Below, one piece after another: positions 1 through 52,696 of a stretch of DNA of 52,696 nt. The position numbers and the translations under genes are program-made. The notes under the pieces were generated by a model, which saw only the letters and a list, made by a program, of their open reading frames with translations, ran no database searches and had not been told where the DNA came from. Position 1 is the first letter of the stretch; every line of letters starts with the position of its first letter. Origin of the DNA: Micractinium sp. NFX-FRZ (lineage: Eukaryota; Chlorophyta; Trebouxiophyceae; Chlorellales; Chlorellaceae); NCBI GenBank assembly GCA_029339195.1, contig JAPTJF010000437.1:1-52696 (forward strand), read 5' to 3'.

Positions 1-81
1 TTGCGGCGAGGTTGAATGAAACCCACGCTACTGGCCGTCACCGCTGCTTTGCTCCTCTCACCCAAACACCCGCCCCCCCCC

Positions 82-82
<1 letters not shown>

Positions 83-122
<40 letters not shown>
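83..122 (+). repeat. 40-nt poly-C tract before a 3' splice site
   Basis: An uninterrupted run of about 40 C lies in the intron of the first serpin gene, ending 11 nt before the CAG acceptor at 131-133. In the sense orientation it serves as an extreme, pure-C polypyrimidine tract. The true length may be uncertain because such runs are hard to sequence. Confidence 0.8.
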
Positions 123-123
<1 letters not shown>

Positions 124-133
124 CTTCTTGCAG

Positions 134-1123
134 GTTTGAGATCGAGTTCTCCTCCAGCCTCAACGCCCCCCTGCAGGGCCCTCAACATCAGCCAGCCCTT
201 TGTGGGCGGGGACCTCACCCAGGTGGGGCGGGCAGTCAATAATATTAAATTGCAGTACACTTTATACTAAGAGGTAGTTAATCGTTGATGGGGCCCTGCC
301 CCAGGCACACCCCGCTTGGTCGGCGCTTGCCCTGGTGTGGCCACCCGCTTCCCCCGCCCTGCCTGGCACGTGCACCTGCCTGGCCACACCTGCCTGGCCT
401 GCCTGGCGCGTACATCTTCCTGGCTCGTGCACCAGCCTGGCCTGCCTGGCCTGCCTTTTTTCTGCCAGCCCGGCCCGGCCCACGTGGCCCCCTTACTGAC
501 ACCCCCGCTGTCTCTACCCTGTGCCCAGTGCCGCCCCCTGCGCAGATAGCGGAGGGGCAGGGCGGTGCACCCTCCTGTCTCCGGCCCTGCCATCCCAATC
601 TTTGTCTGCCACCCCTTGCCGGATTCTGACCCCACCCTTTTCTGTGTCCCCACGCTGCCACCAACAGATGGCGGAGGGCCCGGACGGTGCGCCGCTGACA
701 GATCTGGCAGTGAGCGAGGTGCTGCACAAGGTGTACGAAAAGGTGCGGCCCAGTTGATTTGCTCTGTACGATTGGCCTTCCCAGGTTGATCATGACCCCC
801 AAGATTGGTTCTGAGGCGGCTGCGGTGACAAATGATTGCTGACGCCCTCGGCATCCCATGTATGGGTGCACGATTTCTTATGCAGGCTTCATTGCTTTCA
901 CCACTGCGACACTCCCTTGTTGTAGGTGGATGAGAAGGGCACGGAGGCGGCAGCAGTGACCATGATTGCCGTGGCCACCTCGGCGCCCGACGGGCCCATC
1001 AAGCCGCCCGTTGACCTGCGCTTTGACCGCCCCTTTGTGTTCGACATCGTGCACGGCGCCAGCGGGCTGGCGCTGTTCAGCGGAGAGATCTACAAGCCGG
1101 AGGCGTGGGAGGCGGCGGCTTGA
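134..1123 (+). CDS. Serpin (serine/cysteine protease inhibitor), 3' part, frame broken
   Basis: This is the C-terminal third of a serpin whose 5' exons lie before the window. Visible exons are 134-222, 668-742 and 926-1123. The first holds F-E-I-E-F and P-F-V-G-G-D, typical of the strand before the reactive loop. The second is the H-K-V-Y helix/strand region. The last carries the hinge D-E-K-G-T-E-A-A-A-V-T, a predicted scissile region around A-T-S-A, the D-R-P-F-V-F strand, and the C-terminal end P-E-A-W-E-A-A-A. Exon 134-222 is 89 nt, while its counterpart in the neighbouring serpin is 88. An extra G near 175-178 (CAGGGCC, where CAGGCC would stay in frame) breaks the frame between L-Q and A-L-N-I. 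That is either an assembly error close to the poly-C run or a real lesion making this a pseudogene. Loop and C-terminus share one exon here, unlike in the neighbour. Serpins trap target proteases by insertion of the cleaved loop. Confidence 0.85.
541..571 (+). repeat. Degenerate intronic copy of an exon start
   Basis: The stretch repeats, with several changes, the acceptor and first codons of the serpin exon at 668 (AG, A-T-G/A-G-C-G-G-A-G-G-G, then GGCGGTGC). In the copy the second codon position reads TAG, so use of this acceptor would truncate the protein. It is one of many exon-border copies in this window. Confidence 0.6.
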
Positions 1124-1740
1124 GCTGGCGCTGAGCTGGCAAGCATGCGTGACTTAAAAACGGAACGTGCATGAGCTGGCGCCACATGCGCCCACATGCA
1201 TGCTCTCCTTATCAGTACACCACCGCGAGCCGTGAGAAGAAACACATGTTACCACAGCACTACGTTTTGCAAGGTCCCAAGATTTTTATTGCCAATCTGA
1301 GCGCCCTATTTCTGCTATTGCCACCACCGCTGTGCGCCCAGTGCAGCGCCCACGGCTGAGACATGCCTGTGGGTGCAGACGGCCTGATTTTGGTAGCAGC
1401 CTTTCGCTGAACACAATCATCTTGTGGTGAAAGAGGGCGTTGGAAGACTCATGTTACATTGTAAGGAGAGCTCACAGCAATAACAGCAAACACAGGGCAC
1501 AACATCTGCTGCAGTGCACCATGCCGCTGGCACCAGAATTTGTTTCTCATGCCCATCATTCGCTGCCCGCCCAAACCTCTAGGCAGTACGCTTCGCAGGA
1601 CAGCCACACGCTGCCGTCAGCCCAGGGCACCACCCAGTGGCGTCATCATCATGCGCTGCCGGTCCAGGCCTTCTGCCGGTTCACCAAGTGGCGTCTTCAT
1701 CAAGCGCTGCCGGGCCAGGCACCACCAAAAGACGTCATCC
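1124..1740. other. Convergent 3' region between the two serpin genes
   Basis: No coding sequence is visible. The stretch holds both 3' untranslated regions, a shared poly(A) signal (1454-1464) and repeated copies of the end of the minus-strand serpin (1638-1762). Confidence 0.6.
1454..1464. terminator. Two-way poly(A) signal TTACATTGTAA
   Basis: TGTAA, the green-algal poly(A) signal, occurs at 1460-1464 on the plus strand and, as TTACA at 1454-1458, on the minus strand. The 11-nt palindrome lies 337 nt after the plus-strand serpin stop and 277 nt after the minus-strand one. It could end both convergent transcripts. Confidence 0.55.
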
Positions 1741-1762
1741 TCATGCGCTGCCGGTCCAGGCC
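1638..1762 (-). repeat. Three tandem copies of the serpin stop-codon region
   Basis: Segments at 1638-1670, 1688-1720 and 1731-1762 share the core GCGCTGCCGG(T/G)CCAGGC next to a CGTC-TC-ATC motif. The last copy contains the real end of the minus-strand serpin (A-W-T-G-S-A-stop); the other two lie in its 3' untranslated region. Spacing is about 45-50 nt. Confidence 0.65.
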
Positions 1763-4700
1763 TCGGGCCGGTACACCTCGCCCGTAAACAGCGCCAGGCC
1801 CGACTGCTTGTGCACGATGGCAAACACAAAGGGGCGGTCGAAGCGCAGCTCGATTTCCTCCCTGCGAAGCCACACAGGGGGGGAGGAGGGAGGGCACGTG
1901 AGCAGGATCGTGACAAAAGGCATTCGGCTGGGGCACCCTGCATGCACAAGAGAGTCCTGAAGCTTCGGACGCAAAGCAAGCAGTGCAGTCGAGCAAGCAG
2001 TGCGGTCGAGCAAGCACGCAGAAGAGTCGAGCAAGCAGCGGATGCGGGCAAACAACAGCGCAATCAAGCAGGCGCAGCAGTGATGGTGGCTGGAATGCTG
2101 CCTAGCAGATCGGCGCAGACGGGGTGCCCTGCTGCGCCTGCCGTGCCATGCCGTGCCATGCTGTGCCGGTCCATCGTGCCCTGCTGTGCCATGCTGTGCT
2201 GACCTGGGCACGGGCATCATCGACCTCAGCATGACCACAGCAGTGGCAGCCGCCGCCTCCGTCCCCTCCTCATCTACCTACAGCAGGCCCAGCAGGCGCA
2301 GCGTGGCACAGCACAGCACGGCACAGCAGGGAGGCGAATCAGCAGGGTGGCAGCAAGGAGCTCACGGCGGGAGCTCGAACATCGCGGATTCAGCCACGAA
2401 GACGGCAGTGACGGCGGCAGCCTCTGTGCCCGCCTCGTCTACCTGCGGGCAAACACCCAGCAAGTGACGGCCGTGGCAGCACAGCACACTGCACGGCACA
2501 GCACAGCAGCGCAGCCCAAACCCTGCCCCTGCCCTGCGCCGCCCCTGCGGCATCTGTGCCGCAACATCCAAGGCCCAGCCTCCAGCTGCTCCCGACCGAA
2601 ACCGAAACCTGCCTCCACCCCCTTCCTCTCCGTTGCTTGCACTCACACACGGCGTCGGTGCGCCCGACGCCGGCATCTCCCGCAGGGGGACTATGAAGAC
2701 AGGATAACAAGCAATGTGCGCAGTAGGGGCCCTGCAACCTTCACATTGGCGTGCACCTTGCGCACACTGTCAGAGCACACACACAGACCTCCCGCAAGAA
2801 AAGATAAGAGTAGACCCCTGACATAGACCCCTCACCTTGGCATACACCTTGTGCACAACGTCGGAGACCACCAAGTCGCCCACCGGCGCCCCGCTGGCAT
2901 CCGCTGCGATCTGCGGGCCAGGCAGAGACAGAGCAGGGGCGGGCGGCAAGCAACGGGGTGATGTGTGGGGGAGGGATGTGTTGGTGACATAAGGGGGGGA
3001 TGGGGCAATGGTGCTGCATGCCCGGATCTGTGCTGCGAGGAGCAAGACGAAGGCAGACTGAGGACAGGGAGTCGATGCAGGCAAAACCATGCGGGGCGTG
3101 AGCACGCAGCACAAAGAGGGCGACGAGGCGGGAGCCCAACAGGCACGCACCTGCACGATGTTAATCCCGCCACCACTAAGAGCGGCACAGTGATGCGCAG
3201 CCCAAGAAAAAGCCACCGAGAACGAGGGGTGCGCGGCAGCACAGAGGGTGAAACCAATGCCACGTCACCCCAATGTCCTGACGTGTGCTGTACATATCAG
3301 GACATTGGCAGTGTGCTACGTATAGCACCCACCTTCGTGATGTCCCCGCCCACGAAGGGCCGCGTGACGCCCAGCGCCTGCAGCGCACCGTTGAGCGACG
3401 TCTGGAACTCCACCTCAAACCTGTGGGCGACCCGATAGGGGGACGGGCGGGAGAGAGGGCGCATGCATTCGTTAACAACCTCGTTCAGCACCCACGGCAC
3501 TGTAAGTCGTGAGGCGTGAGGCAGGTAGCCGGGAGCTGCAGCAACGTCGAAAGTTGGAATGCAAGAGTGGGGAGAAGTCCATGGGAGAAGCGGTGGGGCA
3601 GGAAAGAAGAAAGGGAGTGGAGGGTGGAGGGGGGTGTTGGCCGAGTAGAGCAAGGCCAGCGTCACACAAAAGGATCGACTCCACTGCATCCCTCGACAGC
3701 CAGGGGTACCTCCCAAACACTGTCTATCACAGAGACACAGATGTGTGTTGACCCATCTCCTTACTTGGGCAGGTGCACCTTCACGTCTGCCCGAGGCACG
3801 TGCCACACGCCGCTTCCGGCACCGTCAGCGCTGCCGCCGCCCGACAGGCTGGCCAGCACCTGCACGCACGGTTGGGAGCATTTGATGTTGGGACGCAAAG
3901 ACGCAACACTTTAATACATGCCATGGTTGGGGGTTGACTGCAGCTGGGGGCCAGGTGTGGGATGGAGGCTGGCATGTTTTGCAGGCAGCATCAGCAGCAG
4001 TGCGTGCCTTGGCTGAGCAGAATGCGGCTGCAACATCGGCAGGTGGCAAGGAAGCAACGGCAGCGGCAGCAGCAGCAGCAGCAAGAAACGGCAACAGACA
4101 CGGGTGTCCGAGAAGCAGCAGCAGCTCACCGCCTGGCGGCAGGCCTTCAGGGCGGCACCGTACGGCACCACTTTGCCTCCCGCCACGGCCAGCCCCCGCT
4201 GGCCTCCCTCCGCCGCCTCGTCCGTCAGCTGGCCGCTTGGGAGCGCCGCCACGGCTGTGGCACACACATGGGTAAGGGGAAGGGAAGGCCGGGGTTACGT
4301 GTACGTGTAAATGGGATGGGTTGGCGGCTAATTGGGGTGGATACGATGGCCAACCACCGACAAGCGAGCAGTTGGGTCCCGTCCCTTGATCCACACGAAT
4401 GCAGCAGCTGCCCTGTGGCCCGCCCTCCCATCTTTGCTCCCCACCCGGCTGCTGGGGTGAGCTGCACACGTGCCGTGCTGCAAAGGGCGGGCCACTCCCC
4501 ACCCACCACAGACCGCACCGCCGTGGCTGGGCAGAGGCCCAGGGCACAGCCCGCACAAAACCAATGGAGACCGCACTTTTCGACTTGAAAAAGGCAGAAC
4601 ACCCCTCGCTCACCGTAGAACTCGTGGCCCCTGTAGGGCAGCTGCACAGCGCCGCACTCGAATGCGGCGTCGTCCACCTTGGCCGCCAGCTTGGCAACCT

Positions 4701-7700
4701 GCACGGAGGTGCAGCGTGGGGCGGTGGTGCAAGCTGTGTGGCGCACTTGTATCGGGCACGCATCCCCAACACACTGCATTGTGTGTTAAAACACGGGAGA
4801 TGGGTCTCTTGGTTTGCGCACTTGTAGCGACCGGCCGTCTTTGACGGTGCCTGTGTGCGCGGCAGGCATGCGGCAGCTTGCGCTGCCGCACGGCATCGCC
4901 CAGTGCTGCACCTGCTCTGGCCCGTGACGCTGCATCAAACCCCTGCAGCACCTCCCCTGCTGCCCCCGCCCCCGCCCACCTGCACCGCGCTCTTCCCCTT
5001 GTATGTGTGGAACATGGCGGCCGCCTGCAGGGGGGCGGCGCCGTGCTGCAGGGGGTAAAAGTCCATGGGGTGGGTGGACGACCTGCAAAGGGAAGAGGAG
5101 GCCGGCGAGGAGCGGGGTGTGTGACATCGAGGTGAGGCCATGCAGACGATGCTGGCATGCTGTTTGAGCGTCCTGCCAGGGCATGCTGAATGGCGTGCTG
5201 CCAGGGCATGCTGCCAGGGGTGACCGCTGTTGCCACTAGTGTCACTGGCGGAAGGTGTGCCAGCGGCGGGCCCTCTCACGCACTTGCTGAACTGGTGCAG
5301 CCAGAGGCCCTTGAAGTAGACGGCGTTGACCAGGATCAGGATGGCCTGCGCATGGGGAGAGCAGGAGGCACGTGGCGCACGTGCTAGGGTGTGTGCAGGT
5401 GCCAGGCTGGGCACCGCTGTGCTGCCCACGGCCCGCCTCTCCCCACAATGCTGCGTGCGCGCCTGGCCGACGCCCTTCCAAACAACAACAAGAGGCATGT
5501 CCAACAACATACATGTGTGCATTCAAAGGCAACCCCTCACCTGTTCCAGCACCCCACTCGTATAAAACGAATTGAAGAGAGGCATTGGATGAAGTCGCAC
5601 CGAAACGTGCACACCTGTGCTCACCTGCGCCGCCATGCCCTCGTCCACAATGGAAGTGATCTTGCCGTGCGTTGCCTCGGACACCCAGTCGTTGACGGCT
5701 GCGGCGCTGGTCAGCGGCTGCGCCGCCGTGCCAAACACGGTCTTTAGGGCCTGGGCATACCCAGCCTGCAGCTGGTACCTCTGCAAGGCACAGGCAGGGC
5801 AAGCCAGATTGGGCCAAAGTTTAGTGGGGCGTAATTACTCTGCAAGTCACAGGCAGGGGCAGGGCGAGGGGGACGAAATGGGCAGTGCCCCCCCGCGTGC
5901 AGCTGGTACCTCTGCAAGACACAAGAGCAGGGGCAGGAAAGGTAGGGCCGGAGTAGGCGGTGGGAAGAGGTCAAGCAGGGCGAGGGGGGCGGGGCAGCCT
6001 GGGGCCAGAGTGGGCGGTAGGAGGGAGGGAGGCAGGGAACACAGCCCAAGGTGTGCTGACGAGGGATCCGTAGACTTGCAGGGCACACCAAGCAGGTATC
6101 GAGGGGGGGCGGAAGCAGGGTAACTGTCGGCGCGCTGGCAGCAGTGTCAAGGCAGGCTGGCAGCAGTTGGTGGCAGGCTGTACGCTGCCAGGCCGGCCGC
6201 AGCTGGCACACCTGTGCCAGCCAGGCGCTGTTGGCGTCGCTGACCGTCAGGTCATCGGTTGGAGGCTGCGCGGGGCAGGGGGCAGGGCGAGGAGATGAGG
6301 AGGGAGGTGGGGGGGAGTCAGCCAGGTGAGATGTGCAAGGGGGCATTCGGCAGGTGGGTGCCTCACCGGCCTGCCTGCCCACCACCTTGTTCAACAGGCG
6401 CAGCTGCCGGCTGACTCTGCCCAAACCCGCCTGCCCACCCTCGAAAACCACGCAGCCAACAGTAGCCAGTGGCATGCAACCGCACCTTGTTCAGCGCTGC
6501 GCGGCTGCCTGTCAAGTCTGCCCCAGCTAGCGCCCCACCAACTCGCCCCACCCCACCCATGCAATCTTCCCATCAGTCCCCGACGTGCAGGCACCACAGA
6601 CACACAGCCGCACCTTGTTCAGCGCGGCGCTGAGCCCGCTGAGCTGGGTGTTGAGGGCATCCAGCGTCAGCGCGTCGCCCGCAAGGCCGCCGCCATACAC
6701 AACCGACTGCACGCGTGGGCAGCGGGAGGTCGGAGTTTGGGACGGCTCAGTCAGCTCTAGACAAGCGTGCTGGCGGGGCAGCCGTCGCGGACAGCAGGTT
6801 GCAGGGCGGGGCGGGGCGTGGCCGGGGAGCTACACTGACTCTGCGGCATGCCGGGGATGCAGCGGCCCTTACGCAGTCAACTGCAAGATGGCGTGCCGGG
6901 GCACAACTGTAAGCCAGTATGTACGCCTCGCCGGCTGGTGAGCTGCCAGCGCGGTGAACCTGCCACGTCGCCTCCCCAGTGCCCTAGGCCTCCCTGTCAT
7001 CCCTCCCCCCCTGGCAGCCTCGGCGCACCTGCAGTTGGCGGTACGACTCCCCGCCGGGCTTCACCCCATTCAGCAGCATGCCCAGCGCCTGGGAGATGCC
7101 GTAGGGCGACAGGAAGCGGCCGTCGCCTGACTGCGCGGGGGTGTGGTGGGGCAGGCGGGCACAAAGGCAGGGGGTCACTTATTGCAGCAAGACCGCATGC
7201 CAGGCAATCTTTAGACAGGGCATGAAGCGACCGTCGCCCGACTGCAAAGCTGAGCTCAGGCGGTTGGGCAGGAAGGCATGCGGGCAGGCAAGGGAACCAA
7301 ATGCGGTGCGAGGGCAGGCGACAGGGCGTGTACACAACCCGGGGAACCGCCGCAGTGCCCAGCTCGCTGCCGGCTGCTGCTGTGCACAAAGGACTCAGAA
7401 GTGTGGGGCAAATCTGCCAGCCACGGCAGGCGCATGCTGGTGTCCAAAAATGGGACTTCATTGCTGTCAACTGTAAATGGCCCCTCCACGGGCTGCCTGC
7501 TTGCCCACCGCAGTCTTGCCCACCGCCAGCAGCTGGGAAGACCCACCTCAGGTGCCAGCTTGTCAAACAGCTCATTGCCAAAAGAGTTTATGCTGCTAGC
7601 CAGGCTGGCACTGGGGTGGCTGAGAGAGGATCCCATGCTGTGGGATGCGGCGTTGCCGCGTGCTGCGGCGACGATCGAGGAGGCGGGCCTGGGCGCTGGC

Positions 7701-8003
7701 GTACCGGCGGCAGTGGCGGCAGAGGCGCCGGCAGCTGGTGTCGGGCGCGCGGGCACCCTAGGCCTGATCAGCTGCGACATGAAGCACCAGAGGGACGTAA
7801 AGCATGCACGAGTGAGGTTTGCAGAGGCAACGGGAGCCAGACTGTGCCGAAAGTCTTGCACGCGTCCCGAGTGAAGCGCGCACCTGGGAGCCGCACGCGA
7901 TGCAGATCGCTGCTATGGTGACTGCAACCACTAAACGGCAGCTGAGGAGGTTGGAGGCTGCTTTGGTCTTGTTGGCAGGCGGCCTGGAAGGCACAAGTCC
8001 CAT
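1741..8003 (-). CDS. Serpin with alternative reactive-loop exons
   Basis: Complete serpin gene, about 525 aa. Exons in transcript order: 8003-7884, 7771-7547, 7130-7029, 6706-6614, 6265-6212, 5780-5625, 5345-5284, 5082-4980, 4698-4614, 4254-4130, 3859-3765, 3420-3333, 2910-2836, then either 2442-2366 or 2277-2204, then 1861-1741. All joins keep phase. Residues 19-37 are hydrophobic (L-V-V-A-V-T-I-A-A-I-C-I-A), a signal peptide or anchor, so the protein probably acts in the secretory pathway or outside the cell. A Pro/Ala/Ser linker follows, then the serpin fold: N-S-F-G-N-E-L-F, L-S-P-Y-G-I-S-Q-A-L, N-D-W-V-S-E-A-T-H-G-K-I, L-V-N-A-V-Y-F-K-G-L-W, the hinge G-T-E-A-A-A, and F-D-R-P-F-V-F at the end. 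The start is the first ATG before the hydrophobic segment. The choice of loop exon would change the protease target. The serpin on the other side is a convergent paralogue. Confidence 0.88.
2204..2277 (-). other. Alternative reactive-loop exon B of the serpin
   Basis: 74 nt: acceptor TAG at 2280-2278, donor GTCAGC from 2203. It encodes hinge D-E-E-G-T-E-A-A-A-A-T followed by V-V-M-L-R-S-M-M-P-V-P. It starts in phase 0 after exon 2910-2836 and leaves two bases that join the G at 1861 to make Arg. The L-R-S at the scissile site resembles LR-type plant serpins with Arg at P1. Confidence 0.75.
2366..2442 (-). other. Alternative reactive-loop exon A of the serpin
   Basis: 77 nt: acceptor CAG at 2445-2443, donor GTGAGC from 2365. 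It encodes D-E-A-G-T-E-A-A-A-V-T then A-V-F-V-A-E-S-A-M-F-E-L-P. It also starts in phase 0 and leaves two bases (CC) that join the G at 1861 to make Pro. The scissile region A-E-S-A matches A-T-S-A of the neighbouring serpin, so A is probably the ancestral loop. Only 88 nt separate it from exon B. Confidence 0.78.
5895..5922 (-). repeat. Intronic copy of a serpin exon start
   Basis: It repeats the acceptor and first codons (R-Y-Q-L-Q) of the exon at 5780-5625 about 130 nt upstream of the real site, including a usable-looking CAG. A weaker third trace of the same intron sequence is at 5838-5862. Confidence 0.6.
6381..6503 (-). repeat. Two intronic copies of a serpin exon end
   Basis: Segments 6481-6503 and 6381-6405 repeat the 3' end and 5' splice site of exon 6706-6614 (A-A-L-N-K then GTG). 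They sit about 125 and 230 nt downstream of the real donor at 6613. Confidence 0.6.
7221..7246 (-). repeat. Intronic copy of a serpin exon start
   Basis: It repeats the acceptor and first codons (S-G-D-G-R-F) of exon 7130-7029 about 110 nt upstream of the real site, with three or four substitutions and an intact GCAG acceptor. Confidence 0.65.
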
Positions 8004-8186
8004 ACAGCAGCGTGCGGGGCGCTACAAGCGGCGCTACAAGGGCTGGTGTTAATGTGCAGGGGGGAGGTGCGATCTGTGCAGCTTCCGGAAGGATTCGCGC
8101 GCTGTCCTGCGCTGTCCTGCATGCTGCGCAGCCTCGCTGGCGGCGGGGGTGCCAAGGACCAGGCCTTGAGGAACGCTGAGTTATTT
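8004..8186. other. 5' flank of the minus-strand serpin
   Basis: No coding sequence seen. It probably contains the serpin promoter. A direct repeat of CGCTGTCCTG is at 8099-8118. Confidence 0.35.
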
Positions 8187-9314
8187 GCCCGTCAATTTTG
8201 ACGGGCTGGCTTTAATTTGCCCGCAGGAGACTGAAATTGAGACCAAAAACTAGTTTACAGGTGTGTATGGCCTCCCCGGGTGCTGCCGCACCCAGCCGAC
8301 TCTTGTCCTGCCTCGTCCGCTGCCTCAACACTGATTTCTCAGGATTCACAGGCCTCATCAGCATTCCCACAGCAGTGAAAGAAGGCAAAATAAGTGGGAA
8401 TATAAATATACAGCATGCCGAATGCACCATTTCAGGCTTGTTGTGACTATGCCGTGCTGCCAAGGCTGCCCCGCCCAGCCAACCCCGCGTGCTGGGTTCT
8501 CTACTCCTGCCCCCCAGGCTGCGCCATGCTGCGCCGCCGCTCATCATCCAGCTCTCTCTGAAGGGATGCCATCTGTTGCTGTTGTGCTGCCATGTGCTGG
8601 TTCTGCGCTGTCATCTGGGCCATCATCTGCTGCATCTGCTGCATCAGCACCGCTGCTTGCTGCCCAGTCGAGTGCTGCACGACAGCCTGCTGTGCAGCCT
8701 GCTGACTCGCCGTCTGCAGCTGAGCGGTCAGCACCGCCCGCTGCTGAGCTGCCTGCTGCTGTGCCACCTGCCGTGCCACCTGCTCGGCTGCTTGGCACGC
8801 TGCAGCCTGCTGCAAAGCTTGCAGAGCAGCTTGCCCGGCTGAAGCCTCCCGCTGCTGGCGCTGCTGCGCTGCAACAGCTGCCACCTGACCCGACAGAGCT
8901 GCCTGCCCCTCCGGCTGCAACCTGGTGTGCACAGTGCGCACTGAGGGCTGCTGTGCTGCCACAGCCGCTGGTGGCGCAGATTCAACCTCGTCCTCCGCTG
9001 CCCGGCGGCTGGTGCTGGCCATGCGGCGGGGGTGTGGGGCTGGAAGCAGCGGTGCCTGGTGGCGCTCCTTGAAATCCTGCGGCAGCTGAGCCAGGCTGTA
9101 CGCATGCTTGCGCCCCTCCACGTCGCCACCCTTGTCGGACCATTCTAGGCGATTGGGGTACAAAATTGCAGTTTTTAGGGACGTACTGCCCCTGTACCGC
9201 CGACGGGCCGCCTGCGGCGCCTCCGAGATATTTTGCCCGTTTCGCCGACGGGCACGACTCTGGGTTTGCCCGTTTGAGGCCCTCGAATTATTATTTTTGC
9301 CCGTTCTGACGGGC
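8187..9314. mobile_element. Possible element bounded by GCCCGT/ACGGGC hairpins
   Basis: At the left end 8187-8206 forms a 9-bp stem with a 2-nt loop (GCCCGTCAA/TTGACGGGC). At the right end 9235-9253 and 9299-9314 form stems GCCCGT/ACGGGC, with further GCCCGT copies near 9268 and 9319. The hairpin-bearing ends enclose one Gln-rich ORF and sit between two conserved genes. Target-site duplications were not clear, so calling it mobile is inference. A/T-rich sequence at 8390-8415 could be its promoter or the serpin's. Confidence 0.35.
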
Positions 9315-9316
9315 AA
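8501..9316 (-). CDS. Hypothetical Gln/Ala-rich coiled-coil protein
   Basis: One uninterrupted frame of 271 codons. Residues 1-60 are basic (R-A-R-R-R-N, A-R-R-R-Y-R-G), and around 60-85 is a more ordered part with L-E-W-S-D-K-G-G-D-V-E-G. From about residue 120 to the end it is Gln/Ala-rich with heptad-like spacing, finishing in Q-R-E-L-D-D-E-R-R-R. I do not recognise a family. A basic N-terminus plus coiled coil would fit a DNA-binding or transposon-encoded protein, but low-complexity codons also favour chance ORFs here. The first ATG lies inside the hairpin region, so a later start is possible. Confidence 0.3.
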   Translation of the reverse strand: MPVRTGKNNNSRASNGQTQSRARRRNGQNISEAPQAARRRYRGSTSLKTAILYPNRLEWSDKGGDVEGRKHAYSLAQLPQDFKERHQAPLLPAPHPRRMASTSRRAAEDEVESAPPAAVAAQQPSVRTVHTRLQPEGQAALSGQVAAVAAQQRQQREASAGQAALQALQQAAACQAAEQVARQVAQQQAAQQRAVLTAQLQTASQQAAQQAVVQHSTGQQAAVLMQQMQQMMAQMTAQNQHMAAQQQQMASLQRELDDERRRSMAQPGGQE

Positions 9317-10095
9317 ACGGGCTGTTCCTCAAGGCCTTGGCAAGGACGGCAGACAGACATGTATGCCAAATGTTTGACAAGTCCCCTTGTCAGTGGGGTG
9401 GTCAGTTATGAAATTTGCTAGGTAATCATGCTACGGCAGCCAATGTACAATGAGCAGCACAAGCTGGGAAGGCAACAGCCAAGCCTGGGCAGGGCCTTGG
9501 GCATGCTTGCCCGCAAGCCCTGCCGGCGTTTGTATTCTACCTTCCGGTTGCTGGCTGCTGGTTTCCTGGTGTCCAGCTGGGTGTGCAGGGATGCCAGCCC
9601 AGCCCACAATTGTATGCATCGCCGGCACCGGTGCGCCTTCCAACTCCTGGTGTGTTAATAGCAGACCCGCACAGGCATTGTATGAACGTGCAAGTATTAC
9701 AGTAAGTGGTGGCATCCGAAGTGGGTTTGCACAATTAGCACATGGCTTGAGCACATGGTATGAGCCACAGGCATTTGCGGCATGGTGCGAATGTGCCAAG
9801 CTGTTTTGTATGGTTTTTGCGCCAGCCTTGCCTCTGACAAGCGCCACCAGTGTTTTCATGTAGTTTGAACAGCTCCCAGGGATGTTAGACCGCGCAGCGA
9901 AGAAGAACAGCACGCGTGCGGCGCCTGCTGCGCTGCTTCGTTGGCATGAGCAAAGTTCGACTTGCAAGCGGCGCAGTGCCCATCAGGGGGAGCTCAGTGA
10001 CCTGTGCAGCCTGACAGCCGGCTAGTTAGCCCATTACATTGGCAGTCGGTTGGGAGCAACTGTGCCGCCTGGAGCGTCGTTAGCGGCTTGCAGCC
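9317..10095. other. Upstream region of the RWA gene
   Basis: No convincing gene is seen. Short frames in all directions lack coding character. The last 100 bases are the probable 5' untranslated region of the plus-strand gene starting at 10096. Confidence 0.4.
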
Positions 10096-13000
10096 ATGGA
10101 GGGCGACGCGCCTGTGGACGACATGTCCGCGGGGCCTATCACCGCAGGCCAGGCGAGTGGGCGTGCAGCAACACGCTCAAACAGTGGCGGCCGCAGCGGC
10201 GCGGGCTCCTGTTTGGCTCTATATAATTTGATTGCTAAAAGATCGCAATAAGGCTCCCAGCCCCGCCTTCGGCGCCAACCGCGCCTTGCTTCCCCTTGCC
10301 CGCTCCGCTTGCAGGTGGCCTGCCTGGCCGCCTACGTGACCGCCGTGGTGCTTTGGGCATGGGCAGAGTGGCTGAACTACCGGCTGGCGCACGCAAAGTG
10401 GGTAGGGGGCCGCAAGGCAGGAGTCGCCGCAGCGGCGGCGGCGGCAGCTGGGCTGCCGCCAAGAGCTGCCTCGTGCCTGCGCGATGGGCTTCTGCGGCAT
10501 GGGTGCCCTTGCGGCGACTGTGCATCGCCTCCACTCATTTTTCCCCGCCCATCCCTGCCGTTCCGTGCAGGAAGGCGCAGTTGCACGCGCACTCGGACGC
10601 GTCTGGTGGTGATGCCGAGGGCAAGCCGCTGCTGCCGGTCAACGGCGGCACCCACGTCGATGTGGAAGCAACCACTGGCGCGGCAGCGCCCACGTTAGCA
10701 TCACCCGGCGGCGTTGACAGCGCTGGCAAGCCCAGCTACGCCTGGACGTCTTCAGCCTTCTACCGCTGTCTGATGCTGGATGAGGACGCGCTGCTGAGCT
10801 GCCGCGAGGCCCTGCGGTCGGCCGTGGAGTTTGGGACAATCCTGGCGTGGTTTTATGTCGCCGACCGCACCTCCCTGATTGCCCCTGGGCCCAAGGTGGG
10901 CGGGACGTGCTGAAGACAGGGTGGCGGGGTGGACTGGATGTGTGTTGGAGTGGGGTGGGTTGGCGGCCCTGGCACACGGTGGTTGGAGTGGTTGGTTGCA
11001 TGGCACCTTGGTTAGTTGGTTGGCGTGACATGCTTGGCTTGGCTGACAGCTGGTGGGGGAGGGTGAGCGGTAAATTGGCGTGAGGCAGGCAGGGCACGGA
11101 GCGATCATGCTGATGCAGCCGCTGTCCTTGGTTGTTGGTGCTGCGTTCCAGTGGCGTGCGGCCCCCATTCTGTGTGCCGCCAGCGTCGCCCACATGCACT
11201 TCACATCCCAAGGGTGCAGCTTCTGGTGGATGGAAAACGTACAGGCAGCTGCCCACCCGTGTGGCTGCATACCCCGCTGGGCTTCTGCTGAGTCGCGCGC
11301 ACAACTCTTGGTGCTCGGGCTGCTGCTGGTGACCCGTCGGATTGCTGACTGTGCTGTGCACTCATCCCTGGGCACGTACGTGCAGAACTACTCCCGCGAC
11401 GTCTTCCTCTTCATCTTCCTGGTGCTCACCGCCGTGGCGGGCGGCTACTCCCTGAAGCAGCACCGCGGCCTGCTGCTGCACCGCACGCAGACAGAGGAGT
11501 GGAAGGGGTGGATGCAGGTGCGGGGGGCAGTGCGGCAGGCTGCGGGGCAAGTGTTTGGGTGTGCGGGATGACCCAGACTGCTGGTCCCGGGGCATGCGAG
11601 TTTCGTGCTTTCATACCACTGCATCTTCTGCCGTGCCAGCCCTGGCAGCCAGCTGGTGCACTGCCAGGTGCTGGTGCGGCCAGCGCAACAGGGCCAGTAC
11701 TTCCAGCGCTTCCTGCACCCGGGCTGCAGCCAGGCAGGAGGGGTGCAGGCAGTCCTGGAAACAGGTGCACCACCATTTGAGGGCGGCCTGGCGGATTCTG
11801 GCACCAAGGGGTTAAGTTGGGAGCTGTTGTGGGTAGGGGTGGCAGAGACAGGGCAACCACACAGGCAGGCCTCCCCCCGCCACAAAGTCGTGATTTGTTG
11901 GGATGTCAGTCGCGGTGCGACATGCTGGGAGCTCCCGTTTTCTTTACTGTGGGGAGGGAGGGGCAAGTAGGGAGGGGCAAGTTTCTTCCTCTCTTTCATC
12001 TTCCTGCACCACCACTACTTCCCCTTCTTGCCATCTGTGAAATGCTGCTGAGGGGACGTGAAGCAGCACCAAATCTCACCCCATTCGCACTGCGCTGCTG
12101 GGGTGTTGGGTATAGGGGTTTGAGGTTGTTGTCTGTGGGCGATTCAGTGTTACACCAGGTTGGCGAAGAAGCCCCAAGGTAAGCCAAACAGCACAGGGTA
12201 AGAGGAGACGGGGGCGCAGCACGCGCTGAGCAGCGCTGTTCAGCACGTTGTACGGCGGTTGACGTGCGTGTGCACTGCTCTGCTGCGCTAAGGCCAAGTC
12301 GGTGCACTTCACTGCTTGGTGCGCTTGGCCTGTGAACAGGGGCAGTGAATGGGAGTGCCGGCGTTTGTGAGCTTGTGCTGCCTGCAGCCCTGCAAGCAGG
12401 CCAACAAGCTGGAGAGCCACACAGGCAAGCCTCTAAAGCCAAGCACCTGGTTCCTGGCCTGGTGTTTCTTGAAGGTGACTGCCTTGAACATTGTCTGCTG
12501 CCTGTTGCGGGGCTTGGAGGGGTTGCCGCCGCGGAAGTTGGGGTCGAGCTGCGCGTCGGGGCGCTGGCAGCCACCACAGCCACCCACCGGGTGGCCGCCG
12601 TGCGTGGCGGCTGGCAGCTCTGAGGGCTTTGTGGGCAGCGTGCCGCGGTCGCTCGCCGTGACGCAGGCAGCGCACATCAGGATACCGGAGCGCACGGCGA
12701 AGGCGACGTCACTGGGGGAGGGAAGATGGGCAGTGCAAACAATGAGGGGCAAGGAGCGTCAGATGGTGGTGCAGTGGTTGCACAAAGGATCCCCGCCTTG
12801 CACACCTGCTGCCAAGCACCTCAGCTTAGTGCAGGCGCCAGCGCTGCCACAGCTGCTTCCCAGCCCCAGACCGCAGCGCCAACACTTAACCCACATGGTG
12901 GGACTGAGGCAGACGCCACAGTGCGCCTCCTCCTCTGAAACACCCTCCTTGGCCGCCTGTGCCGCACGCTGGCGGCCGCTGTCCAGCGCGCTGGGCCGGC

Positions 13001-16000
13001 CGCCGCCGCGCCGCCGGCTGTTCGTGACGTCCAGCGCCTCGGGGGTGGCGGGGCTTTGGCTGAGCAGGAAGTAACGGTATGCATCTGTTTTGCTGACAGC
13101 CTTAGCGCCGCCCCAATCGGCCATGACCACGAGGTCAGCGCCGAAGCTGTGGTTGGCGTCAGCGGCCACAGCGCCGCCGCTGCTGCTGGTGGGCATGGGC
13201 AGGCTGCCGGCGGGCGTGGGCAGGCTGCCAGCGGGCGTGGGCAGGCTGCCGGCGGGCGTGGGCAGTACGCGCTGCTTGCGGCCGTCCACCCGCTCATGGT
13301 GCACCTTGCCGATCTTGCCAGCGCCCGCCGCCTGCGGGTTCATCAAAATGCTGCGTGCGTTGGTGCGGTAGAGCTCGCGGTAGCTGCCGCTATTGCCGCC
13401 GCCCTGCACCAGGTCCCACACCATCTCGCGAGGCACCTCCGCCAGGTCGCCCACATAGCGCCATGCGGAGCCGGTGCCCTGCAGGGAGGCGTGGAGGCGG
13501 GGACAAAGGTTGTTGGGGTAGGGAGCTGTAGGGCAGCATCAGAAGCAGCGGGTGCAAGCCTTGGGCACGCGCAGACGGTAATCTTGCCCACCGCCCTAGT
13601 GCCCTCACCGCCCACCTGGTCGGCGCTGAAGTAGACGGCGCCGCTGTCCTGGTGCTTGCTGTCCGTGAGGCAGGGCACGCGGCTGGGATGCGGGCCGGGT
13701 TGCACATTGCCGCCGCGCGCCGCCACTTGCGTCTCTGCCACGCCGACGGCGGAGGCGGGGGCAACGTGCTTGAAAAGCGGCTCGAAGGCCGCCCGGTGGG
13801 ACTGCAGCAGCAGCCGGCCCGCCTTGGTGGTGACCAGCCCTTTGTGGTACGCGTGGGCATGTGTCTTCTTCTGTGGACACAGCAAAAGGGGCTGGTTTCA
13901 GGAGGTGGGTGCGACGTTTGATGGGCCTGCTGCAAGGCGTTTCGACTAGCAGCGCCCGTTCCTGCACCCCCTGCGGTGATGAAGGAACTCATGCCTCAAA
14001 CATTTGCCCAAGTCCAACTTCAAGCTGCACCCTGTGCCTGTGTGCACTAGCCACGCTGCGCGCACCAGGAAGCGGCGGTGGTTGTGCGGGATGACCTTGA
14101 CTGCCGCCTCGCGGCATGCCGCCAGTGCGTCGGCTGGCAAAATGCCGGCATGGTGCTCCCAGATCACTGCGTCCTCCACCGTGCCCACATCGGCGGCCTG
14201 CAAGGATGCAGCGGTGTGGGTGGATGCAGTGAACACCCTGAAAAGCAGCATGAAGTTAGAAAGAAGACAGTCGGCAGGGCAGCCGCCGCGCCCTCCGCAG
14301 CCGCCATGCACGCTGCTGCTGCTCCCTCAGAACAGCAGCGCCTGATCCAGAAGCACATACACACCTTGGCTAGCACGCGGCGCTTCCAGCCCGTGGCCTC
14401 CAGCCCCTCCTCGAAAGCTGAGCGCGCCTGGCGCTTACGCTTCTTGGTCGCGGCCGCACGTGCTGCACGCGCCTCGACTGTATTGTCGCGGTGGGAGGGC
14501 GGCCGGCCGTCGTCGGGCACAAAGCGGTCAGGCGCGCGCCGCGAGCGGCCCATTTCTGAGAAAAAAACGTCGCCACCCCTTTCCCCTGCAGGTCCTCTTC
14601 CTGCTCTACCACTACTTTAACGCCAAAGAAATTTACAACGGAATTCGTGTTTTCATCGCTGCGTATGTCTGGATGACAGGCTTCGGTGAGTACTTGCCTC
14701 ATGAGTGTGGCTGACTTGGCGGTGCCGTTGATTGGGGCTTCTGGTGGCGGGTTGTAGTGGCAGGGTTGGGCAAGTTGCTGGCGCAAGTGTTTAACCCGTT
14801 CTTTGTTGCTCTGCTGCTCACTGCCCACTACCTCCCAGCACCAGCGGCCCGGACGCTTGCCCGCCGCCCTTGCAGCCACCGCGCTCGCCCCGCGCGCCCC
14901 GCCGCCGCCGTGTTACTCGTCACGCACCCACCACACGCGCGCCACCTCCCCATGCAGGCAACTTCTCCTACTACTACCGCACCGCCGACTTTGGCATCGG
15001 CCGCTTCTGCCAGATGATGTGGCGCCTCAACTTCCTGGTCATCTTCTGCTGCCTGGCGCTCAACAACTCCTACATGCTCTACTACATCTGCCCCATGCAC
15101 ACCCTGTTCACCGTGATGGTGTACGCGGGTGAGCGCCGCCCGCTGCTGTTTCTTGGCCGGATTAGAACCTCGGCAGATTACGCTGCTGCCAGTGGCAGTG
15201 GGAGCATGCAGGGACGCGAGTTGTTGCCGCCTTCCACGCAGGGACAGCGCTACTCAAATGCTGCTTCTGACCCTCACACCCTGCCCCTTCCTCCCGCCCT
15301 GCCTTGCAGCCCTGGCCGTCGGCGCACGCTACAACAAGAGCGACGTCGCCATCTGGCTCAAGATTGCCGGCTGCTTCCTCACCGTCTTCATTTTCTGGGA
15401 CCTCAAGTTTGGTGAGGGCAGGGTGAACCCGTGTGTCGAGTGGGAGTGCGGGTGTGGGGCCTGCTTCCTCGCCGCCTCTTTCCGTCTGTCTTTGGTGTCG
15501 GGTGCGCGGGTGTGGGCCCTGCTTCGTTGCTGTCATATTTCATCAGGGACCTCAACATTGGTGAGCGGACGAGTGGTGGCACTGGCTTGGCTGTGCGTGG
15601 GTTTTGATGAGAGGCAGGGGAGGCGCAAGTGGTCTGCCGTGGTTGGAGGGCTGGGTGGCAGGTGCGACCATGCTGAGGTGATCAATCGACAGCGGGCTGC
15701 AGCATGTTGGCGGGTGCAGCGCTGGAGCCTTGGCACCCCGCTGCCCTTCCGCACTGCAGGGCAGCACCACTGTCCTGCCCTCGTACCTGGGCCAGGTGCT
15801 CCCCCGCCCACCTCCCTGCTTCCTCCCCGCTGCCTGCCTGCCCCGCAGTGTTTTACGCCGTCTGGACCCCCTTCATGTTCATGATGGGATACACCGACCC
15901 CCGGCGCCCCGGCACCGACCAGCTGTACGGTGAGCAGGCACTGGCTTGCCCTTCACGCTCTCACAGCTCAAGCGGCTGGGTAGGCAGCGTGCCTAGCAGG

Positions 16001-18109
16001 GGCGGGGCCAGCAGGGGTGCGTACGAGCGTGGGGCGCGGCGCCTGCTCATTGCTTCCTCACCTGCCCCCGGTTCACCCCCTTTCCCACCTATCCCCGCAG
16101 AGTGGTTCTTCCGCTCCTCCCTGGACCGCTACATCTGGATCTACGGCATGATCTGCGCATTCATGCACCCAAGGTGAGCACAGCTGCCGGGGAAGCCTCG
16201 GCATGCTGTGGTCGCGGTATCAATGCCGGTGGCCTGGCGAGGGGTGGGGCACCGCTGTGTGGGTGGAGGACGACGCCTTCTCCGTGCTGTGCTTTGACCA
16301 CCCCCCGACTCATCTACCACCGCCTTGCCGTGGCTCCCGCCCGCACCTGTGTGTGTGCAGGATTGAGAAGTTCCTGCAGGCGGTGGACGCGATGGAGGCC
16401 AAGCGGCGGCGCGCCACGCGCGCTGTGCTCCTCGCCTTCTGGGTGGGCGTCGGCTACGCATGGTACACCTACGTCTACTGCCTGCCCAAGGTGGGTGCCC
16501 TGCCAGTCTTTATCGGGTGTGTGCAGCAGGTGGCCGGAGGCAAGGGTACAAGCGGGAGCATAGCGTCAGCTGTTGGAGGGATGGATGTGGCCATGCGAGA
16601 GAGGGCATGGGGCAGTGCACCTCTGAAACGTCGGGGATAGCCTTGGGTGTGCGACAGTCTCGTGCAAACACTGCTGGGTGTGCCGCCTGCTCCCCCTAGC
16701 AGATTGAGTACAACAAGCTGCACCCCTACACTTCGTGGATACCCATCACCGGTGAGGCGCCACCCGCTGCCCCCGCTGCCTGCCTGCCACCGCGCTGGGC
16801 AGCGCCCCTGCAGTTGCTGTCGAGCTGATTCCCGCTCTGCGCACCCCCTACTGCATTTGGTGCATGCTGCGCAACCTCTGGCCCCCTCACCCAACTGCCT
16901 GCCTGCCCTGGTATTCACATGCCCATCCCCACCCGGCCTGCAGTGTTCTTCATGCTGCGCAACCTCACGCCGCCCATGCGCATGTTCTCCATGGGCCTCT
17001 ACGGCTGGCTGGGCTGCATCACACTGGAGACATGTGAGTGGGGCGAGGTGGCGCCTGCCTGCCTGCCTGCCTGACTGGGCACACCTGCCGACCGGGCGCT
17101 GCTAAATTTCATTGCCAACGGCTTTTGGTGGCGGCTGCCTGGCAAGGCTGGTAGATGCTGGCGGCGGCTGGCGAACCCCTGCTGCGCTGCCTGCCTGCTG
17201 CTGGGTGCCTGCCATGCAGCCCTGACATGACTCGTCATGCACACATTGCCCCCCCCACCTGTGCCCCCATCCTCCCTCTCCCCTCCACCCTCCCCACCTG
17301 CCCCCGCAGACATTGGCCAGTTCCACACCTGGCTGCTGACCAAGCGGCCCGACGGGCAGCCCATCTACCTGCTCACGCTGCTGCCCGGATATGAGCTGCT
17401 CAACTTTGCGCTGGTCACGGCAGGTGGGTGCGGTCCTTACAACAGTGTCGAGTGAGGCAGGGAGGATGTGTAGGTTGTAGCCGCTGTCAAGACTTGCGCT
17501 TGGCACGTCAAAGGATGGTGGGCGAGCAGAGCGAGGGACGGGTGTGCAGCGGCTGTGCACGCTTCCGCTCGGCTCAATGCGTCCTGTCCCTGCCTCCCTC
17601 ACCCCCTCCCCCATTGCGCCTCTGCAGTGTACGTCACCCTCTCCCACCGCCTCTTCATGACCACCGGCACGCTCAAGGACGCGGTGGTGAGCAGCTGCCT
17701 GGCTGCCCGCCCGCCTGCCTGCTGGGCATGCTTTGCGTCACCACCTGCTCCTCCCCTGCTTGCTGCTGCTTATGTCCCGACAGCCCTTTGATGCACCGCA
17801 TCGTACATGCGTTCGATGCATGCACTTGCGTGCACCCCGCCGCACCCCGCCCTCGCAAACGTGCCACATGCTGACACCCGCCTGCTGCTGCGCTAAGCAC
17901 CCGCTTCTTGCAGTCGCCAGCCGCACCCGCTTCTTGCACTCACCAGTCGCACCCACCCCCTCCATGGCTTCCTTTCTTTGCAGGTGCCGCACGACGACAA
18001 CCGGCTGCTGCTGCGCAACGGGCTGATGATGGTGGTGGTGGCCGGGGTGGCCGCCTGCTTTGGCTTCCTCATGGTGGAGGCACGCAAGATGGTGACCGGC
18101 ATGCCCTGA
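10096..18109 (+). CDS. RWA: RWA/CAS1-type polysaccharide O-acetylation membrane protein
   Basis: Fifteen exons, 561 aa: 10096-10152, 10315-10397, 10571-10895, 11386-11517, 14592-14685, 14958-15128, 15310-15411, 15849-15929, 16101-16173, 16361-16490, 16703-16751, 16944-17033, 17310-17423, 17628-17686, 17984-18109. The first intron uses a GC donor. Recognition rests on G-P-I-T-A-G-Q at the start, [46 protein letters not shown] and L-P-G-Y-E-L-L-N-F, all hallmarks of the CAS1/RWA family. Length matches plant RWA proteins. About ten membrane helices are expected. The protein lacks the N-terminal SGNH domain of animal CASD1, as do plant RWAs, which are thought to supply acetyl groups to wall polysaccharides in the Golgi. 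Its fourth intron (3.07 kb) houses an antisense gene. Confidence 0.93.
12309..14553 (-). CDS. Nested antisense gene: basic Cys-cluster/AT-hook-like protein
   Basis: Five phase-consistent exons inside an intron of the RWA gene: 14553-14365, 14197-14066, 13870-13616, 13478-12895, 12711-12309, giving about 520 aa. Order of visible parts: a very basic N-terminus ([10 protein letters not shown]), an ordered middle ([23 protein letters not shown]), a 7-residue repeat P-T-P-A-G-S-L, an AT-hook-like R-R-R-G-G-G-R-P, then three C-x-x-C pairs (C-G-V-C, C-A-A-C, C-G-G-C) that could bind zinc. I do not recognise the family. The features suggest a nuclear DNA- or chromatin-binding protein. Transcribing both strands would make overlapping RNAs with the RWA pre-mRNA. 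The last exon could be shorter if a further intron exists. Confidence 0.6.
13197..13263 (-). repeat. 21-nt coding minisatellite, about 3 copies
   Basis: Tandem 21-nt units encode repeats of L-P-T-P-A-G-S within the nested antisense gene. The copies differ by a single base, so array length is probably variable between strains. Confidence 0.8.
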
Positions 18110-19339
18110 AGGGGCGACCTGGCGCTGACCTGGCGCTGACCTGGCGGCCTGGGCGGGTGGTGCTAATGCTGGTCTGGTGGCCGGCGACGGTGTTGCGCTG
18201 CTCAAGGCATGGTGCGCGGGCCTATTCCCCAGCCTTGCCGGCCGGCCAGTGCTGTCCTGATTAGTGGGGCCAGGCATTGTCCGCTTGGTTGGTGCTCGTA
18301 CCAGATCGGCCAGGCTGGGCCCGCAAGTCACAACCGCCCCTCGTCCTCGCCGTCTATCGCTTGATCCTTTGCTTTCTGTTGCTGAATGGGCCAGCGGCAC
18401 GGCAGCGGGCATGGTCCGCCGGCAGGAGCATCGCCCTTGCACGTCCTGCCGAGCCACCCCTCAATTTTCTGTTGTCTCGCCCTGCCGCCCCTAGCACCCC
18501 GCCGCCACCCGCTGCGCCCCGTAGTACCCACCTGGCTCTCTGATGGCAGCCCTCTCTTGGCTGGGGATGACTCTAGTGCCTACACCCTCCCTGACGGCAC
18601 CCCTTGCCGGCTGGGGTGACTCTCCCTGGGGACTCCGCCACTGTAACTTTTAACTGCCAGCTCGCTCCTCCCCTCCTCCCCCAGCTGCCTCCCTCTCGGC
18701 CTTTCATCCCCCCGCAGCCCTGCCCCGCACTGCTTCCCTCGCCCCTATCTGCAAAGCACAGCACTTTCCACTGTAAAACCCTCCCGCTGGAGGTCCCTCC
18801 TTGCAGCCGGCATCATCGGATCGGGCTGGCAGGTTGGCACACGTGGGCAGCAACATGCGACTGGTGTGCCCCTGAGAAAACCCTGCTGATGCTGCTGATG
18901 CTGCCAGTTGCATTGGGGCTTGCTGTTAGGGACAGTGGGCGATGCCAGAATATAACACAGCTGAGGGGGAGTGAATCACTGTAAAAAGTTGCCCAGAGGC
19001 ACCTCGCAATCGGGGCATTGCCAGCTCTCCGCTGGCCGTTCACCACTTGCCGCCGCGCTCCCAGCTGCACGCACGCAGGGCATGCAGCGAACAAGCACAC
19101 GCATGAGTGGGGCAAACACAAGCAGCCCTGGCCGGCGCCTGCCGTGGGCCGTGCACCACCCAAGAGTTACATTGACCGAGGATGTGCATTGCTGGACCAA
19201 CCACATGCCTATCAACCCGTAAACCTGCCCCGTTCGCCTCCTCCGCACCAACGCCTGGCCCCTCTCTCCCCGCCTCCCCCAGTCGGCATGCACGCCACAG
19301 AACATCCTCCCTGGCCCACCCAGCAGGCTCCCTCGCGAC
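18110..19339. other. Convergent 3' region of RWA and aldo-keto reductase genes
   Basis: No coding sequence recognised. TGTAA motifs for the plus strand are at 18642-18646, 18772-18776 and 18980-18984. For the minus-strand reductase TTACA is at 19167-19171, 169 nt after its stop. The plus-strand 3' untranslated region would be unusually long if the last signals are used. Confidence 0.5.
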
Positions 19340-22300
19340 TCACGTGTAGCAGTCGGTGGTGGAAGCGGTGCTGGCTGCTAGCACCTTGTCAATGCGCTCC
19401 AGGTCGGCTGCAGGCGCGTGGGGGGAGGCCACGGGGGGTGGGGCATGGGAGTTGGGCGAGGTTGAGAGCGGGCCGGCGCCCACACAAAACCGCAGAGGTG
19501 ATGTGGCGTACGTAACCGTGGTCGCACCGTGCTGGCGATGCACAGACACCCTGACAATGCGAGCTCATGCCGCATGTAGCAGTCCAAACAAACTGTATAG
19601 AAGAGCATTCCTTTGGTTGCTCTGTTCTGAGGGGATGCTCTCATGGTGGGCCCCCTCCCTCGACCGCCCACACAGCCCTCCCACCCTACAACCTTCCAGC
19701 ACAAGCCTTGAACCCAGGCACCCACCAGCGTCCAGGGCAAATGAGAATATCTTTGCGTGGTCGTCCACGTGGCTGGCGTTGCGCGCACCCACAATGATGC
19801 CCGCCACCTGGCACGCAGGGCAGACGCGGTGAGAATCAAGCTCACGACAGATGCTAATTTGCTGAGATCTTGGCAGAGCTCTTGGCAGATGCACACACAC
19901 ATGTGCCAAGTGCCAAGCTGACGAGCAACAAGGACCCCCCGCACAAAGCCCCCTCAAACGGGGCCCGGTCCAGCCGGGAAGCCTGGCTCACCTGCGGGCG
20001 GTCCAGCACCCAGCGGCACGCCACGTCAGCAATGCTCACGCCGTGCTTCTGGCTGACCTCGGACAGCGCTTGGAGCAGGGTCTGCAGGGGGGGGGAAGCG
20101 TGGGAGGAGGGGGAAGGACGGCCATTAATGAGGGACGAAGACAGCCCTGCGCTGGGATGAGGCACTCCAGCCAGCCTGGAGGTTTTGGAGCAGCCGGCGG
20201 GCAGGGCAGGCCACGAGAGGGGAGTGGAGGAGAGCAGGTTGGCAAGGTGAGCAGAGGGGCATAGACTCGGAGGGGAGCATGCCCAGCCATTTTGGCAGAG
20301 GGATGGGGCGGGATGAGAGGGGCACGGACACAGCGTGGCTCTGCGCCGAGGTCCCGGAGAACACAACACACCTTGGGTGTGCTGCTTGCAAGTGTGATAG
20401 CAGCGCCAGTGGCCCCATCCACATCAACCTGGCACTCACTTCCAGCAGCCCGCCTGGCGCATCTCAGCAGGCCCCCGCCCCACGCCCCGACAAGCAAGCA
20501 CACAAGCACACGACCGATTAGGGGCTGCCCACCTGGAACCAGTCCCAGCCTCCCGCCTGCCCAATCACGCTCGAGTACTTGCTCTTGCTGTATGTGTTGA
20601 TCTGCACCCTGCAGAATGTGGAGAACCGTAACAAAACGGAGATGATTCACTTTGAAAACTGATGCTTTCAGTTGATCCGAAGGGTAACGGTGTGTGAGGA
20701 TGCGCACCTGCACATGCCACCCCACCCCACCCCACCCCTCCCCACCCACCCAGCTTGCGCGCTGCCATGCCCAGGTGCGCTGGCTCACCCCCCCCCCCCG
20801 CTCACGCAAGCGCTGCCTTGCGCTCCACCCGCCCAAGGGAGGCAGGCAACCACCCCCGTTGGCTGACTGGGAGGCGGGCAAGACCCTGCCCACCCCTGCG
20901 CTTGCCGGCTACATGCCAACCAAGCCCGCGGCTGCCCGGCAGCTTCACATGTGCCCCCCAAATGTTTTAAACTAAATTAGCTCTCACTTGGATGCGGGCA
21001 TGCCCAGGTACTTCTCGCTCAGGAAGCCGCCCGCCAGCACGCCGTAGCTGCGGGAAGTTGGGGGGTCACGAGATTAACACTTTCACGGGTTGTTAAAAAA
21101 GGAGCAGCAGTGGACGCAGTGGCACCCCCAGGTGGTGCGTCGCAAACTGCGCACGATGATGCACCTGCACTCAATTCATTGACCAGCGGCGTGTGGCCGC
21201 GGCGGCAGCAGCATGAACACAGGCACGCAGCCAAGAACAAACAACGAGTCAACCCAGTAACACTCGATGCACTTCACGAGGCACAGGTCAGCATATCTGC
21301 TCAGCAGAGAGCCAGCCAGCCATTCCTGGCCACTCACGGCAGCAGCTTGAGGTGGCCCACGGCTTAGGAGCGACCCACGGCTCATGGCAGCGCCACACAC
21401 GCAGGGCGGCAGCACAGCAACCCAGCAAAAAACACCACCGATGGCCACTCACGGCAGCAGCTTGACGTTGTTCTTTGCGCAGAAGTCGGCCATGCCGTTC
21501 TCGGGGCGGCGGTCCAGCAGGCTATACTGGACCTGCATCGAGGGGATGAGAGGGTGCGAGGGGCAGAGGCAGGGGCTTGTGTCCAGCAGACAGTACCGGA
21601 CCTGCTGCCTCGAGGGGAGGAGGGAGCGGCGGTCGCTGTGCAGCCCTGGAGGAGGTCGCGTGCCCGGCGCCCGGCGCCTGACCAAGTGTGCAAACATTGT
21701 AACACGTGCCCACCTGGTTGTTGGCGATGGCAACCAATGGGCAACGCGCCATCCACCACCTGCTGCAGGCGGCCGCGGCGACCCCACCCACTCAGCCCAA
21801 CCCACCCATCCTGCACATGTGTGATATAGATACCATTGTTTACACAGGTGTATCACCTGGTTGTTGGCAATGGCCACCCCGCCATCCACCATCTCCTGCA
21901 GGCGCTGCACATCAAAGTTGGTGGCCCCCACGTGCTTGATCTTGCCCTTCTTCTGCGGGCGGGGGGTGAAGAGGGGAGGAAAGGAGGACAGGTGGACAGG
22001 AGGCACGGGAGGCAGTCAGTCAGAATTGGGGGATTTCAAGAGGGGCGGGAAGCGGGGAAGGTTTCACAGGGGAGGCAGGAGACAGTCAGTCGGAGTTGCA
22101 AGGGCCGAGTGCAACCAGCCTCACATCTGCCGCCCGCCAAATGCTCTCGCGACGCCCACACACGGTGAAGCCTCACCCACAGCGGTGCATGCAATGAAGC
22201 TTCACCCCCACCCACCTGCAGGGCCGCCAGGTTCTGGGCAGCTGCCACGGAGGTTTTGGCAGCGACAGCTGCACTCCCTGTGTGCAACACCCTGCCGATC

Positions 22301-24796
22301 CCAAAACTAGACCGCGTACCCAACAGCAGCGCCCCACCCACCTGCAGGGCCGCCAGCTTCTGGGCAGCTGCCACATCGTGTTTGGTGTGTTCATACTCAC
22401 GCCCTCTCAAATGAAACCAACCCTCTCCCAACCACTGCAGACACCCGCGGTACCGCACCTGCAGGGCGGCCAGGTTCTGGGCAGCTGCCACGTAGTTTTT
22501 GTTGCGGTAATCGTGCCAGTAGAACTGCACCAAGTCCAGGCTCTCCATGCCCAGCCGCTGCCGACTGGCGTCAATGCCCTGCGGGGGGTGGGTTGACAGG
22601 TTGGGTCGGGGAAGTGAGAGGGGTTTTGGATTGAGGGTGGGAGGGGGTCAGGCACAGCCGCTGCCCGTTCAGAGCCGCTGCTGGTTTGCACGGTTTGCAT
22701 GGCTTGCACGGGGCCGGGACAGGGGAGCCCGGGGGGGATGGGAGGGAGGCGGGGGCGGCGCATGAGCTGAGAAGTCCTGTGCCAAAAGGAAGAGAGATGA
22801 TGAGACGTTCGGTGAGGCAGGGAGCGGCGGGCGCCACTGCCTGCAGCCCTCCTCGGCACACAGCTCTGCCTCACAACCCCTCCGCCCCGCCAACCAGACC
22901 TGATGTAATACAACCTGATCCAACCAAATCCCACCCTGCCCACGAAGCAGCAGCCCCAGCCGCCTGCCCAGGGCCTGGTCTCGCTGTGCATGCTGCGCAC
23001 GCTGCATGGACCCGCCAGCAGGATGCGCTCCGTGTATCACCCGGGCACCCGCCCCAGCCACCCCCTCCCACCTGCTCCACGAATCGCGCCTCCTTGGCCT
23101 GGTTCATAGAGTCGCCAAAGCAGCAGAACTTGGTGAGCACCTGGTGCAGGGGAAGAAGAAGGCCGGGGTGGCATGCACGCACGTGACACTACAATACACC
23201 ACTTTGGACGTAGTGAGGAGGAGGGGAAGGGCAGACAAGAGGGGTCATGGGGCGGCAAGGCATCGGGGTGGCGGAAGGCACATGGGGGCTGTGTCACAGC
23301 AGTCACAGCAGTCACTGCAGGCACAGCAGTCCACAAGTTGGGGAACGCGTGTCGGGGGCGGGACAGGGATCGGGGAGGCGCCTTGGCATGGGGGCCGCAC
23401 CCATGGGGCGTACAATGCCGCTGGCAGCGCCCCGCTGCGCCTGCAGACGCCAGATCAGCTGAGCAAGGCAAGACCATGTGTGTCCAAACGTCCGCTGCCA
23501 CGTCCGGCTCCTCTGCCTGCGACCTGAGCTGAAAGGCACCATGCAAAGCGCACCCACCCACCCACCCACCCACCCACCCACCCAAGGCGCCCACCGAAAC
23601 CCACGCGCACCCACCTGCACGTTTGGCTTCTCGGCCGGGTGGGAGGCCAGGTAGCGTCCGATGAGGGACTCTGAGGCTCCGTAGATGTCGGCTGCAGGTC
23701 ACAAGGTGAAGGCACGGGAAGGGGAAGGGGCACACGGCAGGTGAGTGTGTGGCGGCGACCCGCGCCACATCGCCGCCGCCCTCGATGTGAAAAGCCGTAA
23801 CGACTAGACTACAGACTTGTTGACTAGCCGCCGCCCTCGACTGCTGCCCTTCACCGCGCACTGGGGTGACGCGCACCCTCCCTAGATTGATAGGCAAAAA
23901 GGATTGCAGCGGATCCCCCTGCCCATCCAGGCATCCACCTGTGTCGAATGTGGTGATGCCCGCCCCCACAAAGACTTGGAAGTCGTCCACCGCTGCCTGG
24001 CCCGAGGTGCGGTCGGTAGCGCGCTCGCCCACGTGGCCACCGCTCAGCTGCCAGCAGCCCTGCGGTGGCAGTGCCCAGGGCAGAGGGGCATGCGGCGGTG
24101 AGGAGTGAGAGTTTTGAACCCGAACAGGAGGTGCAGGGGGGTGTGGGAATGGCTGCTGGCACGGCCACTGCTGCACCACGTGCCTGCAGCCATGCCCCCA
24201 GCGTGCATGGTGTCCTGTCTGGCCTGGCCTGGCAGCAGCAAGCCGCAGCCGACTGCCCTGGCCAGCCACCCAGCTGCCCTGGTGCATGCCGGGGAGGCAG
24301 GCTCAGGGGAACCGCTGCATCGAAATGTGGCGGAACCGCTGCATCAAGATGTGGCCACCCACTCAATCCACACCACCATCTGCACACCCTTTCAGCCACG
24401 GCAGGCGGCAGCAGGCAGGCAATCAACAAATGCATCTCCAGTGCTTGCCTTCACGACACGGCTAATCTCAAGGCCCGGTGCCAGCTCCGCACGGGGGATG
24501 GCCGAGGATTTGGGGGCCGCTGTTGGGGACACGTTCATGCCCTCTGCCACCGTGGCAACCTCCATTGGCTGAGGGCCGCCCTCTCCGGGTGCTGCCGCCA
24601 TGGCTGGCCGTGCGCCCGCCCCGCCTGCCGCCGCCGCTACAACCCCGCCCGCAGCGGTGAGGAGCGCGCGCCTGGTGGGGGCTGCTGGGCTGCCGCGATC
24701 ACCGGCCGATGCCGCGAAGACCTGCCGACGGGGGAGGGCCACGCGCCGGTTGACTGGCTGGGAGAGCAAGCACCGACAGGAAGTGGCAGTGACCAT
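19340..24796 (-). CDS. Aldo-keto reductase, probably plastid-targeted
   Basis: Twelve exons, 428 aa: 24796-24449, 24059-23939, 23691-23615, 23140-23072, 22578-22459, 21952-21857, 21532-21453, 21047-20988, 20608-20533, 20081-19992, 19807-19726, 19407-19340. The first intron uses a GC donor (GCAAGC). The first 70 residues are rich in Arg, Ala and Ser and resemble a plastid transit peptide with a possible lumen-type hydrophobic stretch (R-R-A-L-L-T-A-A-G-G-V-V). The barrel follows: G-C-W-Q-L-S-G-G, then the catalytic tetrad Asp and Tyr in F-D-T-A-D-I-Y-G, Lys in V-L-T-K-F, His in F-Y-W-H-D-Y; then H-V-G-A-T-N-F-D, Q-Y-S-L-L-D-R-R-P and I-I-V-G-A-R-N near the cofactor phosphate. NADPH-dependent reduction of a carbonyl is expected; the substrate is unknown. 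The layout resembles the plant NAD(P)-linked oxidoreductase of the At2g27680 type. Introns contain many copies of exon borders. Confidence 0.92.
21326..21353 (-). repeat. Intronic copy of a reductase exon end
   Basis: It repeats the 3' end and donor of exon 21532-21453 (K-L-L-P, then GTGAGTGGC) about 115 nt further downstream, with the GTGAGTGGC donor intact. Confidence 0.65.
21581..21619 (-). repeat. Intronic copy of a reductase exon start
   Basis: It copies the acceptor and first codons (V-Q-Y-S-L-L-D becomes V-R-Y-C-L-L-D) of exon 21532-21453 about 70 nt upstream of the real acceptor. Confidence 0.65.
21709..21775 (-). repeat. Intronic copy of a reductase exon end
   Basis: About 60 nt repeat the end of exon 21952-21857 (Q-E-M-V-D-G-G-V-A-I-A-N-N-Q and the GTG donor) roughly 140 nt downstream. 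The copy retains codons for V-D-G-A and I-A-N-N-Q and a GTGGGC donor. Confidence 0.7.
22209..22376 (-). repeat. Two intronic copies of a reductase exon end
   Basis: Segments 22335-22376 and 22209-22250 repeat the end of exon 22578-22459 (V-A-A-A-Q-N-L-A-A-L-Q plus donor). Spacing is close to 120 nt each. The copies read V-A-A-A-Q-K-L-A-A-L-Q and V-A-A-A-Q-N-L-A-A-L-Q and both keep a GTGGGTGG donor, better than the real GTGCGG. Confidence 0.75.
23549..23584. repeat. CCCA microsatellite
   Basis: About nine copies of a 4-nt unit (CCCA on the plus strand) lie in the intron 30 nt downstream of the reductase exon ending at 23615. Confidence 0.85.
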
Positions 24797-25134
24797 CAGA
24801 AGAGCGCTCCTCAGCTTCTTTGATGGTGTCGATCGCGGTGGATTGGGCCTGGGGGGCGGTCTGCGGGAGAAATGGTGAAGCCTCGCTCTCCTTGTTGCCA
24901 CGGCAGCATGAGCAGCAGCTCGGCCCAGTCCAGAGAACAGACGCCCGATTGTCAATCTAAGATCTAGGATACCTGCCAACATCCATCGACTGGCTGGAGA
25001 CCTGCGCCTGCCGTTTTCGCAGCGGCCGCTTCCAAGTTGCTCCTTCCAGCTTTTGCGTCCTTGGAGCTGCACAGTTGAAACATAAGCGCCACCGCTAGCC
25101 GATTGTGTGGGTGGGCGGCGCCCTTGCGGCACAC
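24797..25134. promoter_or_regulatory. Divergent promoter region, reductase and NYN genes
   Basis: The 338 bases between two divergent start codons contain no gene and must carry both promoters and 5' untranslated regions. No TATA box stands out. Confidence 0.5.
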
Positions 25135-28100
25135 ATGCTCCCGCTGGCGGCGGCGGCAGCACCGGCAGGCGGCGCCGCCAGCTGCCTGGTGCGGCAGCGT
25201 GCCACGCTGCCCCTGCAGCAGCAATCGCGGCAGCAGCGCTGGCGGCGAAGACAGCTGGTATTGGAGGTGATAGCCAGGGACGGCAAGAAGCGTCGCAAGC
25301 CGCAGGCACGGGACAGCGCGGGCAGCGTGAGCGGCAGTGGCAGCTTCAGTGAAGAGGTGAGGCCCCTGCCGCTTGCAGCCCGCTGCCTGCTGCTGCCCCC
25401 TGCCTGCACTTTGCTGCTGCCAGGCATGTTCTGTGCCCAGCATTCAACCCTGTTTGACCGCAGTTATGCCATGTACACATCCGCTGTCGAGGGTTGCATG
25501 CGCGTGCCACAGCGTGCCGCACCCTGTGCCTTCTGCCCTCCCCTCGCCCGCCGCACACACGCGCACCCCGCCACCCACCTCTGCCCGGTGCTGCCCACTC
25601 CCCGCCCCGTGCCGCAGGAGCCCGTGCGCCGTGCCTCCCCGCCTCCTCGCCGAGTGGACCCCTCAGTCAACATTTCCGTCAGGCGCCAAATCTTTTACGC
25701 CAAGCTCAACAAAGAGTATGACCGGGTCCTGGTGAGGCAGCAGGGATGACCGGGTCCTGGAGTGGCAGCAGGGATGACTGGTGAGGCAGCAGGGCTGACT
25801 GGTGAGGCAGCAGGGACTGGTGGTGAAGCAGCAGGGCTGACTGGTGAGGCAGCAGTTATGACTGCTGGTATGGCAGCAGGGACTGGTGGTGTGGCAGCAG
25901 GGCTGACTGGTGGTGTGGCGGTTGTGCAGTGGCGGTCGTGGTGGGGCTGCAGCACGCTGGGGCAGCAGGCGGCGACCTGTTTCATGCCAACTCTGGTCAG
26001 CACACTCCGACGGTGCGAGACTGGAGGGAGGGTGTGGCACGCACCCCGGGCGAACGGCGGCACGCTGTCTCCAACCCTGGGGCGCAACAGGGATGCTCAC
26101 GTACAGTATGGTGTGAGTGCATTGCTGGCAGGCAGGCTCGGTTGGCCCGCCTGCCTCGAACACACCGTCCTCCCCGCCGCCTGCTGCGCCCCTCGTGCTT
26201 TGCAGAGCGGCGGCTTCAAGCACAAGGCCCAGGTGCCCCAGGCCTTCAGGAAGGACACACAAGACCCGGAAGAGTACCGCAGGTGGGGACAGCTGTCCTC
26301 TTGTTTGATAGGTTCTGATGTAATTCGGTGCTTGAAGGGTGAAGGCTACAGGTGTTTAGGAAGGACTGGCAACACCCCGAGGGCAGAGCAGGTTCAGGGA
26401 GCTTGTTACCCGGTTTTCAACACGAACATCATTGTGCATCCTGGCCTGCGAAACTGAGCCTCGTGTGTACTGTACTGCACTGTACCGCAGGGCGCGTGAG
26501 GAGCGGGAGCGCCTGGCTGCCGAGGCGGCCCGCCAGAAGAGCGAGCTGCTCACGCTGCAGTCCATGTTCCGCACGGCGCTCACGGGGCCGGGGGAGCAGC
26601 CCACGGGGGTGACGCTGGTGGACGGGTACAACCTGCTGTACAAGGTGGGGCACTGGGTGCCTGTTGCATTCTGATCAGTGGGGTGACGCTGGTGGATGGG
26701 CACAACCTGCTGCACAAGGTGTGGGGCAATTCTGGGTTTGGTTGCATGCCATCCCTGACACATCAGAGGAGCAGCTGCTGGATGGGTGCATCTCCCCCTA
26801 CCAAGAAGTGGACGTGTGCTGTGCTGTGCTGCGCCATGTGGTGGACTCGGGGGCCCCACCCACCTGCCCCGCCTTTATTTCAAGCATGGTTTACTGTGCC
26901 CCCCCCCCCCTACCCCCACCCCACCCACCCCAATACCCGCCCTGACCTGCAGTGGCGCCTCACCAACTACCGAGTGGCGGAGCTGATGGCAGAGAAGGCG
27001 GCAGACCCGGGGAGCAACGCGTTGGAGGAGGCACGGCAGTACCTGCTGCGGGAGCTGGACGTGTATAGGTGGGTGCTGTAGGGTTGTTCTTGTTTTGGCA
27101 GCTTCTTTGCCTGAGAATGCTGCCGCGCATGCCGCGCAAGCTGGTTGCTCTCAGAACGGAAGCGCCCAGGGTTTGCGATGCTGCGGGGTTCAGGAGAAGG
27201 GGTGGGGAGCGATGCACTGGCGGCATCAGCGCAGCACCTGCTGCGGGGACTGGACATGTTCAGGTGTGTACAGACGTGTGTTTACTGTGTCGCCGGGGGG
27301 TGGAAAGGAAGGAAAGAAAGTGCCTGCCTTTACCAGGCGTGGCCGTTTTCCTCCCCTTTTCCAAAATTCCGTCGGTACCCCATGCCTATGCCTCGCTGCA
27401 GCAACTCTGAGGGCATGTTTGTCCACGTGGTGTTCGACGCCATGGGGCGCGGCTTCGACTCGCAGCACAACAAGTGGGGCATGATTGGTGAGCGCCGCTG
27501 GAGGGAGGGAGGGAGGGAGGGAGGGAGGGAGGGAGGGAGGGAGGGAGGGAGGGGCGCCCAGAGGGGCTGACGGCGCTGTCCCAGCTGCCTGCACTGCCCC
27601 CAAAACTGACCTGCCACCTCACTCACCCACCCCACCCTGCCTCACCCAGCCCCGCCCTGCTTGCCTTCCCCCGGCTCCGCACGCGCCTCTTCCTGCGTCC
27701 TCCCCACACCCTTTCCCACCCTGCCCTCTTCGCCTGCGCCCCACACCCCTCCCTGTCCTCCCGCTCAGTCATCCAGGAGTATAGCGCGCTACGCTGGCCG
27801 CACAGAGGCTGCCAGCTTCATCAGGAGGCCCGCCTGCCTGCCTGGCCTGCCACTGTCACGTCACTCCATCCCGCTTTGCTTTCCCCCCGCCCCTCTCTCT
27901 TGCTTTGCAGTGAGCTACACCGGGCGCATGGAGGCTGACAGCTTCATCATGAAGCAGGCACAGGAGTACATCTCACAGGGGGTCTCCAAGGCACGTGCTC
28001 CACAGCTCCTGTGCTGCCTGTGCTGGCCCTGCTGCCTGTGTGTACTGTGCTGCCTGTGTTTGCTGCACTGTGCGCGTTGCCGTCTGTGCTGCGTAGCGCC

Positions 28101-29060
28101 AGGACCAAGCTGTGCCTGGGTGTGCAGGAGGGCATCGTAACTGTGCGGGCATGGCGTGCTCTGAATGGACCCGCCTGCTGTGCCCTGCTTTGGCCACTCC
28201 ACCCTGCTGCTTTGATCGTGCTGTGCCCCGCTGTGGTCGTGCTGTGCAGGTGTGCATCGTCACCGATGACATGGAGATCACCGAGCTGGGGTCGAGTGTG
28301 GAGTACAAGCACCCCGGGCGCCAGGCTGTCTGCTCATCCTCCTGCGGGGCGCTGCTCAAGGTGTGTTGCGGGGCCAGGGCCAAGGCCAGGGGGTGCCAGG
28401 AGGTGGGATGAGCTGGCATGCGAAACGGATGCACCCGGGGCGCAACAGGGGCTTTGGGAGGCTGGCCTGCCAGGCTGTCTCCTCACCCTGCTGTGCTGCG
28501 CTGCGCAAGACTTGGGTGGCTATGAATTACGAGCGGGGGCAGGAGCGGTGCTGCAGGCCAGCCCGCCTCACCATGACGGTTCTACACGCCGTATCATCTT
28601 ACATGTAAAGTGGGCCCCCGCTCCCCTGCCTGCAGCTGCTGGACGCAGCAGCAAGCAGACCAGGAGCCATTGAATTTTGACTTTTGAATTTTGTCAAAGA
28701 GAACCACGATTGGCCCCCTCCCCCTGCCTGCAGCTGGTGGATGCGAGCCAAAAGAAGATGCAGGACCTCCTGCAGCGGGGCGGCCTGCGGCTGCTGCGCA
28801 ACCCGCTGTCGGCAACCGCGCGTACCAAGCCTGAGGCCAAGGCGCAGAGCACGCTGGGCGGGCTGGCGGGGCTGCGCGGGCTGCGCAACAGCATGGTGCA
28901 GCAGGAGACGCAGGCGGCGCGGGAGGCGGGGCGGCGCGCAAAGGAGGCGCGGCAGCGGGCGAGGGAGGAGCAGCAGCAGCAGGCACAGCAGCAGCAGCAG
29001 GCACGGCAGCAGCAGCACCAGCAGCAGCACCAGCACCAGCAGCATGAGGAGGTGGGATAG
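25135..29060 (+). CDS. YacP/Rae1-like NYN-domain ribonuclease
   Basis: Nine exons, 428 aa: 25135-25356, 25618-25731, 26206-26282, 26491-26644, 26953-27068, 27402-27487, 27911-27990, 28250-28360, 28734-29060. The seventh intron begins with GC. The N-terminus (about 60 residues, Ala/Arg/Gln-rich, no acidic residues early) looks like a plastid transit peptide. A charged helix (A-R-E-E-R-E-R-L-A-A-E-A-A-R) precedes the NYN domain, which shows the acidic metal-binding positions: L-V-D-G-Y-N-L-L, H-V-V-F-D-A, M-E-A-D-S-F-I and I-V-T-D-D-M-E. Bacterial YacP (Rae1) is a ribosome-associated endoribonuclease that cleaves mRNA in the ribosomal A site, so a plastid ribosome role is a reasonable inference. 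The C-terminus is a Gln/His-rich tail. The gene is divergent from the reductase. Its introns contain five visible exon-border copies. Confidence 0.88.
25731..25920 (+). repeat. Tandem copies of a 5' splice site (about 20-nt units)
   Basis: Starting at the donor of exon 25618-25731, the sequence CTGGTGAGGCAGCAGGG is repeated with small changes (GTGAAG, TATGGC, GTGTGG) at least eight times. Several repeats keep a GTGAGG donor, so the spliceosome sees a ladder of near-identical 5' splice sites about 20-25 nt apart. Confidence 0.75.
26675..26728 (+). repeat. Intronic copy of the NYN catalytic motif exon end
   Basis: It repeats the end of exon 26491-26644 (G-V-T-L-V-D-G-Y-N-L-L-Y-K becomes G-V-T-L-V-D-G-H-N-L-L-H-K) with an intact GTG donor, 70 nt downstream. 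Confidence 0.75.
27218..27268 (+). repeat. Intronic copy of an NYN exon end
   Basis: It repeats the end of exon 26953-27068 (R-Q-Y-L-L-R-E-L-D-V-Y-R becomes A-Q-H-L-L-R-G-L-D-M-F-R) with a GTGTGT donor, about 195 nt downstream. Confidence 0.7.
27501..27552. repeat. GGGA microsatellite
   Basis: About 13 tandem GGGA/GAGG units begin 13 nt after the donor of the sixth NYN exon. Confidence 0.9.
27772..27826 (+). repeat. Intronic copy of an NYN exon start
   Basis: It repeats the acceptor region and first codons of exon 27911-27990 (Y-T-G-R-M-E-A-D-S-F-I becomes Y-A-G-R-T-E-A-A-S-F-I) 130 nt upstream. The Asp of the active site is changed to Ala, so an isoform using it would be inactive. Confidence 0.7.
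28612..28650 (+). repeat. Intronic copy of the last NYN exon start
   Basis: It repeats the CCTGCCTGCAG acceptor and L-V-D-A-S codons of exon 28734-29060 (as L-L-D-A-A) about 100 nt upstream. Confidence 0.65.
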
Positions 29061-29748
29061 TTAGCGAGGGGTGGCAGAAGCGGCCGGGACTTGGGCCCTT
29101 GCCCCCCCCCACACGTTTGCTGGCTACAGCTGTCTTGTCGTGCACTCCCAGTCTACCATTATTATTTGATGCAGTTTTCCCCCGCAGCATCCACACTGTC
29201 CCTGAATGTCACCGTCTCTCTCCCGGCATTGCCTGCACAACACTGCGCCATTCCTCCCCTCCTGTTCTTGATTCTTATTGATCGTTGGACTGGTCATTTA
29301 ACAAGTGTATCTCACGCACCTCACTTGGATGCAACTTGCATCTCTGGTCGAAGCAGGGAAGGGCGGACGGTGGATCGGAAAATCGGAGGGAAGTGGGAGC
29401 GGAAGGAGAGGAAAGAGACAGACAACGCTGGAGGGAACAGGGGAGGGCAAGGCGTGCACAGGAAGGGAGACAGCGAGCACGGATGCAGTGACGGGTGGGT
29501 TGGTTTTGGTTGGCGGGGAAAATAGCCAAGTCTTCTCTGCCAAAAGGAACCACGCTGAAGGAATGGGAGGGTTCGGTCGGTTGGGTTGTTGGTACAGCGG
29601 CACAGGGGGGCGCAAGGGAATAATAAGGGGAGATCTTGTGATGGCAGGGGATGAGGCGTGTGTGTGGGCGGCAAGCAGGAGAGCAAGCTGAGGGAAGCGG
29701 ACCACAGTAACATTCGGGTGTTTGCCGGGCATGCATCCCCCCGCACAC
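29061..29748. other. Convergent 3' region of NYN and GTP cyclohydrolase II genes
   Basis: No coding sequence recognised, and I found no TGTAA on either strand near the stops. Purine-rich sequence lies at 29340-29450. Confidence 0.4.
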
Positions 29749-32700
29749 TCACGCGTCCAGGCTGCCTGCGCTAACGCTGCCAACGCTACCGCAGCTGCCA
29801 GGCGGCGGCGGGCTGTGGCTGCGCTCGGCACCTGCCTCGCTGCTGCTGCTGCTGCCGCCGCTCACGCTGCTGCTCACAATGGCGCTGCTGGCAGCCTCCA
29901 GGCCGTCTGGAAGGGGCACCGGCGCCTCAAGTGGGATACCCGCGCTGCTGGGCTCCCCCTGCACATTGTGCATGAAATGCAGAGAGGGGAGGGCAGTCAG
30001 AAGCCAGCAGCGCTGACGAGAGACGCAGGCGGCAGGCGAGTGTTGAGCACGCGCACACCCACGCCGGCGAGTGTTGAGCACGCCCACGCCGGCTGATGTG
30101 GCGGGAGGGCAGGCAGCCCCGCCCAGGTCGCACCACACGCATGAAGCTGAGCTGCCCACGCACCTCGTGGTCCCAGAAGCAGAACTGCCCCTCCAGAGGC
30201 TCCGGCTCCGGCTCGGGCTCCGGCTCTGCCTCCTCTGAATCGCTGTACATGTCTGGGTCAAGCAGGTGGCTCATGCGGCGGTGCTTGGAAGACAGGTAGC
30301 CGGCATTGTACTTCTGGGCGGGCACCTGCAGGCAGTACAGGTGGGGCGGTACAGTGTGGGAAGAGGGCCGGGTGGGCTGGACATGCCGCCTCCGGCTGCT
30401 GATCACTCGGCCCACCGCAGCCAACTCCCCTCGACACACATGTTCACAATGCGCCCGCAGGCGGGGATGGGTTGCCCCGCCAGCTCACTCACCCTTCTAC
30501 CGCTGTGGGCCCCAGCTCTCACCCCACACTGCCCTACCCCACCGAACTGACCACACCCCTGGCATGCGGTGCAATGCGTACACACATTTCACGCACAGTC
30601 CGCAGCCGCCGCGTGCACCCACCTGGCAAGGGATGCGCCCGCTGACGGGTATGCCCAGCCCCGCCATCTCCGTCATCTTGCGCGGGTTGTTGGTCATGAG
30701 GCGGATGGAGGGGATGCCCAGGTCTTGCAGGATGTGGGCCACGGCAGAGTACTCGCGGCAGTCGTCGGGCAGGCCCAGCGCGCGGTTGGCGTCCACAGTG
30801 TCGAGGCCCTTCTCCTGCAGGGGGGGCGAGGCGTGGGAGGGCGGATGCGGTGCAGGGGTGAGGTGAGGTTGCATGGGTCACACGGGTGAAGTGTGCTGGG
30901 TACGTGGAAATGAGGGGACAAGGAGAGTGTGCAGATGAGCGAGTAAAAAGCCTTCATGCGGTGCAAGTGCTGTTGGAGCATAGGGCTGGGGTCCAGATTG
31001 CAGCAACACAGCAGCACCCGCCCCGCCCCGATACACCCCAAACAGGCCTCAGCAGACTGTCGTGATTCTAACGCTCTTCAGCGGGCGGGCCGCGCTATGG
31101 GCTGCCCATCAGAGAGCTGGGTTAGATGTGAAGTCATCACCGGCCACAACGGTGTTGCTGGCTATGCAGTGAGCGCAGTGCACACGCGCCACCTCATGCA
31201 CCCCATGTCTCTGCCTCCTGCTGCAAGCCCCCCGCCCGCCGCAGACAGCAACTCATTACATATGCCTTCCCACCCCACGCTGGCCTCAGCAGACTGTCGT
31301 GATTCTAACGCTCTTCAGCGGGCGGCCGCGCTATGGGCAACCCATCAGAGAGCTGGGTTAGATGTGAAGTCATCACCGGCCGGGTGGTTTTGTGCAGACC
31401 ATGCAGGCACGCCGCCTTCTGCCAATGCTGCCCCAAATGCTGCCCCAATGCGACCCACACAACCCAACCAGGCCTCAGCAGACTGTCGTGATACTAACGC
31501 TCTTCAGCGGACCGCCGCGCTATGGGCTGCCCATCAGAGAGCTGGGTTAGATGTGAAGTCATCACCGGCCACAGCAATGGACACTCCCATGCAGCGTGTG
31601 CGCACCTGAGCAGCCCTGAGCGTGCACCCACCTCCAGAGAGGCATACTCTCACCTGCCCCTGCCTCCCAATCTCAGCAAAGTGCAAAAGAAGCACATGCA
31701 CCTTGGCCCACCTGCAGCGCGTAAGCGGCAATCTTGTTGGCCAGCCCGATGCCCCGCCCCTCCTGCTGCAGGTAGATGACGCAGCCGGGGGGCGCATCGC
31801 GGATGTACTCCATCGCAAGCTCCAGCTGCTCCCGGCAGTCGCACTTCAGCGAGCCCAGCACCTGCACACGACGAGGTGGTGACAGCAGGACAGGTGGGGT
31901 CGAATCGGGGTGAGGACGCATGGGCTCCGATACTGCAGACTCACTACGCCTGCTTGCGCGTGCAGGCGAGTTTGGGCACAGCAGGCCCACATTACAGCCC
32001 CGTGCTCGACACGCTCCATCTCTGCAGGTGGCGGGGCACTGCCATCGCCACAGGCTCATTCCACCCAGCCAGCAGTAGCACCCATGTCGCTGGTGAAGCA
32101 GTCAGCCCACCATAAAGTGGCGTATACCTCTGCCATGAACACTGGCCCAAGCTCCACCAGCAAGCACTGGAACCCACCTCGCTAGTGAAGCAGGCGTCGT
32201 GCACGCGCACGGGCACGTCGGCGCAGCCCTCGGGGCTGCCGCTGATGATGACAGACGGCTCAGTGTACGTCCGCCCACCATCCACCTGCAGCAGCAACCA
32301 ACGCAGGAAGACATGGCACACCTCAGGATGATGAGAGGGTGAAGTGTATCTGGGCGCTGTCGCATGCTTGCTGCAGGCCCTGCACACCGCGATGCCCTGC
32401 GCACCAGCCCATGCTGCCTGCACAGCCGCCCTTTACCCACGTACCGTGTGGCGGTAGCCACGCAGCCGGAATTTTCCCAGCTTGGTGGGAAGCAGGGTCT
32501 CAGCCACAAACTTGGTCCAGACTTGTGGGTGCTGCTGCGCCTCGCCTGACGCTGCCGCTGCTGCCACCGCCGCCGGAGGTGACCCCTGCTGCTGCTGCTG
32601 CTGCTCCAGCACGTCCACCCCCAGCTGCTGCGGCGTCCGGTGCGTTCCGTTGGCGTTGCCGCTGCCGCTCGAGCTGCCGCCGGCGCGACATAGAGCCACT

Positions 32701-32870
32701 TGCTGCTGCTGCTGCTGTCGCTGCTGCTCGCGCCGCAAGCCGGCAATTAACTGTCTATGCCGCCCAAGCTGCGCAGCCGCCTCGCGAGGCAGCCAGGCGC
32801 TGCGGGCGGTGTCGCTGGGCCGGGAAGCGGCGCCCGTCTCGGCCGTCCACCGCGCTGCCGCTGCTGCCAT
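29749..32870 (-). CDS. RIBA: GTP cyclohydrolase II (riboflavin synthesis), no DHBP synthase domain
   Basis: Six exons, 415 aa: 32870-32445, 32285-32178, 31861-31712, 30814-30623, 30325-30164, 29958-29749. The first 110 residues are Gln/Ala-rich and probably contain a plastid transit peptide. The catalytic domain has the zinc ligands as C-F-T-S-E then K-C-D-C (C-x10-C-x-C), the GTP-binding [15 protein letters not shown], and L-M-T-N-N-P-R-K-M. It opens the imidazole ring of GTP in the first step of riboflavin synthesis. In plants this domain is usually fused behind DHBP synthase; here no such domain is visible, so the 3,4-dihydroxybutanone step must come from another gene. After the fold is an acidic E-P-E-P repeat and a Ser-rich tail. 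The third intron hosts three snoRNA copies. The gene is divergent from the nephrocystin-4 gene. Confidence 0.93.
31045..31145 (-). ncRNA. Intronic box C/D snoRNA, copy 3 (nearest the acceptor)
   Basis: Reads on the host-gene strand: stem GGCC, C box GTGATGA (31140-31134), guide 1, D' box CTGA (31112-31109), a GC-rich variable spacer, guide 2, D box CTGA (31052-31049), stem GGCC. Guide 1 (CTAACCCAGCTC) pairs with the conserved large-subunit rRNA stretch GAGCUGGGUU; guide 2 (CACGACAGTCTG) pairs with the following AGACNGUCGUGA. With the N+5 rule the targets would be two cytosines 11 nt apart, equal to yeast 25S Cm2948 and Cm2959 (sites of snR69 and snR73, from memory). Confidence 0.8.
31282..31381 (-). 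ncRNA. Intronic box C/D snoRNA, copy 2
   Basis: Same plan as the copy at 31045: C box 31376-31370, D' box, D box 31089-equivalent at 31289-31286, closing stem GGCC/GGCC. Boxes and both guides are identical to the other copies. The spacer between D' and guide 2 differs (one G fewer, AACCC for GCTGCCC). Confidence 0.8.
31471..31570 (-). ncRNA. Intronic box C/D snoRNA, copy 1 (nearest the donor)
   Basis: Same plan: C box 31565-31559, D box 31478-31475, GGCC closing stem. Guides are unchanged in the paired part; one base 5' of guide 2 differs (GTATCACG for GAATCACG), and the spacer differs at two positions. The 5' end lies 141 nt from the host donor at 31711. Confidence 0.8.
32079..32104 (-). 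repeat. Weak intronic copy of a RIBA exon end
   Basis: It repeats the end of exon 32285-32178 (A-C-F-T-S-E region) about 95 nt downstream, with a GCGACATG in place of the donor, so it lacks a usable splice site. Confidence 0.45.
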
Positions 32871-33913
32871 GATCTTTAATCGGATGACAACACAGGCCGA
32901 TGGAACGTGCCGCTGGTGGCGTTTGGCTGGCGGCTGACCAGAGCTGTGGAGGTGAGCGCGGGATGAGCACCCACACCAGGGGCGGCCCCAGGCAACGATG
33001 GTATCGCAGTTGAAATGTGACAAATGTAGCGGCGAACGGCACTGAATGGATGGCTGGGGGCGAGCGGCGGCGGCGGCAGGGCCAGCGGGGTCAGCGTGCG
33101 GCAGGCTCACATCATGCGAGTCACATTGAGCAACCCGCACCCATTGGGTGATCTTCTGCAATATGCTTATGGATGTCGCTCCATGAATAAATGACCCGTG
33201 TGCATGCCAGGAACCCCTTTCCAGTGAAGCGGGGGAGTGCGTCGTTGTGATTGAAGAGCGGGAGCAGGGCTGGCACGAAGAGTCCCGCTCACTGCACGGC
33301 CCGATGTCCGGGCCAGAATTGCATGGGCACAGGGGAGGACGGAGAATATACAGCCATACATGATCTCTACAGTGGCACCTTTAAATAATATCCGCTCCCC
33401 ACCGAAGTGGCACATGCATCAGCTGAGGTCAACGTACACGGCGCGCCTGGCTTGCGGTGCACACCCAGCTTAGTGGTTCTTGCCAGCCAGAGGTGCAGAT
33501 CTTCCTGCAGCCAGCGCTGCATTCACCTGCCGCACTTGCAACGCTCCTGGTCTTAAGCCGGCTGTCCTGAGCACAGCAGATGCCGGCTGCGTGTGCGTCG
33601 GCAGGCGGGCTCGGCAGGCACTCACCTCCTGCTACCGCAGCGCACCGCCAGCTCGTTTCATGTCTAGTCGCATTTTCTTGCTTTCAAGGCCATAAAAACC
33701 CTTGCTGAGCCGGAGGCAGCGCCTTGGATGGCCATCCTTCCTCCCCAGCCGGGCAAACAGCGCACCGGCCAATTGCGCGGCTGTCAACATTTGCTCAATT
33801 ATTGTCATTGATTCTTTGCCTTTTACCACTCCCTGGCCAGCCGCCCGACGGCTGCCGGTCGAAACTGCCGCGCCACCTCAGAGTCGCCTTGGGCATTGGG
33901 CGGCCACGGCGCC
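32871..33913. promoter_or_regulatory. Divergent promoter region, RIBA and nephrocystin-4 genes
   Basis: About 1 kb without a recognisable gene. A/T-rich patches occur at 33340-33390 and 33785-33830. No conserved element was identified. Confidence 0.4.
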
Positions 33914-36900
33914 ATGGAGGCGCAGTCGGGAGGCAAGCCAAGGGCCGCAGGTATGCGCGCCGGGCTGGAGCGCAGCGCAGGGCCCAATGGCGCCGGCGCC
34001 CAACCGGCGCCGACCGCTGCGCCCCGCATTTGCTCGCTATCAACCACCTGTCGAAGCTGCCGTGACACGCACTCTGCCCCCGCCTCCCCTTTTGCACAGG
34101 CGTGGACCACCAGGTGGAGCAGTGGCTGGAGTTTGCGCTGCTGCAGGAGGGGCGCGCGGCACCGCACCCCAGCCGCAATGGCGGCCCCGGCGGCGCAGCA
34201 GGCACCGATGGCGGTGACGCCTTCCGCCTCACTCTTTCGCACCTCGAGTGCCTGCCGCTGTTCCAGGGGGAGGACCGCAACTTTGACGTGCGGCTGGGGG
34301 TGACGCTGTTCGATGAGGAAGCCGGCTGCTTCTTTGGGCCCACCGCCCGCACCGCCCCGGTGTCCTACGACATGCGGCGCAGCAAGGGGTGAGTGAAAAG
34401 GGGCCCGCACCAAAGCCAGTCCCTTCAGCTAAACTTAGCAGATGCCTATCGTGGCTTCAGTGTGCCTGGAGAGCAGCACCCACCTCCCGCCTGGCAGCGG
34501 ATGCTAGCACCCACCTGACGCGCCGCCCCGCCCCCGCCGTTCGCCCCGCCTCCACAGGAAGCGCGGCTTCCACCTCGACCTTGACTGCTCCCTCTTCCTG
34601 CACACCCAAGCCGGCATGTCGCCCCGGGCCATCTCCAACACAGCTTCAGCTGCTACCGCGGCGGCAGCACCAAGTGGTGGCGGCGGTGCCGGCAGGCGCG
34701 GCGGCGCCGCCGGTCCACCCGGGGGCAGCGCAGGCGGTGGCGGTCTGCTGGCAGTGGTGGAGGTTGTGCTGGTAGAGCGTTGCGACGGCGGAATTGTCTG
34801 TGCAGAGTTCTCTGCCGGCTGGTGCGCCATCCCTCTGGAGCTGCCCTCAGCGGCGGCAGGCAGCAGCGGCGTCAGCAGCCGGCGCGGCGCGCTTGCTGGG
34901 GCGGCGACGGCAGCCACGCCCGCAGGCGCTGCACTGGGTAGCCCATTCACCCCGCTGCGTTCAGGTGTCATGGCGACCCGGCTGGGCAGCAACAGCCTGC
35001 TGTGCGTGCCCGTGTTTGTGGGCAGCCCGCGCTTCCTGCTGCTGCAGCGCACGCTGCCGGCGGGGAACTGCCCCGCGCCACCCCAGCTGCTTGCCGATGG
35101 CGCCGAGTGCCGCCTGCACTACCAGGTAAGGCATTGCACCTGGGGCTGCAGGCAGCTTGCTGAAGCGGCATCCAATGCAGAGCTCTCTGTATCCTGCTTT
35201 GTGGACCCTAAATGTAATTCATTCATTGACAGATCTCCAGACAGCCCACGCATGCCTTCATACCTGCTACTGCGCTGCACTGACACGTGCCTCCCGCTGG
35301 CTGTGCTGTGCAGTTTGAGGCCTGCCCCGAGGTCATGCGCAGCTGGGGGCCGCTGGTGCCAAGCGACTTCTTGGTGTCCAGCCGTGACCTGGTGCCAGGG
35401 GTGCAGCGAATTGGTATGACTGAGGCTGGAGACAGCTGCAGCAAGGCTGCCGCCAATGGGGCGGCCACTTACGGGTCGCTGGGCATCGTCAGCCAGCTGG
35501 CGCCGCCACGGCTGCACGACGTGCACGCTGTGGTGCTGGCAGGCCTCTCAGTGCACCTGCCCAAGGGCTTTGTGGAGGTCGTGCGCAAGCAAGCGGCCGG
35601 CCTGTGGCGGCGAGCGCACGGAGCAGCAGGTGCCGCGCTGCCTGGCAGCGCCAGCACCAATGCCCCCGACGCCGGGCGGCTGTCTCCGCTGCGGGAGCTG
35701 CAGCAGAGCGTGGTGCTGCGCGTGACTGCGCACAATGGCCGGCGCTTTGTGGGGCCCTCTGTGCTGTGCCCCACCGCCTCGCTGGTGCCTGTGGAGGGGA
35801 AAAGAGGTGAGGTGATGTGCAGCTGAGGGCTGCGGACGGACTCCATTCCTTTGGGCAGCTTTGCTTGACCGTCCACCCAGATCGCTTAAGCTTGCACCGG
35901 TCTGCCTTCTGGCTGGCTGGACGATCTGCAGGTTCCCCATGGGCCCACTGCTTACAGCTCCACCGCTGCTCCCTGCTGCTCCCCTGGCCTCTGCAGGCGA
36001 GCATGTGCTGGCACTTTCCAGGGACGCCCCGCTGGCCTGGGTGCCAGCAGACCGCTACGTGGTGCTGGTGCTGGAGCTGCTGCTGCAGCCCAGCGACAGC
36101 ACCGGCAGCAGCGCTGGCAGCACTGGCGGCACCAGCACAGGCTCTGGCCTGAGCCAGCCCGGGGAGACGGTGCTGGGCTGGACGGCGGTGGCGCCCTTCC
36201 TCTGGCCAGGAGGCAGAGGCAGAGGAAGTGCGCCGGTGGTGGCGCAGGGAGTGCACCAGGTGAGCAAGGGCATGCTGGTGTGCACTTCTTTCTATGTTAC
36301 GACCTCTGTGTGCACCCTCTCATCAGTATGGATGTGCGCATGCTGTACCTTGTTGCCCGTCACAGCATCACAGCGCTGATCCAGCCATTGGTCTCCACCT
36401 GTCTGCAGGCTGCGCTGAGGAGCGGCCCCGGCCGCTGGCTGCGCCATGCCCCGGTGCTGGACTGGCGGCGCCTGCTGGAGCGCACCAACCGGCGCAGCCC
36501 GCAGCCCCCGCTGGTCAGCTTTGTGCTGCAAGAGGCCCCGGGGCAGGCGGTGTGGCCACCTCTTGCAGCCGGCGTGGCGCTGCGCCCCACCGCAGCTGTT
36601 GCTCCGGCGTCCAGGCTGGTGGTGCAGCCAGCTGCGCCGGCTCCCTCCCCTGTGCCGTCGGCAGCGCTGGCGGCAGCAGCTCTGCCTCAACCTGTGCCGG
36701 CAGATTTGCCCAGCGCACGGCAGAGGCGGCAGACGGACGCATCTGAAGCAGACACGCTGGTCAGCATGGCGCATGCTGCGCGCGCTGTGGCGCAGCAGCC
36801 TCAGGAGCAGCTGCTGGACCAGCACCTGAAGCAGCATGGCAAACCCATCGCCCCCCAGCTGTCCGTCCAGGCCTGGCAGATCCAGGCACACCACGACGTT

Positions 36901-39900
36901 GACGCATTGCCGGAGGATGCGGCAGCTTTGGCACGGGAGTGGGAGCCCCCGCTGCTGCCCAGCATCCGCACCCGGCTGCAGCAGCCGCAGGGTACATCTG
37001 CGGAAGAGGCGGCGGCGTTGTATGCGGGCAGTCCGTCGGCCAAGCAGGCGCGGCACGGCGGCAGGGGCGCCCAGGGCAGCTCTGGGTCGGCTTGGGAGGC
37101 AGCAGCTGCGGCTGCTGCTCTGGCAGTGCCTGCTGCTGAGGTGGCGGAGCGCCACGTCAGCCTCCAGGCTGAGCTGGACAGCGGGCTGGCCAGCACCGCT
37201 GCCAGCCTGCAGTTCCTGGCCTTTGAGGCGAATGCAGACAGGGGAGGTGCAGAGGCAGCTCAAGAGGCGGTGGTACCCCAGAGGTTGCACTTCACCTTCC
37301 GTTTCTTCCACTCCCACCAGCCCACCGTCACCGCCCCGCTGCACCTGCTGCCGGTGCCCGAGGCCTGGCGCGGTGGCAGTGGCGGCAAGGCCGGCCGCAG
37401 GCCAGCGCCGCTATTTGCGCTGACACTTGGTGCAGCGCCCCAGGCACGTGTCAGCAGCTGCGGCAACGAGGCGGGAGGACCCCCTGCCCCTGAGCTGCCC
37501 CTCACGCTGCTTGATGCCGCTGCCCTGGAGCAGCAGGCGGCAGAGCTGGCCGAGCAGGGTGCGCCGGCGGCGGCGGCGGCTGGCCTGGCCTGGCAGCAGC
37601 GCCTGCGGGTGGCGCGCTACCTGGCTGAGCGGCGCCTGCAGGTGGACGTCTGGGACAGCGACAGCCTGCTGCAGGTGAGGTTCTGGCTAGTGCTCTTTGC
37701 GGAGTGCTACTGCACAGTTCTAAATGGACCTCGCATGTCATGGTCAGGCTGAAGTGGTACTGCCTTGCTCCTTAGCGGGCCAGTGCACGCAGCTCACTCC
37801 AGCGCACTGTGCGGCTCCGTTCGCCTCTCCCTCCGCCTCGTCATCCAATCCACGCAGGTCGGCACGCTATCGGTGCCCCTGCGTGGCCTGCTGCGCCAGG
37901 GCCTGCCCGCCGCCGAGGTGCTGCTTCGAGTGCCAGTGGCAGACCAGGCCCAGGCGGTGGAGCGGCTGGATCGGGGCGGAGCCTGCGCCGGCGTGCGCCT
38001 CCGCACTGGCGCGCTGCAGGGCAGTTTCCTCTTGCGACTGGCTTGCCATGGCACCCACTTGCCATCTGGAATAGATGGTGGCAGCAGCAGCAGCGGCTGG
38101 CCTGCCTCGCCTGTCAAACGAGTCAGCCAGCCGGTGGTGGTGCAGGCAGGCATCGGGGAGCAGCGGCGGCAGCAGGAGGTGGAGGCGGAGAGGGAGGCGG
38201 GCAAGCGCGACGCCATCCTGCGCCGCCTGCAGTCCGAGCTGCCCTCCTGTGTGGTGATTGGGTGAAGTGGCGGGATAGAGCAGCAGGGTCCGCAGGCAGG
38301 CAGGCAGGCAGGGGGGCGGGGCGGGCGGCAGGGAGGGAAGGCACCTCACAGGAAAGACGCAACCCACGACAGCCCAGGCAAATCTGCCCTCTGTGTTCAC
38401 CCGCTGCTTGCCCTGCGTAACCCCTCATCCTCTGCAGGCGCTGTGCGTGGCACCAGGGGAGGCAGTTGGGTTTGAGTGTGAGTTTGTGAACAGCAGCAGC
38501 GAGGAGGCCTGGTTCACCCTGTTGCTTGGCGATAACAGCGGCAGCAGCAGCAGCAGTGCAGGCGGTACAGGAGTTCGCACGCCCGCTGCCAGCTGCAGCT
38601 CTGCTGGAGGAAGGCTGAGCTTGGTGTCGGGCGCTGCAGAGTGGCTGGTGTTGGAGGCCGGCGCTTTGCATGCACGGCTGGCGCAGCAGCGGCCGCCCGC
38701 TGGCGGCAGCAGCAGCAACCTGCGCACCGTCAGCGGCACGCGCTTCCGGCTGGCGCCGCACGAGCGCTGCCTGCTGCGCTTTTGCCTGCGCCGGGAGCTG
38801 ACAGAGGAGCCGCCGCAGCATGAGCGTGAGCACCGCCAGCAGAGCGTGCTGAGCTGGCATGACGTCAGCATCCGGCGCAGCGGGGGCGGCAGCCCTGCCG
38901 GCACGGTGCAGAGCGAGGTGGCCGCCACGTTTCGAATGGCAGTGCTGCCTCTGGCAGCACCCGTGGCAGACCGCACGCTGCGCCTGTACTGCCCAGCGGG
39001 CGCAGCGGGCGGCACCGCAGCTGCTGTGCATGCTGTGCAGCTGGAGGAGCTGCCAGGTGCCGGCCGCCTGCTGGCAGCAGCTCCCGGGCTGGCCTTCCTG
39101 GCCACCTGCCCTGACGCCGCAGTGACTGTGCAGCATGGGCGGCTGCTGCTATCCAGCATGGCGCCGCCAGCTGGCACCAGCACACACTTCCTGCTGGCAG
39201 CCTACACTCAGCAGGGCAAGGCCAGCAGCTCTGATTCACGCACCCCTGTTGAGCTGTGGGAGGTGTTCTTTCATGGCCTGCCAGCTGTGCACCTCGCTGC
39301 TGGCGTGGGCGCTGCCGCCACCGCCCGCCGCCTGCTGCAGGCGCTGCAGGCAGCTGGCGAGCTGAGCTGCCACTGGCGCGGTGCTGGGGACAGCGAGGTG
39401 CGGGCCAGCGTGGGCACAGCGGCTGTCGGTGGGCGCGCTGGCAGCGGCAGGCTTGCTCTCAGCTTTGAGCCGGCATCGATAGACCGACGCGAGCTGCTGC
39501 TGTCGGTGACCCTGCAGCAGCAGCAGCAGCATGGAATGCAGCAGCGTGTGCAGCAGCAGGCGGAGCTGCTGCTGCTGTCTCTCGACTCAAGCAGCACCGC
39601 TGTGAGCAGGGTGTTTGAGGTGGCGGTGCCAGCCGGGCAGGAGCTGAGCAAGAAGGTGCGGTACAGCAGCCCGTACCAGCAGCCGCGCCGCTTCCGGGTG
39701 CGCCTGCCTGGCGGCGGTGGTGGGCGCATGGGCAGCGGCACGCTGCTGCGCGTCAGCCGGCCAGAGTTTGAGCTGGCGGGGGGCGAGAGCACGGCCATCA
39801 AGCTGCGCTTTGACGGGGCGGCAGCGGCTGCCCTGCGGCGTTCTCGGCACGAGGTGCTCCTGGTGCTGGAGTCGGCGCCCGTGCACCCGCCGCGTGGGGC

Positions 39901-40009
39901 TGGCAGCGGCAGCAGTGGAACCGGGGGGGATGGAGGTACTGACGGCCGCTGGGACAGCGACAAGAGCAGCATTGAGGAGGTGTTTTGTGTGGTCCTGACC
40001 GTGGTATGA
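33914..40009 (+). CDS. NPHP4: Nephrocystin-4 (ciliary transition-zone protein)
   Basis: Eight exons, about 1627 aa: 33914-33950, 34100-34388, 34558-35125, 35314-35806, 35997-36259, 36409-37674, 37858-38253, 38438-40009. Landmarks shared with animal NPHP4: F-D-V-R-L-G-V-T-L-F-D near the start, H-L-D-L-D-C-S-L-F-L-H, L-V-P-S-D-F-L-V-S-S-R-D-L-V-P-G, F-L-A-F-E (as in L-Q-F-L-A-F), R-L-H-F-T-F-R-F-F, R-Y-L-A-E-R-R-L-Q-V-D-V-W-D-S-D-S-L-L, L-R-Q-G-L-P-A, and the end Y-S-S-P-Y, R-R-F-R-V, G-G-E-S-T-A-I-K-L-R-F, E-E-V-F-C-V. The protein is built of C2-like and Ig-like beta domains with Ala/Gln-rich linkers. In Chlamydomonas and animals it sits in the transition zone with NPHP1 and gates ciliary protein entry. 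The donor after 38253 was chosen to keep phase; a nearby GT at 38251 is possible. A long C-terminal exon of 1.57 kb is unusual for this window. Confidence 0.9.
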
Positions 40010-40581
40010 CCGGTGCTTGTTGTAGGAACTGCGCCCAGCACGCAGGGCAGCTCCATTGGCGCCGGCCCTCAGCTGATCTCAGCACGCTGTAATCTGTGAC
40101 CGTCCTGCACCAGCCTTCTGTTGTGTGCCCCAAGGGGCAGCAGACGCTGGGGTGTCTTACGGGAGGAGAACATGCTGTGCTGATTTGGTTGTGTGCAGCC
40201 TGCAGCTGCTCACCCAGGCTATCGCCAGGGCGACAACCCCAGCGTCCCAATATTCCGTGATTCCTGCGATGCTGGCTGGCACTGCCATAGTATCAGGTCC
40301 ACCTGTGGGTGCCCCGCCACCCTGCCACTCCCGCATGGCTGGCTCCGTGGACTGCCAGTACCCTTGAAGCCAACACCGCGTTTGCAGGCATGCGGTGGGG
40401 GCAGTGCTGGCTTTTCCACCTGTTCGGCCCTGGGCCCCTCGGCACCCTCGTCAGGCGCATGGCAAGGCTGCCCAAACACCTTCGGCACAGTCAATGTGTG
40501 GACATGCAGCTTACAGACCCGCCATATTATGCAGCATCACATCAGCAGTAGCATCAGCATCAGCATCCGCGGCAGGTCATG
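40010..40581. other. Convergent 3' region with poly(A) signals
   Basis: No coding sequence. TGTAA at 40089-40093 (plus, 80 nt after the nephrocystin-4 stop) and TTACA at 40511-40515 (minus, 67 nt after the membrane-protein stop) are the likely poly(A) signals. A CATCAG repeat lies at 40541-40566. Confidence 0.55.
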
Positions 40582-42965
40582 TCACGTCCCCTCCACCAGG
40601 CAGCACGCCGCCCAGAGCACCACCAGCAGCAGCCCCCAGCGCAGGGCCAGCCTCAGCCGTGTCTCGTGCTCCGCCCGCGGCGGCATGAGCAAGCGTAGGG
40701 GCGCCTCAATGCGTCGGTCCAGCAGGCCTGACAAGCGCTCCAACCGGCGCTTTATTCGACCAACCATCCTGGGCTGCGCTGCCTCCCCGGCGGACACCGC
40801 TCCTGCGCCGCTGCCCTGCCGCGAGGGGAGGAGCAGCAGCAGGGGCAGCAGGACGCCGAACAGGGAGTGGTAGAAGAGGAGCAGCGCCGCGCAGCGCTGC
40901 TCCGGCTCTGCAGCAGGGGAGCAGGGGAGAAGGATTTTTTTGCGGAGCACCAAACAACAAATGAAACTCCAAAAGCAGGGGCAAGGACCGCAGGGTGCAG
41001 GGGTGCCGGTACCGGTGGGTTGGGCATGGGAACAGGTGTGCCAAGGCGCGCCGTCAATGCCATCGCCTGACCCCGCACCACATGGCACTGCTGGCAGCCC
41101 GGCGGCAGAGAGGCAGGCAGGTGGCGCAGGTGCTGTGGGAATCCAGGCAGTGGTGCATGCTGTGAGACCAGGACCAAAGCTGGCTGGCTGAGTGGCTGCC
41201 ACCGCCTGCTGTGAAGGACGCCTTCATCAGTACAAGGGAGGGAGGATGTGCTGTGCGTGCTGTGCATGCTCACCAGAGGGGACCAGTGTGCGCATGTGTG
41301 ACCCCATGCCGAAAGAGGAGGCCACCACAGCCATCATTTCGTGAGCCAGGGCTGCACACAGCCAAGCACCAGAGAGAGACGTAAGTGTGTCACGTCACAA
41401 CCCAGCAGGAGGGCTGCCACGGATGCCCCGCCCTCACAAAGCCGGAATATTGCCTAAGCGCTGCGGCGGCAGGGGCAAGGGCAGCTGGCCCGCACCCAGC
41501 CCCGCCCACCTGTTCGCTCCTGCATGACCGGGTGGCTCAGCACCTGCACCACAGCAGGCGCAGCGTGCACAGCAGGGGTCAGCAGCGGCGCGTGAAGGGC
41601 ACGGCGGCGCAGGGATGCAGCCTTGTAAGCCTTTCCACAATGGGAGCAGGGGCAGGCAGTTAGGGCCGGCCAGATGGAGCAGAAGCCGGAATGCCCTGCG
41701 CCCATGCTTTGGCCTGCCCTGTTGTCAGCTGGGATGGAACCTGGCCTGCATGGCCTTGGCTCACAGGTCACCACCGCACAACTCACGGCGGTTGAGCAGA
41801 AACCGGCATTGCGGATTCGCCAGAGGCCAAACAGCTGCAGAGGGGTGGCCAGGTACAGCGGTGGCCGACAGCCGATGACAGCCCACGCCAGGAAGGCGCA
41901 GCGGGTGGCTGCACGGTGGGATCAAGGGGTGCAAGGGGAGCAGGGGCAGGGGAAGGGGCGGGTCGAACCTACGAAAGTCGGGGTCACCATCAGCTCCTGA
42001 CAAAGTGCAGCATCAGCATCATTGACAAAAACAACACGCTCGCAGCAGCAGCAGCAGCAGCAGCCACAGCAGTGCTTCAACCTGCAGCCTGCCAGCGCCT
42101 GCACAGAACACCCAGCCCGCCTGCAGCGCGGCAGCATCCCCCCTCGCCCAACTGCAGCTCACAGAGCCATATCGAAAACACGTCCTCCAGCCATCGCACC
42201 GCCTGGAACCGCGCCTGCAGGGATGGCAAGAGAACAATTGGATGGCAAGAGAACAATTGGTTGGGGGTGGCAGGTGGACAGGCAGTCGCAGGGTGGGTGG
42301 GCGGCAGCGCAGCCGGAAAGGCGCTGTGCCGGGCTGCCAAGCATGCCTGCCAGCCCTCCTGCCCACAATTTGTCTAAGTCCCACCACGGCCCCGCCTGCC
42401 CGCAGCACGCGCCAGTGGGGAACGCACCTTTGAAGGTCCGGGTGTGACGATGTGCATGTGCTGCACGGATGTGATGATCGGCAGGCTGTAGGCTGTGCAG
42501 AGGAGCAGCAGGCGCAGCAGCGGGCTGTGGCGGCGGTGCACGCCGGGCGCCAGCCTGCACACAGGCGCAGTGGCGGGTCAGTGACAGAGCGGAGGCACAG
42601 CTGGCAGCTACTGCAAGCGTCCAGAGGTGGGCAGGCGGCGGCGGCGGCGCAACTTACCGCGGCAGGCACGCCATGGCCAGGCAGGCGAGCAGGAGCGCCA
42701 AGTTTTGAGCATTGTCTGCCCATGTGAGCTGTGCCGCGCGTTTTGCATTGGCTGCTCCCCATACGAACGAGGCCACGGAGAAATAGAGGGCGTCAAAGGA
42801 TGCGTTGTCGCGCGCAGAACGTGGCTGCCCGCCGGCGGGCTGCTCAGGGTGCGGTCCCGCCGCAGCCAGCGGCGGCCAAGCCCCCCACCGCCCCAATATG
42901 CTGGCCGTATCTACTTCCTCGTCCTGGGCTGCTTCATGCGCCTCTGCAGGCCCCCCCGCCTCCAT
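40582..42965 (-). CDS. Multi-pass membrane protein of unknown function, copy A
   Basis: Seven exons, 348 aa: 42965-42658, 42554-42428, 42214-42163, 41908-41787, 41543-41510 (34-nt microexon), 41351-41274, 40907-40582. Hydrophobic segments lie around residues 68-102 (A-L-Y-F-S-V-A-S-F-V-W-G then N-L-A-L-L-L-A-C-L-A-M-A), 110-135 (L-L-R-L-L-L-L-C-T-A-Y-S-L-P-I-I), 160-195 (A-F-L-A-W-A-V-I-G), 245-270 (A-L-L-L-F-Y-H-S-L-F-G-V-L-L) and at the very end (W-G-L-L-L-V-V-L-W-A-A-C-C-L). Between the last two is a basic cytosol-facing stretch (R-I-K-R-R-L-E-R). The only other member I can see is the tandem copy next door. I do not recognise a family. A transporter-like, receptor-like or adaptor role cannot be told from the sequence. 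Confidence 0.7.
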
Positions 42966-43236
42966 TGCGGACTTGCGGAAAGACCGCCCGCGGCCGGAGG
43001 AGAGGCGAGGCTAGCCACGCCGGTATTCCGGTGGAAGTAAGCTTATGATAGTGTCCACCTTACGGGTCTGCCAGTAGAGGCCGCGGGGCTTGCGCCGCCA
43101 TCGACCGCAGTGTCCCGGCCACGCTGGCCCCAAACCGCAGCTTCCCTCCTCTCCAGCTGATACATGCTTCTGCTACAGCGTCAGTTCAATTTTACAGCGC
43201 GCACACGTGCAAACGCAGCGGCGTCAGTAGGTCACG
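42966..43236. other. Spacer between tandem membrane-protein genes
   Basis: 271 nt. A minus-strand poly(A) signal TTACA is at 43192-43196, 41 nt after the upstream copy's stop. The rest must hold the promoter of copy A. Confidence 0.5.
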
Positions 43237-45791
43237 TCACGTCCCCTCCAGTAGGCAGCAGGCCGCCCAGAGCACCACCAGCAGCAGCCCCCAGCGCAGG
43301 GCCAGCCCCATGCCTCCAGCCGCCTGCTCCGGCAGCGAGGGCATGAGAAAGCAAAGCCCGGCCTCCAAGTGCCGTTCCAACCGCCCAGTCAGCTTGCGCA
43401 CCCCTGGCCTGTCCGTCCCTCCGGGTGAGGCTGCTCGCACGCCGCTGCGCTGCCGCGACGGAACAATCAGCAGCATGGGCAGCAAGACGCCAAACAAGGA
43501 CTGGTAGAAGAGCAGCAGCGCCGCGCAGCGCTGCTCCGGCTCTGCGCAAGGAGGCAGGCAGGGGGGCAGGGGCAGGGGACAGACGGGCCGTAGCGCCTCA
43601 ATGACGCGTGGGGTGAGCGTCGCGAGCGGGGGGCAACGCCGGCTGCTCATGCACAGGTTCTGTCGAGCGTGCTGTGCGTTGCGTGCTGTGCGTGCTGTGC
43701 ATGCTCACCAGCGGGCACCAGCGTGCTCATGTGCGACCCCATGCCGAGGCAGGCGGAGGCCGCAGACATGATGGTGTGTGCCAGCGCTGCAAAAACCAAC
43801 CAAGGGAAGGGAACATTCAGCAAGTGTGTGCCAGCAGGGCGGGAGCAAGGCGGGAGCAAGGGGTGAGGTCGTGCACCAGCGCTGCAATGCAACCAAGGAG
43901 AAGATATCATACAGTACGGTGTAAGGCTGTGCCGAGCTCAGCAAATGGCTGCAGCCAAACAGTGTGTGCCAATCAGGTAGGCTTTGGGGGTGTTTCGGCC
44001 TTGGGATTCTATACAAGAAACGGCTGCAGCAAAGACGTGCAGTTTAAGCGAGTGCAGGCAGGCAGCAACGTGCTGCATGTTCCACAGATGCTGGTAGGCG
44101 CTCTGCCTGGCAGTGCCGCCATGCTTGCGAATGAACAACAGTGGCACAACAATGCCAGATGTGCGAAGGCACTGCATGCCAGCACAGCCAGCCAGGCATG
44201 GGCAGCTGGCGCGCACCCAGCCGCGCCCACCTGTTCGCTCCTGCATGACCGGGTGCCTCAGTACCTGCACCCACAGCAGGCGCAGCGTGCACAGCAGGGA
44301 TCAGCATAGCAGTTTGTGAGCGGGTGAGGGTGGTGAGGCTGCCAACAAAGGGAGCAAGGGCAGGCAGCCAGGCAGCAGGCAGCGAGGCACGCAGTGGCCT
44401 GCATGCTTGCTTGCATTCGCCAGCTGCTCACCGCGCTAGCACAGAAGCCGGCGTTGCGTATGCGCCAGAGGCCAAACAGCTGCAGCGGCGCGGCCAGGTA
44501 CAGCGGGGGGCGGCAGCCCACCACTGCCCACGCCAGGAATGCGCAGCGGGTGGCTGCACGGTGGCATAGGGGAGCACGGGCAAGGGGCAGGGGCGGGTCA
44601 AACCGAGGGGGGGCACCAGGAGCGGCTGCTGCACATTGCAGCGCCAGCATTGGCCACAACGGCAGCGCAGCAGCAACACCAGCAGCAGCGCTTCAACCCG
44701 CAACCTGCGTGCGCCTGCACAGCGCGCCCAGCCGCCTGCAGCGCAGCAACATCCCCCCTCGCCCAGCGGCAGCTCACAGAGCCAAATCGTGAAGGTGTCC
44801 TCCAGCCATCGCACCGCCTTAATCGGGGACTGCATGCGCATGCGGGTGCAAATGGGTGGGTGGGCAGGCGGCGGTGGGGCAAGCGGCGGCACGGCCCCTC
44901 AGGCACTGCCTGCCTGGGCATTGGGTCGTGGCAAAAGCAGGCGCCATCTCCTCGCCAGGCTCCTCTTTGCCTCGAATGTCACAGGCAGAGGAGCGCTGGC
45001 AGAGGGGCACAGGCAGAGGGGCAGGGCAGCAGGCGGGGCATGCTGCAGCCCTGGCTCCGTATCTGCCCCAGCCCAGAGCGGAATGCATCGTTGCAAGTTA
45101 CGCCGACCTGGGATGGTCCGGGTGTGATGATGTGCATGAGCTTTTTGCTTGTGAGGATGGGCAGGCAGTAAGCTCCGGTGATGACCAGCAGGCGCAGCAG
45201 GCGGCAGTGGCGGCGGTACCAGCCGGGGAAGAACCTGCACACTCGTGTTGAAGGAGCGGGGGGAGTGCTTGCAAGCAACTGTTATGGAGGCACGAGGGTA
45301 CAGCAGTGGGAGGGGAGGGGCAGGCAGGCAGGCGTGTGCTGGATGTACGCATCTGCCGCCTGCTGCCCAATATGCCACGGCGGCATCACCTACCTGCGCC
45401 AGCGGGCGCCAGGGGGGAAGCCGGCCAGGTGGCAGGCATGGCAGGCGCAGCAGAGGGAGTCACGGCGGCAGCGGGGGCCCACTCACCGCGGCAAGATTGC
45501 CATGGCTAGCACCGCCGCCATTAGCGCGGCGTTCTGAGCATTCTCTGTGCGGTTCAGGTGAGGCACGCGCTTGGCGGTGGCTGCTCCCCATACCACCGTC
45601 GCCAAGGAAAAGTAGAGGCGGTCAAAGGCAACGTCGTCACGCGGCGGCCTGCGAGGCGCTGCCCGTGCTGCAGGCCGGAGCGGCGGCGGCGAGGGTTCGG
45701 CCCACCAGTCTGCGGCCGCCTCGCCACCGGCCCCCGCTGCCTCCCCATCATAAGCGCCCTCCTGTACAGCTTCACGCGTCTCCATCGGCAT
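43237..45791 (-). CDS. Multi-pass membrane protein of unknown function, copy B
   Basis: Seven exons, about 340 aa: 45791-45487, 45234-45108, 44829-44778, 44553-44432, 44264-44231, 43786-43709, 43541-43237. The five internal exons have exactly the same lengths as in copy A (127, 52, 122, 34, 78 nt) and the same phases, which supports both models and a tandem duplication. Shared stretches include H-P-V-M-Q-E-R-T, G-M-G-S-H-M, E-P-E-Q-R-C-A-A-L-L-L-F-Y and the last 20 residues. The N-terminal 60 residues are unrelated low-complexity sequence in the two copies. The start could instead be the ATG at 45785. Function unknown; probably five or six membrane helices. Confidence 0.7.
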
Positions 45792-46285
45792 GGCTGCGCA
45801 GACCACCACGTGCGTCGCGCGCGTCTCCGCAGGCGCGGCCACCGCAGGGCAAGGACACCTCCAGCACCAGTCCGCAATCCAAGTGGAGGCGGGAGAGGGC
45901 TAATTCACCCATCGCTGGATGTTGTCGTAGGGTGAAGGCCCACACAATCACCGAGTGGCAAGCACGGGCAAAATGCGCGGTTCCAATGTGTTTGGCGGAT
46001 CGCACCGCGGGCCAAGTGGCTGCTTTGATGGCGAATGTTGTCCAAAGCCCGCAGCCCAGCCCAGCCAGGCCAGCACCTGCTGCCGCCGCCACCATGTGCC
46101 TACGGCAGTGGACACTGGCAGTGCCGGTTGCACAACACCACCTGGCCCCAGACTGGCCAGCCCACCCTGTCCTTCTTGCATTTAGAGGCCGAGTTTGCGT
46201 AAGTAATGCCAACATGATTGGATACTAACAGTGCATCTGCAACTGAGGACCGTCGGGCTGCTGCCAGCGCACACTCCCAGCATCG
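45792..46285. other. Upstream region of membrane-protein copy B
   Basis: No gene seen. It should contain the promoter of copy B. Confidence 0.35.
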
Positions 46286-46323
46286 ATGTGAGGCTCTTGG
46301 CGATATCGCCAAGAGCCTCACAT
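46286..46323. repeat. Perfect 38-bp palindrome
   Basis: ATGTGAGGCTCTTGGCGAT is followed at once by its exact reverse complement, with no spacer. It would form a 19-bp hairpin or cruciform. It lies in non-coding sequence and is not part of any exon. Confidence 0.95.
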
Positions 46324-46975
46324 GCCCCCAGGGCGGCAGGTTCAGCCGCCAGCCACGTGTGCTGCAGTACCCAGCGGCAGAGGCAGCCAAGAACAACATA
46401 AGTGGGTCCGCCAACGACAGGGGGCGAGCAAGCTTTGTGGGGACTCAGGGCAGGGCACAGCTTGGGAGCAGAGGCTGAGGCACGGCCGCCATTCGGAGCT
46501 CCTCCCTTGCACCTGGCGCACTGGTGACGGTTCCGGGGATGGCCTTGCGGCTGGCGGCTGTCTGTGAGGGCGTGCCAGGTGCTCACCACGCTTTCAGCTG
46601 CGCTACTCGCTGCAGGTGTGACGCCACGGGGCACAGCGGGCATAGCATGTGTGTTGAAAGGCGCGGTGTGTGTGGGGGTGAGCCAGTGCTGCCAGAGGGA
46701 CCGAGGCTGCCAGAGGCACCTGGTGACCAAGGGAAGCCGCTGCAGCGGGCAACAGGCGGCATTGGCAGTGCCCAGCTGGCACTTCCCACTTGCACCTGCA
46801 CAACACAGCAAGCTACCCCTGGGTGATTCGCCTGGCTGTGCCAGAGAGATTGCGCCAGAGCACTATCTCTCTCTCTCTCTCGACCACAGCAGCAGCACTC
46901 TCGTATGCCCGCTATGCTTGCACTTGTGCTCCGCCTGTGGCACTGCCGCCTGCACATGCTCTGCATGCTGTGCCA

Positions 46976-47413
46976 GTCACGCCCTGCCTGCTCACGCTCC
47001 ACCTGCCCACACTCTGCCTGCCAGTGTTCACGCGCCGCCCGCACAGCCGCCTGCTCATGGTGTGCTTGCTGTGCCTGCTCAGCCTCCTGCTCACGCTCAA
47101 AGCACGTCTGGTCAGGCTGTGCCTGCAGAACTGCCAGCTCACGCTTTTCCCGCTTCACGGCCAGCTCACCCTGCACCAACTCCTTTTCCGCCCTCACAGC
47201 TGCAGCTGCCAGCTCACGCTGAGTCTGCTCACGCTCTGCCGCTGCTCACTTTTTCCACTCTGCACACGTCAGCACACTCTATGCACGTGCTGCCTCCAGC
47301 CCGGGAGCAGCCCTCTGGGTTGCCTGCTCATGCTCCGCCCGCTGCCGCTGCCGCTGCCGCTCTGCCTGCCGTGCCGCCTCAGCATGCGCCACATCCCGCT
47401 CGTGCCGCTTGGC
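46976..47413 (-). pseudogene. Broken coiled-coil protein gene
   Basis: On the minus strand two frames carry dense Arg/Glu/Gln/Ala coiled-coil sequence: 47413 to about 47284 (A-K-R-H-E-R-D-V-A-H-A-E-A-A-R-Q-A-E-R) closed by a TAG, then about 47260 to 46976 (A-E-K-E-L-V-Q-G-E-L-A-V-K-R-E-K-R-E-L) in another frame. No splice sites join them convincingly. It may be a decayed gene, perhaps of the same sort as the coiled-coil ORF at 8501-9316. No start was found. Confidence 0.4.
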
Positions 47414-48072
47414 GGGATGGCGCCGCCTGCCGTCACATTGACCCACACTTGCAACTGCAGCAGCCTACAGGTGGAGCATGTTCTTGTGACTCTGTGATTA
47501 CGGGACAGACAGTGACAGAGACAGATGAGATGAGCAGTTGCCTTCAGCAGAGAAGGGTGCACACAGGGGCAGAGCACCACTGGAGCACTGGCTGGTGGGA
47601 GCTGTGGGCACCCACGGGCAGTCCGACTCAAGAATCTGAGTGAAATATGAGTACAAAGCTTCGGTTCATACTATACAAGCTGGATGGAGATGCGCAGGTA
47701 CCTTCACCATGCAGTACCACCTGGCGGGACGGTGCTAGGGGTGGTGCCAGGCCGCCTGGTGTAGCGTCAAACCATGGCCAGAGAAGGTCCGGCCTGACAA
47801 CATTTGCACAGACTGTTTAAATCAGCAAAACTGGTGTTACAGAGAGCGTGTGTCTGCACGTCAAACAGTCAGCAATGTGCAGAAAGCCACTGCAGGGTGA
47901 TGCGTGGGTAGGGGGACGGATGGGCGCTCCGAGAGGCGGGAGGAGTGGAGAAGTGGAGACGGGCAGCCACTGCCTTTTGACCGGCCACGCTAGCTTCTTA
48001 AAACCGTGAGCAAGCAAGCCAACCTCGATCCCTTGCACGCAGAGAGAGTTGGGCAGTACGGGGAAGGGGGCA
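47414..48072. other. 3' flank of the gamma-tubulin complex gene
   Basis: No gene recognised. TTACA at 47837-47841 is the likely minus-strand poly(A) signal, 232 nt after the stop. Confidence 0.45.
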
Positions 48073-51000
48073 TCATGCCATGCTGGCCTCATAGAAGCGT
48101 GAATAATCGAGCGCCCCCTGCAGCTGGCGCAGCTCGTCCGCATGGCTGCCCGCCTCAGCCGCCTTGGCCGCCAGCACGCGCAGCAGCAGGCGCTGGCGTG
48201 CGCCAAAGTCGCGACGCAGCGCGCCCAGTGCGCCATGCAGCTCGCCCAGCCGCCGCTGCAGCTCCGCCCGCCGACCCGCCCACTGCAAGCCAACCGGGGG
48301 CGGGCGCTGCGGTACCTCAAAAGCCTCCGCCGCTACGTCAATATCTGCCGCTACATCCTCTTCCACCTCTGCCTCCACCCCAGCTGCCGCCGCCGCTGCT
48401 GCCGCTGCCGCTGCAGCCCCTGCTCCTTGCTGGCCGCCACCGCTGCCGCCGATGCCAACGTCACCCATGTGAGCGAGCGCTTCGAGGGCTGCTGAGCAGG
48501 ACTCGATCTGCCGGCGCAGCGCGCAGTACTGCAGGCAGGCGTTGAGCAGGTGCAGCAGGCCCTCGTGCACCAGCCGGGCGACGCCGTCAGGGCTGCAGGC
48601 AAGCAGGCAGGCAGAAAGGTTTGTTGCCTGTAAGGGAGGGGCGGCAGGTGCATGCTGTGCCGCCGTGCCAGCAGCGGCCGCCGCTGCAGCAACATGTCCA
48701 GAGCCTGGAGAAGCACTCAAATCAGGGGCAGCGGCGGCAGGCAGCTGCAGCAGCCGCAGCAGCTCGCGCCCACCCAGGCAGCCTCCACAGCAACAGCAGC
48801 AGCAGCCTGCCCAGGCAGCCTCCACTGCAGCAGCAGCAGCAGCGGCATGCCCCCCACCCAGGCAGCATCCACAGCAGCAGGTGCGGCCCACCTGAGCAGG
48901 CAGTACCGCGTGACGGCACGTTGGTACTTGGCCCGGCAGCGGTGCATGGCGTCCAGGGAGGTGCACGCCTCAACCGCCTGTCGGTTGGAAAGCAGGTGGG
49001 CAGGCGGCGGGGCGTGGACCAGTGAGCACACATTGCCGGAGAGCCGAGCGCACACGGTGCAGGGCGGATTGGTGCAGTGCATGGGCAAGGGGCAGGGCCT
49101 CAGCAATTGTAAGCAGCCAATCGTTGGTGCCCTGCTGGCCTGCTGGCTGGCTGGCGCCCACAGACGCTCAAGCGCAGGGAGTCGAGGCAGGGCGTATGCC
49201 CACATTCAAACCCTGCCTGCCAGCTCATCACCTGCTCCAACCAGGCGCCAGCTGCCAGCACCCGATCCTTGATGTACTGTAGTACTGAGTCCACCAGGTG
49301 CATCATCTGCAGTACCATGTCAGTACCAGGCAGGGCAGTACAAGGCAGGGGTCAGGAAGTCAGCGGGGCGCAGGGTGCGTACCTCAATCCAAGTAAGGCA
49401 CAGCGCACGAGGGCAGGGCAGCGCCCGGGCAGGTACTGCTGCCCGGCACCTGGCATGCCAGCCGCTGATTCGCGCATACCAACCTGCACTGCCACCCACA
49501 TGCTCCTGGCCTGTGTTGTGACCCATTAACGCTTTAGGCTCGTCAGGCAGGGCCCCACCTTGTGTTGCAAGCACATTGCCTTGGTGCCGCTGTGACCCAT
49601 GCCCACCCGGCCCCATGCCACCCGGCCCTGTCAGCAGCATGCCCCGGCCAGCGGCAACCAGCCGCACCTGGTGCTGCAGCCCATCGCGTGCCGCGCTGCT
49701 CTGGCTTGCCCGCCGCCCCGCCTTCCAGGCGTGGTAGCGCACCGACTGAAGCGACTGCTTCACCCAGCGCAGCTGCAGCAGGTGGGAGGTGCATTGCAAG
49801 CACTCAGTGGGCAGGTGTGTGGCATGCATCATTGGGGATGAGCGGTATCTACCGCAAGGGACAAGTCTATGTTGGAGGCAGGGCGAGCAACAGCGAGCTC
49901 TAAGCACACCCACTGTTTGCCCGCGCACCCAAGGTTGCGAAATGCCCACAGCTGATACCCCTGACTTGTAGCAGCAGCACCGGTACTGCATTGTACTGCT
50001 CCAGCATGCCCTCCTCAGCCATTCACCCCACCACAGCGACACCCAATACGTATGCGCCCACCTGCAGCAGCAGCACCAGTACCGTATTGTACTGCTCCAG
50101 CATCCCCTCCTCAGCCACCAAGCTCAGCGGCCACCCCGGCTCCAGGCGCAGGCGCAGCCTGGCCAGCGCGTGCACCCGCTGCGGCACGTGCTGCCCCTGC
50201 TGCCCCTGCTGCGCCGCCGTCGGGGGCAGGATGTGGGCCGAGGCGCGGAGCGTGCGCCCCTTGCCCCCGGCTGCCAGCGCGTCCTGCAGCGCTGCATTCA
50301 GCTCGAACTCCGACACACGGTCCATGCCGCCGGTCATGGTGCTGCAGGGCGGAGAGTGGGGGACGGGCAGGAGAGGATGCTGGTAGGTGGGCAGTGCAGG
50401 TTGCAAAGAACGGGCAAAGGTGCTGGAGGCGAGCGGGTGGGTGGGCAGAGCAGGGCGGGGGAAGTGGATGGGCTGGCAGGGAATCAGGCACGATGGAGGA
50501 TTCGGCAGTGAAGAAGGGAACGGGGAGGGGAGGCGAGCTGTGGAGGGGCCGCATGCCTGGGGGGACCCTGGGTGCTCATTTGCGGCAGCACCCCATGGCC
50601 TCCGTGCAGCAGCGGGATGATTCAGAAGCAGAGCATGATTACTTGACCGCGCTTGCACGCCACTTGGATGCCTGTCAAGGTCCCCAGTCCTGCGCCCCAC
50701 CTGATGCGCCTCAGCAGGAAGTTGACAAAAGGCTCCAGCACAGGGGAGCCCAGCAGGTAGGTCTCCCGCAGGGCCGCAAGCTGCAGCCCAGAAACACCCC
50801 GGCAGGGAGGGTAGGTTGAGGAGCGTTGCAACACAGCAGGGCAATGCAACACAGCAAGGGGCACTTGGCAGGTGCCACAGAGGCTGCCGGCAAGTGCTGC
50901 CAAGGCAAACAGCCAGTCAAACCTCGCAGGCCGAGGTGTTGATCAAGCTGATGTCACGGCAATCGGCATGGGGCAAGGGATGCAAAAATCCTCCTCCCGC

Positions 51001-52635
51001 CTTCCCTCCCTCCCCACCTCACCTGACGCAGCAGGCCGTGCCGCAGCAGCACAGCACACAGCTCGCCGCCAGCGGCCTCCACCTGCGACTGCACCGGCCG
51101 CAGCAGGCAGCCCTGCAGCAGCACACCCAGAGGTGGCGCCTCCGCCGCCAGTCGAGGCTGCAGCTGGCGCCGCGCCCCTGCAGCGCTACCGCCACCCAAC
51201 ACACTGTCGAGGCCGCCGTTACTGCTGCTGCTGCTGCCGCTGACAGGGGTGGCGTGCCGTCCCCAGAGTTGGTCAGTGATGCTGCCTGCAAAGGGCTGGA
51301 GGCCCAAGGGCACGCCATAGCTGCTGGCCAGCCGCTGCTGCCGCCTGCTGCTGCTGCTGCTGCCGCTGCTGCCACCCAGGCAGTCGAGGACGTGGAGCTG
51401 ATGTGACAGTGCTGCTGCCGTGTGGCGGTACCACTCCTGCCAGCTGGTGCTGTCAAACTGAGGGCTGGCGGTGCGGCCTGCCTCGCCTGCTGAGGTCGCT
51501 GCATCATCCGTGCCTGCCTGCCCTGGCGTGTCGGAAGGTTCCGAAGGTGCAGCCACAAGGCAGGACTCCAGCGGGGCTGGTGGAATGATGAGCAGAGGCA
51601 GCTGCTCCACCGCTGCGCACGATGCCTGCGCCGCCCGCGACTCAGCTGCCTGCCGCATGCGCTCCCCCATGCTGAGCCCGCCCTTGCCGCTGCGACTGCT
51701 GTGTGTGTGGCCACTCCTGGCAGCATGGCCCGCAGCACCGGTCGGGTCCACATGGGATGCTGAGCTGTCAAGGATGGTTGCCAGGCTGGCAGCCGGCAGG
51801 CCCTCTGCTGACGCTGGCAGCTGCGGCAGCGCCGGCAGCGTGTCCTCTTCAGGCACGTGCAGCGCTTGACCGCCGTAAACTCCCCCTGGCACCTGCCAGT
51901 CGCCACAGAATAGACGGCTGCTGGCGCTCCTCCCGCTGCTGCTGCTGCCCCCAGGGCTCCCGCCGCTGCACCCATCCTCGCCCTCGCCCTCAGCGGCAGT
52001 CCGCCAGGGCAGGCGAGGCAGCAGCTGCTGCCCTCCATGTGGCAGCTCACTGCTGGACAGGCTCAGCTGCTCCTGGAGCTGGGACTCCAAATTGGACAGC
52101 AGCTGCTGGTGCAGCTGCAACGGCTCTGGGCCTGGGCCTTCCTCGCTGCCTGCCTCGCCTACCAGCGCCAGCCTGGCAGCCGCTGCTGTCGGCAGCTGTG
52201 GCATGCCATACGGCCCCTGGCCCTGGCGCTGCCCCAGCTGCTGCTGCTGCTGTTGCTCCGCCACTGCTGCAAATCCCAAGGCGCCGTACTCTGAGAGCCG
52301 GCGTTTGGCTGGCGACGGCGGCCCTTCCGCAGTGTCGCCTGCCGCCCCGCCGCCCGGCGCCGCACCGCTGGTGGCAAGCTGCCCTGCTGTCGACGTCGCC
52401 GCTGCTGCTGCCGCTGCTGTCAGGCGCCAGCCACAGTACGCCTGCAGCAGCAGCGCCGACTTGCCGGCTGCCAGGATGCTGTCTGCCAGAGGGGCCAGGA
52501 AGCAGGGCACTGCGGGCGCCTGAGGCCCGCCGCTGGGAAAGGCAGCGGTGCTACCTGAGGCAGCGCTGCCGGCAGCGGGCCGCAGGATGAAGGCTTCTGT
52601 CCAGAAGCGGGGGCTGTCGGTTTGGATGTCTGGGC
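48073..52635 (-). CDS. Gamma-tubulin complex component (GCP5-like), 5' part outside window
   Basis: Seven visible exons: 52635-51023, 50780-50701, 50341-50062, 49772-49668, 49306-49232, 48977-48892, 48592-48073, in phase throughout (about 919 aa seen). GCP-family landmarks in order: S-P-R-F-W-T-E-A-F-I-L-R, P-C-F-L-A-P-L-A-D-S-I-L-A-A-G-K-S (typical of the N-terminal domain), L-R-E-T-Y-L-L-G-S, E-F-E-L-N-A-A-L-Q-D-A-L, W-P-L-S-L-V, L-E-Q-Y-N-T-V-L-V-L-L-L-Q-L-R-W-V-K-Q-S-L, M-M-H-L-V-D-S-V-L-Q-Y-I and L-V-H-E-G-L-L-H-L-L-N-A-C. It takes part in the ring complex that nucleates microtubules. The Y-N-x-V-x-V-x-L-L-Q-x-x-W pattern favours GCP5 (or GCP6) over GCP2-4. The first exon holds a 400-residue Gln/Ser/Gly/Ala-rich insertion between the two GCP halves, longer than in animals. 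The upstream intron runs into the window end. Confidence 0.85.
49968..50020 (-). repeat. Copy of a GCP exon end in the next intron
   Basis: About 50 nt repeat the end of exon 50341-50062 (E-E-G-M-L-E-Q-Y-N-T-V-L-V-L-L-L), some 95 nt downstream. The donor in the copy is TACAAG, which is not usable. Confidence 0.7.
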
Positions 52636-52653
52636 CTGCATGGAACAGGGGAA

Positions 52654-52680
52654 GGGGGGGGGGGGGGGGGGGGGGGGGGG
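52654..52680 (-). repeat. 27-nt poly-G tract (poly-C in the gene's sense)
   Basis: In the sense of the GCP gene this is a C run lying shortly before the acceptor of exon 52635-51023, mirroring the C run before the serpin exon at 134. Confidence 0.8.
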
Positions 52681-52696
52681 CCTTGGGGGGGTTGTT

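What the first reader, a model, noticed from the sequence alone, without database searches (positions are those of the whole stretch)
1861..2836. Mutually exclusive reactive-loop exons in a green-algal serpin
Seen directly: two separate exons, 2442-2366 (77 nt) and 2277-2204 (74 nt), each begin in phase 0 with a serpin hinge (G-T-E-A-A-A), each end with two spare bases that complete a codon with the G at 1861, and each have splice sites. Using both, or neither, shifts the frame, so only one can be used per mRNA. The scissile regions differ sharply: A-E-S-A (small or acidic) against M-L-R-S (Arg, trypsin-like, or LR-type as in plant serpins). Known: insects, nematodes and some other animals swap serpin loops by alternative splicing. 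I know of no such case in plants or algae. Inferred: one gene can inhibit two protease classes. The neighbouring serpin has loop and C-terminus in one exon, so this arrangement arose after the paralogues split, by an intron gain plus exon duplication.
Basis: partly seen in the sequence, partly recalled or inferred. Interest (0 to 1): 0.92.

Follow-up and report, generated by a model that had tools for sequence, protein, structure and literature searches.

The report
Alga serpin with swappable bait exons
A gene from what is probably a Chlorella-like green alga carries two intact, side-by-side versions of the exon that codes for a protease inhibitor's bait loop, and only one of them fits the reading frame at a time, so the cell would likely make two inhibitors with different targets from one gene, as insects do.

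Summary
A complete serpin gene (minus strand, 7636-1741, about 440 aa) has two loop exons, A (2442-2366) and B (2277-2204), with matching phases and splice sites. Joining both gives an immediate stop; joining neither shifts the frame. B is the ancestral loop: the ten closest relatives compared (one odd gene model set aside) all have its Met-x-Arg/Lys motif. A has Glu in place of the Arg, seen in none of the 39 closest loops. A is not a neutral relic: its hinge differs from B's by 8 synonymous and 2 non-synonymous codons, whereas the scissile part differs mostly in amino acids. New here: exon B sits inside a 23-bp RNA inverted repeat, the only one of its kind in the window, which could switch the choice; and the neighbouring serpin carries a dead copy of its loop-exon start. 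I found no transcript of A; mutually exclusive use is inferred, about 60%. The known relatives are animal serpins with alternative loop exons; my searches listed none in plants or algae. The 'trypsin-like' label for B depends on register: by the 17-residue rule the Arg is P2. A new variant of a known kind.

The parts
1741..7636 (-). serpin gene; isoform A 441 aa, isoform B 440 aa from the ATG at 7636 that relatives support
   Evidence: exon model; Pfam PF00079; homologues
2836..2910 (-). constitutive exon before the loop exons (serpin strand leading into the hinge)
2366..2442 (-). loop exon A: VDEAGTEAAAVTAVFVAESAMFELPP; Glu-Ser-Ala at the scissile region; acceptor CCCGCAG, donor GCC|GTGAGC
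2204..2277 (-). loop exon B: VDEEGTEAAAATAVVMLRSMMPVPR; ancestral Met-Leu-Arg-Ser loop; acceptor CTGTAG, donor CAG|GTCAGC
2278..2365 (-). A-B intron, 88 nt, the shortest of 15 introns in the model (others 112-431); its only CTNAY branch-like motif lies 26 nt from A's donor
2309..2331 (-). upstream arm of the inverted repeat that encloses exon B
2179..2201 (-). downstream arm of the inverted repeat, from position +3 of exon B's donor
2491..2513 (-). weaker copy of the upstream arm, in front of exon A (83% complementary to the downstream arm region 2177-2199)
1741..1861 (-). shared last exon (EEIELRFDRPFVFAIVHK...), stop at 1743-1741
926..1123 (+). neighbouring serpin paralogue, loop plus C-terminus in one exon; its 5' part is probably on contig C434
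813..852 (+). broken copy of the neighbour's loop-exon start in its preceding intron (in-frame stop), a contrast within the locus

Best explanation
The serpin gene at 7636-1741 (minus strand) contains two complete, phase-matched reactive-loop exons, A and B, and is predicted to be spliced so that each mRNA takes only one of them, giving two inhibitors with different bait loops. Shown: the anatomy, the frame lock (A+B stops at once, neither shifts the frame), the serpin identity, the match of B's loop to the closest relatives, and the past coding constraint on A. Inferred: B is the default product, an intracellular serpin with a basic bait residue (Arg before Ser), plausibly aimed at an Arg-specific protease such as a metacaspase or a trypsin-like enzyme. 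A replaces that Arg by Glu and would block a different protease. Inferred mechanism of choice: the two introns around exon B pair into a 23-bp helix that starts 3 nt into B's donor and covers the region where B's branch point should lie; when it forms, B is looped out and exon 13 is joined to A and A to the last exon; when it is open, B is used. The 88-nt A-B intron and the stop at the A-B junction would guard against using both.
For: Anatomy and frame lock. Serpin family and fold; AlphaFold2 model of the close relative P0001 (pLDDT 88.2) matches solved serpins. Constraint on A: hinge (14 codons, cut by me after P6) 8 synonymous, 2 non-synonymous, 4 identical; the rest 7 non-synonymous, 2 synonymous, 1 identical, 1 codon gap; kept versus changed residue, Fisher P = 0.010; with A free and B purified, at least 8 synonymous with at most 2 non-synonymous changes came up in at most 2 of 4000 runs at each of 9 divergences. 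Synonymous codons look saturated (8 of 12 differ, 5.5 expected for independent choice), so the pair is old, yet A kept frame, hinge and both splice sites; the neighbour's copied loop start did not. B is the loop of the relatives: Met at P4 and Arg/Lys at P2 in 10 of 10 (P0001-P0007, P0009-P0011; P0008 set aside), 16-23 of 25 loop residues identical. A's kind of loop exists in remote serpins: P2 is acidic in 17 of 215 loops and P0071 (32% identical) shares A-E-S-A-M. Hairpin: the only inverted repeat of 20/23 or better with 50-400 nt between the arms in the window, against 1 in 10 block-shuffled windows; all 23 positions pair as RNA, one as G-U, -49.7 kcal/mol; introns flanking B pair at z -4.15, 0 of 200 shuffles as low, the other 13 internal exons z -1.29 to +1.00. 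Hint of a second loop segment elsewhere: the annotated C. variabilis protein P0008 and the transcript-like P0006 differ by one extra stretch and by the loop, else identical. Mutually exclusive exons occur in a green alga (Volvox cyn23, RT-PCR; PMC4378016, passages).
Against: No transcript or close relative with an A-type loop: 0 of the 39 closest loops, and the alga's own RNA could not be searched. A's donor is the weakest of 15 by the gene's own matrix (2.18), although its intron side GTGAGC is standard. Short copies of exon ends occur in this gene's introns (exons 3, 4, 6, 13 at P 0.01 or less; weaker at exons A and the last; 30 comparisons), so duplication alone is not evidence of use. In the neutral simulation a low non-synonymous count by itself is not rare at the lowest divergence (0.43); only the joint pattern is. 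The arms are quasi-repetitive; the 974-nt region folds no better than shuffles (z -0.89, 3 of 20 as low), though the 266 nt around B do (z -2.62, 1 of 200); B's donor itself is not unusually buried by the 9-nt measure (0.42 unpaired), only its branch region (0.17) and downstream arm (0.13) are the lowest of 14 exons; the predicted share of the downstream arm paired to the upstream arm is 0.89 at span 150 but 0.31-0.36 at wider spans, and pairing to the arm before A is 0.00. Protease targets are guesses.
Confidence: 0.6

Rival explanations
1. Exon A is a retired loop exon: an old duplicate that was once used but is no longer spliced to any extent; the gene makes only the B protein.
For: No A-type loop among the 39 closest relatives; A's donor is the weakest of 15; exon-end copies occur in both serpin genes and the neighbour's copied loop start is plainly dead.
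Against: Hinge codons of A kept 12 of 14 residues at saturated synonymous divergence; open frame, both splice sites and correct phase all intact, so any retirement must be recent.
Confidence: 0.25
2. B has been silenced in this lineage by the hairpin and its weak TAG acceptor, and A is now the main loop: a replacement, not a switch.
For: B has the only TAG acceptor and the only GTC donor of 15 each; the inverted repeat encloses B alone.
Against: B's loop is 23 of 25 identical to that of M. tetrahymenae P0001 and has the motif of the ten closest relatives, as expected of an exon still under selection; B's donor scores 6.97 against 2.18 for A.
Confidence: 0.08
3. The pair works as an on/off regulator: joining A to B creates a stop at once and sends the mRNA to decay, so exon A tunes the amount of the B protein and has no protein product of its own.
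For: A+B gives CCG-TAG at the junction and A read into its intron meets a stop after one codon; A has a fair acceptor (5.14) and a weak donor.
Against: Such a role needs no preserved hinge reading frame in A, yet it is preserved; the 88-nt intron is the shortest in the gene.
Confidence: 0.07

Closest known systems
Manduca sexta serpin gene-1 and other insect/nematode serpins with alternative reactive-loop exons (Jiang 1994, 1996; Kruger 2002, seen only as reference-list entries)
   Same: One serpin scaffold, several tandem exons coding the reactive loop, one used per mRNA.
   Different: Animals; many cassettes; as recalled, exon 9 also carries the C-terminus. Here there are two cassettes that hold only 24-25 loop residues, followed by a shared C-terminal exon.
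Drosophila Spn42Da (PMC4006314, passages)
   Same: Loop exon switching on a common scaffold, hinge conserved; structures 4p0f/4p0o are among the matches of the relative's model.
   Different: Four loop exons whose variable region includes the conserved H-P-F turn after the loop; no frame lock or exon hairpin is described in the passages read.
Plant LR serpins and Chlamydomonas CrSERPIN (PMC3534287, PMC10609998, passages)
   Same: Plant lineage; B's L-R-S triplet equals the plant Leu-Arg-small reactive centre.
   Different: No loop switching in the passages read; in B the L-R-S lies one residue closer to the hinge, so Arg is P2 by the P17 rule; CrSERPIN's sequence was not compared here.
Mutually exclusive exons controlled by RNA pairing (PMC6071210, abstract and passages)
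   Same: Tandem duplicated exon with part of the flanking intron and complementary intron arms; a duplicated arm facing one partner arm.
   Different: Described there for insect and human genes; here the second arm (before A) is not favoured in the computed ensemble.

Membership tests
Serpin (Pfam PF00079) | Full-length match to the serpin profile | tested here: met
   223.3 and 227.0 bits, cut-off 27, two stretches each; AlphaFold2 model of relative P0001 matches solved serpins
Inhibitory serpin | Hinge: Glu P17, Gly P15, Thr/Ser P14, small residues P12-P9 | tested here: met
   EAGTEAAAV in A, EEGTEAAAA in B; Val at P9 of A is also found in relatives such as P0006 and P0011; the consensus itself is recalled
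Inhibitory serpin | Covalent trapping of a protease | not testable with these tools
   needs an assay
Serpin with alternative reactive-loop exons | Two or more tandem exons coding complete, different loops with the same phases | tested here: met
Serpin with alternative reactive-loop exons | Each exon found in mature mRNA, one at a time | not testable with these tools
   no RNA of this alga available; relatives' transcript-like sequences P0002, P0003, P0006, P0007 show B-type loops
Mutually exclusive exons with competing RNA pairings | Intronic arm complementary to arms at both alternative exons | tested here: inconclusive
   duplex energy z -5.0 for the arm before B, -3.7 or -0.9 for the one before A depending on the stretch, but the ensemble pairs only the arm before B
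Plant LR serpin | P2-P1 Leu-Arg counted from Glu P17 | tested here: not met
   B has P3-P2-P1 Leu-Arg-Ser by that count (rule)

The most novel reading that the evidence does not exclude
A serpin bait-loop switch outside animals: a green-alga gene swaps a basic bait (Arg) for an acidic one (Glu) by choosing one of two minimal loop exons, with the choice set by an RNA hairpin around the ancestral exon, and an old, shared origin hinted at by a second loop segment in Chlorella variabilis. It would be an independent invention of loop switching in the plant lineage, in a single-celled, probably membrane-anchored setting.
Probability: 0.4. Interest if true: 0.85.

Novelty: new variant of a known kind. 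Interest (0 to 1): 0.72.

Why it matters
If true, loop switching by alternative splicing, described for insects and nematodes as a way to widen the reach of one serpin, arose again in a single-celled green alga, in a simpler form: 24-25 residues, one frame lock, one hairpin. It would give a small, testable system for how mutually exclusive splicing starts, and a lead on what algal serpins do, since one product would keep the basic bait that suits Arg-specific proteases such as metacaspases and the other would not.

Tried and rejected
Rejected: chance open frame (both exons carry hinge, phase and splice sites); allelic or assembly copies (A and B have saturated synonymous divergence); A borrowed recently from the neighbour's loop (A also differs from that exon at many positions); a further intact loop exon in the window (six-frame motif scan). 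Considered and not tested: circular RNA from exon B (74 nt is small). Led nowhere: DNA of relatives (genome contigs and viral-contig scans with P0001, 57 and 4 pattern matches, no relative); a 200-kb genomic background for the inverted repeat, a count of the arm in the genome and a look for metacaspases in this genome (tool busy, see below). In their place the inverted-repeat control used the window, ten block shuffles and five loci of 3-7 kb, four of them overlapping on contig C434 and one on C485. Splice matrices rest on 13 donors and 13 acceptors of this gene only, including those of the doubtful first exon. The paper PMC7534427 was searched for mutually exclusive exons in Chlamydomonas and holds only the definition.

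Full report
What is there. On the minus strand the window holds a complete serpin gene. I built it exon by exon from the sequence. From the ATG at 7636 to the stop at 1741 either isoform reads open: 441 aa with exon A, 440 aa with exon B. Both are serpins by Pfam (223 and 227 bits, cut-off 27). Isoform B matches 195 distinct solved chains at E 0.001; the 60 shown are serpins by name or, for antithrombin, PAI-1, ovalbumin and the like, by general knowledge. An AlphaFold2 model of the relative P0001 has mean pLDDT 88.2 and its 50 listed PDB matches are serpins in the same sense; residues 398-404, just after the scissile region, have pLDDT under 50. The spliced isoforms themselves were not modelled. 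That the organism is a Chlorella-like green alga is inferred from these closest relatives (69% identity at best).

The two exons. A is 77 nt and B 74 nt; both begin in phase 0 and leave two bases that pair with the G at 1861. A+B stops at the junction and neither shifts the frame. Codon by codon A and B align over their whole length with one extra codon in A after the scissile region. In the hinge (14 codons, a cut that I chose after P6) there are 8 synonymous and 2 non-synonymous differences; in the rest 7 non-synonymous, 2 synonymous, 1 identical and the gap. Kept against changed residues differ between the two halves (Fisher P = 0.010). I simulated the case most favourable to a dead A (B purified, A free): at nine divergences the observed pattern came up in at most 2 of 4000 runs. 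Few non-synonymous changes alone are not rare at the lowest divergence (0.43), but then synonymous changes are few too. Of the 12 hinge positions with the same residue 8 use different codons, where independent choice would give 5.5. So the pair is old, and A was a coding exon for most of that time. This does not show that A is used today.

Which loop is older. The protein search returned 954 proteins, of which 120 were listed; I printed the sequences of 41, tabulated the loops of the best 40, 39 of which have a hinge, and later scanned all 223 proteins of the three searches. Ten of the eleven closest (P0001-P0007, P0009-P0011) have Met at P4 and Arg or Lys at P2, as B has; the eleventh, the annotated P0008, is treated below. 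Over the 39, P2 is basic in 29, Thr in 9, Gly in 1. B is 23 of 25 identical to the M. tetrahymenae loop. A has Val-Ala-Glu-Ser in P4-P1, seen in none of the 39. Among all 215 loops with a hinge, P2 is acidic in 17, all beyond the 40 closest, and one remote serpin (P0071, 32% identical, source not named) shares A-E-S-A-M; so a loop of A's kind is workable, but A's origin in this family is not documented. P0002, P0003, P0006 and P0007 lie on contigs of 1.66-1.75 kb that hold the whole coding sequence, so I take them to be transcripts (inference; the source label 'lgn' I read as Logan from memory); all are B-type. Two searches with short queries gave 80 and 24 hits (103 new proteins, 22 of them read, all scanned). 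One, P0124, is an unspliced piece with a B-type loop exon followed by an in-frame intron and the last exon, so the intron after the loop exists in another alga.

One hint of a second exon elsewhere. The annotated C. variabilis protein P0008 and the transcript-like P0006 are identical except for one extra stretch in P0008 and the loop: VDESGTEAAAVTAIVACG in P0008, VDEAGTEAAAVTAIMMCRCAMPMPR in P0006. The simplest reading is that the gene model used a second hinge-coding segment of that genome. I could not see the DNA.

Where is the scissile bond? The rice serpin paper counts P1 from the Glu at P17 (PMC3534287, passages). By that count B reads Arg-Ser-Met and A Glu-Ser-Ala at P2-P1', so P1 is Ser in both. 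But in the close relatives the conserved feature is a basic residue, mostly followed by a small one, as in plant Leu-Arg-small serpins, which suggests cleavage after the basic residue with a loop one residue short. Either way the exon swap reverses the charge at the same aligned position. A Chlamydomonas metacaspase is Arg-specific and its interaction with a serpin served as positive control in a two-hybrid test (PMC10896300, passages); that makes metacaspases a lead for B, no more.

How one exon may be chosen. Exon B is enclosed by arms 2309-2331 and 2179-2201, 22 of 23 complementary, 23 of 23 as RNA with one G-U pair. It is the only such pair (20/23 or better, 50-400 nt apart) in the window; ten block-shuffled windows gave one, and five further loci, four of them overlapping, gave none. 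The introns around B pair better than any of 200 shuffles (z -4.15), the other 13 internal exons lie between -1.29 and +1.00. The downstream arm begins at position +3 of B's donor, the upstream arm lies at -54 to -32 of exon B. A similar stretch precedes A (38 of 41 aligned bases identical, gaps aside), as expected if exon and arm were copied together, the route proposed for mutually exclusive exons in PMC6071210 (abstract and passages). Against this: the arms are quasi-repetitive, the whole 974-nt region folds no better than shuffles (the 266 nt around B do, z -2.62), B's donor is not specially buried by the 9-nt measure, and the arm before A does not win pairing in the computed ensemble. I therefore favour a simple hairpin that hides B over a two-way docking competition.

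Splice signals. Scored with the gene's own 13 other sites, A has a fair acceptor (5.14) and the weakest donor of 15 (2.18, because of CC before GTGAGC); B has a fair donor (6.97) and a weak acceptor (1.44, though four other acceptors score within 2 bits of it or lower), the only TAG among 15. The A-B intron of 88 nt is the shortest of 15, and its only CTNAY motif lies 26 nt from A's donor, which may hinder A-to-B joining (inference; 4 other introns have no such motif in their last 110 nt, so the motif is a weak guide).

The locus duplicates exon pieces. Short copies of exon ends lie in the introns next to exons 3, 4, 6 and 13, those of 3, 4 and 6 with the splice signal, and the neighbouring serpin has a broken copy of its loop-exon start with an in-frame stop. 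This is the setting in which A could arise, and a contrast: those copies are fragments or decayed, A is not.

Verdict. The sequence finding is right and the second exon was long under coding constraint. Mutually exclusive use is likely but unproven. Loop switching is known from insects and nematodes (PMC10513286, PMC4006314, PMC2689274, passages). Ten library searches (eight on serpins with splicing, algae or both; the other two) listed no plant or algal case among the 8-20 titles that each shows; I did not open most of these papers. A plant serpin review has no hit for splic-, isoform or exon in its main text and names CrSERPIN as the only characterised algal serpin (PMC10609998); a barley and Brachypodium serpin survey has no hit for four splicing terms (PMC7692276).

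Noticed in passing
7636 (minus strand), proteins P0001-P0009: The close relatives begin MGxxxS (9 of 9 of P0001-P0009; 11 of 38 of the best 40 that start with Met have MGxxx[ST]) and so does this protein from the ATG at 7636 (MGSSLS), an N-myristoylation-like start (motif recalled): probably a membrane-anchored intracellular serpin, while the neighbouring paralogue seems to have a signal-peptide-like start.
   Followed up: partly
window 7241-7221, 6502-6486, 5911-5891, 2775-2746; L023 about 1994-1974: Short tandem copies of exon ends, most with their splice signal, lie in neighbouring introns of both serpin genes; whether this is a genome-wide habit was not tested.
   Followed up: partly
2203-1862: The intron after exon B is 342 nt, a multiple of three and stop-free in B's frame (intron 7, 201 nt, is too), so retaining it would insert 114 residues; P0124 from another alga also reads open through its shorter intron here.
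   Followed up: no
window 1-1123 and contig C434 1-4740: The neighbouring serpin seems to be split over two contigs that both end in a poly-C run (C434 reverse strand, C437 forward strand); the pair of adjacent serpin genes appears conserved by consecutive locus tags in M. tetrahymenae, Micractinium sp. and C. ohadii.
   Followed up: partly
protein P0071: A remote serpin (32% identical, 431 aa, source not named) has the same A-E-S-A-M stretch in its loop as exon A.
   Followed up: no
48076-48969 and 50957-52696, minus strand: Open frames with weak, below-cut-off matches to gamma-tubulin complex component C- and N-terminal domains.
   Followed up: no
proteins P0191 and P0201 (contigs of 1,089 bases each): In another alga exon 13 and the hinge seem fused without an intron, with a different loop (VDEAGTEAAAATLVAVQFKRAVARPRR).
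   Followed up: no
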